Shown: piece after piece, positions 1-64,000 of the stretch
How the letters are laid out: each line of letters opens with the position of its first letter
Position numbering within the stretch: the first letter of the stretch is position 1
Origin: Gammaproteobacteria bacterium
Lineage (GTDB): Bacteria > Pseudomonadota > Gammaproteobacteria > Pseudomonadales > IMCC2047
Reading direction: 5' to 3'
Assembly (NCBI GenBank): GCA_021773395.1
Contig: JAJFKB010000014.1
Coordinates: forward strand, 350,219 to 414,218
DNA length: 64,000 nucleotides
The notes under the pieces: generated by a model
The model's input: the letters and a program-made list of their open reading frames with translations, nothing else
What the model was told of the DNA's origin: nothing
The model's database searches: none
Program-made: the position numbers and the translations under genes

Positions 1-553
1 CCAACGCAAGCAGCTGGTCAATGCTGTTATTGATGATGCTGGTTGAACTTAAAATGGCGACCTGGCACTTAGGGAAATATTCGCCAGCCTGCTCAATATT
101 CAATATTCCTTCGGCGGGACGAGCCTGGCGCTCAAAGATATAAAGTTCCTCTGTTCGCTGACAAACCTCCTTAACCAGCGGTGCAAAATGCCCGACCATC
201 GCAACCTTGTCAGTCGCCTTAAGTGCCATTGCGCCAAGTGCCGGGCCGTCAAAAAGGTTGTCGTCAGGTTGGTTAAACAGAGCATTGGCGGTCGCTAACG
301 CAATGGCAGAGGCGATCATCTCCGCCGAATCAAACAACTCCAGAAGTTCTTGAGCGGATCTCCCAGCCAATGGGCGCAGTGACTCAAAAGCGGAACAGCC
401 ACCCTGAATACTATCGAGGAAAATATAAGCTAACCCGGTAGCCCCGTTTTCAAGATGCACAGCGACGTAGCAAAGACCGATACGCACCTCGGCGACTCTT
501 TGGGTTCCAGCCAGTTTGAGGGCACTCTCCATTATTCTTTGCCTGACAGGCAT
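1..553 (-). CDS. DUF4213/DUF364 (putative heavy-metal chelation) protein, 3' part cut off by window edge
   Basis: A long minus-strand frame runs open off the left edge of the window. The visible translation carries an N-terminal DUF4213-like part (VRIGLCYVAVHLENGATGLAY) followed by the start of a DUF364-like Rossmann part (KVAMVGHFAPLVKEV, then ILSSTSIINNSIDQLL). This resembles the family called putative heavy-metal chelation domain, which has no firmly established reaction. I chose the ATG at 553 because an AAGAGG ribosome site lies about 8 bases upstream; an in-frame ATG at 596 would add 14 residues. The C-terminus and the downstream neighbour are not visible. Confidence 0.7.
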   Translation of the reverse strand, partial: MPVRQRIMESALKLAGTQRVAEVRIGLCYVAVHLENGATGLAYIFLDSIQGGCSAFESLRPLAGRSAQELLELFDSAEMIASAIALATANALFNQPDDNLFDGPALGAMALKATDKVAMVGHFAPLVKEVCQRTEELYIFERQARPAEGILNIEQAGEYFPKCQVAILSSTSIINNSIDQLLAL

Positions 554-703
554 ACATACATCCTCTTTGAAAATGGGGATAATAACGTATGCCATGGTTA
601 ACTGGCCAGAGTAGGTGCTGCTATTCTCAAACCGATATAAGCAGGTGGGTTGATTATCGCAATATCTCACTGAATGTCGCGCAAATCAATTGGGAGTCTA
701 AAA

Positions 704-1087
704 ATGAATACAGAGCTTAACTGCTGGGCATGCGGGGAAATGCTGCGTGATCTGATCTTGCCACTGTCACGAAGGGAGGAGTGCGCTGTGTGTGGGGCCG
801 ATCAACATGCCTGCAAAATGTGTTTGTCATTTGATGCGAACGTTGCGAGGCAGTGTCTTGAAGATCGGGCGGAGGATGTGAGCAATAAGGAATCGGCCAA
901 TTTCTGTGATTATTTCGCGCCTAACCCAAAAGCGGATGCCAGAAAGAGTCGGGGGAAGCATACAGAGGTGAGCGAACAGCTAGCTGCGCTCTTTGGCGAG
1001 GGCCCGGAAGAAAATCCGCAAAAGGGTAAGAACGAGCAGGAAGCTGCAATGCTGGAATTGGAAAAGCTTTTTAAAAAAGACAATTGA
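704..1087 (+). CDS. Conserved small cysteine-rich (zinc-ribbon-like) protein
   Basis: A 127-residue soluble protein of unknown function. Its N-terminal half holds paired cysteines (CWAC, CAVC, CKMC and two single Cys) that look like a zinc-binding ribbon. The C-terminal half is charged and low in complexity and ends in a Lys-rich helix. The start at 704 follows a GGAG site; an upstream in-frame ATG at 674 would add ten residues and lacks a clear site. I recognise no characterised homologue. It stands alone, upstream of the membrane-protein cluster that follows. Confidence 0.65.
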   Translation: MNTELNCWACGEMLRDLILPLSRREECAVCGADQHACKMCLSFDANVARQCLEDRAEDVSNKESANFCDYFAPNPKADARKSRGKHTEVSEQLAALFGEGPEENPQKGKNEQEAAMLELEKLFKKDN

Positions 1088-1284
1088 TAGCAGAGCACAA
1101 ATTATCAGATAACCAGTGTTCTTCCAAAACCATCTCGAAACGAAGACCAGACACGCAGTTGTTAGTTCGAATTCAATGACGCAATCGGAGGGCTCATCAA
1201 CAGCTTGACTTTCTATATTAGGAATCGCTAAAATAAGCATTATAAATTAGTTTAGCCTAATATACTGAGGAGGTGAGGTTGCAT

Positions 1285-1491
1285 ATGAATATAGATCAAA
1301 CAGTTTTTGCTATCGCCGGTATTATGATTCTATCTGGCCTGACAATCGGCTACTGGATTCATCCGCTTGGATTTTTGCTAACAGCCTTTGTCGGGCTGAA
1401 TATGTTTCAGGCTGCGTTTAGCGGGTTTTGCCCCCTGGCTAAAATACTGGGGAAAATGGGCTTGAAACCGGGTTGCGCATTTAACCGATAA
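1285..1491 (+). CDS. DUF2892 (YgaP-like) inner-membrane protein
   Basis: A 68-residue protein made almost entirely of two hydrophobic helices. It has the family's usual pattern: an N-terminal NIDQTVFAIAG stretch, then LTAFVGLNMFQAAFSGFCPLA, then a Gly/Pro/Cys tail. DUF2892 proteins are small inner-membrane proteins, sometimes fused to rhodanese domains. The FCPL motif fits that group. A very strong GAGGAGGTGAGG site lies just upstream of the ATG at 1285; a GTG at 1273 lies inside that site and is less likely. It ends only 16 bases before the MMPL exporter gene, so the two are probably co-transcribed. Confidence 0.75.
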   Translation: MNIDQTVFAIAGIMILSGLTIGYWIHPLGFLLTAFVGLNMFQAAFSGFCPLAKILGKMGLKPGCAFNR

Positions 1492-1506
1492 ATCGGGGCC
1501 TAATTC

Positions 1507-4170
1507 ATGTTAATTCTATCAGAAAGTGCTTGTCGTAAACCGGGCCTGTATATGAAAGCAGCGGGCTTGGTCAGCTTGCTAATGCTGTTGCTGGTGATGC
1601 TGCCCAGTCTGTGGCCCGGATCTTTCCCGGTACTTAATCCGGTCAAGGTTGATACCGATCCGGAAAATATGCTGGATGTGCAGGAGCCGGTCCGGGTATT
1701 CCATAATCAGATGCGTCGTGAATTTACTTTATACGATATGTTAGTTGTCGGGGTAGTGAATCAAAAGCATCCCCAGGGGGTATTCAACCAGGCAACCCTG
1801 ACACGGGTACATGAACTCGCTGCCTTTGCTCAAACTCTGGTTTGGTCAGAGGGGGATGCTGAGAAGGGCGAGAAGGGCGAGAAGGGCGTGATCGGGGTGG
1901 ATATGATCGCACCTTCTACTGTAGATAATATTGAACAGGATGGTCTTGGATCAGTACGATTTGAATGGCTGATGGCGCAACCACCACAAAGCGAAGCAGA
2001 AGCACTTCAAATTGCTGAAAAGGCGCAGCGCTTACCTTTGTTAAACGACACGCTGGTATCCTCTGATCGCAAGGCCCTGGCACTCTACATTCCCATTAGC
2101 GAGAAAAAAGTCAGTTACCAAGTAGCCTCACAGCTGCGGAAAAAAATTGCTCTTTTTGACGGTAGCGATGAATACTATATCACAGGGCTACCGGTTGCTC
2201 AGGACCAATTTGGTGTGGAGATGTTCCAGCAGATGGCGATATCTGCACCTGCGGCAATGGCGTTGATCTTTTTGCTGATGTGGTTTTTCTTTCGTAATGT
2301 GAAGTTGATTATCTCACCGATGATCGTGGCGATGGTGGCTGTGATTATCACGATGGGGTTGTTGATTGTCACAGGTAATACTGTGCATATTATGAGCTCC
2401 ATGATACCCATTTTTATCATGCCGATTGCGGTACTGGATGCGGTGCACATATTGTCGGACTTTTTTGACCGATACCCTCGTTCCAGAGATCGTTATGTGA
2501 CATTACGTGAGGTTATGGAGGAGTTATCGAAACCGATGCTCTATACCTCTTTAACCACTAGCATCGGATTTGCATCTTTGGCGTTAACTCCTATACCACC
2601 TGTTCAGGTTTTTGGTCTTTTTGTAGGAGTTGGAGTGCTGATTGCCTGGTTGTGCACTATTACATTGGTGCCGGCCTATATCATGCTGATGTCAGAGTCA
2701 GCTTTGGCAGGTTTTGGTCTGGTGCAGCAGGAAAACCCGGATCAGCTGCAGCATCCTTCTTTATTAGTGCGACTGCTCAATGCGACGGGCAGGTTTACCT
2801 ATGAGCGTGCCAAGCTGATTGTCGTGGCCGTGTGCTTGCTTGCCGGTGTAGCCTATTACGGCATTTCACAGATTGAAATCAATGATAACCCGGTGAAGTG
2901 GTTTTCCGAAAGTCATGAGATCAGAGTTGCAGATCGTGTGCTAAATGAGCGATTTGCCGGCACCTACATGGCCTACCTGACGTTCCAGTCGCCCTATAGC
3001 GAGCCAACTGCTGACAGGGCAGTGGAGCAACTACAGCAGGCAGTATCTGATTTGGAAGCGAGCATTGCCAAGCGGTTGATTCAGGAATTTTCCAGGCAGC
3101 AGACAATACTCGATAACCAGTCAAATCTGCTAAGCCTGGTTGACTTCGCAAGAGATCAGGCGGATGCAGCCGTCAGCGACCAGCTATGGGAGGCGTGGGA
3201 TGCAGCGGTGACCGTGCTTGAAGATCTGACACAAAAGAACGAAGTGTTTAAGCAGCCGCAAGTGTTGACATATATCAGTGAGCTACAGGACTATCTGTTG
3301 ACCACCGGGCTGGTAGGTAAGAGTAACTCACTTTCGGATATTGTGAAAACAGTTCACCGTGAACTGCTGGAAGGGCAATCATCCGAGTTTCGTATACCGG
3401 ACAGCAAAGCCGCTATTGCACAGACGCTGTTAACCTATCAGGGCAGCCATCGACCACAGGACTTGTGGCATTTTGTGACACCGGATTACCGTAAAACCAA
3501 TCTTTGGCTACAGTTGAAGAGTGGAGATAATCAGGACATGAAACGGTTGGTAGCGGCCGTTGATCACTATCTCATCGATAACCCGCCACCGCTTTTATTA
3601 GAGGCTGACTGGTTTGGGCTGACCTACATCAATCTGGTTTGGCAGGAGAAAATGGTGGCCGGTATGATGAAGGCATTTTTAGGTAGCTTTGTGATCGTAC
3701 TGTCGATGATGGTGTTTTTGTTTCGTTCTTTCTGGTGGGGCCTGTTAAGTATGATTCCCCTGACCATCACGATTGCACTGACCTACGGTATCATTGGTTT
3801 GATAGGCAAAAATTATGATATGCCCGTTGCGGTACTTTCCTCCCTGAGCCTGGGTTTGGCGGTGGACTATGCTATTCATTTTCTGGCGCGTAGTCGGGAA
3901 TTACGACAACACTTTTCGAGCTGGCGTGAAACGGTAAGTGCCGTCTACGGTGAACCGGCCAGGGCTATTACCCGTAATATTATTGTCATCGGGTGTGGTT
4001 TTCTGCCCTTGCTTGCTGCGCCATTGATTCCCTATCAAACTGTAGGTGTGTTCATCTCCACCATTCTATTACTGGCCGGAGCGACCACACTGCTATTACT
4101 GCCTGCGCTGATTCGATTGTTTGAACATCGTTTGTTCCGCTCGGGTATTCGTGTTCAGTCGGGAGATTAA
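1507..4170 (+). CDS. MMPL/RND-superfamily exporter
   Basis: An 887-residue inner-membrane protein with RND-type duplicated topology. There is one helix at about 17-37, a periplasmic loop, a helix bundle at about 243-410, a helix at about 433-455, a second large periplasmic domain, and a second bundle from about 717 to the end. The SSD/MMPL-like segments and Asp residues within helices (AVLDAVHILSDFF; SLGLAVDYAIHFLA) fit proton-driven export of lipids or hydrophobic compounds. The next two genes follow with 1-base gaps and encode a LolA-like periplasmic protein and a beta-barrel, so a trans-envelope lipid route is a reasonable inference; the substrate is unknown. Residues about 119-127 are a triple EKG repeat encoded by a 9-base tandem repeat (1861-1887). 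Confidence 0.85.
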   Translation: MLILSESACRKPGLYMKAAGLVSLLMLLLVMLPSLWPGSFPVLNPVKVDTDPENMLDVQEPVRVFHNQMRREFTLYDMLVVGVVNQKHPQGVFNQATLTRVHELAAFAQTLVWSEGDAEKGEKGEKGVIGVDMIAPSTVDNIEQDGLGSVRFEWLMAQPPQSEAEALQIAEKAQRLPLLNDTLVSSDRKALALYIPISEKKVSYQVASQLRKKIALFDGSDEYYITGLPVAQDQFGVEMFQQMAISAPAAMALIFLLMWFFFRNVKLIISPMIVAMVAVIITMGLLIVTGNTVHIMSSMIPIFIMPIAVLDAVHILSDFFDRYPRSRDRYVTLREVMEELSKPMLYTSLTTSIGFASLALTPIPPVQVFGLFVGVGVLIAWLCTITLVPAYIMLMSESALAGFGLVQQENPDQLQHPSLLVRLLNATGRFTYERAKLIVVAVCLLAGVAYYGISQIEINDNPVKWFSESHEIRVADRVLNERFAGTYMAYLTFQSPYSEPTADRAVEQLQQAVSDLEASIAKRLIQEFSRQQTILDNQSNLLSLVDFARDQADAAVSDQLWEAWDAAVTVLEDLTQKNEVFKQPQVLTYISELQDYLLTTGLVGKSNSLSDIVKTVHRELLEGQSSEFRIPDSKAAIAQTLLTYQGSHRPQDLWHFVTPDYRKTNLWLQLKSGDNQDMKRLVAAVDHYLIDNPPPLLLEADWFGLTYINLVWQEKMVAGMMKAFLGSFVIVLSMMVFLFRSFWWGLLSMIPLTITIALTYGIIGLIGKNYDMPVAVLSSLSLGLAVDYAIHFLARSRELRQHFSSWRETVSAVYGEPARAITRNIIVIGCGFLPLLAAPLIPYQTVGVFISTILLLAGATTLLLLPALIRLFEHRLFRSGIRVQSGD

Positions 4171-4171
4171 A

Positions 4172-5002
4172 ATGAATCTACGTGCAAAAATATCAGTGAA
4201 TATGACGTTGCTGCTAGGCCTCTTGTTCTTCGGGCAATCCTGGGCAATCTCAGTTGATGAGATAGTGAAGAGAGCAAATCATGTGGCCTACTATCAGGGT
4301 GAAGATGGGCGAGCCAGGGTGAACATGTCGATCTTTGATGCACAAAACAGAGAGCGAACCCGGGAATTTACCATTTTACGCCGTGACAGGCAGGACGAAG
4401 GGGCAGATGGGGTGGATGGAGTAGATGGTGTAGACGGAGAGCAGTATTTCTATGTCTATTTCAGCCGTCCATCGGATGTCAGCAAAACGGTGTTTTTAGT
4501 ATGGAAACACCTGGAGCAGGACGATGATCGATGGCTCTATCTGCCGGCTCTGGATTTGGTAAAACGTATCGCTGCTGGTGATGAAAGAACCAGTTTTGTA
4601 GGGTCACACTTTTTTTACGAGGATGTATCGGGACGAGGCATCGATGAGGATGTCCATGAATTGCTTGAGCAAACGCAGAACTATTATGTGCTTAAAAGCA
4701 CACCTAAAGATTCAGCGGCGGTCGAATTTTCTTACTACAAAAACTGGATACACAGAGAAAGCATGATTCCCGTTAAAACGGAATATTACGATAGGAATGG
4801 CTCACTTTATCGCACCTATTCGGCACTTAAGGTAAAGCAGGTTGATGGGTATAGTACAGTCACACAGAGCCGCATGGAGGACCGTCGAATCGGCGGTTAT
4901 ACACAGATGAACTATAGTCGCGTTAATTATAATGTTGGCTTGTCTGAAGACCTTTTTACAGAGCGCTATCTGCGTAACCCGCCCAGGAAGGAACTCAGAT
5001 AG
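4172..5002 (+). CDS. LolA-like outer-membrane lipoprotein-sorting family protein
   Basis: A 276-residue protein with a Sec signal peptide (cleavage expected after SWA near residue 25) and a LolA/LolB-like fold signature of the TP_0789 family. This is the family annotated as outer membrane lipoprotein-sorting protein and found beside MMPL exporters. Motifs include RSDVSKTVFLVWKH-like and GDERTSFVGSHFFYEDVSGR segments typical of that group. It probably carries a hydrophobic ligand across the periplasm. The ATG at 4172 follows GGGAG and begins one base after the exporter's stop. Residues about 77-89 contain a repeated VDG unit encoded by imperfect 9-base repeats (4403-4438), which interrupt the domain as an acidic loop. 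Confidence 0.75.
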   Translation: MNLRAKISVNMTLLLGLLFFGQSWAISVDEIVKRANHVAYYQGEDGRARVNMSIFDAQNRERTREFTILRRDRQDEGADGVDGVDGVDGEQYFYVYFSRPSDVSKTVFLVWKHLEQDDDRWLYLPALDLVKRIAAGDERTSFVGSHFFYEDVSGRGIDEDVHELLEQTQNYYVLKSTPKDSAAVEFSYYKNWIHRESMIPVKTEYYDRNGSLYRTYSALKVKQVDGYSTVTQSRMEDRRIGGYTQMNYSRVNYNVGLSEDLFTERYLRNPPRKELR

Positions 5003-5003
5003 A

Positions 5004-6470
5004 ATGGGGTTTTTGCGGGGCTTGTTGGTGGCTTATGTTTATTTGGCTTTAGCTACTCCAGCATATGCTGGCAACGAGCCGATGTTGCCGGCCGGTCTGG
5101 GATCGCAGACCAGTTCCGACGACCCAAAACTACCAGAAGGGTTGCAGGGGTCAGACCGATTTAAGCCAGACACTTCGCATGAAGAACCCTCCTTGCCCTC
5201 CGGTCTCGGAGAGATATTTCAGGAAGATAATACAACATCTGTTAAGCGAAGTGGCCCAGAGACATTTTTATCAAAAATCACTGGATTTGCCGAGTTCCGT
5301 GGTGGTAGTCGTATTGGTAACGATGATCACCAAAAACAAAAATCAATATTGGAAAGTCGCCTGCAATTGCAATGGGAGGAATATTGGCAATCAGTGAGCA
5401 GTCGGTTGACGGTGGACCTGCTCTACGATGATCTGCTTAATGAGCACAGTATCAAATTAGAATCCGGTTCCGGCTGGTTGGATATTCGAGAAGCCTATCT
5501 GCTGTTCAGGCCGATGGACAGGATAGACCTGAAGATAGGTCGACAGATTCTTACCTGGGGTACCGGCGACCTGGTTTTTATTAATGACCTGTTTCCCAAG
5601 GACTGGAATTCGTTTTTTACAGGACGCGATAACGAATACCTTAAGGGCCCCTCCGATGCGTTGAAGTTGGGTTGGTTTGGTAACCACTTTAACCTGGATC
5701 TGGTCTATACCCCACGTTTTGATGCAGATCGCTATATCGACGGTTCGCGTATTTCCTACTTTGATTTGCGTTCTGATGAATTGGCGGGTCAACATAGTGC
5801 TTTTGCGGTAACGCAGCCGGACGACTGGATTGATGATGACGAGTTAGCTGTGCGCCTGTACTTTAATCAGAGTTCCATGGAGATTGCCATTTATGGTTAT
5901 CAGGGGTACTGGAAAAGCCCGGCCGGGATAGATCCTGCGACGGGGCGCTTCCTTTTTCCTCGCTTGAGATCCTTGGGCGCCAGTATGAGAGGCCCTGTTT
6001 ATAAAGGTATTGCCAATTTGGAACTGGGCTACTATACCAGCATGGATGATCGGTCCGGAAAAGATGAGACTGTCCGTAACAGCGAGTTTCGGATGCTGTT
6101 GGGTTATGAGCAGGAACTGGCAACTGACTTGACGGGCGCGGCGCAATTTTATTTGGAGCAAATACAGGAATACCGAAACTATCTGGATGGTGCTGCATCG
6201 AGCGTTTCTGCGGCAGATCGTAATAGACTGGTCTGGACGCTAAGGCTGGCCTGGTTGCTGATGAATCAAAATCTGAGTCTATCATTGTTCAATTACTACA
6301 GCTCTACCGATCAGGATGGCTATGCGCGGGTGAAAGGCAACTACAAGATTTCTGATAAATGGCAGGTTGAGCTGGGCCTTAATCTATTCTATGGTGAGAA
6401 AAGGCATACTTTTTTTGGACAATTCGAAGATAACACTAATTTATATTTCGCAGTTCGCTACGGCTTTTGA
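5004..6470 (+). CDS. Putative outer-membrane beta-barrel protein of the MMPL/LolA-like cluster
   Basis: A 488-residue protein with a signal peptide ending APAYA (residue about 22) and a long run of amphipathic beta-strand segments. It ends in an aromatic residue (RYGF), as outer-membrane barrels do. It contains a GRQILTWGTGDLVFINDLF segment found in porin-like/DUF1302-like proteins that accompany MMPL exporters. After the signal peptide there are three copies of an LPxGL motif (residues 28-32, 43-47 and 64-68) in a Pro/Ser/Asp-rich linker, perhaps a docking segment. The ATG at 5004 is one base after the previous stop, so the three genes are an operon. The substrate is unknown. Confidence 0.7.
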   Translation: MGFLRGLLVAYVYLALATPAYAGNEPMLPAGLGSQTSSDDPKLPEGLQGSDRFKPDTSHEEPSLPSGLGEIFQEDNTTSVKRSGPETFLSKITGFAEFRGGSRIGNDDHQKQKSILESRLQLQWEEYWQSVSSRLTVDLLYDDLLNEHSIKLESGSGWLDIREAYLLFRPMDRIDLKIGRQILTWGTGDLVFINDLFPKDWNSFFTGRDNEYLKGPSDALKLGWFGNHFNLDLVYTPRFDADRYIDGSRISYFDLRSDELAGQHSAFAVTQPDDWIDDDELAVRLYFNQSSMEIAIYGYQGYWKSPAGIDPATGRFLFPRLRSLGASMRGPVYKGIANLELGYYTSMDDRSGKDETVRNSEFRMLLGYEQELATDLTGAAQFYLEQIQEYRNYLDGAASSVSAADRNRLVWTLRLAWLLMNQNLSLSLFNYYSSTDQDGYARVKGNYKISDKWQVELGLNLFYGEKRHTFFGQFEDNTNLYFAVRYGF

Positions 6471-6555
6471 CCTGCTTTAATAGTGTCTTAACCGGAGTCA
6501 TTAATACTCAACCATCATCCTGGAAAATCTCCGCACTAGAGTTTATCGAGCAGGT

Positions 6556-6830
6556 TTCGTCTCTCCGACATTTTAGAATCAACGGCTTATTTATAAAAAG
6601 CCTTCAAGTTAGCGGAACAAAGTCTGGCCATCAAGCAGGGTAACGTGGATATTATTGATGCCAGTGTGATTGCGGAGTAGAAGGTCCGTCCTCGAAAGTA
6701 GGGGTATAGTGTTAAGCAGGCCAGCGGTGGCAGGCGTGAAACCACTTACCGGTTTAAAGCCCATGCAAATATCGGTCGAGGGACTGGAGCAATGGCTGGT
6801 TGCGTGGGATCATAGCGGAGATTTCAAAGT
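6556..6830 (+). pseudogene. Decayed IS5-family transposase fragment
   Basis: One frame from about 6612 reads AEQSLAIKQGNVDIIDASVIAE, stop, KVRPRK, stop, GYSVKQASGG, then ETTYRFKAHANI before losing all similarity. This is the middle of an IS5-group transposase, including the catalytic Asp of the DASVI segment and the KAHAN segment. Two in-frame TAG codons (6678 and 6699 area) and missing N- and C-terminal parts show it is dead. Weak same-frame similarity begins at about 6556. The rest of the 6471-7096 gap shows no gene and no convincing terminal repeats. Confidence 0.7.
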
Positions 6831-7096
6831 CATTTCACTAAAGTAAAGCAATAATAAGCCGCCACTCAAAAAGGATGATTGTGCCGCGCCAGGCTAGTCT
6901 GTTTTTCAACGGTCGGTCTAGATAATGGTGTATTTCTAATAGATTTAATTGCTGAGTAATAGGGTTTTTCAGTAGCGAAAAACGATTTTCAATAAGCTTT
7001 ATTCTTTGGCTAAAGCACTATAAAAACGTGCATTGGCAATGCTTGCTTTCTCCTGCAAAAAATCAGATCATGGTGCCCCAATTATAAAGGCTTTGA

Positions 7097-8158
7097 ATGA
7101 CTGGAATGGTGTTCACAGGAATGTTTAAAAACGCTGCGCGCGCGTTGAATCTGAAGATTTTGATAAGTTCTCTGCTTGTTTTTATTACAGATGGATCTTT
7201 TGCGGCACAGGAAAGTGATATAAAAATTCAAACCCTGTCAGAAGTTGCGTTGTACCCGGAACGATCTGCTCCTGCTAGCGTCGTGAGTCTTAACGAGGCT
7301 ACGATCAGTGCACAGATAAGCACAACCGTTACTGATATTCCGGTTCGGGTGGGCGATGTTGTTGATAAGGGCGCGGTTCTGGCACGACTGGATTGCACTG
7401 ACTACCAGCTTTCCAGCAAAGTAGCACGGGCCCGCATAGATGAGCTGACTGCGCGTATCAAGCTTGCCCAGCGCCGCGTTGAAAGGGCCGCCAATCTATT
7501 ACAAAAACAGTCTGTTTCTGAACAAACGTTGGAGGAGCGGGAAGCTGATCTTGCTGTTTTGCAGGCGAATAATCAAGCAGCTCAGGCAGACAAAGGAGTG
7601 GCTGAACTGAACGAATCCCGTTGTATTGTGCGTAGCCCATTCCAGGCGCTTGTACAGGAAAGAGTCAGCGCGCAAGGAGACTATGCATCAGTAGGTCATC
7701 CTCTGGTGAAGATCCTTGATCTTGATGCGATTGAGGTTTCGGCGCAGGTTTTCGCTCAAGATGCACGTTATATCAGTTTTACAGATAAACTCCAGTTCGA
7801 ACACGCAGGCCGACGATACCCCTTAAGCTTGAGGACCGTGCTACAGGCAATCAATCCGCAAACACGAAACCAGGAGGTAAGGCTTTCATTTGCAGCTGAC
7901 ACCGCTCTGCCTGGAGCGGCAGGTAAACTTTATTGGCGGGATGTTCGTCCGCATGTACCTGCCCATTTGTTGGTTAAACGCGACGGGCAGCTGGGGCTTT
8001 TTATCGTTAGTGAGGGGCAGGCTCGGTTTGTGGCGATGCCCGCAGCTCAGGCTGGACGGGCAAGCCCGGTCAGCCTGCCAGTGCTGACACCTCTCGTTGT
8101 TGAAGGACATCTGGGTCTGAGGGATGCTGAAATGATTCCCGGCGAGGGTGGCTCCTGA
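7097..8158 (+). CDS. RND efflux periplasmic adaptor (membrane fusion protein)
   Basis: A 353-residue HlyD/AcrA-type adaptor. An N-terminal signal sequence ends near FAA (residue about 36). It is followed by a barrel-sandwich half-motif (ISTTVTDIPVRVGDVVDKGAVLARLDCTDY), a helical hairpin at about 110-165, the second lipoyl half (CIVRSPFQALVQERVSAQGDYASVGHPLVKI) and a beta-barrel domain. It links an inner-membrane RND pump to an outer-membrane channel. Residue 9 (ATG at 7121, after ACAGGA) is an alternative start. The RND pump gene follows 88 bases downstream. No TolC-type channel gene is adjacent, so it probably uses one encoded elsewhere. Confidence 0.85.
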   Translation: MTGMVFTGMFKNAARALNLKILISSLLVFITDGSFAAQESDIKIQTLSEVALYPERSAPASVVSLNEATISAQISTTVTDIPVRVGDVVDKGAVLARLDCTDYQLSSKVARARIDELTARIKLAQRRVERAANLLQKQSVSEQTLEEREADLAVLQANNQAAQADKGVAELNESRCIVRSPFQALVQERVSAQGDYASVGHPLVKILDLDAIEVSAQVFAQDARYISFTDKLQFEHAGRRYPLSLRTVLQAINPQTRNQEVRLSFAADTALPGAAGKLYWRDVRPHVPAHLLVKRDGQLGLFIVSEGQARFVAMPAAQAGRASPVSLPVLTPLVVEGHLGLRDAEMIPGEGGS

Positions 8159-8246
8159 TATATGGAAAAGGAAAGCTTGTAGGTCTGCCAATGAAGTACC
8201 GGTACTTGAAAATTGAACTGCAGGATAAAGAGTCAGGGGCAGTTGT

Positions 8247-11200
8247 TTGAACTGGCTTAGGTGTCTTCTTTCCAATCATGTTCTGACAAATCTAACCTTT
8301 GTGCTGGTGCTGGTGCTGGGCTTTATGGCTTATCAGCAGCTTCCGCCTGCACGAGATCCGGAGATTAACTTTAACTGGATTGCCATTATTACGGTACTTC
8401 CCGGAGCTTCTGCCGAAGATATTGAAAGGCGTATCACAGATCCCTTGGAAGAGGCGATTGCAAGCGGTGTCTCCGATATCAAATTTGTGACAAGCACCAG
8501 TCGTGAGGCAATTTCGAATATTCTGGTCCGTTTTAATCAGATAGATGAGCGGACATTTGATAAGCGTTTAAGCGATTTGCGACGCGAGATTCAGAACACC
8601 TACAATGACGAGCTGCCCGATGATGCAAATGACCCTATCATTTTCGAAATCACCAGTTCCAGTGGTTTTCCATCTGCAACAATAGCCGTTACCGGTGTCG
8701 GTTCGGGAGAGAACCTGAGAGTACAGGCTAGAAATATAAAACGGGATTTGGAGCGATTGAAAGGGATTGATCGTATTACACCAATGGGGTTAGACGACCC
8801 GGAATTACATGTGACTTTTTACCCGCAGCAACTCGAGGGGCTGGGTATTACGCCAGCGGATCTAAGTGATACGGTGAGGGCCTATTTTAGAGATGTCTCG
8901 GGTGGTGATATAGAAACCCGCGAAGGGCAGTGGTTAGTACGTTTGGCCGGTACCAGTCCGGATCCTGAGATGATGGCCGACTATATGATCATGACAGCGC
9001 AGGGAACAGTTGCTCTGGGGAGCTTGGCTGAATTATCACGCACCAGTGAAGAGCCTTCTGAAATTGTCAGCTATGGAGGGGAACCAGCGGTACTTTTGCC
9101 GATTGTCAAAAAGGCCAACACCAATGTACTTGAACTGGTGGAGCGGGTGCAGCACTACATTGATGAGCGCAATCAATTTAGTGCTAACACGGGCGTAAAA
9201 TTGGTGCTGGTGGATGATCAGACCATTAGTACGCGAGATGCGCTATCGCTAATGCAGAATAATGCTCTGATTGGGTTAATGCTGGTTATGCTGGTGACCT
9301 GGGTGTTTTTAGGTACACGCATTGCACTGCTTACAAGTATTGGTATTCCTTTTACCCTAGCTGGTACCTTTTTAACCATTAAAACCATGGGGATGGGACT
9401 TAATAACATGGTGTTGTTGGGTGTCGTTATTGCTTTGGGCATGCTGGTTGATGACGCGGTGGTGGTAGTTGAAACCATGTATCGAAGGTTGCGCGAAGGT
9501 ATGGGTGGTATTGATGCGGCAATTGATGCGCTCAAAGAGGTGTTTGCACCGGTCACAACATCGGTACTGACGACTATGGCAGCTTTTCTGCCGCTGATGC
9601 TTTTGCCCGGTGTTCTGGGCGAATTCATGAAAGTCATACCCATAGTGGTGAGTATCGCTTTGGCGATCAGTCTGATTGAAGCTTACTGGATGTTGCCAGC
9701 GCATGTGAGTGGTGCTGGAATTGGTAAAAAAACAACAGAGTCGATGCAGCACTGGCGCGAGAGGTTGACCCGGCGAGTTAAGTTGACCTATACACGCATA
9801 CTGCTGAAAGCCCTCCGCCATCCGGTTATTTCTATCACCTGTTCTGTGGCAATTATTATGCTGGCTATCCTGATTCTTGCGTCAGGCGCCATCCGTTTTA
9901 ATTTTTTTGAGTCGGACCCACTGCGTCTGTTTTATGTCAATGTTGAGATGGAGCGTGGTGCTACGCTTGAGAATACATCAAAGCAGGTTCAGGAAGTTGA
10001 AAAGCGCTTGTTAACAGTTATTAATCCAGAAGAGCTACGAGCATCAGTCTCTTATTCGGGGCAGCAGTTTACTCAGACCGAACCTCTGTTCGGTGATACG
10101 CTGGGGCAGGTTTTAATTAGTCTAAATCCAGCGAGAAAGGGTGATCGAACCGTTGATGAAGTAGCTGACGCGGTGCTTGCCAAGGTGACTGATTTTCCAG
10201 GTGCAGAATCGATATCATTGTTGCGGATGAATAACGGCCCCCCAATAATGCGCGCAGTAAGCATTAAGGTTAGAGGAAATGAGTTTGATGAAATTAAGGC
10301 CGCCGCTGAGCGCTTGGCAGCCTATATGGCGTCGCACGGCAGTTTCAGTAATATTACTTTGGATTATCGGCCGGGAAATCCAGAGCTGGTACTGCGACAT
10401 AACGCGGAAGCCATAAAAAGAACCGGGCTGCAGCCAGATACCGTAAGTCGCGCAATTCAGGCTTACGTTGATGGTGAGCTTGTCACCAGCTTCCAGGATC
10501 AGGGGGAGGAAGTGATGGTCAGGGTTCTGGCTAAACAGGGTGAATTGAGCAATATCGATTCGCTGTTGCGTCAAACGCTGCCGGTGCCCCAGGGTGGGTC
10601 TGTAGCACTGGGTGATTTGCTCCATGCCGAATATGGTTTGGGTCAGTTCAATATCAGGCATTATAACTTTCGTCGTACGATCACCTTAGAGTCCGATATC
10701 GACAAAAATAAAATTAATACCGTTCAAGCCAATGACTTTATAAAACAACAGTGGGCGAAAATTGCATCAGAATACCCCACTATTAATCTGGATTACACGG
10801 GTGAGCTGGATGATATTCAGGAGTCGCTTGATGCGATCTGGTTGTTAGGGCTACTTGGAATTGGATTAATTTATATTATCCTGGGAACACAGTTTCGAAG
10901 CTATTGGCAGCCTTTCATGGTACTGATCTCTTTGCCTTTAGCTATTACAGGAGTGGCTTTGGGGTTGTATTTTACAAATAACCCCTTGAGTCTTTTTACG
11001 CTCTATGGTGTCGTGGCGCTGATGGGGATTGCCGTTAACTCGGCAATTGTACTTATTTCAGCGGCTAACGCACGTCTGGAAAATGGAATGAGCGTCCTTC
11101 ATGCGACGGTTTATGCAGCCAGGCGGCGTGTTATCCCGATCCTGATTACCTCATTAACGACGATAGCGGGGCTGTTCTCGCTGGCGGCAGGTCTGGCGGG

Positions 11201-11360
11201 TAAATCCCTGATTTGGGGGCCAGTTGCCACGGCAATTGTCAGTGGTCTTGCTGTCTCTACCTTGTTAACGCTATTTGTTATTCCGCTGATCTATCGAACC
11301 AGTATGGGGCGTAGTCGCCGCGCTACTGCTAACATTCGGACGCTGGATGTGCCGGAGTAA
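8247..11360 (+). CDS. RND efflux pump, inner-membrane permease
   Basis: A 1037-residue AcrB/MexB-like (HAE1-type) transporter. It has a helix at about 12-30, a porter domain, a six-helix bundle from about 335, a central helix near 535, a second porter domain, and a bundle from about 865 to 1010. The conserved proton-relay Asp pair is visible in GMLVDDAVVVVE. It expels drugs or other amphiphiles using the proton gradient together with the adaptor just upstream. The start is a TTG at 8247 preceded by CAGGGG; no ATG upstream fits better, and the next in-frame Met lies inside the first helix. Confidence 0.9.
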   Translation: MNWLRCLLSNHVLTNLTFVLVLVLGFMAYQQLPPARDPEINFNWIAIITVLPGASAEDIERRITDPLEEAIASGVSDIKFVTSTSREAISNILVRFNQIDERTFDKRLSDLRREIQNTYNDELPDDANDPIIFEITSSSGFPSATIAVTGVGSGENLRVQARNIKRDLERLKGIDRITPMGLDDPELHVTFYPQQLEGLGITPADLSDTVRAYFRDVSGGDIETREGQWLVRLAGTSPDPEMMADYMIMTAQGTVALGSLAELSRTSEEPSEIVSYGGEPAVLLPIVKKANTNVLELVERVQHYIDERNQFSANTGVKLVLVDDQTISTRDALSLMQNNALIGLMLVMLVTWVFLGTRIALLTSIGIPFTLAGTFLTIKTMGMGLNNMVLLGVVIALGMLVDDAVVVVETMYRRLREGMGGIDAAIDALKEVFAPVTTSVLTTMAAFLPLMLLPGVLGEFMKVIPIVVSIALAISLIEAYWMLPAHVSGAGIGKKTTESMQHWRERLTRRVKLTYTRILLKALRHPVISITCSVAIIMLAILILASGAIRFNFFESDPLRLFYVNVEMERGATLENTSKQVQEVEKRLLTVINPEELRASVSYSGQQFTQTEPLFGDTLGQVLISLNPARKGDRTVDEVADAVLAKVTDFPGAESISLLRMNNGPPIMRAVSIKVRGNEFDEIKAAAERLAAYMASHGSFSNITLDYRPGNPELVLRHNAEAIKRTGLQPDTVSRAIQAYVDGELVTSFQDQGEEVMVRVLAKQGELSNIDSLLRQTLPVPQGGSVALGDLLHAEYGLGQFNIRHYNFRRTITLESDIDKNKINTVQANDFIKQQWAKIASEYPTINLDYTGELDDIQESLDAIWLLGLLGIGLIYIILGTQFRSYWQPFMVLISLPLAITGVALGLYFTNNPLSLFTLYGVVALMGIAVNSAIVLISAANARLENGMSVLHATVYAARRRVIPILITSLTTIAGLFSLAAGLAGKSLIWGPVATAIVSGLAVSTLLTLFVIPLIYRTSMGRSRRATANIRTLDVPE

Positions 11361-11410
11361 AGCAACTCTGTGTAATTTCGGACGTTCAGTGTAATTCGCA
11401 GCAGTGTTAC

Positions 11411-11821
11411 TTATCTGGCTTTTCTTTCTACAGCAGTCTGGTAATACCAGTTGCCATGCTCCTTGATAAAACTGGAGCGCTCGTGGTGTTCAGCGATTTG
11501 CTGGTTTTCCACAAAAGTGGCGATAAACTCAACGATCCCGTCGCTATCCTGCTCTTGGCCCCGTTCAACGGTTATAATTGAAAGCCCCAACCATTTTATT
11601 TCGCGGAAGCTATCCTTTATTGATCTGCGATCCTCCGGCTTTCGATACTCTGGATGCAGTGTGCTCAGTAAAAACCGCAGGTTAGCTGTAACAAAGGCGC
11701 TGTAGCGGGCACGCATCAACTGCTCCGCTGTTCGTGCCGCTACCGAGCCCTGGTGTATAGGTTTGCAGCACTGGCTGTATGGAGCCGGACTGCCGCAGGG
11801 GCATCTATTCTGTCCGGACAT
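11411..11821 (-). CDS. YchJ/UPF0225-type SEC-C motif protein
   Basis: A 136-residue protein beginning CPCGSPAPYSQCC, a SEC-C zinc-binding motif. It continues with the YchJ-family body (ARYSAFVTANLRFLLSTLHPEYR, then IKWLGLSIITVERGQ, then GNWYYQ). YchJ proteins pair a SEC-C motif with an NTF2-like domain and have no settled function. It lies convergent with the RND pump gene, with a 50-base gap, and 14 bases downstream of ppnP on the same strand. Confidence 0.8.
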   Translation of the reverse strand: MSGQNRCPCGSPAPYSQCCKPIHQGSVAARTAEQLMRARYSAFVTANLRFLLSTLHPEYRKPEDRRSIKDSFREIKWLGLSIITVERGQEQDSDGIVEFIATFVENQQIAEHHERSSFIKEHGNWYYQTAVERKAR

Positions 11822-11835
11822 CTGTCAATTATCTG

Positions 11836-12117
11836 TTATTCGTAGGTACACAGATAGGCGGTATCAATGGCTACCTGAAGCTGGAATTTTTGATTAGCTT
11901 CGACGATAAAGGACTGCCCCTGACTATATGTCTGCCAGTCCCCGCTATTCGGTAACTTAACCGTTAATGCACCACTGACGATGGTCATGGTTTCTTTATT
12001 GCTGGTGCCAAATTCATATTCTCCTGGTGCCATAACACCCACAGTTGCAGGCAGTGTTTCAGTTTGGAATGCAATTGATTTTACTTTGCCTTCAAAATAC
12101 TCATTTACTTTAAACAT
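11836..12117 (-). CDS. ppnP: Pyrimidine/purine nucleoside phosphorylase PpnP
   Basis: A 93-residue single-domain cupin protein matching the DUF1255/PpnP family from end to end: [13 protein letters not shown], then [11 protein letters not shown], then [13 protein letters not shown], then [16 protein letters not shown] at the C-terminus. Members phosphorolyse several nucleosides to free base and ribose-1-phosphate. The ATG at 12117 follows a GAGAG site and agrees with the family's usual length of about 94 residues; a start at 12132 would add five. It is probably transcribed with the YchJ-type gene behind it. A MITE-like repeat lies about 100 bases upstream. Confidence 0.9.
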
Positions 12118-12219
12118 AGAAAAATCTCTCATTTAGTGAAGCGCGCGATTATATCAGTCTGGTTCTGGAATGGGGAGATGGCTATAATCCGATTCCTTGT
12201 CAATCGTTTTCAATTAAGA

Positions 12220-12359
12220 GAGACCATTGCACGGAAGAATATTTTTCTTTCAGGCAAGGCAGAAGCGCACGGAATGAGGGAGTTTATAGGTTATAAATGA
12301 CCGATTGAGTACGTTTTTAACGAAGTATGGGAGCGAAATAGCTTTCGTGCAAAGGTCTC
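12220..12359. repeat. MITE-like element, copy 1 (140 bp)
   Basis: Terminal inverted repeats GAGACCATTGCACG (left) and, read inward from the right, GAGACCTTTGCACG bound a 140-base non-coding element. It is flanked by a 5-bp direct repeat TAAGA at 12215-12219 and 12360-12364. The same repeat type, with related inner sequence, recurs at 32722-32851. It has no coding capacity, so it must have been moved by a transposase encoded elsewhere. Confidence 0.8.
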
Positions 12360-12392
12360 TAAGAGAATAAATCAGCCTTTTGAGTGCCGCTT

Positions 12393-12731
12393 ATGGATCA
12401 TCAATATTCCGAAAATATTTCGTCAAAAGAGAAGATCAACCTGGAGACCTCGACAGTTGCCTGGACTGAATTGCAGCGTTTTTTCGCGGGGGGCTATACC
12501 CTCTGTGTTGCTCCAGAACTGGATCTCGTCGAAGTGGCTCGATTGATGGTTGAAGATAATGCGGATCACGTTGCAAAATGGATAGATTCTGGTCAGTTGG
12601 CGGGGGTTTCGGATCAGCAGGCCAAGGAATGGGTGGATGCAGACGCAATAGTTTGGGCCGTGGTGATTAAACCCTGGGTTCTGGTGCAAAGCCATACTTC
12701 AGGTGAGTCCTTAAATAAAGATAGCAGCTAA
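12393..12731 (+). CDS. DUF2288 family protein
   Basis: A 112-residue soluble protein with the DUF2288 signature: an N-terminal KINLETSTVAWTELQRFFAGG, then APELDLVEVARLMVEDN, then WVDADAIVWAVVIKPWVLVQ. The function of the family is unknown. The ATG at 12393 is preferred over a GTG at 12384. It begins 33 bases after the right end of MITE copy 1, so the element may carry or disturb its promoter. Confidence 0.8.
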   Translation: MDHQYSENISSKEKINLETSTVAWTELQRFFAGGYTLCVAPELDLVEVARLMVEDNADHVAKWIDSGQLAGVSDQQAKEWVDADAIVWAVVIKPWVLVQSHTSGESLNKDSS

Positions 12732-12902
12732 TATATCACTAGACAGGTTAGCTCGGCTTTCCAGTTGAGTAAAAAACACCAGCCTGGCTGCAATGGCTTT
12801 GCAGGCAAGGGCTTGACGATTGGTTTTGGGAAAATATCTTGGTCAAAGTGAATATTAATGCCGCCTATAAAACGCTGAATATTGACGAATCTTAGATTGT
12901 GG

Positions 12903-12930
12903 TTGGCAGGCTTAACTGGTAATCTATACT
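12903..12930 (+). promoter_or_regulatory. Candidate sigma-70 promoter for pyrG
   Basis: TTGGCA at 12903-12908 and TATACT at 12925-12930 are 16 bases apart, about 85 bases before the pyrG start, in a 285-base gap that holds no gene. This is a motif match only. Confidence 0.4.
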
Positions 12931-12977
12931 CCCATCTTGAATAGGCTATTTTGTGGGCAGGGTGTACTGCATTTTAG

Positions 12978-15523
<2,546 letters not shown>

Positions 15524-15684
15524 CGAACCTGTTAGCAGCAACTGCCTGATGTTATTTGAATATAAACAAGCTGAGCATGTTTGGTTTCAAGTGGGGTTTT
15601 GAGCATTCGATTTTTTGCCAATGCTAGAGCAGTTGTTTGCTCAGTTTGTTCAATTTCAAAGAGAAAATTTTTCTATAAATTTAA

Positions 15685-16998
<1,314 letters not shown>

Positions 16999-17030
16999 CA
17001 GCCAGAGTGATTGGTGGCCAAGGCGCAGCT

Positions 17031-17351
17031 ATGAGATGGTTCTGGTTACTGCTTTTTGTGATCCTTGTTGGTCTTCAGTATCGAATTTGGGTCGGTGAGG
17101 GCAGTCTGGCAGAAATTTCAGGTCTCAAGGACAGAATCGATGAGCAGCGCGAGCAAAACCAGAAGCTGCGCGAGCGCAATGAATTACTTAAGGCGGAAGT
17201 GTCGGATTTGAAACAAGGGCTTGAGGCGATCGAAGAGAGAGCGCGCACCGAGCTCGGAATGATCAAAGATGGAGAAACCTTCTATCAACTGCTTGAGCCT
17301 GGGAAAGAATTGGAACCTAGGGCAGAAGTGGAACCTGAACCGTTGCCATGA
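17031..17351 (+). CDS. ftsB: Cell division protein FtsB
   Basis: A 106-residue bitopic membrane protein. A short cytoplasmic start and a transmembrane helix (residues about 3-20) lead into a periplasmic coiled coil (about 28-70, rich in Leu, Glu and Arg heptads) and the ERARTELGMIKDGETFYQ segment typical of FtsB. It works in the FtsQLB complex that activates septal peptidoglycan synthesis. The tail is Glu/Pro-rich and longer than usual. The start at 17031 (MRWFW) is chosen by family length. It overlaps ispD by 4 bases (ATGA). Confidence 0.9.
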   Translation: MRWFWLLLFVILVGLQYRIWVGEGSLAEISGLKDRIDEQREQNQKLRERNELLKAEVSDLKQGLEAIEERARTELGMIKDGETFYQLLEPGKELEPRAEVEPEPLP

Positions 17352-18103
17352 CAAAAGACAGTAAACCCAGAGACAATAGGAAACCGGTTCGGTTACAGCA
17401 GGGCTTTTGGGTAGTCGTACCTGCCGCGGGTACGGGCAAGAGGATGCAGGCGAATCGACCCAAGCAGTATTTGTCATTGGCGGGTAAAACGGTATTGCAG
17501 CAGACATTTGATCGCCTGTTGAGTCATCCTCGTATAGAAGGTTTGGTGGTGGCTATTGCCGAGGCTGATGATTTTTGGGCTCAGTCTGGTTATACCCATG
17601 ATCGTCGGGTAAAAGTTGTAGTCGGTGGGGAAGAGCGTTGCCACTCGGTTATTAACGGGTTGGAGTTGCTTGCCGGAGAGCTTGCGGAAGATGAATGGGT
17701 GATGGTTCATGATGTTGCTCGGCCTTGTATTTCGGTGAGTGATCTGGATCAACTGATTATGGCTACCCATTCAGTTAAAGATGGCGCGGTATTAGGTGTG
17801 CCCGTGCGCGATACCATGAAGCAGGTGAACGATATGGGGCAGGTATCCCAAACGGTTGATCGCAGTTGTCTATGGCATGCCTATACGCCACAGATTTTTA
17901 GACTGGGGCAGTTAAGGCGGGCGTTAACTGCCTGTAATCGTGAACAGGGATTAGTGACCGATGAGTCCTCGGCAATGGAAGCTTTAGGTTATCGACCGCA
18001 AATGGTGAGAGGCAGAGAGACAAATATTAAAATCACGCAACCTGACGACCTGGTTTTGGCAGAAGTCATTTTGCAGCGATTGCAGGGGGAATCTGAGCAA
18101 TAA
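17348..18103 (+). CDS. ispD: 2-C-methyl-D-erythritol 4-phosphate cytidylyltransferase
   Basis: A 251-residue enzyme of the MEP isoprenoid pathway that joins CTP to methylerythritol 4-phosphate. It shows the nucleotide-binding VVPAAGTGKRM and RPKQYLSLAGK motifs, VHDVARPC and the C-terminal GRETNIKITQPDDL. The first 18 residues form a charged extension. It overlaps both neighbours (ftsB by 4 bases, ispF by 1), indicating one transcript. Confidence 0.96.
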   Translation: MTKDSKPRDNRKPVRLQQGFWVVVPAAGTGKRMQANRPKQYLSLAGKTVLQQTFDRLLSHPRIEGLVVAIAEADDFWAQSGYTHDRRVKVVVGGEERCHSVINGLELLAGELAEDEWVMVHDVARPCISVSDLDQLIMATHSVKDGAVLGVPVRDTMKQVNDMGQVSQTVDRSCLWHAYTPQIFRLGQLRRALTACNREQGLVTDESSAMEALGYRPQMVRGRETNIKITQPDDLVLAEVILQRLQGESEQ

Positions 18104-18594
18104 TGACAATCCGTATTGGGCATGGGTTTGATGTACACCGGTTTGGACCGCACTCGGCACCAGGTAATACAATCAAGCTGGCAGGTATCGCTATCCCCAG
18201 CGAATATCCTTTATTAGCTCACTCTGACGGTGACGTGCTGATTCACGCACTCTGTGATGCGCTATTGGGAGCGGCCGGACTAGGTGATATTGGAGAACAC
18301 TTTCCGGATACCGATGACCGCTACAAAGGTGTTGATAGCCGGATTTTATTGCAGAGCGTTTTATCTAAGCTCAATCAGCTCGGCTGGCGGATTGTTAATG
18401 TTGATATTTCGCTGATTGCTCAGGTACCGCAGGTCTCTCCCTACAAGAGGGAGATGCAGGCCAGCCTGGCAAAAGAGCTGCTTTGCCAGGATTCGCAGAT
18501 CAATATCAAGGCAACCACCACCGAAGGTTTGGGATATACCGGGCGCAAGGAAGGAATCGCCTGTCATGCCGTTGTATTGATTAGTCAGAGTTAG
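18103..18594 (+). CDS. ispF: 2-C-methyl-D-erythritol 2,4-cyclodiphosphate synthase
   Basis: A 163-residue enzyme of the MEP pathway. The metal-binding GHGFDVHRF, the loop LLAHSDGDVLIHALCDALLG, GDIGEHFPDTD and the C-terminal TTEGLGYTGRKEGI are all present. Its ATG shares one base with the ispD stop, and truD starts directly after its stop. Confidence 0.97.
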   Translation: MTIRIGHGFDVHRFGPHSAPGNTIKLAGIAIPSEYPLLAHSDGDVLIHALCDALLGAAGLGDIGEHFPDTDDRYKGVDSRILLQSVLSKLNQLGWRIVNVDISLIAQVPQVSPYKREMQASLAKELLCQDSQINIKATTTEGLGYTGRKEGIACHAVVLISQS

Positions 18595-19641
18595 ATGCCA
18601 TTGTCTCTCAGCGCTGAATCTCCTCAAAATTACCCGTTAGATTTTCAGTTTGCCTATGGGGCACCGCAGTGTCGCGTGGTTATTCGCGCGAAGCCAGAAT
18701 ATTTTATTGTTGACGAGTTGCTTGGATTTGAGCTTTCTGGAGAGGGTGAGCATGTTTATCTGCAGCTGGAAAAGACTGGGCTGAATACCGATTTTCTGGC
18801 CCAGCAGTTGGCACGTATTGCTGGTGTGCGAAAGTTGGATGTCGGCTATGCTGGTTTAAAGGATCGGCAGGCTGTTACCACTCAATGGTTCAGTCTGTAT
18901 CTGCCGGGAAAGTCAGATCCCAACTGGAGTCAGCTTGAAGAGGTTGCAGGGGTAAAGCTATTAACGGTCGACAGGCATACGCAAAAACTGCGCCGTGGCC
19001 AGCATTCTGGCAACCGGTTTCGTCTTCGCTTAACCGATTTTGCAGGCGATAGCGGGGGATTATCCGATCGTTTGAATAAGGTTGCCGAACATGGGGTGCC
19101 CAATTATTTTGGGCCACAGCGATTTGGGATTGAGGGTAACAATTTAACCGCAGCTGACCAGATGTTGCGAAAGCTTTTAAAGCCACGGGGACGACATTTA
19201 AAGGGTATTTACCTGTCGGCGGCCAGGTCCTATCTGTTTAACCTGCTATTATCCGGGCGAGTTGCAGAGGGGAGTTGGGCGAGCGTGGAGCCAGGAGATG
19301 TTGTTTATACAGAACCTCGGGACGGTCGAGCAGTGCCCACCGGGCCACTGTGGGGGAGAGGACGAATCAATACGGAGTTAAGGATTGCAGAGCTGGAAAA
19401 CGAATTGGCTGGTGATCATCCTGAGTGGTGTCATGGACTTGAACATTGTGGTTTACAACAGCAGCGCAGGCCGCTATGTTTGTCGCCTGAAGCTTTGCAG
19501 TGGTGCATAGAGCCAGACGGACTGGAGTTGGAGTTCGTATTGCCTCCTGGTGCTTACGCGACGAGCTTGATCAGGGAGTTGTGCGTTTATGAGGATATGG
19601 CCAGACTGAAAGTTGCAGAGAGAAGAGGTATGCCAGATTGA
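18595..19641 (+). CDS. truD: tRNA pseudouridine(13) synthase TruD
   Basis: A 348-residue enzyme making pseudouridine at tRNA position 13. It contains the catalytic-Asp segment [17 protein letters not shown], the TruD insertion domain and the [11 protein letters not shown] motif, ending in the usual [13 protein letters not shown]. It starts with no gap after ispF. In many gammaproteobacteria surE follows; here pcm follows directly. Confidence 0.95.
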
Positions 19642-19667
19642 ATAGTCATCATATCAGCGGAATCGGC

Positions 19668-20303
19668 ATGACTTCCAAGCGCACCCGCGACCGGCTGATT
19701 CAGCGATTGCGTCAGGAAGGAATAAAAAATGAGGCAGTGCTTGAAGTTATATTGAATACGCCGCGCCATATTTTTGTTGATGAAGCGTTGGCGCATCGTG
19801 CTTATGAAGATACAGCTCTGCCAATTGGCTACAATCAAACCTTATCCCAGCCCTATATAGTGGCTCGCATGACCGAGGCTTTATTAGCAAATGGCCCGGT
19901 AAAAAGAGTTTTGGAAGTTGGTACGGGCTCAGGCTATCAAACGGCAATTCTGGCGCAGCTGGTTGAACAGGTATTTAGTGTTGAACGCATTCTACCGTTA
20001 CAAGAACAAGCTCGGGAACGGATGAATACCTTAGGAATACGTAACGTAAAAATGAAGCATGCAGATGGTGGAATGGGGTGGCCAGAAAAATCCCCCTTTG
20101 ACGGTATTATAGTTACTGCGGCTCCACGCGAATTACCGGCTGAGTTAATCGAACAATTGGGGCCAAAGGGGCGATTGGTCATACCCGTTGGACCGGATAG
20201 TCTGCAAGAGCTCGTTTTGGTCACTAAGAACAGTGATGAGGTAAAAAGAGAAATTTTGGAGCCCGTTAGATTTGTTCCCCTGCTTGGGGGCGCGGTTCGC
20301 TAG
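19668..20303 (+). CDS. pcm: Protein-L-isoaspartate O-methyltransferase
   Basis: A 211-residue SAM-dependent enzyme that repairs isoaspartyl residues in damaged proteins. Motifs are [34 protein letters not shown], the SAM site [15 protein letters not shown] and VTAAPRELP. The ATG at 19668 (MTSKR) aligns with the E. coli start and has a GGAA site. A TTG at 19638 would add ten residues and overlap truD. The usual partner gene surE is not between truD and pcm. Confidence 0.95.
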
Positions 20304-20380
20304 TTAGAGAGGTTGTCAGCAGTTGTTTGATGGCTGATCTGGAAGCAAGCCCTGTATCTCTGATAATAAAGGAATTCTAA

Positions 20381-20422
20381 ATGCAGTATATAATCTGGTG
20401 TGTTCATGCCCCTAAAGGATAG
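20381..20422 (+). other. Short leader reading frame overlapping the DUF368 gene start
   Basis: ATG at 20381 has a better ribosome site (AAAGGA, 7 bases upstream) than the DUF368 gene itself. It encodes 13 codons ending TAG at 20420-20422, so it overlaps the DUF368 start at 20406 in another frame. This arrangement suggests translational coupling. It could also be chance. Confidence 0.35.
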
Positions 20423-21317
20423 ATATCTCGGGATTTTTTTTAAAGGTATGGCAATGGGCGCAGCTGATGTGGTGCCGGGTGTTTCCGGGGGTACTATTGC
20501 ATTTATCACAGGGATCTATGAGCGACTAATAGATGCGCTGAGTGCCGTTAATTTAGGGTTTATTAGATTGTTGTTTGCCGGGCAATGGCGGCGGGCATGG
20601 CGCCAGATTGATGGCACATTCCTGGTAATGGTATTTTCAGGTATTTTGGTTAGTGTTATTTCTCTAGCGAAATTGATGTCCTGGTTGCTGGCAAATCATC
20701 CGAAAGTAATATGGGCCTATTTTTTTGGACTGATTTTGGCGTCAGTCGTCTATTTGGCGGGTCAAGCCAGGCTTGTGCAATGGCCGAATTTACTGCTGTT
20801 TGTGTTAGGCGCTGGTATCGCCTATGAGGTTACGCTCATTACACCCGTCCAGTTAGAACCTACCAGTCTCACAATATTCGGTGCTGGAGCGATTGCTATT
20901 TGCGCCATGATTCTGCCTGGCATATCCGGTAGTTTTATTCTCGTGATATTAGGCATGTACGAGCCGATTATCAATGCCGTGAAGGGGTTTGATGGATCGG
21001 TGCTGGGTTTTTTTGTTCTGGGTTGTGTAGTTGGGTTGTTGAGTTTTACTCATCTGCTTTCCTGGTTGTTGCACCGCTACCATGAGTTGGTGTTTGCCTT
21101 GCTGACTGGATTTATGCTCGGCTCGCTTAATAAGGTGTGGCCCTGGAAGCAGACGAGTAATCTGGGTGACACTCTGCTCGAAATTAATGTAGGGCCGAGC
21201 CAATATGAAACGCTTATGCAGGCGGATGCTCAGGCGCTCTCAGTCGTGATAATGATGACCTTTGGATTGATCACAGTTTATGCCATTAATTATGCGGGTA
21301 ATGTGCGGTCGCGTTAG
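20406..21317 (+). CDS. DUF368 integral membrane protein
   Basis: A 303-residue inner-membrane protein with about eight helices. It carries the DUF368 signature GMAMGAADVVPGVSGGTIAFITGIYERLI near the N-terminus and a second, similar MILPGISGSFILVILGMYEPI at about 170, so the protein is an internal repeat. DUF368 proteins have been linked to undecaprenyl-phosphate recycling (PopT family) in recent work, which would fit the neighbouring cell-envelope gene nlpD. Its gene overlaps the start of nlpD. The position between pcm and nlpD is not the usual one. Confidence 0.85.
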   Translation: MPLKDRYLGIFFKGMAMGAADVVPGVSGGTIAFITGIYERLIDALSAVNLGFIRLLFAGQWRRAWRQIDGTFLVMVFSGILVSVISLAKLMSWLLANHPKVIWAYFFGLILASVVYLAGQARLVQWPNLLLFVLGAGIAYEVTLITPVQLEPTSLTIFGAGAIAICAMILPGISGSFILVILGMYEPIINAVKGFDGSVLGFFVLGCVVGLLSFTHLLSWLLHRYHELVFALLTGFMLGSLNKVWPWKQTSNLGDTLLEINVGPSQYETLMQADAQALSVVIMMTFGLITVYAINYAGNVRSR

Positions 21318-22056
21318 CCAGTCGGTTGTCGGGTTAGTTGCTATGCTGTTTTTGCTGGCGGCCTGCGTCAGCCATAATCATGCGCCGGTGCGTGATCTGG
21401 AAAAGCCACGCAAGGTTACTTGGGGCAGTCATCGCGTGATTAAAGGAGACACACTCTATTCTATTGCCTGGCGTTATGGCTGGGACTATCAGGCATTGGC
21501 TCGAGTCAATCAGATTAAAAAGCCTTATCTATTAATGCCGGGGCAGAAAATTTATCTTAATAGGAAAGCGACTGCCTCATCAAGGAAAAACAGTCCTCAG
21601 AAAACTATTGCTAACAAGCCTTCTGAAAAAAAGAGAACCAGCGCAACGAAGCCGAAACCTCCGTCAGTAATGGCGAACAGTGCTTTGCGCTGGAGTTGGC
21701 CGGCGAGGGGGCGCTTGATTCAGACGTTTTCCAAATGGGGTGCCAGTAAGGGCATCGATATCGCTATAGAGGGCAATAGCGCGGTTCGATCCGCAGCAGA
21801 CGGGGTAGTGGTTTACGCGGGGAGTGGGCTAATTGGCTATGGTAATCTAATCATCATTAAGCACAATGCAACCTACTTAAGCGCCTATGCAAATAATCGG
21901 AAAATACTGGTAGGCGAGCAAAAGAAAGTTAAAGTTGGGGAGAAGATTGCCGAAATAAGTAGTAGTAGAGCCAGGAAAGCCAGCTTGCATTTCGAAATAC
22001 GTAAACATGGTATACCGGTCGATCCGCTAATCTATTTGCCGAAATCCAAGAGTTAA
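21301..22056 (+). CDS. nlpD: NlpD-like lipoprotein (LysM plus degenerate M23)
   Basis: A roughly 251-residue envelope lipoprotein. The signal ends in a lipobox LLAAC. A LysM domain follows (HRVIKGDTLYSIAWRYGWDYQALARVNQI), then a Lys/Ser/Pro linker, then an M23/LytM domain. The M23 metal ligands are not all kept: the usual HKGIDI is SKGIDI and the usual HLHFE is SLHFE. It should therefore be inactive as a peptidase and act, like E. coli NlpD, as an amidase activator in daughter-cell separation. The start at 21301 is chosen so the signal peptide is of normal length; 21280 and 21292 are alternatives. rpoS follows, as usual. Confidence 0.88.
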   Translation: MCGRVSQSVVGLVAMLFLLAACVSHNHAPVRDLEKPRKVTWGSHRVIKGDTLYSIAWRYGWDYQALARVNQIKKPYLLMPGQKIYLNRKATASSRKNSPQKTIANKPSEKKRTSATKPKPPSVMANSALRWSWPARGRLIQTFSKWGASKGIDIAIEGNSAVRSAADGVVVYAGSGLIGYGNLIIIKHNATYLSAYANNRKILVGEQKKVKVGEKIAEISSSRARKASLHFEIRKHGIPVDPLIYLPKSKS

Positions 22057-22223
22057 AGAATAAGGAGTTACAGGGAGTTTAACTTAAATTACATTAAGTG
22101 ATTTGTATAACATGGTGAAAAAGCGTGACTTTTTTAAAAAAAAGATTAATAATTTGTTCCCATGTTAGAACGAAAATAATAATATCACCTGTAGCCCTAT
22201 ATTTATAAAAAAAGGAAACGGCG

Positions 22224-23174
22224 ATGGACAAGTCAGAGAAATTAAGCGCAGATACAGATAATGCCGAGGAATTAGACGTGCTAGCCGAAAAGAAAAAAAA
22301 CAAAGGGGATGAGGTTGCCAGTCAGGACTTTGGTAATCAAAAGACCCTTGATGCTACCCAGCTTTATCTAAATGAAATAGGATTTTCCCCGCTGCTTAAC
22401 GCTGAAGAAGAGGTCTATTTTTCGAGGCTGGCACTCAAGGGTGATCAGGCCGCTCGCAAACGCATGATTGAGAGTAATTTGCGGTTGGTGGTGAAAATTG
22501 CGCGACGTTATATCAACCGGGGACTGACATTACTGGATCTTATCGAGGAAGGGAATCTCGGCCTGATTCGTGCAGTGGAGAAATTTGATCCGGAGCGAGG
22601 TTTCCGATTTTCTACCTATGCAACCTGGTGGATCCGTCAAACCATTGAACGGGCATTGATGAATCAAACCCGCACCATTCGTTTGCCTATACACGTAGTT
22701 AAAGAGCTTAATGTCTACCTTAGAGCGGCCCGAGAGCTTACGCAGAAGCTTGACCATGAGCCAAGGCCAGAAGAGATAGCTGAGATGCTTGATCGTCCAG
22801 TACAGGACGTTAAGCGTATGCTCAGTTTGAATGAGCGAGTCGCCTCGGTGGACGTGCCTATGGGGCCGGATTCCGATCGATCTATGGTAGAAAATATAAC
22901 TGGCGAAGCGATCACAGATCCCTCGGAATTACTGCAAAACAGTAACCTGCAAGGTAATTTGACGGGTTGGCTTTCAGAGCTTTCAGGCAAGCAGCGTGAA
23001 GTAATTGCCAGGCGTTTTGGTCTGCTGGGTTATGAAATGAGTACGCTTGAGGAAGTCGGACATGAAATTGGATTGACGCGAGAGCGCGTGCGTCAGATTC
23101 AGGTCGAGGCACTGAAGAGATTGCGCAGTATGATGGAAAAAGAAGGCTTAAGCGGGGAAACTGTGTTCAATTAA
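22224..23174 (+). CDS. rpoS: RNA polymerase sigma factor RpoS
   Basis: A 316-residue sigma-38 of stationary phase and general stress. The acidic N-terminus leads into region 1.2 ([16 protein letters not shown]), then 2 ([46 protein letters not shown]), 3, and 4.2 ([27 protein letters not shown]). The nlpD neighbour and the downstream fdxA-mutS pair confirm RpoS rather than another group 2 factor. The 167-base gap upstream is AT-rich and includes AACATGG/CCATGTT inverted arms (22108 and 22159 areas). Confidence 0.97.
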
Positions 23175-23199
23175 AATTGGGTACAACGGAAATGCACGA

Positions 23200-23230
23200 A
23201 AAGGGTGGCCGATAGCCACCCTTTTTTTTT
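23200..23230 (+). terminator. Rho-independent terminator after rpoS
   Basis: The stem GGGTGGC/GCCACCC with a 5-base loop is followed by ten T residues, 26 bases after the rpoS stop. Confidence 0.9.
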
Positions 23231-23278
23231 GCTGGAGGATTGTCTGAAGAGTTGTTTGTGGAAATTGCTACGGCGAAA

Positions 23279-23602
23279 TTAACGTTCGAGCTGCGCGAGC
23301 TTTCCTGGTTTTCCGTCCCATTCTTCGGCGTCGGCTGGTGGATCTTTGCGCTCGGTAATATTGGGCCAGGTTTCCGCTAATTCAGCATTGATTTCGATAA
23401 ATTCATTTTGATCTGCGGGTAGCTCATCTTCTGAGAAGATCGCTTCTGCTGGGCATTCTGGCTCACACAACGCGCAATCGATGCACTCATCTGGGTGAAT
23501 AACCAAAAAATTAGGGCCTTCGTAAAAACAATCGACTGGACAAACTTCAACACAATCGGTGTATTTGCATTTTATGCAGTTTTCGGTGACAACAAAGGTC
23601 AT
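23279..23602 (-). CDS. fdxA: Ferredoxin FdxA (7Fe type)
   Basis: A 107-residue electron carrier with two cluster motifs. The first ([17 protein letters not shown]) resembles a 3Fe-4S/4Fe-4S site and the second ([12 protein letters not shown]) a 4Fe-4S site. The C-terminal extension ([17 protein letters not shown]) is typical of the FdxA group. Its position between rpoS and mutS, reading away from rpoS, is the same as in Pseudomonas and Azotobacter. Confidence 0.95.
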
Positions 23603-23681
23603 AAAACAGAGTCTCCATAGTGCACTTTAGAATAACGCGACATTCTAATTTCCGCAGCGCAAATACACAAGCTCTTTTCAG

Positions 23682-26264
23682 CTATAGCTTCTTCAGCGCA
23701 TAGATTAATTCCAGCGCAGCTAAAGGAGTTAGTTGGTCAGGATTGACTTTGTTCAGGTGCTCAATAGCGGGGTGTGGTAGAGGAGCGCTGAATAGATCCG
23801 GTTGTTTATAATGGAAATCACTACCCACAAATTTTAAGCTGGTCTCGCTCTGCTCCAATTCCTTTAACTTCTCTTTTGCCACTTCAATCACCTCGTGGGG
23901 TACACCGGCTAATTGAGCAACCTGTAGTCCATAGCTCTGGCTGGCCGGGCCCTGCTGAACCTTGTGTAAAAATACAATGTGGTCATCGTACTCAGTGGCA
24001 TCCAAGTGCACATTCGCGACTGTGGAAGCCACGTCTGGTAGGCTGGTGAGTTCAAAATAGTGTGTGGCAAACAGAGTAAAGGGTTTTACCTTGGTCGCCA
24101 ACTGAAGAGCGCAGGACCAGGCTAGAGAAAGGCCGTCAAATGTACTGGTACCTCTGCCCACTTCATCCATTAAGATCAGACTATTTGCTGTGGCATTATG
24201 CAATATGTTGGCAGTTTCCGTCATTTCGACCATAAATGTAGAGCGTCCACTGGCGAGATCATCAGAGGATCCCATACGGGTGAAAATACGGTCAATGGGA
24301 CCGATAACTACCTTTTCAGCGGGCACATAGCTGCCAATACAAGCGAGCAGAGTGATCAGTGCCGTTTGCCTCATATAGGTAGACTTCCCCCCCATGTTAG
24401 GCCCGGTAATAATCAGCATTTTTTGTTCGCTGGTTAAATTCAGATCGTTTGGTACAAAGGGGGCGTCATGAAGCTGCTCCACTACCAGGTGTCGACCCTG
24501 CTCTATTTGGATGACGGGGTGGCTTTCCAATTGTGGCGCACTTAGATCTAAACTTTCTGCGCGCTCGGCAAGATTCACCAGAACATCAAGTTCAGCGAGC
24601 CCGGACGCAGAATCCTGAAGTTCGCCCAGCTGTGTGGCCAGTTGTTCGATCAGTGCCTCGTAAAGGGTCTTTTCGCGAGTCAGTGCACGACTTTTACTAC
24701 TGAGTGCCTTATCTTCAAATTCCTTGAGTTCCGGTGTGATAAAACGCTCGGCATTTTTAAGGGTTTGACGCCGGATATAATCGGCAGGTGCCTGGGCAGA
24801 CTGTAATCGGCTGATCTCAATATAATAGCCATGCACACGGTTGTATCCAACTTTTAGGGTACTGATACCGGTCCGCTCTTTCTCGCGAATTTCAAGGTCG
24901 ACCAGATATTGGCCGGCATTTTCGCTGAGGCCCCTGAGCTCATCGAGCTCAGGATCAAATCCGGTAGCGATCACTCCACCATCACGAATTACTACCGGTG
25001 GATTGTCAACTAGGGCGCTTTGTAGAAGTTCTTCCAGTTCCGGAAAACAGCCAATACGGGAAGTCAGCTCTGCAAGCAAGGGAGCTTCCAGTTCAGAAAG
25101 TAGCCGGTTGATTTCAGGAAGTTGTTTAAAGGACTCGCGTAGTTTTAGCAAGTCCCTGGGGCGGGCAGAGCGCAATGCTATACGTGCCAGTATGCGTTCG
25201 GTATCACCAACCTGACGCAATAAATCGTGTAACGGTTCACAGTGGTACTGTGCCAGAAGGTCAGCAATGGCGCGTTGTCGACCTTTTATCAGCGTATGAT
25301 CGCATAGGGGGCGGTGCAGCCACCTTAACAGCAATCGGCTTCCCATAGGCGTTGCCGTACGGTCTAATACCGAGGCGAGGGTTTTGTCTTTTCCTCCAGC
25401 GAGATTGGTATCCAGCTCCAGGTTACGTCGTGTCGAGGCATCCAATACAACACTCTGCTCTCGACGCTCTACGCTAATGCCGCGAATATGCGGTAAAGCC
25501 GTTCGTTGTGTGTCCCGGGCATACTGTAGCAGGCACCCGGCAGCTTGCAGGGCGACCGTCAGCCCATCGCAACCAAATCCGCTCAAATCATTGGTGTTAA
25601 ATTGTTGCGAGAGCAGTCGTTGAGCTGTTTCCAGGTCAAAGTTCCAGGGGGGCAGCTTTCTTAATCCTGAACGCGCAGCCCATGCTGGGTGATGCTCAAT
25701 ATCATCGCTGACAAGTAGCTCTGCGGGGTTGATTCGTCCCAGTTCACTGAGTAATGCCTCTGTGCTATTTACTTCGGTTACGCTAAATCGTCCGCTACTG
25801 ATATCCAAAACAGCAATACCGGTATTACCTTCCCAGTCAGTGTGTGCGTAAATAGCGGTTAGTAAGTTATCGCGACGCTCATCGAGATAGGCGTCGTCAC
25901 TCAGTGTGCCAGGTGTGATGATACGAACGACCTGTCGTTCAACGGGACCCTTAGAGGTGGCGGGATCTCCGATTTGCTCACAGATTGCCACGGACTCTCC
26001 AGCACGTACCAGTTTTGCAATATAGCCGTCGGCTGAATGATAGGGTATCCCAGCCATGGGGATTGGATTTCCTGCAGACTTGCCACGGGCGGTGAGGGTG
26101 ATATCCATCAGGGTGGCAGCTTTTTTAGCGTCATCGTAAAATAGTTCGTAGAAATCCCCCATACGATAAAAAAGAAGTTCACTCGCATGATTCGCTTTGA
26201 TTTTTAAATACTGCGTCATCATCGGTGTATGTTGTAGATTTTTGTCGGTGGCTGCGGTTACCAT
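23682..26264 (-). CDS. mutS: DNA mismatch repair protein MutS
   Basis: An 860-residue mismatch recognition ATPase. The N-terminal mismatch-binding domain has [15 protein letters not shown] (the Phe-X-Glu that stacks on the mismatch is in GDFYELF). Connector, lever and clamp domains follow, then the ATPase with Walker [26 protein letters not shown] and Walker [13 protein letters not shown]. It is divergent from pncC, with a short shared promoter region. Confidence 0.97.
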
Positions 26265-26350
26265 TGATTATTGGTTCAGGTTGCGAAAAGAAACCGATTT
26301 TACGTGATAACTTGCTCAGATATAAGCGCTAATTGGAGAACTGTGTCGAG

Positions 26351-26836
26351 GTGGATGATTTAAGCTCGGTAGTACAGAAAACTGGGGAAGCTCTGCTCGC
26401 GCAAGGACTGACATTGGCCACTGCCGAGTCCTGCACTGGTGGCTGGATCGCACAACAGGCGACAGCATTGTCGGGAAGCTCGGAATGGTTTGAGTGTGGC
26501 TTTGTCAGTTATTCAAATCAAGCCAAACAGTTCATGCTGGGAGTGAAGCCCGAAACATTGATGGCCTATGGTGCTGTCAGTGAGGAGGTTGTCTGCGAAA
26601 TGGTGTGCGGAGCGATGCAGCGATCAAACGCCGGCGTTGCGGTTGCCGTGAGTGGGGTGGCCGGCCCGACCGGCGGTTGTACGGATAAACCAGTGGGAAC
26701 CGTTTGGGTTGCCTGGGGAAAAGAGGGCGCAGATGTCAAAAGTCAGCGTTTTCAATTTCCGGGGGATCGTCAACAGGTCAGATGGCAGACCGTCGAAGCG
26801 GCATTTGCAGGGCTCCTTCAGTTATTAGCCAATTAG
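26351..26836 (+). CDS. pncC: Nicotinamide-nucleotide amidohydrolase PncC (CinA C-terminal domain)
   Basis: A 161-residue single-domain CinA-C protein that deamidates NMN to nicotinate mononucleotide in pyridine nucleotide salvage. It shows TAESCTGGWIAQ, GFVSYSNQAKQFMLGV, YGAVSEEVV, VSGVAGPTGG and KPVGTVWVAW. I chose the GTG at 26351 because GGAGAA lies ten bases upstream; the TTG at 26333 overlaps that site. The pncC-recA-recX order is conserved in gammaproteobacteria. Confidence 0.92.
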   Translation: MDDLSSVVQKTGEALLAQGLTLATAESCTGGWIAQQATALSGSSEWFECGFVSYSNQAKQFMLGVKPETLMAYGAVSEEVVCEMVCGAMQRSNAGVAVAVSGVAGPTGGCTDKPVGTVWVAWGKEGADVKSQRFQFPGDRQQVRWQTVEAAFAGLLQLLAN

Positions 26837-26867
26837 GACTATGCGGACTGATATAAGTGTGAAATAA

Positions 26868-26887
26868 TACTGTTGTTATATACAGTA
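26868..26887 (+). promoter_or_regulatory. LexA (SOS) box upstream of recA
   Basis: The sequence TACTGTTGTTATATACAGTA matches the CTGT-N8-ACAG LexA consensus with the usual TA flanks. It lies about 50 bases before the recA ATG, which implies SOS induction of recA. Confidence 0.9.
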
Positions 26888-26935
26888 TTGGATTTTAATC
26901 TATCTCACGATCAACAACTTATAAGAGGTGAACTA

Positions 26936-27967
26936 ATGGACGAAAACAAGCAACGGGCGCTCGATATGGCATTGTCGCAGATTGACCGCCAGTTTGGTAA
27001 AGGCTCGGTGATGCGTCTGGGTGATCAGGAGCGACAGGATGTTCCCTCTATTTCAACCGGCTCATTGGGACTGGATATAGCATTGGGTATAGGCGGTTTG
27101 CCGAAAGGACGTATTGTCGAAATTTACGGTCCTGAATCATCCGGTAAAACCACCCTTACATTACAAGTAGTTGCAGAGGCGCAAAAAGTCGGAGGCACTG
27201 CGGCCTTTATCGATGCGGAGCACGCACTGGATCCGGATTACGCCAAAAAAATAGGGGTTAACGTGGACGACCTGCTAGTGTCGCAGCCGGATACGGGTGA
27301 GCAGGCACTGGAAATTGCCGATATGCTGGTGCGTTCCGGTGCTGTTGATGTGCTGGTTATTGACTCTGTTGCGGCACTGACTCCCAAAGCTGAAATTGAG
27401 GGGGATATGGGTGATTCTCATATGGGGTTGCAGGCGCGACTGATGTCTCAGGCGTTGCGTAAAATAACCGGTAATGTGAAGCGTTCTAACTGCCTGGTGA
27501 TCTTCATAAATCAGATTAGAATGAAAATCGGCGTAATGTTCGGCAATCCTGAAACAACTACCGGAGGTAATGCCTTGAAATTCTATTCTTCAGTGCGTCT
27601 GGATATTCGTCGCATTGGGGCCATTAAGGAAGGTGATGAGGTGGTGGGTAACGAAACCCGGGTTAAGGTTGTCAAAAACAAAATGGCCCCCCCCTTTAAG
27701 CAGACGGAATTCCAGATTTTATATGGCAAGGGAATATATCGTTTGGGTGAATTGATTGATCTTGGGGTTAAGCAGGGGCTGGTGGAGAAATCTGGAGCCT
27801 GGTATGCCTATGGTGGAAATAAAATAGGTCAGGGAAAGGCCAATGCGGCTAAGTTTCTAGAGGAAAATCCGGATATTGCTGAGCAGATTGAATCCCAGAT
27901 CCGTGGTGCCTTGGTAGGCGATGTGTCTGGTGGAAAAGAAGTAACTGAATTAGAGGCAGAGGTCTGA
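26936..27967 (+). CDS. recA: Recombinase RecA
   Basis: A 343-residue recombinase and LexA coprotease. Motifs are GKGSVMRLG, Walker [60 protein letters not shown] (loop 2 region) and an acidic C-terminus. The ATG at 26936 follows AAGAGGTGA; an upstream TTG frame through the SOS box is not used. Confidence 0.99.
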
Positions 27968-27978
27968 AGAACAAGGTT

Positions 27979-28452
27979 TTGGCCAAACCATTAGAAATCA
28001 GGCGGGCAGCAATGGATTTGCTGGCCCGCCGAGAACACTCCCGTCTTGAGTTAGAAAATAAACTTAAAAAACGATTCCCAGATGCAGATACAAATACAAA
28101 TATAGAGGCACTGCATCAAGCGCTTGAGTTATTGATTCAGGAGGGTCTGCTCAGCGATGAACGGTTTTGTGAGGCTTTTGTTCATTATCGCAAGAGCAGG
28201 GGGTATGGGCCTGTGCGCATACGATCGGAGCTTAAGCTCAGGGGTGTATCTGATCAGTTGATTGCCACCTATCTGGATGTTCATCTTAATGAGTGGATAA
28301 TGGAGTTAACTCAGCTTATTAATAAAAAATACGGCGGTAGTTTAGCGTTGGATACTAAGTCACAGGCCAAGCGGCAGCGGTTTTTATATCAACGGGGTTA
28401 TACCTTTGAACAGATCAATACAGCATTGCGCAACCTGGTTGCAAGAGATTAG
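27979..28452 (+). CDS. recX: Regulatory protein RecX
   Basis: A 157-residue, highly basic and helical RecA modulator with three RecX repeats (ARREHSRLELENKLKKRFP; ALELLIQEGLLSDERFCEAFVHYR; GYGPVRIRSELKLRGV). It starts with TTG at 27979 after ACAAGG, 11 bases behind recA. In relatives it caps RecA filaments, and part of it is made by readthrough from recA. Confidence 0.93.
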   Translation: MAKPLEIRRAAMDLLARREHSRLELENKLKKRFPDADTNTNIEALHQALELLIQEGLLSDERFCEAFVHYRKSRGYGPVRIRSELKLRGVSDQLIATYLDVHLNEWIMELTQLINKKYGGSLALDTKSQAKRQRFLYQRGYTFEQINTALRNLVARD

Positions 28453-28501
28453 TCGTTGCACGTTGTTGGCGTGTCACCGTTAGAGACAAAAGGGGATAGC
28501 G

Positions 28502-29371
28502 ATGAAGTTGGCGTTTATAGGTTTAGGTGTAATGGGCTTTCCTATGGCGGGCCACTTGCTGCGGGCGGGACATGAGGTTGTAGTATTCAACAGAACACAA
28601 AGCCGGGCTGACCTGTGGGTCAGTCGTTGGGGTGGTAAGATGGCAGCGAATCCGGCTGATGCGGCACAGGGCGCGGAACTGGTTTTTGCCTGCGTCGGCA
28701 ATGACGAAGATTTAAAGAGCGTCGCCCTTGGCAAGCAAGGAGCATTCGAAGGGATGGCCTCCGGTTCACTTTTTGTGGATCATACAACGGCTTCTGCAGA
28801 TATAGCTCGTCACTTGTATCGAGTAGCTCGCGATCAAGGCTGTTCCTTTATCGATGCGCCTGTATCCGGTGGTCAGGCCGGCGCAGAAAATGGCAGTCTG
28901 GCGATTATGGTGGGGGGTGATGCAGAGGATTTTGAGAGAGCAAAACCGATTCTGGATTGTTATGCCAAGTCGGTTAAACTAATGGGCGTTGCTGGTTGCG
29001 GGCAGCTTACCAAAATGGTGAATCAAATATGTATTGCCGGGTTAATACAGGGTTTATCAGAAGGGCTTAATTTTGCGCGTGCGGCGGGGCTGGATGGACA
29101 AGAGGTGGTGAATGTGATTTCGCAGGGTGCGGCCCAGTCCTGGCAAATGGAAAACCGCGCAGGCACAATGCTGGCTGGAGAGTTTGATTTTGGCTTTGCT
29201 GTGGATTGGATGCGCAAAGATTTGGCAATTGCCATGGGAGAAGCACAGCGTAACGGCGCGCCTTTACCTGTTACGGCAATGGTGGATGAATATTATCGAG
29301 AGATACAAGAGAAGGGTGGAAACCGCTGGGATACTTCCAGCCTGATAACCCGATTAAAAAAGAAAGCGTAG
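28502..29371 (+). CDS. NAD(P)-dependent beta-hydroxyacid dehydrogenase (3-hydroxyisobutyrate dehydrogenase family)
   Basis: A 289-residue two-domain enzyme. The N-terminal Rossmann fold begins FIGLGVMGFPMAGHLLRAGHEVVVFNRT. The substrate motif DAPVSGGQAGAENGSLAIMVGG and the catalytic Lys in GQLTKMVNQ are intact. Members include 3-hydroxyisobutyrate dehydrogenase, tartronate semialdehyde reductase and gamma-hydroxybutyrate dehydrogenase; the exact substrate cannot be read here. It has an AAAGGGG site and stands alone between recX and the MATE gene. Confidence 0.85.
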   Translation: MKLAFIGLGVMGFPMAGHLLRAGHEVVVFNRTQSRADLWVSRWGGKMAANPADAAQGAELVFACVGNDEDLKSVALGKQGAFEGMASGSLFVDHTTASADIARHLYRVARDQGCSFIDAPVSGGQAGAENGSLAIMVGGDAEDFERAKPILDCYAKSVKLMGVAGCGQLTKMVNQICIAGLIQGLSEGLNFARAAGLDGQEVVNVISQGAAQSWQMENRAGTMLAGEFDFGFAVDWMRKDLAIAMGEAQRNGAPLPVTAMVDEYYREIQEKGGNRWDTSSLITRLKKKA

Positions 29372-29557
29372 AACTCAGTGGCGCATTGTATAATGATGCT
29401 TTCTCGGTATTGCGTGTGTTATTTGTAATTCCAGAAATTCTTATAGTTTATTGGTGATTAGGAGCAGGTAAAGCCCGCCGAGGTTTTCAGCGAAACTATT
29501 ACCTGTCAGGCAGGTATCGGGCGTTCTGCCGAAGGTTTTCAGATAAAGTTGATACAA

Positions 29558-29604
29558 CTAGCCCGGATTTTTCGCCAGGCGCCTTAGTGAAATATTCGGG
29601 TTAG
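29558..29604. repeat. REP-like palindrome in the 29372-29716 gap
   Basis: CTAGCCCGGATTTTT and the reverse of AAATATTCGGGTTAG form an imperfect 15-bp hairpin around GCCAGGCGCC. The same 345-base gap also holds a 14-base direct repeat (GCCGAGGTTTTCAG at about 29478 and GCCGAAGGTTTTCAG at about 29529) and an ACCTG/CAGGT hairpin. It contains no gene. The role of the hairpin is unknown. Confidence 0.5.
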
Positions 29605-29716
29605 ACCTCAGCTTTTGTAATGCAGGTTTGCTTCCTGAGATGGGTTTATCAAGTATTGTAAACAGATATGGCTTTGAGCTTTGTCCGTTTAAATGGCATT
29701 TAGATTTTAATAGGTT

Positions 29717-31126
29717 GTGGCGGTTATCAAACATAAAAGGCATAAGAGAACGGAGGCAATTACTTCCCAGCCAATGGGGCCGTTGATGTTTCGGCTCACT
29801 GTCCCCATGATTTTTGGCATGATTTCAATGGTGATGCTGGGGATCGTTGACACCTTTTTTATTAGTATGCTTGGCACCCATGAGCTTGCAGCGGTCAGTT
29901 TTTCTCAGCCTGTCGCTAACACGGTGATTAGCGTGGCACTGGGCCTTGGTATGGCGCTTGGTGCTTTGGTATCGCGCTTAATTGGGGAAAACAACCACCG
30001 CCAGGCTGCTCGTCTAATCACCGATGCAAATATCGCATCAGCCATCATTGCGGTTGCCATTGCCGCAACGGGGATCATGATCATAGATCCATTGTTCAGA
30101 CTGTTAGGGGCTACAGAGGAGGTCTTACCTTTCATTAGAAGCTATATGAGTATCTGGTTTATTGCAGCACCCATGTGGATGCTCACCATGATCGGAAATA
30201 ATGCGTTACGAGCTATTGGAGATATAAAGCTCTCCGCATTGATTATGACGTTGCTTTCCCTATTGAATTTGATATTTGACCCGCTGCTTATTTTTGGATT
30301 TGGTCCTTTCCCGAAGCTTGGGGTGGCCGGTGCCGCGCTGGCCACGCTTATCGCCTGTACCATTGCCTGGCTCTGTTCAATTTCCGTACTTGCTTTTCGT
30401 GAGAAACTGCTGCAGTTTACCCGGCCTAGATTATCGCATTTGATACCAAATTGGCGTGAGCTTTTCAAAATTGCGGTTCCTTCGATTGCGGCGAATATCA
30501 TGACACCGTTAGCGGCTTCAATTTTGACGGCCATGATTGCTCGTTTTGGCCTGGAAGCCGTAGCAGGTTTTGGAGTAGGTTCGCGCATTGAGTTTTTTAG
30601 CCTTATGGTGGTTTTTGCACTTTCTTCGACGTTGCCCATGTTTATTGGACAGAATCTGGGGGCGGGTAGACCGGATCGTGTATATCAGGCAATGATGGGT
30701 TGTCTTAAATTTGCACTGGTTTTTCAGGCGGGTGTTTATGCGGTATTGTTAATAGCAGCCCCCTATATTGCCGGAGCTTTCAGTGATAATCCGGAAGTAA
30801 CCAGTGTTATTCGAACATTTCTTCTGATTCTCCCTTTGACCTATGGTGCCCACGGTGTGGTGATACTGGTGATGGTTTCTTTAAATGTACTGAGGCGGCC
30901 GCGAACCGCTCTATTGACCACAGTGGTGAGGCTGTTATGTCTTTACCTGCCATTGGCGTATTTGGGTTCCGTATTGTGGGGTGTAACAGGAATTTTTGTT
31001 GGCGCAGCAATTGCCAATATTGTAGCTGGAGTGATCGCGTACGGCATTATAAAGCGAGTGCTTAGGGAGCAGGGGATTTGTATTCCTGATGGAGTTGTAC
31101 AGTCTCGAGTTGAACCGCAACTGTAA
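29717..31126 (+). CDS. MATE-family multidrug efflux transporter
   Basis: A 469-residue inner-membrane antiporter with twelve helices in two related halves. Typical stretches are FRLTVPMIFGMISMVMLGIVDTFFI, LGMALGALVSRLIGENN and NNALRAIGDIKLSALIM in the first half, and IAVPSIAANIMTPLAASILTAMI-like sequence in the second. It exports drugs or metabolites in exchange for Na+ or H+. The start is GTG at 29717; an internal ATG at about 29777 is possible. Confidence 0.9.
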   Translation: MAVIKHKRHKRTEAITSQPMGPLMFRLTVPMIFGMISMVMLGIVDTFFISMLGTHELAAVSFSQPVANTVISVALGLGMALGALVSRLIGENNHRQAARLITDANIASAIIAVAIAATGIMIIDPLFRLLGATEEVLPFIRSYMSIWFIAAPMWMLTMIGNNALRAIGDIKLSALIMTLLSLLNLIFDPLLIFGFGPFPKLGVAGAALATLIACTIAWLCSISVLAFREKLLQFTRPRLSHLIPNWRELFKIAVPSIAANIMTPLAASILTAMIARFGLEAVAGFGVGSRIEFFSLMVVFALSSTLPMFIGQNLGAGRPDRVYQAMMGCLKFALVFQAGVYAVLLIAAPYIAGAFSDNPEVTSVIRTFLLILPLTYGAHGVVILVMVSLNVLRRPRTALLTTVVRLLCLYLPLAYLGSVLWGVTGIFVGAAIANIVAGVIAYGIIKRVLREQGICIPDGVVQSRVEPQL

Positions 31127-31129
31127 CCG

Positions 31130-31159
31130 TTTGCCTGCTCACAAAAGAGAACAGGCAAA
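31130..31159. terminator. Hairpin between the convergent MATE and UbiD-like genes
   Basis: TTTGCCTG and CAGGCAAA form an 8-bp stem with a 14-base loop just after the MATE stop. The following T-tract is weak, so terminator function is uncertain. Confidence 0.4.
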
Positions 31160-31221
31160 GTTAATTTGTAAGGTATAGTAGCGGTGCCGCTAAGAGTTAA
31201 CGGCTCGCTGATTCGGTTAAT

Positions 31222-32589
31222 CTAAGCTCCATCAAATTGATAGTTGCTCAGGTCAACTTCTGCCATGGTGGCTCGCTTAAATTTGTCGGGTCGTGGCAAG
31301 GGTACGGTTGCATCGACACCCATGCGACACCATTTATCGTTTTCGACCATCGGGTTTAGGCGGTGTCCAATTGAGTCAGGTATTTTCAATAGATCGGTTT
31401 CGTAGCAGCATCGTGTTGCCACGGCCCAGTCCACATCAGCAACATTGTAGATATCAACATCGGTATCTACGACTGTGACAGTTTTAATGAATGCCAAAGA
31501 TACGAAGGCGGCCATGATTGCGTTACGCTGGCTACCCTCAAATTTCTTATCAATTTGAACAACCAGATGGTAAGGCACACTGCCATCAGAGAAGTGTACT
31601 GCAGTGACTTCCGGAACAAGGCTTCTTATTTTTTCAAAAGCTCCAGAACCGGCAATTATGCCATAGGCATTACCGACCTCTTTTCCGGATAGGATAGAAT
31701 GGAATACAGGGTTTTCGCGGCGGGTAATTGCCGTTGCCTCAAACACCCATCGAGCTTCTCGCTCAGCATAATAACCGGTTACTTCAGCGTAGGGGCCTTC
31801 CTGCTCTCGTATTTCCGGTAGAATTTTTCCCTCGATTATAAACTGCGCGTTTGCGATGCCTTCCACACTGACTGTTTGACTTTCAATAAGCTCTACGGGA
31901 GCTCCGCGCAACTGGCTGGCGATTCCCAGCTCGTCCATCTCAATCGAGGCTGCTGATGCGGGCACTGCACCCGCCATGCAAACCGGGAAGTCGATGCCAT
32001 TATTGACGGTTATTTCCAACGGTTGGCCCTTGGCCTCGGCACGTTTGTAATAATCCATCAGATGCCCCAGTTCCTCGAGGAGCAGCGTCATTCGATTTTC
32101 CCCGGTGAGCATCATACGATGAATAGAGAGGTTTCTTACCCCGGTATCCGGATCCTTTGCTATCACCACGCTGGAGGTTAGATAGCGGCCACCGTCTCCT
32201 TCAGCATGATGAGGAATGGGCAGAGTTGTAAGATCCGGCTTACTTTCGATGACTTCATTGGCTGGCCCCTGCTTAAGAATGATTGGTTCCATGGGTGACT
32301 TGTGCCAGGTCTTAATGCCTTCGGCTAGCACGAAAGGAAGATTGGCGCTATCCGTATTGAAAAACTGTGCCATCATATCCCGGTTCCAGTAAAGACCCAT
32401 CAATACTGGGTATTGATGCCCTTTAACCTTTTCAAACAGAATCGCCTTGCCACCTTCGAATTTCTTTGCGATGCCTGCAAGCTCATTGATCGGATCAACT
32501 TCACTTTTAACCCGAATAAGGTGATTATTCTGTTCCAGATAATTGATATATGACTGAATGTCGAGCAAGTCTCTTTGTGCTAGATCCAT
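31222..32589 (-). CDS. UbiD-family (de)carboxylase
   Basis: A 455-residue prenylated-FMN-dependent family member. It has the UbiD-type start DIQSYINYLEQNNHLIRVKSEVDPINELAGIAKKFEG and, in the body, ITVNNGIDFPVCMAGAVPA-like, QEGPYAEVTGYYA and FHSILSGKE segments. UbiD itself is about 497 residues, so this may be a related aromatic or phenylphosphate-type decarboxylase rather than the ubiquinone enzyme. No ubiX or other partner is adjacent. Confidence 0.82.
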   Translation of the reverse strand: MDLAQRDLLDIQSYINYLEQNNHLIRVKSEVDPINELAGIAKKFEGGKAILFEKVKGHQYPVLMGLYWNRDMMAQFFNTDSANLPFVLAEGIKTWHKSPMEPIILKQGPANEVIESKPDLTTLPIPHHAEGDGGRYLTSSVVIAKDPDTGVRNLSIHRMMLTGENRMTLLLEELGHLMDYYKRAEAKGQPLEITVNNGIDFPVCMAGAVPASAASIEMDELGIASQLRGAPVELIESQTVSVEGIANAQFIIEGKILPEIREQEGPYAEVTGYYAEREARWVFEATAITRRENPVFHSILSGKEVGNAYGIIAGSGAFEKIRSLVPEVTAVHFSDGSVPYHLVVQIDKKFEGSQRNAIMAAFVSLAFIKTVTVVDTDVDIYNVADVDWAVATRCCYETDLLKIPDSIGHRLNPMVENDKWCRMGVDATVPLPRPDKFKRATMAEVDLSNYQFDGA

Positions 32590-32721
32590 GGTACTTTCCT
32601 GTGCTGCCTGAATATCCGGTTTAGCTAAAGTTGGGTTTAGATGACCAGCTTTTTAGTTATGCATGACTGATACATTATTGATGAGTAAACAGTCGATTAA
32701 TTAACACCGAATTGATTGTTA

Positions 32722-32851
32722 GAGGCCTTTGCATGATGTAGTGAGCGAAGGCAAAAAACGGTGAAAAAGCCGAGTTTATCTATTACAAATGAGCATTCTG
32801 AGCCGATTTTTAGCGCCGTATTACCTGGCGCAGTAATTATGCAAAGGCCTC
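32722..32851. repeat. MITE-like element, copy 2 (130 bp)
   Basis: The terminal repeats GAGGCCTTTGCATGAT and (inward from the right) GAGGCCTTTGCATAAT are nearly perfect. A 5-bp direct repeat TGTTA flanks the element at 32717-32721 and 32852-32856. The inner part aligns with copy 1 (12220-12359) around AGTTTAT, ACAAATGA and TTTTTA. The 322-base gap between the UbiD-like and GIY-YIG genes holds nothing else. Confidence 0.82.
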
Positions 32852-32911
32852 TGTTAAGGAATTTATCCAATGGCTCAAAGTATACAAAAATATCGGCAGT
32901 GCCCGCTATGC

Positions 32912-33220
32912 CTAAAGTGTTGCGATTTTCGAATAGCTGCTCAGATCATCAATAACTTCACATAGCTTACGGTTATTGGTTGCCAGCTTTTCTTTAGTTG
33001 CCTTGGGCAGTTTTTTAATGCGTCGTTCCAATTTTAGTGCGCAGCTTTTGTCGCCTATTTTTTCTTGCCATTCCAAAATTAGCGGTCCCTTACCTCGAAG
33101 GTATTTGGCGCCTTTCTGTCCTGCGCTTTGATGTTCCGTTAAACGACGCTCTACATCAGTAGTAATACCTGTGTAAAGACTGCCATCTGCGCAGCGTATC
33201 ATGTAAATAGACCAATCCAT
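32912..33220 (-). CDS. GIY-YIG nuclease-like protein (UPF0213 group)
   Basis: A 102-residue single-domain protein with IYMIRCADGSLYTGITTDVERRLTEHQ, the GIY-YIG core with its Tyr and Arg, then KGAKYLRGKGP and LKLERRIKKLPKATKEKL. This is the small YhbQ/UPF0213 type, whose members have weak or uncharacterised nuclease activity. MITE copy 2 ends about 60 bases beyond its 3' end. Confidence 0.88.
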   Translation of the reverse strand: MDWSIYMIRCADGSLYTGITTDVERRLTEHQSAGQKGAKYLRGKGPLILEWQEKIGDKSCALKLERRIKKLPKATKEKLATNNRKLCEVIDDLSSYSKIATL

Positions 33221-33293
33221 TCAGCGGGTGCTACCTAATGTGGCTTTAAAGGGACAAATATCAGGGGGATAAATGTTGGTGGTTTAGCCGATT

Positions 33294-34208
33294 CTAAAAA
33301 AGACATGCTCTGTTTCGACCATGTTTTTTGGCATTATAAAGGGCCTTGTCAGCTGCGTTGACTAATTCTGCGATATTGCAGGAGCATTCCATTAATTCTG
33401 CAACTCCTCCGCATACGGTGGTTTTTATGGGGGCGTCGGGATTGCCGTTTAATAATTGCTCCTGCGCTATCTTTGTTACAAGCTTTTGCGCCAGCTGAAG
33501 TGCGCCCGAAGCATCTGTGTTAGGCAGAGTAATAAGAAATTCATCGCCACCGATACGACCTACATCATCTGCATCCCGAATACTGTCGCGACATAAATGT
33601 GCGACCGTCCTGAGTACCCGGTCGCCATAGAGGTGGCCCATACGATCATTGGTCTTCTTGAAATGATCTATGTCCAGCATGATCAGCGAGAAGGGGAGTT
33701 TATATCGCATTGATTTTACGAGCTCTTTTTCCGCGATCTCGAATATTTTTCGACGATTCATTATTTCGGTCAAAGAATCGGTTTCAGCCAGCTTCTTCAA
33801 TTGGATTTCCAAACGTTTTCGCTCAGTGATGTCGGTAGCGATAACCCCTGTACCAATTAGCTTGTTGGCCTCGTCAAAGATGGGAAACTTTGAGGATAGA
33901 AAATATCGTGTTTCACCATCTATCTCCACAATCTCCTCAAGCAAAATAACTTTTTTAGTGCGAAGAACTTCGCGATCGGCTTCTCTGAATTTGTCAGCCG
34001 TTTCGGCGGGGAAGTGGTCAGCGTCCAGATAGCCGATAAATTTGTCCTTTGAAATGTTAAAAAGTCTTTCATATTGACCATTCACGAACAGATACCGCCC
34101 CGACGCGTCCTTGGCTGCTACACAGGAGGTTGCATGATTGACTATAGTTTTTAGCAGCTGGTAAGAGGCTGTGATGGACTCGCCCTGTAGCATACCGAAA
34201 TTTCCCAT
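33294..34208 (-). CDS. Diguanylate cyclase with PAS sensor domain
   Basis: A 304-residue cytosolic protein with no membrane segment. A PAS domain covers about residues 17-130 (CVAAKDASGRYLFVNGQYERLF; IGTGVIATDITERKRLE). A GGDEF domain follows, with the intact motif GGDEF at 220-224 and the product-inhibition site RDAD at 211-214, five residues before it. It should make cyclic di-GMP from GTP under control of a PAS-bound signal and feedback inhibition. The 402-base gap upstream holds a fold-back repeat. Confidence 0.93.
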   Translation of the reverse strand: MGNFGMLQGESITASYQLLKTIVNHATSCVAAKDASGRYLFVNGQYERLFNISKDKFIGYLDADHFPAETADKFREADREVLRTKKVILLEEIVEIDGETRYFLSSKFPIFDEANKLIGTGVIATDITERKRLEIQLKKLAETDSLTEIMNRRKIFEIAEKELVKSMRYKLPFSLIMLDIDHFKKTNDRMGHLYGDRVLRTVAHLCRDSIRDADDVGRIGGDEFLITLPNTDASGALQLAQKLVTKIAQEQLLNGNPDAPIKTTVCGGVAELMECSCNIAELVNAADKALYNAKKHGRNRACLF

Positions 34209-34252
34209 TCATCTGTTCATTATTAAGAATAGCCGAAGGCGCTCATAATTCT

Positions 34253-34427
34253 AGGAAACCTCTGATTAATTCCTTGGTCCCTCTGAGCTCCGCAGGGAGA
34301 GGTCTGAAAGCTTCATCTGCTGCGTTAGAAACTTTGCCAAGGCAATGAGCATTAGCGGCAGTTCCTGCCTTGCAGCTAAAGCTTTCAGGTTTCGCAGAGG
34401 CATTAAGGAATTATTTAGAGGTCCTCT
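34253..34427. repeat. Fold-back (MITE-like) element of 175 bp
   Basis: The ends ACCTCTGATTAATTCCTT and, read inward from the right, ACCTCTAAATAATTCCTT form long imperfect inverted repeats. An inner pair (CTGAAAGCTTCATCTGC against CTGAAAGCTTTAGCTGC) extends the pairing, so most of the element can fold on itself. It differs in sequence from the 12220 and 32722 elements. No clear target duplication was found. The rest of the 34209-34610 gap holds no gene. Confidence 0.65.
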
Positions 34428-34610
34428 GGCTATTAACCACTTAATTACCGGTATTCTTTCTTGATAGTCTTTTGCGATACTCTAACCCAGAGGCGGTGCT
34501 CGCTAGGCTGGGTTACAACAAAAGCGAAATGGATTTTGGTTGCCATTATTTATATTTGTGCTTAACTTGTTCAGTCGTTTTAAATTCAAATGAAGGTTTA
34601 AGCTACAGAC

Positions 34611-35015
34611 ATGGAACTCGAAAAAGAAAAAGCAGGACACAATACCAAGACGGTACTCGAATTTATCGAGGCATGCTGTCAAAAGGATGTTGAAAAAATC
34701 ATTTCGTTTTTTGATGAGTCCACTATTTATCACAACCTCCCGCTGGAACCTGTGGTGGGCGCCGCTGCGATTTGTGAAGTTGTGCAGCCTTTTTATGATT
34801 TAACCAGTGAAATGCAATGGGTCGTCAAACAGGTCGCCGAAACCAGCAGCGGTGTTGTGCTGACGGAAAGGCTGGATCGGTTTTTAATAAATGAATGCTG
34901 GGTTGAGCTTCCAGTAATGGGGTGCTTCGAGGTGGACGGAGATAAAATTATCGCCTGGCGGGACTATTTTGACCTGACACAACTTCGTGACAGGTTGCCG
35001 CCGATTAGCGAATAG
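34611..35015 (+). CDS. Limonene-1,2-epoxide hydrolase-like (SnoaL/NTF2 fold) protein
   Basis: A 134-residue protein matching the limonene epoxide hydrolase family: VLEFIEACCQKDVEKIISFF, IYHNLPLEPVVG, TERLDRFLI and VMGCFEVDGDKIIAWRDYFDL. The Arg and Asp of ERLDRF and the Asp of WRDYFD correspond to the catalytic Asp-Arg-Asp set of this fold. It probably hydrates an epoxide; the substrate is unknown. It is convergent with msrB, with a 4-base gap. Confidence 0.82.
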   Translation: MELEKEKAGHNTKTVLEFIEACCQKDVEKIISFFDESTIYHNLPLEPVVGAAAICEVVQPFYDLTSEMQWVVKQVAETSSGVVLTERLDRFLINECWVELPVMGCFEVDGDKIIAWRDYFDLTQLRDRLPPISE

Positions 35016-35019
35016 TCGG

Positions 35020-35505
35020 TCAGGATCGGCTGACAAATTTAAGAGCGAGCCCGTTATTACACCAGCGTTGACCTGTTGGATCCGGACCATCGTCAAATAC
35101 GTGCCCTTGATGGCCTCCGCATCGGGCGCAGTGGTATTCCGTACGTGGATAGATGAGTTTAAAATCTGTTTTAGTGTTGGTATGGCCAGGAATGGATTCA
35201 TAGAAACTTGGCCAACCTGTACCACTATCATACTTGGCTGTTGAGTTGAATAAAGCCATATCGCAACCGGCACAATGGTAAGTGCCCATTCTTTTCTCGT
35301 GGTTTAAAGCGCTGCTGTAGGGGTACTCGGTGCCGGCCTTACGCAGGATGTGGAACTGATCAGCAGTCAGTCTCTTGCGCCACTCACCCTCAGGGAGAGA
35401 TATTTTTTTGATATCACCGTGATGGGCATACAGGCGCAGTTGGGTCCCAAGGCTCAGGCTGGTTATGGCAATGGTGCTTAATTGAACAAAAGTTCGGCGA
35501 TTCAC
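35020..35505 (-). CDS. msrB: Exported peptide-methionine (R)-S-oxide reductase MsrB
   Basis: A 161-residue protein. The N-terminus (VNRRTFVQLSTIAITSLSLG) looks like a twin-arginine signal, so the enzyme should act in the periplasm. The zinc cysteines (CAGC, CARC) and the catalytic Cys in RWCNNGLALKF are present, along with SGTGWPSFY and GHQGHVFDDGP. The GTG at 35505 has a GAGGG site and places the Arg pair at the very start; an upstream ATG at 35535 is possible. It lies behind msrA-cmoA-cmoB on the same strand. Confidence 0.9.
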   Translation of the reverse strand: MNRRTFVQLSTIAITSLSLGTQLRLYAHHGDIKKISLPEGEWRKRLTADQFHILRKAGTEYPYSSALNHEKRMGTYHCAGCDMALFNSTAKYDSGTGWPSFYESIPGHTNTKTDFKLIYPRTEYHCARCGGHQGHVFDDGPDPTGQRWCNNGLALKFVSRS

Positions 35506-35572
35506 GTTGGGCCCTCGTACAATCCAATATCTCATAAGGTTAAGATATCAGCCCGCCCGGTTAGTTCCTGAG

Positions 35573-36547
35573 TTAAGGCCTTTGTGCGACAAAAGTTGCC
35601 CGGGTTGGGCTCTGATACCCTTCGACCGTCAAAGAAGGATTAGCAGGGTCCAGGTAATCTTTCAGAGAGTGAAACTGCATCCATGCTGTGCGTCGTTGCT
35701 CTTCTTCAGTTGTCCGGTTTAGATCCACCAATTTAACCTGAGTAAAACCAACACGTTCAAGCCAAATCTTCAAAGTTTCGCAGCTTGGAATAAACCAGAC
35801 ATTACGCATCTGGGCGTAGCGATCAGTGGGAACCAGCACTTCATGGGCCCCTCCGTCTATCACTAATGTTTCCAGAACCAGTTCGCCACCGGGAGCCAGG
35901 CATTGTTTTAGCTCCTCAAGATGCTCAAAAGGTGATTTTCGATGATAAAGCACGCCCATTGAAAATACTGTATCGAAGGCTGCCATTGCAGAAGGCAGGT
36001 CTTCGCTTCTTAATGGCAGAAATGACAAAGGTAAATCCCCGGCATATCGTCTGATGATTACAAACTGCATCATAAATTTTTGTGAAGGATCGATACCCAG
36101 AACCCAGCGTGGACTATGATCAAGCATGCGCCAGCAGTGATAACCATTGCCACAGCCGATATCCAGCACCTTGCGCCCCTTGAGTGATTGAATGTGAGGT
36201 GAAATTCTCTGCCACTTCATATTCGAGCGCCATTCAGTATCTAAATCGATACCAAATAATTTAAAGGGTCCTTTGCGCCAGGGGTGAAACAGTTTCAGGC
36301 AATCCATAATCTGCTTATGTATCGACGCGTCAATCTGTTGTTCAGAACCTATCGTCACGTAATCTTCGTTGAGCACAATCTGGTCAGGTATAATCTGGGG
36401 TAAGCGATTAATCGATGCAAGCCAGTGAGATAGCTCGCCGTGGTAGCGTTGATGGAACTGTCTGTCGATTGCAGTGCTGAAGCTTGCCTCGAAGTTGGCA
36501 AGTCCATTTTGATTCAGTTGTTTATAGAAATTTTTAAAATCAATCAT
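35573..36547 (-). CDS. cmoB: tRNA U34 carboxymethyltransferase CmoB
   Basis: A 324-residue enzyme that transfers a carboxymethyl group from carboxy-SAM to 5-hydroxyuridine at tRNA position 34. It contains PFKLFGIDLDTEWRSNMKW, the SAM-binding VLDIGCGNGYHCWRM, FSMGVLYHRKSP and MRNVWFIPS. Its ATG overlaps the cmoA stop (ATGA), so the two are translated together. Confidence 0.96.
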   Translation of the reverse strand: MIDFKNFYKQLNQNGLANFEASFSTAIDRQFHQRYHGELSHWLASINRLPQIIPDQIVLNEDYVTIGSEQQIDASIHKQIMDCLKLFHPWRKGPFKLFGIDLDTEWRSNMKWQRISPHIQSLKGRKVLDIGCGNGYHCWRMLDHSPRWVLGIDPSQKFMMQFVIIRRYAGDLPLSFLPLRSEDLPSAMAAFDTVFSMGVLYHRKSPFEHLEELKQCLAPGGELVLETLVIDGGAHEVLVPTDRYAQMRNVWFIPSCETLKIWLERVGFTQVKLVDLNRTTEEEQRRTAWMQFHSLKDYLDPANPSLTVEGYQSPTRATFVAQRP

Positions 36548-37269
36548 TTAACAGCTATTATTGAAGTAAACCCAAAGCATTTAAACCATATGGATCGTTG
36601 CTTAAATCCAGACTGCTTCAGACGTTCCATGTGTGCTTCTGATGACTCAGGAATGAGTACATTCTCCAGTGCTGACCTCTTTTGGGAAATTTCCAGATCC
36701 GAGTACCCGCGGATCCGTTTGAATCCGTGATAGAGGCTGGTCAGAATGTCTTGCGAAGTGCGCTCCTCTTCCTTCATTTTCTCGGACAATATCAGCACAC
36801 CCTGTGGATTTAATCCCTGATAAATTTTGCGCAGCAATGCCAGCCGTAACTCAGGTTCAATAAACATCAGAGTAAAATTCATCACCACCATTGAGGCATT
36901 ATCAATGGGTGTTTCCAAAATATCTTCACAGCGAACTTCCACGGGAGTAGGGGACTTGTCAGCTTGAATATTTGCTAAACAACGGCGGGTCATAGCGGCG
37001 GCGTTATCTACAGCGATAATTTTGCAGTTGGCGTGCGGCAAGTGATGCCGCATGCTTAACGTCGCAGCGCCCAGAGAACATCCCAGATCATAACATTGAG
37101 TGTCAGGCAGCACCCGTTCGCGTGCTATTACGCCGATCATTTCCAGCATCATACGGTACCCTGGAACAGAGCGGCCAATCATGTCCTCAAACACGTCCGC
37201 GACCTTGTCATCGAATTGGAAAGCTTCAATTTCTGTGCGCGGTGATGCGTATATCCGGTCTTTTTTCAC
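36544..37269 (-). CDS. cmoA: Carboxy-SAM synthase CmoA
   Basis: A 241-residue enzyme making carboxy-S-adenosylmethionine from SAM and prephenate for CmoB. Motifs are FDDKVADVFEDMIGRSVPGY, CYDLGCSLGAATLSMRHH, VVMNFTLMFIEPELRLALL and YSDLEISQKRSALENV. The frame is open upstream to 37410. The E. coli protein (247 residues) supports the GTG at 37269, although its ribosome site is weak. Confidence 0.93.
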   Translation of the reverse strand: MKKDRIYASPRTEIEAFQFDDKVADVFEDMIGRSVPGYRMMLEMIGVIARERVLPDTQCYDLGCSLGAATLSMRHHLPHANCKIIAVDNAAAMTRRCLANIQADKSPTPVEVRCEDILETPIDNASMVVMNFTLMFIEPELRLALLRKIYQGLNPQGVLILSEKMKEEERTSQDILTSLYHGFKRIRGYSDLEISQKRSALENVLIPESSEAHMERLKQSGFKQRSIWFKCFGFTSIIAVK

Positions 37270-37441
37270 GGTTATTTTAAATAGGTTGTTGAGAGTGTTA
37301 GGGGGAAACCGGTTAGGGTTCCAAAATTCAGCCAGCGTTATATCACAGATTACACCGCTCGCGCAGCCTGGAATAGTGATTGGTAGAAAAATGCCGTACT
37401 TAAATGTCACTCAGCTATCGTTGTTCAGCCGAATCCGTCAG

Positions 37442-38059
37442 TTAATTGCTGTTTCCCCACAACTGCTCAAGACGTTGGTCACGACCACAGCGATAGCGAT
37501 AATACTTGTAGCGAACGGGATTTTTGATGTAGTAATCCTGATGGTATTCTTCGGCCGGGTAAAAAGTATCAGCGGCCGTAATTTCAGTGAATACTTCACT
37601 AGAGAAACGTTTGCTTTTTATAAGGTCGTTCCTGGAAGCTTCTGCTAAGACTCTTTGCTGCTCATTGTGATAAAAAATACCGGTTCTATATTGACTGCCG
37701 CTATCACAGAACTGGCGGTCTGCCGTGGTGGGGTCAATATTGCGCCAAAAAACCAGTAATAGCTGCTCGTAGTTGATTTTGCTGCTGTCGAATATCACCT
37801 GCACGGCCTCTGTATGGCCACTACTTCCCGATGAGACTTCTCGGTAGTTTGGATTTTTCTTTTGGCCTCCGATATAACCCGAAGTAGTGCTGATAACGCC
37901 TTCCAGCTTATCAAAAGGTGGTTCCATGCACCAAAAACAGCCGCCTGCGAAAGTCGCTTTGCTTAATGGAATCTCTTGAGCACTCAGCGATAAGCTGATC
38001 GAAGTCAAGACAGCGGTGAGGATAGGTAAAAAATAAAAACCACGTCGAGTTAAATACAT
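37442..38059 (-). CDS. msrA: Exported peptide-methionine (S)-S-oxide reductase MsrA
   Basis: A 205-residue enzyme with a Sec signal peptide (about residues 1-28, ending LSLSAQ), so it should be periplasmic. The catalytic GGCFWC, then GYIGGQ, GHTEAV, FCDSGSQYR, EEYHQDYY and a C-terminal recycling Cys in YRCGRD are present. The start at 38059 has an AAGGAG site. Together with the Tat-type MsrB it would repair both sulfoxide forms of methionine in exported proteins. The pair flanks cmoAB. Confidence 0.93.
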   Translation of the reverse strand: MYLTRRGFYFLPILTAVLTSISLSLSAQEIPLSKATFAGGCFWCMEPPFDKLEGVISTTSGYIGGQKKNPNYREVSSGSSGHTEAVQVIFDSSKINYEQLLLVFWRNIDPTTADRQFCDSGSQYRTGIFYHNEQQRVLAEASRNDLIKSKRFSSEVFTEITAADTFYPAEEYHQDYYIKNPVRYKYYRYRCGRDQRLEQLWGNSN

Positions 38060-38184
38060 TGCTAGCTCCTTTGGCCGCACAATCTTGTATGTTGTGTGGG
38101 ACTGTGCAGCGAACTATTAGTTGCATTCGACAATAAAAGAATCAATGATATTGAATCCTTAAATTGATGGTCAGGGAGAGAGTC

Positions 38185-38895
38185 ATGATTAAGCTCTACA
38201 ATTTTGGGCAGTTTGGTGATTTGCCAGATCCGAGTGCGTTTTGCGTAAAAATAGATGTCTATCTGCGCATGACAGGACTGCCATTTACGGTAGAGTCAGG
38301 AATAGATAATCTGAAACGTGCACCGAAGGGCAAACTACCTTTTATCGAAGATGATGGAGAAAAAATTGCTGACTCGAGTTTCATCATCGAATATCTAAAA
38401 CAGAAATATGGTGATTCTCTGGACGCCGAACTTACCGAAGTCGACAAAGCGATTGTTCATGCGTTCAGTAAAATGATGGATGAAAATCTCTACTGGTGTC
38501 TGGTTTGGTGTCGCTGGGCGAGTGACCAGCTATGGCCACAGTTAAAAGAAAGTTTTTTTGGCGGACTGCCACCGGTAATTCGTGATCTTGCTGCTTTTAA
38601 GGTGCGCAAAGGTGTGATTAGAGATCTACAGGGGCAGGGTGTCGGGCGACATAGTGAAGCAGATATTCGTATCATAATGACCCGCGATCTAAAGGCATTG
38701 TCCGCACAGTTGGGTGACAAAAGTTATTTTATGGGCGACCGGGTTAGCAGCCTCGATGCAGTTGCTTACGGTTTTCTATCCCAATTTGTGTTGGCACCTC
38801 TGCGTTCACCCATGACTGATATAGCGATGGGGTATCCGAATCTGGTTAGTTTCTGTCACCGTATTCAGCGTGCTTATTATTTGAGCGAGCGGTAA
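38185..38895 (+). CDS. Glutathione S-transferase family protein (metaxin/Fax-like)
   Basis: A 236-residue two-domain protein. The thioredoxin-like N-terminus (YLRMTGLPFTVESGI; PKGKLPFIEDDGEKIADSSFIIEYL) is followed by a helical C-terminal domain like that of metaxin and Fax-type GSTs (YFMGDRVSSLDAVAYGFLSQF). The ATG at 38185 follows GGGAGAG. The catalytic role is unknown. The next gene starts directly at its stop. Confidence 0.82.
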   Translation: MIKLYNFGQFGDLPDPSAFCVKIDVYLRMTGLPFTVESGIDNLKRAPKGKLPFIEDDGEKIADSSFIIEYLKQKYGDSLDAELTEVDKAIVHAFSKMMDENLYWCLVWCRWASDQLWPQLKESFFGGLPPVIRDLAAFKVRKGVIRDLQGQGVGRHSEADIRIIMTRDLKALSAQLGDKSYFMGDRVSSLDAVAYGFLSQFVLAPLRSPMTDIAMGYPNLVSFCHRIQRAYYLSER

Positions 38896-39366
38896 ATGAA
38901 AGTATTATCATGCTATTTCAAAGCGGTATTTTGTCTGATACTGCTGTTTGCATCAGGTTGTGCCCATTTGCGGATGGATTTTGAAGAGCCAGAGGTGAAA
39001 CTGACTTCGCTGCGTATGTTGCCGCATGAAGGCTTGGAGCAGCGGTTCGAGATCGGGTTGAAGGTTTCCAATCCGAACCGGGTGGCGTTGAACCTTGTGG
39101 GTATGAGTTATCGGTTAGAACTCCGTGATTACGATATCCTGAGTGGCGTGGCGAGGGATATTCCGGAGATTCCTGCTTATGCGGAAGTCCCGGTAGTGTT
39201 ATATGCGTCCGTTAATTTAATCGGTGGTATGCGCTTGATTCGATCGCTATTAGCGGAGCCAGACGATAGTATTGAGTATCTGTTAAGTATGAAGTTGGAT
39301 ATCGATTCTACCCTGCTGCCCAGTGTGCGCCTTGAAGAAAAAGGTGCAATCGCTTTAACCCGTTAG
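38896..39366 (+). CDS. LEA type 2 (WHy domain) lipoprotein
   Basis: A 156-residue protein with a lipobox LFASGC (Cys about residue 23) and a water-stress/hypersensitive-response (LEA-14-like) beta-sandwich: FEIGLKVSNPNRVALNLVGMSYRLEL. Such proteins are lipid-anchored envelope proteins, often linked to desiccation or stress. It abuts the GST-like gene with no gap. Confidence 0.82.
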   Translation: MKVLSCYFKAVFCLILLFASGCAHLRMDFEEPEVKLTSLRMLPHEGLEQRFEIGLKVSNPNRVALNLVGMSYRLELRDYDILSGVARDIPEIPAYAEVPVVLYASVNLIGGMRLIRSLLAEPDDSIEYLLSMKLDIDSTLLPSVRLEEKGAIALTR

Positions 39367-39399
39367 CTCGTTTAACTAGACACCATTAAAGAAAGAACT

Positions 39400-40602
39400 A
39401 TGAGCCAAATGCCTCAGGTGCCGAATCGTTTTTTTATCCCGACACTTGGAATGTTATCAGCGCTGATCGCCATGGCTATGGATATGTATCTGCCGAGCCT
39501 GCTTGAGATAGCAAAAGATCTGCAAACAGATTATGGTCATGTGCAGCAGACATTGAGTGTATTTCTTGCCGGTATTGCTTTTAGTCAATTGCTTTATGGG
39601 CCCTTGTCTGATCGATTTGGTCGTCGCTCGGTGCTTTTGTTTGGTGTTTCCATTTTTGCCTTGGTTAGTGTTTTTTGCGCTTTGGCAACAGATGTTAATC
39701 AGCTCATTTCAATGAGGTTGCTACAGTCACTTGGGGCTGGTGCAGGAAGTGTTATTGCTGCAGCCGTGGTGCGTGACCTGTTTGAGGGTTCACAAGCTGC
39801 GCGCGTTATGTCCTATGTGATGATGGTGATGATGGTGGTGCCGTTGATAGCGCCGGTCATTGGTGGCTATGTGTTGCTATGGTTTGGCTGGCGTGCAATT
39901 TTTGTAGTATTGGTTTTCCTGGGAATCCTGTGTGCAGCCGCAGTACTCATAGCCATCCCCGAAACACTTCCTGCAGAACGCAGACAATCACTTAGCGCTA
40001 CCAGTCTGGCCCGTTCATATTGGGCAATTCTATCGCACAGGAAAGCGATGGGAATGAATCTGTGTGCCGCCTTTGGTTATGGTGGTCTATTTGCCTATAT
40101 TTCAGGATCGCCTTATCTGTATATCGAGTATTTTGGTGTCGATCCGGAGAATTATGGTTATCTGTTCGGCTGTACTATTGCCATGGTGCTTGCTGTTTCT
40201 TATCTCAACAGCCGACTGGTTGGTCGCTTTAACAGTCAATCGCTACTGTTGTCGGGAGTCTTGGTGCAGTTGGTTTTTGTGATTTGCCTGACGCTGGTTA
40301 GCTGGTTTAAATTGGGGGGGCTCGCAGCGACAGTTATATCCATTATTCCCTGTGTCGGGATGATTGGCTTGATCAGTGCCAATACCACAGCATCGGCGCT
40401 CTCTTATTTTCCAAACGCATCCGGCACCGCCGCCGGGGTGTTAGGTGTCAGCCGTTTTGGCGCGGCCGCTCTTGCTTCGGCGGCCGTGGGTACCTTTCAT
40501 AATGATAGTAATTTGGTTATGCCCATCGTTATGTGTATTTGTATTTTAATTTCCTTCACCGCGTTGACCTGCATTGCCAGGGTGCGATCATTTAACGGCT
40601 GA
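39400..40602 (+). CDS. Bcr/CflA-type drug resistance MFS transporter
   Basis: A 400-residue, twelve-helix major facilitator. The N-terminal MDMYLPSLLEIAKDLQ and the loop motif GPLSDRFGRRSVLL are typical of the Bcr/CflA group, which exports drugs by proton antiport. It is convergent with the DUF3014 gene, with only 18 bases between them. Confidence 0.9.
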   Translation: MSQMPQVPNRFFIPTLGMLSALIAMAMDMYLPSLLEIAKDLQTDYGHVQQTLSVFLAGIAFSQLLYGPLSDRFGRRSVLLFGVSIFALVSVFCALATDVNQLISMRLLQSLGAGAGSVIAAAVVRDLFEGSQAARVMSYVMMVMMVVPLIAPVIGGYVLLWFGWRAIFVVLVFLGILCAAAVLIAIPETLPAERRQSLSATSLARSYWAILSHRKAMGMNLCAAFGYGGLFAYISGSPYLYIEYFGVDPENYGYLFGCTIAMVLAVSYLNSRLVGRFNSQSLLLSGVLVQLVFVICLTLVSWFKLGGLAATVISIIPCVGMIGLISANTTASALSYFPNASGTAAGVLGVSRFGAAALASAAVGTFHNDSNLVMPIVMCICILISFTALTCIARVRSFNG

Positions 40603-40620
40603 ATGAAGTTGGAATGTTCC

Positions 40621-41487
40621 TTAGTCTGGAGTGTCAGGCAGGCTAGCCTTGAGCTGTCTAAGTTTACGCTGAATGATCGCAATATTGCGCGGCCCCATGC
40701 GTAACAGCTGTTTTTGCAGTGCCGGTAGTTGCTCAAGTTCCGGATCTACATATTTGTAAATCACCGTCGTTCGGGAAACCTCGATATCTTTCAAAATTAC
40801 AGGAGTGGCTAAAACCTTGTCGATCGCAGTCAGGATACTGTCTTTGATACCACGGTCTGGATAACCCAGTTCTCCATATGCTTCTTCGAATAAAGGCAGA
40901 TAGCGGCTGTAGAGCTGGGTAGCCGCTGTCAAATTCAAATTATCAAAGGTATCCGCATAGCTGTCATATCTAGCGTAACTTTGTGGATCAATATATTCCC
41001 GGCCGTCTTTTTCAATAACCTTAAAGGGCAGCTTGGGTTTGGGAATGGCAATGTATTTACGAGCAACCTTGCCGTCAGCCATATTGTCCGCCACTACTAT
41101 TAGCTTGCGAACAATTTCTTCGGTATTGAGCCAATTGGAGATATCCCCCATAGAGTCCAAGCCTGAAAGTTGTTCAATGACCTCTGCGTCACTTTGGTTA
41201 AGCGCAGGAAGAGGGGGCGCGTCAGGGATTTCTGGTTTAACCGGCTTTACCGGCTGTGGTGCCTCCGATTCGAGGGTGGCAACTTCTGGTTCTGGCATTG
41301 GGATTTGCTGCGTGACGGGTTCAACGATTTTGGTTGTAACCGGCTCTGAGCGGTCGGGTTGCCAGGCGAATAAAAAATAAATAGCAGCGCCAATTGGAAG
41401 CAGGGCAATAAGGGCACCTATCAACCATACCAGATTAAGTTTTTCTTCGGATTGCTGTGATTGAGAATTCGGAGTATTTGAAATCAT
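40621..41487 (-). CDS. DUF3014 domain membrane-anchored protein
   Basis: A 288-residue protein with one N-terminal helix (LVWLIGALIALLPIGAAIYFLFA), a Pro/Glu-rich linker (about 48-95), and a DUF3014 domain (IRKLIVVADNMADGKVARKY-like; PKLPFKVIEKDGREYIDPQSYARYD). The soluble part should face the periplasm. The function is unknown. Confidence 0.82.
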   Translation of the reverse strand: MISNTPNSQSQQSEEKLNLVWLIGALIALLPIGAAIYFLFAWQPDRSEPVTTKIVEPVTQQIPMPEPEVATLESEAPQPVKPVKPEIPDAPPLPALNQSDAEVIEQLSGLDSMGDISNWLNTEEIVRKLIVVADNMADGKVARKYIAIPKPKLPFKVIEKDGREYIDPQSYARYDSYADTFDNLNLTAATQLYSRYLPLFEEAYGELGYPDRGIKDSILTAIDKVLATPVILKDIEVSRTTVIYKYVDPELEQLPALQKQLLRMGPRNIAIIQRKLRQLKASLPDTPD

Positions 41488-41600
41488 GCAATGACCTTCC
41501 TGTCTAGCCGACGAATAACTAATAATAACAGACTTTTTCGAAACATTAGTATGTAAATATGAGCGAAAACTATTGTGTTAGTACACCCATCATAGGGTAT

Positions 41601-42326
41601 TTAATTTTCGATCAGCTCGAATCGAACCAACAGCTGTTTGACGACTTCGACTTCTCCTGCGGGATAATCCGCCGCCGTAGAAAATTCGCGCGTGGCGCGC
41701 ATCGGCGAAGGCGTAGGTGGCGCACTGCCGCTCTCGCTGATCCAGGTAGCCTTGCCCAGTTTTCCGTTAACTTGTCTGGCCAGCAGGGCGGCCTTCTGTT
41801 TTGCCTGGTCAAAAGCTTTGACCATGGCTTGCTGTTCTAGCGCATCACGATCACTAAAATCCAGGGTGAGGCTGCCACTATGGGTTGCGCCAATACCCAT
41901 GGCACCATCGAGTAGTGCGGGATAGTCAGCAAGGTCGCGCACCTTTATCTCTACCTGTCTGCGTACCTGATAGCCGGTCAGTTTGCGAGTATTCTTGTAA
42001 TCATACTCGGGATACAGGCTTAGCTGAGCTGCCTGAATATCCTTTTTAGCAATACCCAGTTTCTCACAGAGTTTTAGCAGATTGGTCATTTGTGTATCGA
42101 TAATCGCCTTGCCCTGAGCAGCCTGAAGCGCCCTTTGACTAAAGCTGAATTCAGTAATCGCCATATCCGGCGGCTGGCTTATGACACCTGTGCCGTTGAC
42201 CTCAATATGTCGAGTTGTTTCAGCCTGTGTGGGCAAAACCAGAACCAGACAAAGCAGGCCGATAAAACTGCAGGTAAGCGTGGTAGTGAAAGTGTGGGCG
42301 AGAGAAGTGCCAATATATCTTTGCAT
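41601..42326 (-). CDS. SIMPL domain (DUF541, YggE-like) periplasmic protein
   Basis: A 241-residue protein with a signal peptide ending TQAE (about residue 36) and a SIMPL/DUF541 domain (IEVNGTGVISQPPDMAITEFSFS; VRRQVEIKVRDLADYPALLDGAMGIGA). E. coli YggE is linked to oxidative-stress relief; the molecular role is not known. Confidence 0.87.
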   Translation of the reverse strand: MQRYIGTSLAHTFTTTLTCSFIGLLCLVLVLPTQAETTRHIEVNGTGVISQPPDMAITEFSFSQRALQAAQGKAIIDTQMTNLLKLCEKLGIAKKDIQAAQLSLYPEYDYKNTRKLTGYQVRRQVEIKVRDLADYPALLDGAMGIGATHSGSLTLDFSDRDALEQQAMVKAFDQAKQKAALLARQVNGKLGKATWISESGSAPPTPSPMRATREFSTAADYPAGEVEVVKQLLVRFELIEN

Positions 42327-42437
42327 GTGTATTTCCCTGGCTTGTGAAGGACAGCGCCCCGCGTGATTTCAAAGGGAACGCGTCAGGGTTTTGTGTATGC
42401 TCCTTTGAAAGCGGTTTCTACGATGAGTTCCAGTCTG

Positions 42438-44456
42438 TTATAGAGTTTCCATTAAATTGCGTAAGCCCGCAATGGCGCTATGCCCTCTTTTTCGACTAGC
42501 CTGTGGACACACATTTTGACCGCCTTCCCAGGCGAGGTCATCTTCGGGTAATTCCTGAAGGAATCGGCTGGGTTCGGTAGTGTTTTTCTCCCCGTAAAGC
42601 TTCCTTTCCATGGCCAGGGTGAGACAGAGTGTCTGCTGTGCGCGAGTGATTCCCACATAAAACAACCGCCGCTCTTCCTCGATGTTATCCTCTTCAATAC
42701 TATTGCGGTGCGGTAATATTTCTTCCTCCAACCCCATAATAAACACATGTGGAAATTCGAGCCCCTTGGATGCATGCAGAGTCATTAGCTGGACCTGATT
42801 CGCTTCCTCCTCCTTTTCCTGTCTTTCCAGCATGTCCTGTAGCGCAAGTTTTGCTAAAGCATCTGCTAACTGTGTGTCGCTGTCCTTTCGCTCATCATCC
42901 GGTAGATTGTTGTTGAGTGCGGTCACCAGGAAAGAGATATTTCCCATTCGTCGTTCCGCTACCTGACGACTACTGCTGTTTTGAACAAGCCATTCCAGGT
43001 AATCCAGTTCTTCGACCATCTCGCGTACTGCCGTTTCAATGCTATGCTGATGACAGCGTCTGCTGATGGACTCCAGCCAGGTTTTAAAACGCCGGAGTTT
43101 CTCCACCTGAGCGGGTTTCAATAACTGCTCCAGACCAAACTCATCACAGGCGGCCAGTAAACTGATTTTTCGATCAGTCGCATACTGTCCGACTATTTCC
43201 AGAGTCGCCGGGCCAATCTGTCGCCTGGGGACATTCACCACCCGGAGGAACGCTGTGTCATCGTCCGGATTTACGATCAATCGCAGGTAGGCAATGATAT
43301 CCTTGATTTCTGCTTTATCAAAAAACGAGCTACCGCCACTGATTTTGTAGGGTACTTGAAATTGCTGGAGTTTAAGCTCGAGCAGTCGAGCCTGATGATT
43401 ACCCCGGTATAGCACGGCAAAATCGCGGAATTGGGTGCGTTTTTGCAGTCGTTGACTGACAATTTCCGTGGCGATACGCTCGGCTTCCGCTTCTTCGTCC
43501 TCACATTGCAATATGCGGATTTCATCGCCTACGCCCAGCTTGCTCCAAAGTTGCTTTTCGAACAGGTGAGTATTGTTGCTGATCACTTGATTGGCGGCTT
43601 TCAGTATACGGCTTGATGAACGATAATTTTGTTCCAGCTTAATCACCTCAAGCTTTGGGAAATCTTCTTTTAAATGCCCTAGATTTTCTGGTATGGCACC
43701 GCGCCAGGAATAGATGGATTGGTCGTCATCACCGACCACGGTAAAGGTTCTTCGTACACCCACTAACTGCTTAACCAGCAGGTACTGGCTGGCATTGGTG
43801 TCCTGATATTCGTCAACCAGCAGATAGCGGATACGATTTTGCCAGCGATCCAAAACTTCAGGGTTGTTCTGAAATAGCTCCGCAGGGAGCAGAATCAGGT
43901 CATCAAAATCCACCGCATTATAGGCTCGCAGTAACCGGTTGTACTGTAGAAAAACTTTGGCGGCGGCCATCTCATTGCCATTGCTCGCGCTTGCCAGTGC
44001 CTGCTCCGGAGTGGTCATAGCATTTTTCCAGTTGGAGATCCCGCTTTGAATGAAGTAGGTAAGCTCCCGGTTCGCCAACTCATCACCCGGGATTAATTCC
44101 TTAATGAGGGTCAGACTGTCGTGTGCGTCGAATATGGAAAAGCCTGTCTTGATATCAAGCGATTTGTGTTCGCGGCGTATGATGTTCAGTCCCAGGTTGT
44201 GGAAGGTGCTGACGGTTAACGCTTTGGCGGCCTCACCTTTGACCTCTTTCGCCACTCGCTCTTTCATTTCACGGGCGGCTTTGTTAGTGAAGGTTACGGC
44301 AAAAATGTGTTTTGGGTCGATATCACACTGTTTGATCAGGTGCGCTATTTTTTTTGTGATGACGGTTGTTTTGCCGCTACCGGCACCGGCCAGAACCAAA
44401 AGGGGGCGATCTATGATGCGAATAGCTAGCTGTTGCTGGGCGTTGAGTTGCGACAC
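42438..44456 (-). CDS. rep: ATP-dependent DNA helicase Rep
   Basis: A 672-residue UvrD/Rep-type 3'-5' helicase. Motifs are LNAQQQLAIRI, Walker A LAGAGSGKTTVITKKIAHL, VTFTNKAAREMKERV, DEYQDTNASQY, VGDDDQSIYSWRGA, KLEQNYRSSSRIL, LYRGNHQARLLE and VQLMTLHASKGLEFPHVF. It clears proteins ahead of replication forks. The GTG at 44456 matches the E. coli Rep start; the frame is open to 44510 without a better codon. The C-terminus ends IAGLRNLMETL, as in Rep. Confidence 0.94.
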   Translation of the reverse strand: MSQLNAQQQLAIRIIDRPLLVLAGAGSGKTTVITKKIAHLIKQCDIDPKHIFAVTFTNKAAREMKERVAKEVKGEAAKALTVSTFHNLGLNIIRREHKSLDIKTGFSIFDAHDSLTLIKELIPGDELANRELTYFIQSGISNWKNAMTTPEQALASASNGNEMAAAKVFLQYNRLLRAYNAVDFDDLILLPAELFQNNPEVLDRWQNRIRYLLVDEYQDTNASQYLLVKQLVGVRRTFTVVGDDDQSIYSWRGAIPENLGHLKEDFPKLEVIKLEQNYRSSSRILKAANQVISNNTHLFEKQLWSKLGVGDEIRILQCEDEEAEAERIATEIVSQRLQKRTQFRDFAVLYRGNHQARLLELKLQQFQVPYKISGGSSFFDKAEIKDIIAYLRLIVNPDDDTAFLRVVNVPRRQIGPATLEIVGQYATDRKISLLAACDEFGLEQLLKPAQVEKLRRFKTWLESISRRCHQHSIETAVREMVEELDYLEWLVQNSSSRQVAERRMGNISFLVTALNNNLPDDERKDSDTQLADALAKLALQDMLERQEKEEEANQVQLMTLHASKGLEFPHVFIMGLEEEILPHRNSIEEDNIEEERRLFYVGITRAQQTLCLTLAMERKLYGEKNTTEPSRFLQELPEDDLAWEGGQNVCPQASRKRGHSAIAGLRNLMETL

Positions 44457-44531
44457 AAAGGATACCGTCAATAAAAGCAGGCGATTGTAGCAATGGGGTA
44501 GAGCAGACAACAGTCCCGTATGGAAAATAGA

Positions 44532-45143
44532 TCAGCTATTTTCTTTGGGGTTCTTATCTGCTGATTCTGCCAGTTTTCGTGCAGATGAGATGCTACTGCC
44601 CAGACCGCGTATATTTGGAATTTTCTCGGCTAGCTCCGATGGCCATTTTTCAGGGCTCCAAAGTTTGGCCTTGTTCAAGGCTGTCGAGCAATGAGGAAAG
44701 ATTTTCTTAATTTGAATACGTATATAGCTTTTATTTCGAGACGCTCGACCGCCCATTTTAATGATGGTTTGCTCATCGGCGATTGCTGTGGCCACCCCAT
44801 AGGCACGTAATACTTCTTTTACGCCTGGTACCATAAACAGCATGCCGACTTTTCCCCGCTCTGCCAGGTTGCTAATGGTATGCAGTTTTTTATTGCCCGG
44901 CTCATCGAGAAGGGCAATGTGTTGCTCATCCAATATGTGAATAAACCCTGGTTCTCCACCACGCGGACTCATATCGATAAACCCGTCTTGATTAGTGCTG
45001 GATAACACCATAAAAGTACATGCTTGGATAAACTGCTGGCAGGATGCATCCAAAAAGGGCGCATGAGCCTCCACCACATAATCTGCCGGCTCTCCATAGA
45101 GTGGTCGATAAACGGATGAGTCGATAGATTTTTTGTTAGACAT
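44532..45143 (-). CDS. Pyridoxamine 5'-phosphate oxidase-like FMN-dependent flavoprotein
   Basis: A 203-residue PPOX-type split-barrel protein of the MSMEG_1061-like group: FMVLSSTNQDGFIDMSPRGGEPGF, then LLDEPGNKKLHTISNLAERGKVGMLFMVPG and a basic C-terminus. Members bind FMN or related flavins; the substrate is unknown. The LpxR-like gene ends 18 bases upstream on the same strand. Confidence 0.82.
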   Translation of the reverse strand: MSNKKSIDSSVYRPLYGEPADYVVEAHAPFLDASCQQFIQACTFMVLSSTNQDGFIDMSPRGGEPGFIHILDEQHIALLDEPGNKKLHTISNLAERGKVGMLFMVPGVKEVLRAYGVATAIADEQTIIKMGGRASRNKSYIRIQIKKIFPHCSTALNKAKLWSPEKWPSELAEKIPNIRGLGSSISSARKLAESADKNPKENS

Positions 45144-45161
45144 GGCTGCTTACCTTAAAAA

Positions 45162-46196
45162 TCAAAAACTATAGGATAAAGAGAATGATCCGTACGAATG
45201 AGATCCATCCTGGTGCTCAAACTCTTTGCTGCGAAAGACCCGGGCAAAAGAAATTTTAACACCTTTGAAGACCGTGCTTAAGCCAACAGCTGTATCGCCT
45301 ACCAGGTGTTTAACGTTGACGCTATGACTATCCTCAAAGGTGTTTCCTTCCAGGAACAGGCTGTTTGCAATGACACGTACGTCAAAGGTTACAAAAAAAT
45401 GTAATCCTATTTTTCCGGGTGCATTAATCCGGGGGTCCCAGGAGCTTCCCGGTGCGCTGTTATCACCTCCCGGACGTATTGCGGAGCTACCGAAATCATT
45501 TGGGATCAGCCAACCCCAGCGGAGTTCACCCCCAATATTGATATAACTACCAACATTGCCTATCGCGCCACCGGCGTGTCCAATAAAATCGACACCAAAA
45601 CTGCCATCATGAGGTGTGTTGTTAATATATTTTTGTTTATGTTCATAAACCAACTGCAGACCCAGCTCATTATCGAGTTGATTATCCCAGCCCTGGAATT
45701 TATCGAAGCCTCGCAGATCATGAATAAAGTCCTGTGAGTTCTCGCCCAGTGAGGCTGGTCCGACCACCCCGATATTGATCTCTATGGTATCCAGCTGAAG
45801 TTCGCTCTTACTGTGGTAGGCAAACCGTGCAAACAACCAGCCAGCATACGGCCGGTCATCCTTGACGGTCTCTGTGGCGTCAATATCCTCGGGGGTGTAG
45901 ATGGTCTGCCCGATAGAAAATACCAGGTTACGTTGCAAACCTTCTGTTGAGGGGTGGAAGAAGGTTAAGCGTTTATTAATGGAACGCAGCCAGGCCGGAA
46001 GTGCCGGATCTTCAATATAATCTGTCAGATCGGGTGAAATCCATGAAAGACGAACACCGTTGGTATAATTTTGGTCGGACTCGGCAAACAGATCGTTTTC
46101 AAAGTAAAGGTTAAAGGTCCAGCTATCCTCGGGGCTTTTTGCTGCTGTGCCAAGGCTCGGCAGAAGCAGAGATAATATAATGATCAGTCGATACAT
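45162..46196 (-). CDS. LpxR-like outer-membrane lipid A deacylase family protein
   Basis: A 344-residue protein with a signal peptide (LLPSLGTAA, about residue 19) and an outer-membrane barrel ending SLSYSF. The conserved FENDLFAESDQNYTNGVR, with the Asn-Asp pair, and DDRPYAGW are as in LpxR. LpxR removes the 3'-acyloxyacyl chain of lipid A. Activity here is inferred from the family only. The start at 46196 is chosen for the signal peptide; a TTG at 46232 is possible. Confidence 0.8.
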   Translation of the reverse strand: MYRLIIILSLLLPSLGTAAKSPEDSWTFNLYFENDLFAESDQNYTNGVRLSWISPDLTDYIEDPALPAWLRSINKRLTFFHPSTEGLQRNLVFSIGQTIYTPEDIDATETVKDDRPYAGWLFARFAYHSKSELQLDTIEINIGVVGPASLGENSQDFIHDLRGFDKFQGWDNQLDNELGLQLVYEHKQKYINNTPHDGSFGVDFIGHAGGAIGNVGSYINIGGELRWGWLIPNDFGSSAIRPGGDNSAPGSSWDPRINAPGKIGLHFFVTFDVRVIANSLFLEGNTFEDSHSVNVKHLVGDTAVGLSTVFKGVKISFARVFRSKEFEHQDGSHSYGSFSLSYSF

Positions 46197-46282
46197 AGTA
46201 TGTGTTTTCAACAGGTTTAAAGTAAAGTTCAAATTTTATAGGTATACCAACTAAGTCTCGTATTGGTCAATAAGCGTTTTAA

Positions 46283-46296
46283 TTGATCAAAGTCAA
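46283..46296 (+). promoter_or_regulatory. Candidate FNR/Anr box upstream of the globin gene
   Basis: TTGATCAAAGTCAA matches the TTGAT-N4-(A/G)TCAA box of FNR/Anr, about 90 bases before the globin ATG. Oxygen-responsive control would suit a globin. The distance to any obvious -10 is not the ideal -41.5. Confidence 0.5.
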
Positions 46297-46307
46297 TTTG
46301 CTTGCAA

Positions 46308-46332
46308 CTATACTCCAATGAGCGGAGTATAG
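46308..46332. promoter_or_regulatory. Perfect inverted repeat upstream of the globin gene
   Basis: CTATACTCC and GGAGTATAG form a perfect 9-bp inverted repeat with a 7-base spacer, just after the FNR-like box and 52 bases before the globin ATG. It may be an operator or a 5' untranslated hairpin. Confidence 0.45.
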
Positions 46333-46384
46333 GGAATCAGGGATTGTTGTTTAAGGGCTTTATCAGCCCAGGAGTTTTTAGCCC

Positions 46385-46789
46385 ATGACCAAGACATCGA
46401 TGAAGCTCTTCCGGGAAAGTTTGAGCCGATGTAAAAAGCGATCTGATTTCATTGATCAGTTCTATGACCGCTTTTTAGCCGCGTCCAATGACATTAAGGC
46501 CAAATTTGTAAAAACCAACTTTTCCACTCAAAAAATCAAATTGCTAAAATCATTGGAAATGACCGTCCTTGCGCTGGAAGGCGTGCCCCACGCTTTGCAC
46601 GAGCTGGAAGAAAGAGCAATTAGACACAATCGCGAGAACCTCGACATTCGCCCCGAGCTCTATGACTTCTGGCGTGAATCCTTGTTGCAAACGGTAGTGG
46701 TTTGCGACGAACAGTATGATAAAGAAGTTGAGCAAGCCTGGCGAGAAGCGACCAATTTTATTGTTAATATGATGGTGGTTCGATATTGA
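46385..46789 (+). CDS. Single-domain globin
   Basis: A 134-residue heme protein of the bacterial globin group. Helix A-B sequence is DFIDQFYDRFLAASNDIKAKFVKTNF, and the expected proximal His lies in ERAIRHNRENLDIRPELYDFW, followed by helices G and H. There is no flavin reductase domain. Its role could be oxygen or nitric oxide handling or redox sensing. A globin-coupled sensor is excluded because there is no extra domain. Confidence 0.85.
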   Translation: MTKTSMKLFRESLSRCKKRSDFIDQFYDRFLAASNDIKAKFVKTNFSTQKIKLLKSLEMTVLALEGVPHALHELEERAIRHNRENLDIRPELYDFWRESLLQTVVVCDEQYDKEVEQAWREATNFIVNMMVVRY

Positions 46790-46817
46790 AGTCCCTGCCT
46801 AACATTCCATCATTGAT

Positions 46818-47525
46818 CTATTCCGGTGGGTTCTGGTCAGGCGGGTTCCGGGGTTCGAGGCCAGCTAACGCAATTACTGCCGGCTGAAAATCCTGGGCGG
46901 CAGCTATAGACCACCAGTATCGGGCCTGTTCGTTGTTCTTTGCTACCTGAATACCTTGCGCATACATTTTTCCGAGCCAAAATTGTCCTGCTGCCTCGCC
47001 CTCTTGGGCTGCCTGACTAAGTAGCAGGTAAGCTGAGCGATAATAGTCCTCAAAGTAACGCTGGTGTGAGATGATTTGCGCACGCATTAGCTGTACTTTA
47101 GCCAAGTTGACCATTGCCGGTACAAAATGCTTTTCTACGGCCTTTTGTAACCAGATAGCAGCGTGGTCAAGATCTACCTGCTCGCCCCAGCCTTCAAGAT
47201 AATGGATACCCATCTGGTTTATGGCGGGTAGATAGCCTGCTGTTGCGGATTTACGAAACCAGGTCAGTGCCTGTAGATAATCTCGTGAAGCCAATTCCCG
47301 TTCCCACCATTTTTTGTTGGGATAGTGATTATGCTGCGCCCTAGCCTGATAAGCGCTGGCAAGCTTATATTGGGCTTCTTTGTCACCCGCTGTTGCCCGT
47401 TGGATAAGTTTGAGGCGAGAGACCTGAGGGAGCTGGGACCAGGTGCCCGGGTCTATCCTATCAAGAATTCTGAAGCCGAAAACCGCCGTTAGCAAAAGTA
47501 TGATTAAAGTAGCTCGAACTATCAT
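46818..47525 (-). CDS. Sel1-repeat (TPR-like) protein
   Basis: A 235-residue protein with a short N-terminal hydrophobic anchor (ATLIILLLTAVFGFRI) and at least four Sel1-like repeats (ATAGDKEAQYKLASAY; ATAGYLPAINQMGIHYLEGWG; AVEKHFVPAMVNLAKVQL; AQEGEAAGQFWLGKMYAQG). Such proteins are scaffolds for protein contacts. It is convergent with the globin gene. The partner is unknown. Confidence 0.85.
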   Translation of the reverse strand: MIVRATLIILLLTAVFGFRILDRIDPGTWSQLPQVSRLKLIQRATAGDKEAQYKLASAYQARAQHNHYPNKKWWERELASRDYLQALTWFRKSATAGYLPAINQMGIHYLEGWGEQVDLDHAAIWLQKAVEKHFVPAMVNLAKVQLMRAQIISHQRYFEDYYRSAYLLLSQAAQEGEAAGQFWLGKMYAQGIQVAKNNEQARYWWSIAAAQDFQPAVIALAGLEPRNPPDQNPPE

Positions 47526-47617
47526 TGATACAGTTTCTTGGGAGGTTGTTTTATCTACCTCACCTTTATTAAACTTGAACCAGAGCTAATAATAAACCTT
47601 TTCCAGTGGAAGCTTCC

Positions 47618-48514
47618 ATGCGGGTTGCCCAATATTTTCTATGTTACCTGATTCTGGCATTGCTGCTGGCAAGCCTCGTGGCTTACCCGCTTTTTGAGAC
47701 CTTGCAGTATACACAGTTGCACCGTACCGTGCTGGGGCAGTTGTCCTTTCGTAAACTGGTCGATCGGCTATATTTAGTCTCAGTATTCATCGCAATTATT
47801 TATCTGGTCAAACGTCACAGGTTGGAGAATTTGCGAACCGTGGGGCTTGTTGTATCCCCGGGGCAGGGCCTGGCAGGGTTTGCAAAAGGGTTTTTTCTGG
47901 GACTATTGCTGATCGCACTGAGTGGTTTCGTACTGGAGATGTTGGCAGTACGGTATCGGCTCGATAACGTGATCGGGAATGAATGGCCCGGATTATTATT
48001 AACCAGCTTTTTAGCGGGTCTATCCGTTGCCTTTATCGAGGAAACCTTCTTCCGCGGCGTACTTTTGTCTAAACAAGGCCGGGTCGGTGTCTCTTGGGCC
48101 GCTGTTCTCATCAGTTCACTACTCTATGCGACGGTGCATTTTGCGGAACCGGAGTGGGATCCCAGCGTTGACGAGGTAAGTTGGACCAGCGCTTTTGCGG
48201 TACTGATGTCGGCTTTCCACAAGCTATCGGAACCGCAGTTTATTGGCTCTTTTTTAACCCTCTTTATTTTTGGCGCCTATCTTTGCTTTTTACGAATGCA
48301 TTACCGTCATTTGTGGGTCAGTATTGGTGTACACGCCGGTGCTGTCATATCGCTTAAACTGCTTTTCGAAATGACCCGAGTAGACAAGCAGGCTTCGCTT
48401 TACTGGCTGGTCGGCAACTACGATCATATCACTGGTTATCTGACAGCCTTGCTACTCTTTGTTGCTTTGCTTGGTCATTGGTTATTGACCCGGAAAGTCC
48501 GACTAACGGGCTGA
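47618..48514 (+). CDS. CPBP-family intramembrane metalloprotease
   Basis: A 298-residue multi-helix membrane protein with the Abi/CAAX motifs: motif 1 EETFFRG (Glu-Glu and Arg), motif 2 LLYATVHF (His) and motif 3 SIGVHAGAV (His). The start at 47618 follows a TGGAAG site; a GTG at 47606 would add four residues. The substrate is unknown. Members include prenyl-protein peptidases and bacteriocin-immunity proteins. Confidence 0.87.
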   Translation: MRVAQYFLCYLILALLLASLVAYPLFETLQYTQLHRTVLGQLSFRKLVDRLYLVSVFIAIIYLVKRHRLENLRTVGLVVSPGQGLAGFAKGFFLGLLLIALSGFVLEMLAVRYRLDNVIGNEWPGLLLTSFLAGLSVAFIEETFFRGVLLSKQGRVGVSWAAVLISSLLYATVHFAEPEWDPSVDEVSWTSAFAVLMSAFHKLSEPQFIGSFLTLFIFGAYLCFLRMHYRHLWVSIGVHAGAVISLKLLFEMTRVDKQASLYWLVGNYDHITGYLTALLLFVALLGHWLLTRKVRLTG

Positions 48515-48739
48515 TTGCGTCTCTGTCCGGTCATTCACAGCTTCATGTAAGACAGAACAGGGGCAGAGAGGCAATGTAATCTTTTCCAGGTTGTCCGGGG
48601 GGAGAGAATAATTCTAGAATAAAAGTTAACAAAGTCTTTTAATAGATTGTATTAATTAATATTTATACTTTTTTCATGAGTAGAAATGGTTGAGGAAAGG
48701 TTAGGATTGATTTCGACTTCAACCCCAACCCCTGGATAG

Positions 48740-51172
48740 CTATTTGGTGCCTAATCCATCCGCAGCAAAATCATCCACCGCAATCAGTGCCATCACCTTG
48801 CTATCAAAGTCACGTAATTGCGCTGCCTGTTCCTTGCTGATAATGCCCTGCTTCTCGGCTTCATTAATCTGTGAAGGGGTATCCTCTGCGCTGATTTTTC
48901 CTTTGCGGTGAGCTTCAAAAACCTTCCGCTCCAGTGGTTTGACTTTAGCCGTTAACTCCAGTGCTTCCTGCAGCAAACCGAGCGGATTGCCGGGTTCACA
49001 GGTAGTGTAGATATCCTTGCATAATCGATCCCTGGAGCGACAGGGATTAATGACCAGTTCAGTGATCTGCTGGGCCAGATCATCAGCCGGGGAGAAGTAG
49101 CTGCGGCCCCTGGGGAAGATCATCATACGCAACAGTGCTGCGACCCAGCGGTTTGGGAAATTACGCAGAAAACTATGCAACTGTTCCTGCGCGTTGTACA
49201 GCAATTTACGGCAGGCCCATTCCACCATGGGTAGATCGACGCTCTGGCATCCCTGGTTCTCATAGTGTTTCAGCACCATCGACGCGAGATACATGGAACT
49301 CAACACATCACCCAGACGGGCTGACAGCAATTCCTTGCGCTTAAGCTCGCCGCCCAAAAACAGCATGGCCACATCGGAAGCCAGCGCGAAGGAGGCACTG
49401 TAGCGATTGATATGCTGATAAAAGCGGCGTGTGGCTCCGCGTGCCGGCACATCGTTAAAGCGAGCTTGCGTCAGGGCCAGCAGTAGCGAGCGTGCTGCAT
49501 TGCTCATGGCATAGCCGATATGCCCAAACAGCGCCTGATCAAATGCCTGAAGAGCCTGATCATTATCCTCATTCGCCAGTGCCTGCATCTCTTCAAACAC
49601 GAAAGGGTGGCAGCGGATCGCGCCCTGGCCAAAGATAATCAAACTGCGGGTTAAAATATTCGCCCCTTCAACGGTAATGGCAATCGGAATCGATTGATAG
49701 CTGCGCCCCAGATAGTTGTTCGGCCCCAACATAATGCCCTTGCCACCCTGTATATCCATGGCATCGTTCGCGACCTGTCGGCCCATCTCGGTATTGTGGT
49801 ATTTCAGAATCGCCGAGGGCACCGAGGGTTTTTCGCCCTGGTCCAGCGCCGCCAAAGTCGTTTCCAGCGCCGCCGTCATCATATAGGTGCTGCCGGCCAT
49901 ACGCCCCAGCACCTCAGCGACACCATGAAACTTGCCTATTGGCAAACCGAATTGTCGGCGAATACGTGCATAGGCTCCGGTAGCATAGACGGCCGCCTTA
50001 CTGGCGCCCACGGCATTGGAGGGCAGAGTGATGCCTCGGCCTACCGACAACTGCTCCACCAGCATGCGCCAACCCTGGCCCGCCATCTCTGGTCCGCCGA
50101 TAATAGCGTCCAACGGGATAAACACATCCTTGCCCTGGGTCGGGCCGTTCTGGAAGGGAATATTCAGCGGGAAATGGCGGCGGCCAATGGTCACGCCATC
50201 CAGCTTGGTCGATACCAATGCAGCTGTAATACCATATGCATCTTTATCACCCATCAGGTGTTCCGGGTCATACAGTTTAAAGGCCAGTCCTAAAACAGTC
50301 GCAATCGGTGCCAGCGTAATATAGCGCTTGTCCCAATTCAGGCGAATGCCGATCACCTCTTTGTCTTTGTACATCCCCTTGCACACCACACCGGTATCAG
50401 TAATGGCCGTCGCATCGGAACCAACACGCGGAGAAGTCAAAGCAAAGCAGGGGATTTCGGTGCCTTTGGCCAAGCGAGGCAAGTAATATTTTTTCTGCTT
50501 TTCCGTGCCATAATGCAACAATAACTCCCCCGGCCCCAATGAATTGGGCACGCCTACCGTCGATGCAGCAACCGTGCTGCGGCTCGACAGCTTGCACAGC
50601 ACCTTCGACTGAGCAAAAGCCGAAAACTCCAGCCCGCCATACTCCTTGGGGATGATCATCGCAAAGAACTTTTCCTTCTTCATAAAGGTCCAGATCTTCT
50701 TCGGCATATCTCCCAGCTCATGGGTGATTTTCCAATCATCCAGCAGAGTACACAGCTCTTCGGTTGGCCCTTCCAGAAAAGCCTGTTCCTCCTTGCTCAA
50801 TTTAGGTGCTGGCGTATCCATCAGCTTGGTCCAGTCCGGTGAGCCGGAAAACAGCTCGCCTTCCCACCAAACCGTTCCCGCCTCCAACGCCTCGCGCTCG
50901 GTATCGGACATGTTTGGCATCACCGTACGGGCAAATTTTATCAAGGGTTGTGTTACCCAGCGAATGCGTAGATCATCCACATTAAGTGAAGCAAAAAGAG
51001 CAAACATCACCCAGAGAAAAACCAGCCAACCCGGATGCGCCCCCCCAAAGCCGGTATAGGCCAGCAACACCGCTGCAATAGTCATGCTCGACTGCAACAG
51101 ATCCACACGGCGATAGGCGAGAGTGAAGACGGTGATAAGAAAGAGTAAAAACCAAAGGATGCCGATAAACAT
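48740..51172 (-). CDS. fadE: Acyl-CoA dehydrogenase FadE
   Basis: An 810-residue FadE, close to the 814 residues of E. coli. Two N-terminal membrane helices (about 1-65) come before the acyl-CoA dehydrogenase domains (FAMIIPKEYGGLEFSAFAQS; CFALTSPRVGSDATAITDTG; FGLPIGKFHGVAEVLGRMAG; MDIQGGKGIMLGPNNYLGR) and the DUF1974-type C-terminal region. It catalyses the first, FAD-dependent step of fatty acid beta-oxidation at the membrane. Codon third positions here are richer in C and G than in its neighbours. The 225-base gap beyond its 3' end (48515-48739) and the 289 bases upstream (51173-51461) hold no other gene. Confidence 0.95.
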   Translation of the reverse strand: MFIGILWFLLFLITVFTLAYRRVDLLQSSMTIAAVLLAYTGFGGAHPGWLVFLWVMFALFASLNVDDLRIRWVTQPLIKFARTVMPNMSDTEREALEAGTVWWEGELFSGSPDWTKLMDTPAPKLSKEEQAFLEGPTEELCTLLDDWKITHELGDMPKKIWTFMKKEKFFAMIIPKEYGGLEFSAFAQSKVLCKLSSRSTVAASTVGVPNSLGPGELLLHYGTEKQKKYYLPRLAKGTEIPCFALTSPRVGSDATAITDTGVVCKGMYKDKEVIGIRLNWDKRYITLAPIATVLGLAFKLYDPEHLMGDKDAYGITAALVSTKLDGVTIGRRHFPLNIPFQNGPTQGKDVFIPLDAIIGGPEMAGQGWRMLVEQLSVGRGITLPSNAVGASKAAVYATGAYARIRRQFGLPIGKFHGVAEVLGRMAGSTYMMTAALETTLAALDQGEKPSVPSAILKYHNTEMGRQVANDAMDIQGGKGIMLGPNNYLGRSYQSIPIAITVEGANILTRSLIIFGQGAIRCHPFVFEEMQALANEDNDQALQAFDQALFGHIGYAMSNAARSLLLALTQARFNDVPARGATRRFYQHINRYSASFALASDVAMLFLGGELKRKELLSARLGDVLSSMYLASMVLKHYENQGCQSVDLPMVEWACRKLLYNAQEQLHSFLRNFPNRWVAALLRMMIFPRGRSYFSPADDLAQQITELVINPCRSRDRLCKDIYTTCEPGNPLGLLQEALELTAKVKPLERKVFEAHRKGKISAEDTPSQINEAEKQGIISKEQAAQLRDFDSKVMALIAVDDFAADGLGTK

Positions 51173-51461
51173 GATGGAGTTTCCTTGTTATGTCTAGATA
51201 ACCTGGTTTTAGCGGAACAGCGCTTGCCAACGCAATAAATATGACTATACCGCAAGGTCTGTGGGGAGTGTAGTTTTTGTTGGTGTAGCATGCATGAGTA
51301 CATTCGACATAGTGGCAGAAATTAGCGATAGTGCACCTCCCTGATAAAAACAGAAAAATTAGGGATTTGGTTAGTTCTAATGTCACCTTATAGAAAGATG
51401 AACAGCGCTCAAACTAACCGTAATTCAAGCACATTTCCAGTGTCTTTGAAGTATCAATTAA

Positions 51462-51937
51462 ATGGATTTTGAAACAGATAACAAAGATGAAGATGTCATG
51501 AAAAATCAACAAGTTGAAATATTCCAGTCAGAAGACGGACAGACTCAGGTTGAAGTTTGTTTTGAAAACGACACGGTATGGCTGTCATAGGCACAACTGG
51601 TTGAGTTGTTTGATAAAATAAGAGAACCATTTCCGAGCACATAAGAAATATCTTCAAAGAAGGAGAGTTGCTGGAAGATGCAGTTGTCCGGAAATTCCGG
51701 ACAACTGCCGATGATGGAAAAACATATAAGGTTAATCATTACAATTTAAATGTGGTTATTTCCGTTGGCTATCGAGTTAAATCAGTGCGTGGCACCCAGT
51801 TCCGCGTCTGGGCCACTCAGCGTCTTCGAGAATATCTACTGCAAGGCTACAGCATCGATCAATGTCGTTTTGATCAAAATGCTGCGGAGTTGCAGCAAGC
51901 CATCGCGTTAATCCAAAAGGCTGAGAAACTAGAGTAG
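51462..51937 (+). pseudogene. Broken RhuM-family (virulence-associated, COG3943) gene
   Basis: Reading from the ATG at 51462 gives QQVEIFQSEDGQTQVEVCFENDTVWLS, then a TAG at 51588-51590 where the family has Gln, then AQLVELFDK. A one-base loss in the A-tract at about 51612-51622 then shifts the frame. The other frame continues EHIRNIFKEGELLEDAVVRKF to GTQFRVWATQRLREYLLQGY and stops at 51937. Intact members are about 330 residues, so the C-terminal part is missing as well. RhuM genes usually travel in genomic islands. Confidence 0.85.
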
Positions 51938-51968
51938 TAGAGGGATTTGATAATAGTCGACAACCTAT

Positions 51969-52907
51969 TCATTCCGCGTTATCGCGAAGCGCGACCTTAA
52001 GAAACTGCGTGAGTGCCTGCACCTTCGGCGTACGATGAATGTCGCGATGGGTGACTAGCCATAAATCTGAATTCCATTCCTCTGGTGGTGCAAACAGGGG
52101 GTTGAGCTTTTTACTGTATTGCGCCAACCAACAGCTTATCGGTGCCACACCTATGTCTGATTCCGCCGCGTGCATCATCGAGTAAAAATCTGATGCACGA
52201 TAGAAAATTTGATCGGGCGGAACCTGTTTATGCAGCCATTCGATATAAGGTAAGTTGCTCATGTGCGCAATATTGGAAACAAAACGGTGCCCGGCCAAAT
52301 CATTCAGGCTTTTCATCCCTCCGTAGCGTTTAATGTACGCGGAAGAGGCATATAGTGTGGTCTGCATGTAGTTCAAGTGTTGCACAATATAGTCCGGGTC
52401 TTTAGGTTGTGCGCCTGGCCTGAGGCTAATGTGAGCCTCGCCATATTCGAGCTTGAAGATTCGCGCATCGACCACCAATTCAATACGAATTTCCGGATGG
52501 CGTTGCTGGAATTGACCAAGGATTGGAGTTAGCTTGGGCGACAGGCTGTTTACCGTTGTCACTACCACTGAGCCGGTCAATTGATCATCTGCACCAGCCA
52601 GCTGACCCATTAAACGATCGAATTCCTCCTGGGTGCGTGATGCCGTCGATAGTAGGATCTGCCCGGCATCGGTTGGAGTATAGCCCCGAGCATGTCGGTG
52701 AAACAGGCGGGTGTTCAAACGCTGTTCGAGGGAGTCTATGCGTCTTAATACCGTGGAATGATGCACATCCAATTGCTCCGCTGCGGCGGATAGGGTGCCC
52801 AGGCGCGCTACCTGAAAAGCAAAGTGGATATCACTCCAGTCGTTGATTTTTGCTTTTATAACCGGTTTTCCTCGACCGCGGTTAGTCGCTTTTAAGTGTG
52901 CGTTCAT
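51969..52907 (-). CDS. LysR-family transcriptional regulator
   Basis: A 312-residue regulator. The N-terminal winged helix-turn-helix ([45 protein letters not shown]) is preceded by a basic tail, and a LysR substrate domain follows. It is divergent from the FMN reductase gene, with 108 bases between them, so it probably controls that gene and itself. TGCAC half-sites occur at 52908, 52921 and (inverted) about 52951. The ATG at 52907 is preferred; 52913 is an alternative. Confidence 0.9.
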
Positions 52908-53015
52908 GCACATAAGTTTTGCACTTATCCTGTTTATGTTCAAATATATTTTGTGCAGAATGATTCTATCGATTACGTAGTGACACAATTTTTCATTAAT
53001 AGATGGAGACATATC

Positions 53016-53636
53016 ATGCAAAAAACGACTAAACCGAAAATCCTTGCACTGTCTGGTAGCCTGCGCTCAAGTAGCTGGAATCAAAGCCTAGTAGAAAATG
53101 CAGTTAATGCGGCACGCCGTGCCGGTGCTGAGGTCACAATAATAAACCTCAATGATTTCCAAATGCCGCTGTTTTCAGAAGATCTGGAAAGCCAGAGTGA
53201 ACCCAGTGCCGCATTGAGTGCCTTACGCCAGTTATTCAGTCAGGCAGATGGCCTGATTATCGCCAGCCCCGAGTACAATGGTTCGCTTACCGCGGTGTTG
53301 AAAAACACATTGGACTGGTTATCTCGACCGGATCAACAGGGCGACACCTATAAGCCGAATTTTGATACGAAGGCTGTAGCCATCATGAGTACCTCCCCTG
53401 GGGGATTGGGCGGCATACGCGGCCTTAATCATCTACGTGAAATTATGAACAATCTGGGCAGTCTTGTGATACCTCAGCAGTTAGCGGTTCCTGCTGCCTA
53501 CGAAGCTTTTGACGAGCAGGGCAAGCTAACGAACAAGGTGCTATCGGATCGATTACAGTTAATTGCCGATAGTCTGGTCACTCAGTTGCTCTACCAATCT
53601 ACAAACAGCGTTCAACCGGTGAGGGCGGTATTATGA
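53016..53636 (+). CDS. NADPH-dependent FMN reductase family protein
   Basis: A 206-residue flavodoxin-like enzyme with [21 protein letters not shown] (phosphate loop), [29 protein letters not shown] and [14 protein letters not shown]. It reduces FMN, quinones or azo and chromate substrates with NAD(P)H. The start at 53016 follows GATGGAGA; the frame upstream runs into the divergent regulator. It overlaps the cytochrome b561 gene by 4 bases. Confidence 0.9.
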
Positions 53637-54172
53637 ATACGGCGAAATATTCCTTGTCGCTCAGAGTTCTGCATTGGTCGATGGCAACATTGATTGTCAG
53701 TTTGTTAGCCTTGGGTTTTTATATGGCTGGTATTTCCGAGGAGGCACCAGACAAATACGAGCTCTACCCTTTGCACAAATCCCTGGGCATGCTTGTGATA
53801 TTCTTGCTCATGATCCGCTTGCCGACCCGCTGGCGCGGCCCTTTGCCCGAGAACCCATCTGCTTTGGCAGAGTGGGAGCAGCGGCTATCTCATCTGGTGC
53901 ATGTGCTACTTTATGTGGCGATGTTCACAACGACCTTTGCCGGTTATTTGATGTCGTCTTTCTATTCCGAAGCACATCCGATCGATATGTTTGGTTTATT
54001 CAGCATTCCCTTTATTACTGATAAAAGTGATGAAATTAGCGGTTATTTTCACAGGCTACATTCCGTCGGTGCATGGGGTTTTATTGTACTGCTGAACCTG
54101 CATATTGCCGGTGTGATCAAGCACCGTTTCTTTGACCTGCCCGAGAGCAATATCTTGCCACGAATGTTGTAG
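53633..54172 (+). CDS. Cytochrome b561 family protein
   Basis: A 179-residue four-helix membrane protein with heme-ligand His residues in the first ([13 protein letters not shown]), second ([18 protein letters not shown]), third ([14 protein letters not shown]) and last ([23 protein letters not shown]) helices. It transfers electrons to or from quinones. Its ATGA overlap with the FMN reductase suggests a shared redox task under the LysR regulator. Confidence 0.9.
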
Positions 54173-54508
54173 CTGTAGATTGATCCGTTCGTCGGTGTAT
54201 ATTGGTGGATGGGTAAGATCGATATGGGAGGGGTTGCAACAGATCTATTGTCCAGTGGACAAAAAGATGGATATGACTCCGCTCAATGCCCTGGTTTGGA
54301 AGTAGGGTTAGTTTAGATTGGATTCTTCAATTAGCTAACCGCCAGCAGCTTCGTATACTGGTAGCAGGTGCTGCCAGGACGATCTGGGTGTTGATATCTC
54401 CCCCAATGGGTAAAGGTGGGGTGATTATGTTTTTGGAAGAATAATGGCGGTTCACATTTAACACGGAGTCCGAACGTTTAGATCTGAAGATGACAAGGAG
54501 ATAAGAAA
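54173..54508. other. Gap without a clear gene; odd palindrome at 54248-54262
   Basis: The 336-base gap holds TTGTCCAGTGGACAA, a 15-base palindrome around one central base that could be an operator. An ATG frame at 54286-54444 (52 codons) has no ribosome site and no recognisable product. Nothing else was seen. Confidence 0.4.
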
Positions 54509-54880
54509 ATGAAATCTTTAATCGTGGTGGTCAGTATTCTGTTTTCAATCAATGTTGCCCATGCAGGGCTTGAGGGCATGCAGGGTTGTGAGAACAAGGA
54601 ATATAGTTCCATCTGCAAGATTGACCGATTGAAAATAGGGTTGAAAACGCTTTCGGTCAAATGCGATACCAAGGATTCTCAGGCGGATAGCCATATCCAT
54701 TCGCACCCTTACCATGCCGCTTTATTATCGCAGCCTAATAGCGGTTATATGCTTGACCTGCTTAAAACCGCGAGAGTGCAAAAGCGGAGAGTGCGGGTTT
54801 TCTATAGTTGCCATTCAAAACATAATCCTGATGGTTGTAAGGACAAAAACTGCCGAAGGTTGAAAGGGATAGGGTTTTAG
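54509..54880 (+). CDS. Small secreted hypothetical protein
   Basis: A 123-residue protein with a good Sec signal peptide (LIVVVSILFSINVAHA, cut at about residue 19) and a strong AAGGAGA site. The mature part holds six or more Cys (some paired as CENKEYSSICK and CKDKNCRR) and a His-rich HIHSHPYHA segment, hinting at disulfides or metal binding. I recognise no family. Confidence 0.6.
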   Translation: MKSLIVVVSILFSINVAHAGLEGMQGCENKEYSSICKIDRLKIGLKTLSVKCDTKDSQADSHIHSHPYHAALLSQPNSGYMLDLLKTARVQKRRVRVFYSCHSKHNPDGCKDKNCRRLKGIGF

Positions 54881-54929
54881 TAACTATAATTAAGTTCCTC
54901 TAGACAAAACAAGGAAGGATTTTGTAAAA

Positions 54930-55000
54930 AAAAGGGACGCAATTATTTTGGTAGAAAACTAATTGGATAATTAGGTGAAAAATAATTGCGTCCCCTTTTT
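54930..55000. repeat. REP-like palindrome, copy 1
   Basis: GGGACGCAATTATTTT and its complement AAAATAATTGCGTCCC, 30 or so bases apart, form a long hairpin. This is one of four copies at 54.9-60.3 kb and the most diverged in the loop. It lies between the small secreted protein and the 3' end of katG. Confidence 0.85.
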
Positions 55001-55109
55001 GCGCGCAGTTATTGAGCTCTTCTCAGCCGGCGTCATTCATGACCATTTAATGACAGGAGTAGCGGCCACAAGTACCGCCATTCCTGTTTTCTAATCACTG
55101 CTAACAGAC

Positions 55110-57365
<2,256 letters not shown>

Positions 57366-57514
57366 TTATCGGGGCGTGGAAAAATAGTACTCTTAATCGG
57401 TATTACGAGTATACAAATGCATTGTTGCAGGCTGTCTGTCCACAATCTACTTAATTGTATTTATGCAAATTATAGATTTTAACTATTGCAGCTTTGCTGC
57501 TGCCATTAGAAGAG

Positions 57515-57586
57515 GAAAGGGGACGCAATTATTTTAATAGAAAACTGACTGGATAATTGCATGAAAAATAATTGCGCCCCCTTTCC
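57515..57586. repeat. REP-like palindrome, copy 2
   Basis: This has the same hairpin as copies 3 and 4: GGGGACGCAATTATTTT, a loop containing AATAGAAAACTGACTGG, and the complementary arm with one T-to-C change. It sits 58 bases beyond the terminator of the first PEP-CTERM gene, in the 337-base gap between that gene and katG. Confidence 0.9.
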
Positions 57587-57644
57587 GTTTTTTTAAATCG
57601 TAACAATGAGCCATGACAATCAATTTAGCAATTCCCAACAGCAA

Positions 57645-57672
57645 TAAAAAACCCCGCTTTGCGCGGGGCTTA
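57645..57672 (-). terminator. Terminator of PEP-CTERM gene 1
   Basis: On the minus strand GCCCCGC and GCGGGG pair around a short loop and are followed by six T residues, 16 bases after the gene's stop. Confidence 0.85.
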
Positions 57673-57687
57673 ATTTAATCTAAGAAA

Positions 57688-58398
57688 CTATGCTTTCTTG
57701 CGTCGTGCGAAGCCTAGTCCAGCGAGGCCGAGGCCGAATAGTGTAAGCGTACCTGGAATTGGCACCCGCTGCTGCCCTTCAAAGGATACTTCATCCCAAC
57801 TAACCGTGACCCCCTGTTGAAGATTAACGAGGCCACCATCTTCCCTAGTATATTGGATGACATAGTCAGTCCGCACGCTGGTAAAGTCTGGTAGCTGCGG
57901 TAAAACACTCTGATCAACTGGGGGGTTAAAGAAAAAGAGCGTTTGCCAAGGAACAAATTTAGTGTTGTACGAGGAGGCGCCCGGGAGTAGAGTTGCAGGA
58001 GAGTTATATTCCGGCGCGGTTACTGAGCCGGAGATCCCAGACAAATCGTAGTTCCAGACCTGGAACCAACCATTTGAACCTGAATATCTGCCTTGAGTGA
58101 CCGTCTGCGATGTAATCAACGGGTCATAATTCCACACTGCCCCATTACCCAGATCTAAACCAAAATCAATAACAGCAGTACTAAAGCAGCAAGCAGAGTC
58201 CTTAGGCGCGGCGGGATCGTAAGTCAGCCAAGCGGTCGCTGTATCGCCAACTGAAAATGGAGCCTCTCCATCGAGTGGTGAATTAATACCAGTAATGTCA
58301 CCGGAGAAATTGACGGTGACTGGTGTAGCGCTCGCGACTATTGGTAAGACTACAGCGCAGATTGCCAAGATAGTGCGCAAGTTAATTATTCTGAGCAT
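57688..58398 (-). CDS. PEP-CTERM secreted protein 1
   Basis: A 236-residue protein with a Sec signal (LAICAVVLPIVASA, about residue 24). The C-terminal sorting signal is VPIPGTLTLFGLGLAGLGF followed by RRKKA, that is, the PEP-like motif, a membrane segment and a basic end. The motif is PIPG rather than the canonical PEP. Exosortase is expected to cut there and release or modify the protein at the cell surface. The core is rich in Asn, Ser, Gly and aromatics and matches no family I recognise. A sigma-54-type promoter and an upstream element precede it. Confidence 0.88.
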   Translation of the reverse strand: MLRIINLRTILAICAVVLPIVASATPVTVNFSGDITGINSPLDGEAPFSVGDTATAWLTYDPAAPKDSACCFSTAVIDFGLDLGNGAVWNYDPLITSQTVTQGRYSGSNGWFQVWNYDLSGISGSVTAPEYNSPATLLPGASSYNTKFVPWQTLFFFNPPVDQSVLPQLPDFTSVRTDYVIQYTREDGGLVNLQQGVTVSWDEVSFEGQQRVPIPGTLTLFGLGLAGLGFARRKKA

Positions 58399-58528
58399 AA
58401 AAGCATTCCTCCAAAACTCTTCTGCACCACGAGTATAATTGATATCAGCGAGAACAAATTGTTAAGATCGCCAATGATAGCTAACCGCATGTGCGGTAGG
58501 ACTCTGATTTACATTAATTAGTTATAAG

Positions 58529-58543
58529 GCAAGAACCGTGCCG
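58529..58543 (-). promoter_or_regulatory. Sigma-54 promoter of PEP-CTERM gene 1
   Basis: The minus strand reads CGGCACGGTTCTTGC, with GG and GC spaced by ten bases as required for -24/-12 promoters. It lies 131 bases before the gene start. Confidence 0.75.
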
Positions 58544-58554
58544 ACTATAAAAAA

Positions 58555-58602
58555 CAATAACTTACATAAATGTAGACCTAAAAATGTAAAATAACCTGAC
58601 AC
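58555..58602 (-). promoter_or_regulatory. Conserved upstream element of PEP-CTERM gene 1
   Basis: The minus strand reads TGTCAGGTTATTTTACA, a 20-odd-base spacer, then TGTAAGTTATTG. It ends 12 bases before the -24 box. The same element stands before genes 2 and 3. TTACA and TGTAA form an inverted pair, which suggests a dimeric activator site. Confidence 0.7.
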
Positions 58603-58606
58603 TATT

Positions 58607-58680
58607 TGTGGGTATTTTAATAAATGAAAGGTATCACTAGGCCGCAGAACCGCTTAGGAAGCACAGAGAAGCATTGCAAT
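58607..58680. repeat. Shared flank repeat behind the upstream element, unit 1
   Basis: The stretch with GAAAGGTAT, CTAGGCCGCAGAACCGC and TAGGAAGCACAGAGAAG recurs at 61487-61574, and in weaker form at 59991-60074. All three copies lie just beyond the upstream element of a PEP-CTERM gene. Confidence 0.75.
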
Positions 58681-58700
58681 TGATAGGAAAGGGCAGTGAT

Positions 58701-58775
58701 AGGAAAGGGGACGCAATTATTTTAATAGAAAACTGACTGGATAATTGCATGAAAAATAATTGCGTCCCCCTTTTC
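58701..58775. repeat. REP-like palindrome, copy 3
   Basis: 17-base perfect arms GGGGACGCAATTATTTT and AAAATAATTGCGTCCCC. The bases just before it carry a partial tandem copy of its left edge (GATAGGAAAGGG). It directly precedes the terminase-like remnant. Confidence 0.92.
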
Positions 58776-58776
58776 G

Positions 58777-59118
58777 TTGACTGGATTTAAAAGGCACATT
58801 TCCAGAAATGTCGGCATGAATCGCGCAATATTTTTGATTTTGACGAATTACCCAGGCCACATGAGCGAAGCACAGCGGCTTATCTGGCGCGAGCTGGTAT
58901 CTGAATCAGTGTCAGGCGTTTTACGAGTATCGGACGGTATCCTGCTCGAAGTGGTTTGTGGTTTATTGGATCAGTATCGCAACGGCGAACCAGCGGCATG
59001 GCAGATGCAACTTCTCGTTAAGACGCTTGCAAGTTTAGGGTTTGCACCCGCTGAGCGGCACCGCTTAGGTGTTAAGCCACAGGGCAAGACTACAGACGAA
59101 TTCGAGCTTTTAAATTAA
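58777..59118 (+). pseudogene. Phage small-terminase-like (P27 type) remnant, copy A
   Basis: The core from the ATG at 58861 (85 residues) reads SEAQRLIWRELVSESVSGVL, then a helical part and LASLGFAPAERHRLGV, a pattern seen in P27-type small terminase subunits. Upstream, LDLKGT and a Lys/Arg/His stretch of the same family can be read only by allowing frame changes. Compared with copy B this copy lacks about 17 bases before the core. Most base differences between the copies change amino acids, so it is probably not under selection. Confidence 0.55.
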
Positions 59119-59125
59119 CAGGCAC

Positions 59126-59151
59126 AAAAAAGCCCCACCGAAGTGAGGCTT
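59126..59151 (-). terminator. Terminator of PEP-CTERM gene 2
   Basis: On the minus strand AAGCCTCAC, TTCG, GTGGGGCTT and a T-run form a hairpin 14 bases after the stop. An identical copy follows gene 3. Confidence 0.85.
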
Positions 59152-59164
59152 GATGTCATTGGAA

Positions 59165-59860
59165 TTACGCTTTCTTGCGTCGTACGAAGCCCAGTCCAGC
59201 TAGGCCGAGGCCAAAGAGAGCGAGGGTGGCGGGCTCGGGGACCGCTGCGGTTTGAAAGGTTAAAGTTAATCCATCTAAATCATTGTCGGACCCCGTGAAA
59301 TGTTCATAGATGACTCCCGTATTGGGGTACACACCGGATCCTGCCGAAAAATCGATCTCACCTGGATCTGGAAGAATGCTACCTCCAGGACTAATGCCTA
59401 CCAGCCCATCACTTAAGGAGATGTCGCCAAACTCGATTACAATGGTTCCCGTCGAGAACAGCTCGATTGAAAAGCTATTTGAGCCTGTATTGATAAACTC
59501 TGGTACGCCCACCCAAGACACTAGCATAGAGCTCGAATCCCCAGTAGCATCTACAGAACCCCCCGTACTAGGATTGAGGTCATCCCAAAGTCCAGCAATT
59601 CTTGGTTGATCACCCAGAAGCTCGGATGTGGATTCGCTGAAGTCAGTATCACCGCTGCCAAAAGTAATGTAACCGTTTGATCCCACAAAAATGCTGTTAT
59701 AGCCGAATCCCTGAAAATTAAATATGAAATCCAGGGCGACCGCCTCAAAGTCATCATCTGAAAGAGGCAGAACAACGGCCTGTGCGTATTGTTGAGGCAG
59801 CATTAATAATGCACCTAACAAAGCAGGAGAGAAAATTTTTCCACAAGTATTTTTAAACAT
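59165..59860 (-). CDS. PEP-CTERM secreted protein 2
   Basis: A 231-residue protein with a signal peptide (LLGALLMLPQQYAQA, about residue 28). Its core is acidic and rich in Gly, Ser and Asp, with FVGSNGYITFGSGDTDF and ISLSDGLVGISPGG, loosely like nidogen-type or secreted beta-rich proteins. The C-terminus is the canonical VPEPATLALFGLGLAGLGF then RRKKA. It should be sorted by exosortase. A perfect sigma-54 consensus and the shared upstream element precede it. Confidence 0.92.
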   Translation of the reverse strand: MFKNTCGKIFSPALLGALLMLPQQYAQAVVLPLSDDDFEAVALDFIFNFQGFGYNSIFVGSNGYITFGSGDTDFSESTSELLGDQPRIAGLWDDLNPSTGGSVDATGDSSSMLVSWVGVPEFINTGSNSFSIELFSTGTIVIEFGDISLSDGLVGISPGGSILPDPGEIDFSAGSGVYPNTGVIYEHFTGSDNDLDGLTLTFQTAAVPEPATLALFGLGLAGLGFVRRKKA

Positions 59861-59900
59861 GCTGGGTTTTCCTTTCTGAATGAAGCCTATAATTCATAAC

Positions 59901-59915
59901 GCAAATATTGTGCCA
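59901..59915 (-). promoter_or_regulatory. Sigma-54 promoter of PEP-CTERM gene 2
   Basis: The minus strand reads TGGCACAATATTTGC, an exact TGGCAC-N5-TTGC match, 41 bases before the gene start. Confidence 0.88.
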
Positions 59916-59926
59916 TACAATGAAAA

Positions 59927-59973
59927 CAACAACTTACAGAAAATCATAACCACAACTGTAAAATAATCTGACA
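59927..59973 (-). promoter_or_regulatory. Conserved upstream element of PEP-CTERM gene 2
   Basis: The minus strand reads TGTCAGATTATTTTACAG, then after about 20 bases TGTAAGTTGTTG. It ends 11 bases before the -24 box. Confidence 0.72.
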
Positions 59974-59990
59974 TTTACAAGGGGCTCTCT

Positions 59991-60074
59991 AATGAATGGC
60001 TTAAAGGTATTTGATGGTATTGCTAGACCGCAGAGGAGGCACAGAGGCTTAGCGATTACTAATACCACCTAACA
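59991..60074. repeat. Shared flank repeat, unit 2 (diverged)
   Basis: It contains GAATGGCTTAAAGGTAT, CTAGACCGCAG and GCTTAGCGATTACTAATACC. The last part is shared with unit 3 (61487-61574). Confidence 0.65.
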
Positions 60075-60091
60075 GAAAACCAGTGGGCTAT

Positions 60092-60190
60092 TGACCGCGA
60101 TCAGGTCAAGCTGGTGATCGATGCGCCTAGGTCAGTCTGTATTGTGAGAGATAATGCGACAATTAAAACCAAACCGGCATTGGAAAAACG
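60092..60190 (+). pseudogene. Short coding-like remnant, copy in unit 2
   Basis: One frame reads VKLVIDAPRSVCIVRDNATIKTKPALEKR. It matches the remnant at 61606-61719 (AIDAPRSVAVVRDDAKIKTK). It lacks a start, and a stop before the REP element is not clear. I do not recognise the parent protein; a phage origin is a guess from the neighbour. Confidence 0.4.
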
Positions 60191-60194
60191 GTGT

Positions 60195-60270
60195 AGGAAA
60201 GGGGACGCAATTATTTTAATAGAAAACTCACTGGATAATGGTATTAAAAAATAATTGCGTCCTCCTTTTC
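60195..60270. repeat. REP-like palindrome, copy 4
   Basis: The left arm is identical to copies 2 and 3; the right arm has one change (GTCCTCC). It again directly precedes a terminase-like remnant. Confidence 0.92.
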
Positions 60271-60372
60271 GTTGACTGGATTTAAAAGGTACATTTCCAG
60301 AAATGTCGGCATGAATCGCGCAATAATTTTGATTCGGACGAATTACCTTTAATTGGTGGTGCGCCAGGCCAC

Positions 60373-60630
60373 ATGAGCGAAGCACAGCGGCTTATCTGGC
60401 GCGAGCTGGTATCTGAATCAGTGCCAGGCGTTTTACGAGTACCTGACGGTATCCTGCTCGAAGTGGTTTGTGGTTTATTGGATCAGTATCGCAACGGCGA
60501 ACCAGCGGCATGGCAGATACAACTTCTCGTTAAGACGATTGCGAGTTTAGGGTTTGCACCCGCTGAGCGGCACCGCTTAGGTGTGAAGCCACAGGGCAAG
60601 ATTACAGACGAATTCGAGCTTTTAAATTAA
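60373..60630 (+). pseudogene. Phage small-terminase-like (P27 type) remnant, copy B
   Basis: The same 85-residue core as copy A, with nine base differences, at least six of them changing amino acids. The frame stays open upstream through SDELPLIGGAPGH and a His/Arg stretch, but an extra C near 60296 breaks it from the LDLKGTF start of the family. The intact parent protein can be read across this break. Confidence 0.55.
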
Positions 60631-60636
60631 CAGGCA

Positions 60637-60662
60637 CAAAAAAGCCCCACCGAAGTGAGGCT
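60637..60662 (-). terminator. Terminator of PEP-CTERM gene 3
   Basis: The same hairpin as at 59126-59151, 14 bases after the stop. Confidence 0.85.
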
Positions 60663-60676
60663 TGATGTCATTGGAA

Positions 60677-61372
60677 TTACGCTTTCTTGCGTCGTGCGAA
60701 GCCTAGTCCTGTTAGGCCGAGGCCGAAGAGTGCGATTGTGCCGGGTGTGGGAATACTACCATTACCTGTTGTGGATGTGTCAAGGAAAGCACACGAGCCG
60801 GCATTTTGCGGATCTTCATCTGGGTCGCTATCAATAGCGTTAAGTCCGACCGGACATACTAGAGTTTGTGCGTTGGGGTCTGTAATCAGTGCAAATCCTT
60901 CGCTAAAGGGCGGGGCGAATTCCCAACCATAGCCGCTGTCAGTTTCATTGGGCCCAATATAATCAGCGTAATACTCAGACGCCCAAAATACCGCAGCTTT
61001 GGAGCCAGGACCAAAAATGGTGGCAAACGATCCTATGCCGTTCGCTCCTGTAGTGAAAGAGTGCATAACTTCCCCAAAAAAGTCGTACTGCTCATAAGTC
61101 TGCCCTTGATTCCACTGAGTTGAGGTTGGTAAATCCCCCTGCCAACCTGATGGTTCGGCAAAAGGTGAAAAAGCGTCGAAGTCTGTACTAACCCCAAAAG
61201 CCCATACTGAGTAGCCGGGCCCCACTGAAATCGTGTAGCGCACACCACCATTGCCACCGGTAAAGGGTGTTTCCCAGAACCTGACTGGTGGGGGCTCTAC
61301 TAAAATAGCGTTAGCGAATGTGCTTAGCGAAACGCTGATAATCACGAACAAAAAACGAGCTATTCTTAACAT
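60677..61372 (-). CDS. PEP-CTERM secreted protein 3
   Basis: A 231-residue protein with a signal peptide (FVIISVSLSTFANA, about residue 23). The core has many aromatic and Gly residues (WETPFTGGNGGVRYTISVGPGYSVWAFG). The sorting signal IPTPGTIALFGLGLTGLGF then RRKKA uses PTPG rather than PEP. Gene ends, terminator and promoter resemble those of gene 2, but the core sequence does not. It has a GGAGGA site. Exosortase sorting is expected; the function is unknown. Confidence 0.9.
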   Translation of the reverse strand: MLRIARFLFVIISVSLSTFANAILVEPPPVRFWETPFTGGNGGVRYTISVGPGYSVWAFGVSTDFDAFSPFAEPSGWQGDLPTSTQWNQGQTYEQYDFFGEVMHSFTTGANGIGSFATIFGPGSKAAVFWASEYYADYIGPNETDSGYGWEFAPPFSEGFALITDPNAQTLVCPVGLNAIDSDPDEDPQNAGSCAFLDTSTTGNGSIPTPGTIALFGLGLTGLGFARRKKA

Positions 61373-61405
61373 GACCTATCCTCCAATAGATGTAAGGAGA
61401 AACAA

Positions 61406-61420
61406 GCAAAAATTAGACCA
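61406..61420 (-). promoter_or_regulatory. Sigma-54 promoter of PEP-CTERM gene 3
   Basis: The minus strand reads TGGTCTAATTTTTGC, with the essential GG-N10-GC spacing, 34 bases before the gene start. Confidence 0.78.
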
Positions 61421-61432
61421 CTACAACAAAAT

Positions 61433-61480
61433 CAACAACTTACAGATAATAGTATCAACAACTGTAAATTAATCTGACAC
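61433..61480 (-). promoter_or_regulatory. Conserved upstream element of PEP-CTERM gene 3
   Basis: The minus strand reads GTGTCAGATTAATTTACAG, then after about 20 bases TGTAAGTTGTTG. It ends 12 bases before the -24 box. Confidence 0.72.
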
Positions 61481-61486
61481 TTTGTG

Positions 61487-61574
61487 TGAGTATTTTAGTA
61501 AATGAAAGGTATTACTAGGCCGCAGAACCGCCTAGGAAGCACAGAGAAGCTTAGCGATTACTAATACCGCCTAA
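61487..61574. repeat. Shared flank repeat, unit 3
   Basis: Near-identical to 58607-58673 over GTATTTTA, AATGAAAGGTAT and CTAGGCCGCAGAACCGCC, and it continues with GCTTAGCGATTACTAATACC as in unit 2. Confidence 0.75.
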
Positions 61575-61605
61575 GCAAAAGACACCACTGCGCGTTGGTT
61601 AAAGT

Positions 61606-61719
61606 TGTTTTTGTTGACCTGGTTCCGGTCAAGCTGCGATTGATGCGCCCAGATCAGTCGCTGTTGTGCGGGATGATGCGAAAATTAAAACTAAACCAGC
61701 ATTGGAAAAACAGAAGTAG
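61606..61719 (+). pseudogene. Short coding-like remnant, copy in unit 3
   Basis: One frame reads GQAAIDAPRSVAVVRDDAKIK and on to a TAG at 61717-61719, related to 60092-60190. There is no start or recognisable full domain. A rho-independent terminator follows on the same strand, so this looks like the end of a former gene. Confidence 0.45.
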
Positions 61720-61737
61720 CACCCTGCTACCAATTCA

Positions 61738-61760
61738 GGCCCGTCTTTATGACGGGTTTT
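61738..61760 (+). terminator. Rho-independent terminator
   Basis: GCCCGTC, TTTAT, GACGGGTTTT, 20 bases after the remnant's stop. Just beyond, a tandem 11-base repeat (GGTGGTAAACA) lies at 61773-61793. Confidence 0.8.
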
Positions 61761-61820
61761 GTGTATCTATTTGGTGGTAAACAGGTGGTAAACGATCGGA
61801 GAATATCCGCTACTTGTCAG

Positions 61821-63121
61821 GGCTCTTCATCATTAACGGGGGACACCGGCATTCATTAAACTGATTTCGCGACAATCAATTTAATGGAGAACACCGATGT
61901 CCCACACAGGAAGAATTATAGGCATACCTGGCCTGGAGATTGAACGGGTAGATCACAATAAAGGTATTGAGGTGTGGGCTAAACCCACACGCAGGCCGCT
62001 TTGTCAGCATTGCCAGGGCGATGGTTTGAAGATTAAAGCCACCCACCACCGCACCATTAAGCACACACGTCTGGGCAATCAGGTGATGACCTTGCACCTG
62101 CGAGTACCCAAGTACCACTGCCAGAATTGCAGGCGCTATTTTCGCCATCCCTTTATTGGCATCCGTCCTCGCTACCGGGCTTCTGAGGCTTACCGACTGG
62201 AAGTCTTTGAGGCGCATGATGGCGGTGTCACGCAACGCAAACTCTCACGTACACACAACATCAGTGCAGCCACTGTCGAGCGCTGGTACCGGTATCACGT
62301 GGGCCGGAAACGATCTGAAATGACCCATCGACCCTGCCCTCGGGTGGTTAGGCATTGATGAGCACTTTTTTACACGCAAGAAAGGCTACGCGACCACCTT
62401 CGTGGATCTGAAGAATCACAAGGTGTTCGATGTGAAGCTGGGGCGATCAGAACTCAGTCTACGCCGCTACTTACGGGCACTGGAGGGGCGCGACCAGGTT
62501 CAGGTTGTGGTGATGGATATGTCCGAAACCTATCGCCGCATTGCTCAGCGCTACTTTCCCAAAGCCACCATCGTGGCCGATCGATTCCACGTGGTACGAC
62601 TGATTAATCAGCATTTTTTAAAAGTCTGGCAACAGCATCACCCAGAGGGAAGAAAGAATCGCGGATTGCCCAGCCTGATGCGTCGGCATCAGTGGCGTTT
62701 AAGCGATGAGCAGCACGAGAACCTCATGAGCTATTTGGCTGAGTTTCCGGTGTTGCAGGCGCTTTATGTGGCAAAACAAAAATTAATCCGCTTTATGTTG
62801 CTAAAGACGCTGACTGCGCGTCGTGCGAGGAAGAAGTTACCACACTATCTTGAACTATTGGAGCAGCTAAAAGACAGCCCACTACGTGCGCTGGCAAAGA
62901 CACTGAAGTCTTGAATGGCACCCATCATTTCCATGTGGCGGTTCAGTAAAAGCAATGGCATAACTGAAGGGTTCCACAACAAGATGGAAATGATGTCGAG
63001 GAGAGCATATGGTTTTAGAAACTTTGAGAATTATCGGTTAAGAGTGCTGGCCCACTGCGGGTGGGATGGTATTATCAACCGGGTTTGATGAGTGTCCATC
63101 CCCCGTTAATGGGGTAGAGCC
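61821..63121 (+). mobile_element. ISL3-family insertion sequence (1301 bp)
   Basis: The left end GGCTCTTCATCATTAACGGG and the right end, read inward GGCTCTACCCCATTAACGGG, are inverted repeats of the ISL3 type. The element is flanked by an exact 8-bp direct repeat CTTGTCAG at 61813-61820 and 63122-63129, as expected for ISL3. It carries one transposase gene, now broken. Confidence 0.93.
61897..63088 (+). pseudogene. ISL3-family transposase, inactivated
   Basis: The N-terminal zinc-finger part (CQHCQGDG; YHCQNCRRYF) and helix-turn-helix read from 61897. An extra base in GTGGTTAGGCATTG near 62350 then shifts the frame away from GIDEHFFTRKKG, where the first catalytic Asp lies. The second part runs through VVMDMSETYRRIAQRYFPKA and VADRFHVVRL to a TGA at 62912-62914, where Trp is expected. 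The C-terminal part (NGITEGFHNKMEMMSRRAYGF, with the catalytic Glu) then continues in that frame to 63088. One frameshift and one nonsense change suffice to explain it. Confidence 0.92.
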
Positions 63122-63157
63122 CTTGTCAGCAAGCCTATATTTAATCAAATAAAACAA

Positions 63158-64000
63158 TGTGGTACCCGAGACATAGTTTACAGACAATACCGGAGACATG
63201 GTTTACACATTAATGCATTTGGAGGAGAACTCCGGATGCCCTGGAAAGAGTGTAAACCGATGGATGAACGTCTTAAATTTATTGCTCGATTACTCGAAGG
63301 TGAGCAGATGGCAGCCTTGTGTCGCGAATTTGGTATTTCACGAGTGACGGGCTACAAAATCTTCAACCGCTATAAGGATGCTGGCCTCGATGGTCTTCAT
63401 GACCGCAGTCGACGTCCTTACCGCCACGCGAATAAACTGCCCTTTCAGATTGAGCGAACGATTCTACAGATCAAGAAAGAGCATCCAACCTGGGGGGCTC
63501 CTAAAATCCGAGAGAAGCTGATCCGCGCATACCCCATGATCCAGCCCCCGGCGAAGAGCACCGTACACGCCGTGCTGGATCGGCAAGGTTTAGTCAAACG
63601 GCGTAAGAGGAGGCGTTATCGGGCTCAAGGCACACCGCTAAGTGAAGCCCATACGCCGAATGGACTCTGGTGTGCCGATTACAAAGGTGAATTCATGCTG
63701 GGGAATAAACAATATTGCTACCCGCTCACGATCACTGACTACCGGTCTCGCTACCTGTTGGCCTGTGAAAGTTTGGAATCAACCCGGTATTGTTTGGCTT
63801 CCGCTGTCTTTGAGCGCGTCTTTAAGGAATACGGTTTGCCTCAAGCCATACGGACAGATAACGGCGTACCTTTTGCTTCTCCCAATGCCTTTTTTGGATT
63901 AAGCCGGTTATCGGTTTGGTGGCTTAGACTTGGAATTTCTATAGAACGAATCAAGCCTGGGCACCCCGAACAGAATGGGCGCCATGAGCGTATGCATCTG
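63158..64000 (+). mobile_element. IS481-family insertion sequence, left part
   Basis: The likely left end TGTGGTACCCGAGACATAG is followed by a related GGAGACATGGTTTACA about 30 bases further on, as in IS481-type ends. The element runs past the window's right edge, so the right end and target duplication cannot be seen. Confidence 0.75.
63236..64000 (+). CDS. IS481-family transposase, 3' end beyond window
   Basis: An open frame of 255 codons reaching the window edge. The N-terminal helix-turn-helix (FIARLLEGEQMAALCREFGIS) and LDGLHDRSRRPYRH precede the rve integrase core, with catalytic Asp in WCADYKGEF, Asp in IRTDNGVPFASP and Glu in GHPEQNGRHER. A GGAGGAG site precedes the ATG. Nothing in the visible part is broken. 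Confidence 0.9.
   Translation, partial: MPWKECKPMDERLKFIARLLEGEQMAALCREFGISRVTGYKIFNRYKDAGLDGLHDRSRRPYRHANKLPFQIERTILQIKKEHPTWGAPKIREKLIRAYPMIQPPAKSTVHAVLDRQGLVKRRKRRRYRAQGTPLSEAHTPNGLWCADYKGEFMLGNKQYCYPLTITDYRSRYLLACESLESTRYCLASAVFERVFKEYGLPQAIRTDNGVPFASPNAFFGLSRLSVWWLRLGISIERIKPGHPEQNGRHERMHL

Follow-up and report, generated by a model that had tools for sequence, protein, structure and literature searches.

The locus studied here raises the question of how three neighbouring PEP-CTERM genes are controlled, all of them lying on the minus strand and each preceded by a sigma-54 -24/-12 box and a common upstream composite element. Our answer, to which we give a probability of about 0.8, is that a PrsR dyad, an IHF bend and a sigma-54 box, arranged in phase with the DNA helix, drive single-gene PEP-CTERM units. 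The boxes and the upstream elements exist as the sequence-only reading of this DNA had described them, and their positions in the window, meaning the whole stretch of 64,000 nucleotides that was analysed, are collected in Table 1. That reading had also described the genes as PEP-CTERM genes behind sigma-54 promoters. This holds, as all three proteins exceed the PF07589 cut-off of 20.7 bits and a box was found before each of them. With TIGR02595 (cut-off 16 bits), genes 2 and 3 are above the cut-off and gene 1 is narrowly below it (15.2); PEP is replaced by PIP in gene 1 and by PTP in gene 3.

Table 1. Positions of the genes, boxes, sites and hairpins of the three-gene locus in the window.
Feature	Positions	Strand	Remarks
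Gene 1, 236-aa PEP-CTERM-type protein, C-terminal VPIPGTLTLFGLGLAGLGFARRKKA	57688..58398	-	PF07589 22.3 bits, TIGR02595 15.2
Gene 2, 231-aa PEP-CTERM protein, C-terminal VPEPATLALFGLGLAGLGFVRRKKA	59165..59860	-	PF07589 34.5 bits, TIGR02595 29.6
Gene 3, 231-aa PEP-CTERM-type protein, C-terminal IPTPGTIALFGLGLTGLGFARRKKA	60677..61372	-	PF07589 20.8 bits, TIGR02595 19.6
Sigma-54 -24/-12 box, gene 1, CGGCACGGTTCTTGC	58529..58543	-	
Sigma-54 -24/-12 box, gene 2, TGGCACAATATTTGC	59901..59915	-	
Sigma-54 -24/-12 box, gene 3, TGGTCTAATTTTTGC	61406..61420	-	
IHF-like site, gene 1, TAAGTTATTGTTT	58552..58564	-	1 mismatch to YAANNNNTTGATW
IHF-like site, gene 2, TAAGTTGTTGTTT	59924..59936	-	1 mismatch to YAANNNNTTGATW
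IHF-like site, gene 3, TAAGTTGTTGATT	61430..61442	-	0 mismatches to YAANNNNTTGATW
Motif 1 / predicted PrsR site, gene 1, TGTCAGGTTATTTTACA	58585..58601	-	fits text of PMC1569441
Motif 1 / predicted PrsR site, gene 2, TGTCAGATTATTTTACA	59957..59973	-	
Motif 1 / predicted PrsR site, gene 3, TGTCAGATTAATTTACA	61463..61479	-	
Terminator-like hairpin 3' of gene 1	57649..57671	-	
Terminator-like hairpin 3' of gene 2	59130..59151	-	
Terminator-like hairpin 3' of gene 3	60642..60663	-	

With up to three mismatches allowed, the distal 17-mer of the element occurs three times in the window, always exactly, for a shuffle mean of 0.97. The combined element pattern, which leaves out gene 1 where the box starts with CGG, occurs twice against 0.00 in shuffles. 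The region contains 8 terminator-like hairpins (5.0 ± 2.0 in shuffles) and shows no excess of sigma-70 promoters (7 found, 7.1 expected), and an Rfam search of the window gave no match at gathering scores. Within the window, the likeness of the promoters is weak and non-independent evidence, since in part they duplicate each other: those of genes 1 and 3 are 83% identical over 133 bp, those of genes 2 and 3 are 70% identical over 313 bp upstream, a further 552 bp downstream of genes 2 and 3 are 92% identical, and a fourth gene, at C2:61792, has both shared ends too. It is the other sites in this genome, and those in other genomes, that provide evidence beyond chance. One could argue that a single promoter region was recently duplicated and that the similarity, being no more than this, is uninformative on regulation. 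Duplication is indeed real in the window, yet it gives no explanation for the remaining sites, since the composite element stands before other PEP-CTERM genes, in this genome and in many others, with different spacing classes. We regard this explanation as very improbable.

In its length and its 3' end, the distal half of the element, TGTCAGRTTANTTTACA, agrees with motif 1 as Haft et al. 2006 (PMC1569441) describe it in the text of their paper; the published logos are figures and lie outside this comparison. Section 7 describes motif 1 as a 17-nt sequence that ends in TTTACA, lies upstream of a sigma-54 motif and is linked to PrsK/PrsR/PrsT, and the text proposes it as the PrsR site. Since the distal half matches this motif, the core idea is already in print. 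The likeness extends to the genes concerned: in the 2006 text, as here, the site precedes mostly single PEP-CTERM genes in the presence of PrsK, PrsR and PrsT. Profile searches of our genome gave PrsR at 735 bits (cut-off 502.6), PrsK at 799 (300), PrsT at 604 (312), XrtA (exosortase A) at 353 (208) and RpoN at 734 (513). The genome thus encodes PrsK, PrsR, PrsT and EpsH/exosortase, the set that goes with the site in the text of Haft et al., and the sequence-only reading was right to expect prsK, prsR, exosortase and rpoN. On the other hand, it had taken the whole 48-base element as the PrsR site and the activator as unusually near to -24. The published motif proposed for PrsR is matched by the distal 17-mer alone, whose centre lies about 76-77 bp before the predicted start; for genes 1, 2 and 3 the starts are predicted near 58517, 59889 and 61394 on the minus strand.

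A search of the whole genome, which the same reading had expected to hit mainly upstream of PEP-CTERM genes, bore this out. Allowing at most one mismatch, motif 1 has 17 sites, whereas the reversed pattern has 6. A sigma-54 box is present at 16 of the 17, and PEP-CTERM-type genes, their tails being judged by eye, follow 14, all with a box. The site is thus found upstream of PEP-CTERM genes in 3/3 cases in the window and 14/17 in the genome, the position that it has in the text of Haft et al. Half of the 14 site-linked genes (7, including two in the window) are absent from the 11 TIGR02595 matches of the genome, and 3 of these 11 (C17, C12 and C13:101200) lack a motif-1 site with at most one mismatch.

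Outside this genome, a scan of 118 contig stretches, neither complete nor random, yielded at least 117 distinct sites in at least 116 stretches, and an order-level sample yielded 30 external sites, 28 of them with a locus that was read. The external sites number at least 145, of which 99 have a good sigma-54 box (at most 3 mismatches to TGGCACN5TTGC, T first), 24 a bad one (4 or more) and 22 one in between, the last being left out of the good-versus-bad statistics. Removal of near-duplicates kept 97 of the 99 good sites and is the sole kinship correction. A class-wide replication gave 8 sites in 7 other genomes, fewer than hoped; in this fresh set, none of the 8 sites has its first 60 bases in common with any earlier locus.

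In the order-level sample, PrsR is encoded in 21 of 24 element-positive genomes against 75 of 270 element-negative ones (Fisher p 9.8e-9, without kinship correction). The strict element pattern is absent in those 75 PrsR-positive genomes, and the PrsR profile has no match in 3 of the 24 element-positive ones. Among the matches listed, a simple regular expression for PEP flagged the downstream genes of 57/99 good sites, 1/24 bad sites and 2/22 in-between sites. Several unflagged tails resemble variants (SEP, AEP, PAP); others differ or have no complete frame.

The distance between motif 1 and the sigma-54 box is quantised. It is 42, 42 and 43 bp, up to the GG of the box, in the window, and the own-genome spacings fall into classes of 42-44, 51-54, 63-65 and 74-75 bp, about one helical turn apart. 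Without three of the four homologous promoters, the phasing is R=0.855 (p 7e-5). Among the matches listed, the 99 external sites with a good box are phased as well (R(10.5)=0.746, p ~1e-24), whereas the 24 chance-like sites are not (R=0.24, p=0.25); the phase of the 8 fresh sites is weakly significant by itself (p=0.024). At 16 of the 17 own-genome sites the spacer (42-75) is inside the range of 32-92 given by Haft et al. Their text (PMC1569441) reports it as a mean of 62.8 with an SD of 10.6, whereas here it falls into helical classes and contains an IHF-like site; a word search of that text found neither IHF nor spacing phase nor helical repeat. Clusters at helical-turn spacing are also known from the Vibrio qrr/LuxO system, where section 10 of PMC4740811 describes 61 natural enhancers with loop lengths in clusters about 11 bp apart. 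That system differs in its activator and target and in its loops of about 80-120 bp, and an IHF site is not mentioned in that section on its loops.

The proximal half, TGTAAGTTRTTG, ends 11-12 bp upstream of the -24 box in the window and fits the IHF consensus YAANNNNTTGATW, which lies between the activator site and -24 in 3/3 window promoters (1, 1 and 0 mismatches). Both IHF subunits, as wanted for an IHF-assisted sigma-54 promoter, are encoded (IhfA 161.4 bits, cut-off 120; IhfB 149.3, cut-off 115), and 3 of 16 own-genome promoters have an IHF-like site with 2 mismatches. Among the matches listed, 52/99 external sites contain an IHF match with at most one mismatch, against 17.5 ± 3.7 in shuffles. 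At helix-phased positions before -24, the count is 50/97 against 2.73 ± 1.61; a shift of these positions by 3-7 bp upstream or by 3-5 bp downstream lowers it to 1-7, and a shift of 10 or 11 bp upstream gives 26. These positions were chosen after viewing the external set, so that the fresh set is the sole later test: 6 of its 8 sites have a match at them, against 0.19, and in one of the other two a site with 1 mismatch lies 1-2 bp away from them. A consensus-free count of gapped triplets in the external sites listed also recovered the IHF half-sites at their spacing.

The proximal block could instead belong to PrsR, which would then bind the whole 48-bp element through the full dyad and a second half-site, TGTAAG, without any IHF. 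TGTAAG does resemble the left half TGTCAG, it starts 35 bp from the start of the 17-mer in 3/3 window promoters, and motif 1 is repeated in some cases according to the text of Haft et al. (PMC1569441). At other sites of the genome, however, TGT is replaced (AATAAG, CGTAAC, GCCAAC, CCTAAC, GTTAAC) and YAA-N4-TTG is kept. In the same way, 54 external sites among the matches listed, picked by at most 2 mismatches to the same consensus, show a prominent Y-AA-N4-TTG-A-T-W with no TG preference before AA, and the IHF-like site is also found in reversed orientation, with matching phase, among the external sites listed. Given that TGT is conserved at a few sites only, we rejected the second half-site, and consider this reading quite unlikely; the YAA-N4-TTGAT that is conserved elsewhere fits IHF.

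It could also be that the proximal block is simply a bent or A/T-rich stretch, or that it binds a different nucleoid protein, for example HU or Fis, with the phasing coming from loop mechanics alone. A/T-rich DNA directly follows the block, and the qrr/LuxO loops show that sigma-54 loop lengths can group at intervals of about 11 bp (PMC4740811, section 10). Moreover, 26 of the 99 external sites, among the matches listed, have no IHF-like match at the phased position (at least 3 mismatches) and are phased equally well (R=0.82). IHF is therefore not universal, and we rejected the idea that the phasing is due to IHF alone. One further observation fits this alternative: expression of GSU1943 of Geobacter sulfurreducens, annotated as a 'PEP motif-containing protein exosortase substrate', rises 3.0-fold in one ihf mutant and 2.8-fold in another (PMC7962754, section 22), contrary to our model's expectation if GSU1943 had such a promoter. 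Against it, the letters YAA-N4-TTGATW are far above dinucleotide shuffles (14 perfect sites of 99, against 0.97, among the matches listed), and the main groups of the two orientations place the bend centre at 20.0 and 20.4 bp from -24, under an assumed IHF geometry and among the matches listed. We hold this alternative to be unlikely.

We thus propose that each gene is a single-gene unit with an enhancer-dependent sigma-54 promoter of the PEP-CTERM regulon. PrsK would phosphorylate PrsR and so turn the promoters on. Phosphorylated PrsR would bind the imperfect dyad TGTCAG-N5-TTTACA, which is 17 bp long and lies about 76-77 bp before the predicted start, and IHF would bend the DNA by binding to the 13-bp spacer site. 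The bend could then let the AAA+ domain of PrsR contact the RpoN-RNA polymerase waiting at -24/-12. Since such a short loop would fix the helix faces of the PrsR site, the IHF bend and -24, the linkers would vary by about whole turns. Comparing sequences from many bacteria suggests that one part of this switch serves to bend the DNA and that whole helical turns separate its components.

Parallels for several parts of this scheme have been described. The pepA gene of Aquincola tertiaricarbonis is an RpoN1-dependent PEP-CTERM gene with a mapped start, TGGCAC/CTGCTT at -24/-12 and a predicted enhancer upstream (PMC9850573); that promoter is experimental, whereas those studied here are predicted and belong to a different organism, and IHF was not found by a word search of that paper. 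A review states that IHF often assists looping (PMC7057263). To illustrate this, the tssD2 promoters of Vibrio fluvialis carry TAACTTATTGATT, which matches YAANNNNTTGATW, 16 bp from the sigma-54 box, and this site is backed by gel shift and site mutation (PMC5963220). As described there, tssD2 depends on the activator VasH and belongs to type VI secretion genes, whereas here the partner is motif 1 of the PEP-CTERM regulon.

The three window promoters are new members of the cis-element predicted in 2006 (PMC1569441), for which PrsR binding is likewise a prediction. With the IHF-like site and the helical spacing added, what was a loose pair of motifs becomes a precise architecture, which doubles as a finder of PEP-CTERM-type genes beyond the TIGR02595 matches. 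We consider it likely that one general rule governs proteobacterial promoters of the PEP-CTERM regulon: a PrsR dyad, an IHF site in either orientation and a -24 box, joined by linkers in helical turns, with the IHF bend centre about 20 bp, or sometimes about 9 or 31 bp, upstream of -24. If true, this rule would find sorting-signal variants and regulon members missed by tail-based models, such as those with PxP-type tails, and also a Tat-leader-like protein family beside an HprK-related kinase A. In several genomes, a family other than PEP-CTERM has the same promoter.

All three minus-strand genes end in a PEP-CTERM-type tail (P-I-P, P-E-P and P-T-P, one per gene) and every one has a terminator-like hairpin 3' of it. 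Their promoters follow one order: the 17-mer TGTCAGRTTANTTTACA, a 13-mer starting 20 bp past it, and finally a -24/-12 box, GG-N10-GC, with its GG 42-43 bp past the 17-mer. The sequence-only reading was right in its description and coordinates of genes and elements. At its core, this finding adds a case to an earlier prediction, because both the motif pair and a sigma-54 start are already in print. Indeed, in the relevant passages of Haft et al. 2006 (PMC1569441), motif 1 is 17 nt long with TTTACA at its end, and lies 62.8 +- 10.6 nt (range 32-92) from motif 2, the sigma-54 motif; of 167 proteobacterial PEP-CTERM genes, 99 are preceded by the pair, and phylogenetic profiling ties it to PrsK, PrsR and PrsT. 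For an Aquincola PEP-CTERM gene, a passage of PMC9850573 reports a mapped, RpoN1-dependent sigma-54 start.

The 3.80-Mb genome (26 contigs) encodes PrsR (735 bits, cut-off 502.6), as well as PrsK (799 bits), PrsT (604), exosortase A (353), RpoN (734) and the IHF subunits IhfA (161) and IhfB (149), each above its cut-off; an HU-like protein reaches 139.6 bits, below its cut-off of 157. A single contig holds PrsR, PrsK, PrsT and the exosortase within 14.6-47.0 kb. The expectation that exosortase, prsK, prsR and rpoN would be present is thus borne out, as is that of an element found mainly before PEP-CTERM genes: TGTMARNTTNNTTTACA with up to one mismatch has 17 sites in the genome, against 6 for the backward-read pattern, and GG-N9-TGC lies downstream of 16 of them, of which 14 stand before genes whose tails, judged by eye, are PEP-CTERM-type. 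The remaining two stand before C20:72086, a Tat-leader-like protein, and C20:58457, a small open frame. Among the 11 TIGR02595 genes, seven have their own motif-1 site, one lies directly behind such a gene, and three have no site at up to one mismatch. Across the order sample, PrsR (counted at E up to 1e-150, every match being over the cut-off) was found in 21/24 element-positive and 75/270 element-negative genomes (Fisher p 9.8e-9, kinship ignored); the positive genomes without a match are G083, G223 and G269. The element matches in G269 and G245, two of the 24, have poor sigma-54 boxes and probably arose by chance.

The 16 spacings from motif 1 to GG in this genome fall into groups: 42, 42, 43, 43, 43, 43, 44; 51, 54; 63, 64, 65, 65, 65; and 74, 75. 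The phase is much the same (R=0.855, p 7e-5) once the three window promoters, homologues of a fourth, are excluded. Sites elsewhere came from three open-gap searches: the order sample (294 genomes) gave 30 sites in 23 other genomes, a contig scan at least 118 stretches with the pattern, and the class sample, 370 genomes searched with a stricter pattern, 8 sites in 7 other genomes; the backward-read pattern had no match in either genome sample. From the order sample and contig scan, 145 external sites were scored among the matches listed, and 99 of them (23 and 76, respectively) have a good sigma-54 box, with at most three mismatches and T first. Among the matches listed, these 99 cluster at 42, 50-54, 61-66, 73-77 and 83-87 (R(10.5)=0.746, Rayleigh p ~1e-24, kinship ignored) with a best-fitting period of ~11 bp, and the 24 chance-like sites with poor boxes are unphased (R=0.24, p=0.25). 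The fresh class-sample set gave 53, 62, 62, 64, 65, 66, 74 and 76 (p=0.024).

The proximal 13-mer block is a predicted IHF-like site. The IHF consensus, given in both forms (YAANNNNTTGATW and WATCAANNNNTTR) in a passage of PMC5963220, occurs with 0-1 mismatches in 13 of the 16 own-genome spacers. Over the 16, the mismatches add up to 13, where dinucleotide shuffles give 35.2 +- 2.5 (0/1000 as low). Since the idea arose from these 16 sites, the external set provides its test. Among the matches listed, 52 of the 99 good sites have the consensus with at most one mismatch (shuffled, 17.5 +- 3.7) and 14 have it perfectly (shuffled, 0.97); the 24 chance-like sites hold 5 matches against 2.2. A consensus-free count of gapped triplets, again among the matches listed, places AAC-N4-TGA, AAG-N3-TTG and TAA-N4-TTG within the ten strongest enrichments. 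The site is found in either orientation. Of the 97 non-redundant sites among the matches listed, 50 have it with at most one mismatch at positions in phase with -24 (shuffled, 2.7); shifts of 1-2 bp leave 15-44 matches, shifts of 3-7 bp upstream 1-7, of 3-5 bp downstream 3-5, and of 10 or 11 bp upstream 26. We take the bend centre to be at the WATCAA end of the 13-mer; on that assumption and among the matches listed, it averages 20.0 bp upstream of -24 in the main forward group (29/40 matches) and 20.4 bp in the main reverse group (14/24), and its distance from the motif-1 centre clusters by helical turn (R=0.81, 52 matches).

On the other hand, 26 of the 99 good sites among the matches listed have no IHF-like match at a phased position and are still phased (R=0.82). 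The phase is thus a property of the loop itself, and IHF a common, non-universal component, as predicted from these sites. Three loci, L102 and L140 (Halieaceae MAG BB37) and L080 (a gammaproteobacterial MAG), have a different spacer without an IHF-like match at a phased position; that of L102 holds the inverted repeat CCCCTAACCC...GGGTTAGGGG.

We propose, with a probability of about 80%, that PEP-CTERM sigma-54 promoters are driven by predicted PrsR through an IHF-bent loop. PrsR would bind ~76-77 bp upstream of the predicted start and contact the sigma-54 polymerase via a DNA loop shortened by the IHF bend; because the loop is so short, whole-turn length changes alone would be tolerated. IHF aid to looping is an established general scheme at sigma-54 promoters (passage in PMC7057263), and natural loops of Vibrio qrr enhancers cluster helically (passage in PMC4740811). 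A geometric rule for the regulon, with linkers in whole helical turns, is likely. It is improbable that the proximal block is not an IHF site and that loop mechanics alone set the phase; the consensus matches speak for IHF, and a Geobacter result speaks for this alternative. There, GSU1943, a 'PEP motif-containing protein exosortase substrate', rises 3.0-fold in one ihf mutant and 2.8-fold in another, and the section of PMC7962754 listing it names no site in its promoter. This ties IHF to an exosortase substrate with a sign opposite to an activating role, which slightly lowers our confidence in the IHF-bent loop and the rule and raises it for the alternative; the GSU1943 promoter may be of another type. 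We found no open-licence paper that describes phased spacing or an IHF site for promoters of PEP-CTERM genes: in the retrieved parts of those with both PEP-CTERM and 'integration host factor', the IHF words are reference-list entries, and word searches found neither IHF nor a phasing statement in PMC1569441 and no IHF in PMC9850573.

The fourth gene shares homologous promoter DNA with the three genes at window 57688-61700. Among the four, upstream DNA is 70-83% and sorting-signal-plus-terminator DNA 85-92% identical, and the protein bodies have no significant blastp similarity outside the tail region. From these alignments, gene bodies look as if exchanged between conserved ends; if true, the rapid expansion of the family noted in a passage of Haft et al. 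(PMC1569441) would have a route at the DNA level. An inverted-repeat element lies downstream of every window PEP-CTERM gene and one behind a katG-like gene (arms: 8 matches in the window, 0 in shuffles). The open frames between the genes lie inside a 552-bp duplicated block (92%); the longer matches phage terminase small subunit weakly, under the cut-off, and the shorter has no such match.

Features of the window and of the genome under study (G000; C, contig; L, locus)
Feature	Location	Strand	Remarks
Fourth PEP-CTERM gene	G000 C2:61792-62598 (L037, L018)		
Small open frame	G000 C20:58457-58560 (L193)		~79 aa, TTG start by eye, not PEP-CTERM; preceded by motif 1, IHF-like site, sigma-54 box
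Inverted-repeat elements, ~70-80 bp	window 54930-54998, 57513-57589, 58701-58778, 60194-60273		arms like AAAGGGGACGCAATTATTTT
Two similar open frames between PEP-CTERM genes	window 58777-59118, 60373-60630	+	
ISL3-family transposase pieces (zinc ribbon, DDE domain)	window 61897-62914	+	two frames, upstream of cluster
Tail-less family	G000 C20:68800-72102 (L209, L039); L098, L060, L059, L064, L072		

PrsR-type composite promoters also stand before a family without PEP-CTERM tail in this genome, G079, G242, G249 and a Cellvibrionaceae MAG; Herbaspirillum has a weaker relative. We read its start as Tat-leader-like, from a twin-arginine stretch. Three members tested had no NCBIfam match, and four tested no Pfam match over cut-off. 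In the three loci checked (L060, L098 and our own), an HprK-related kinase A gene (HprK_rel_A, cut-off 200) follows; the scores are 328.4, 372.9 and, for a gene truncated at the locus edge, 207.5 bits. PqqD_rel_X passes its cut-off in L060 and falls short of it in L098, and the own-genome locus has Pfam NTP_transf_5.
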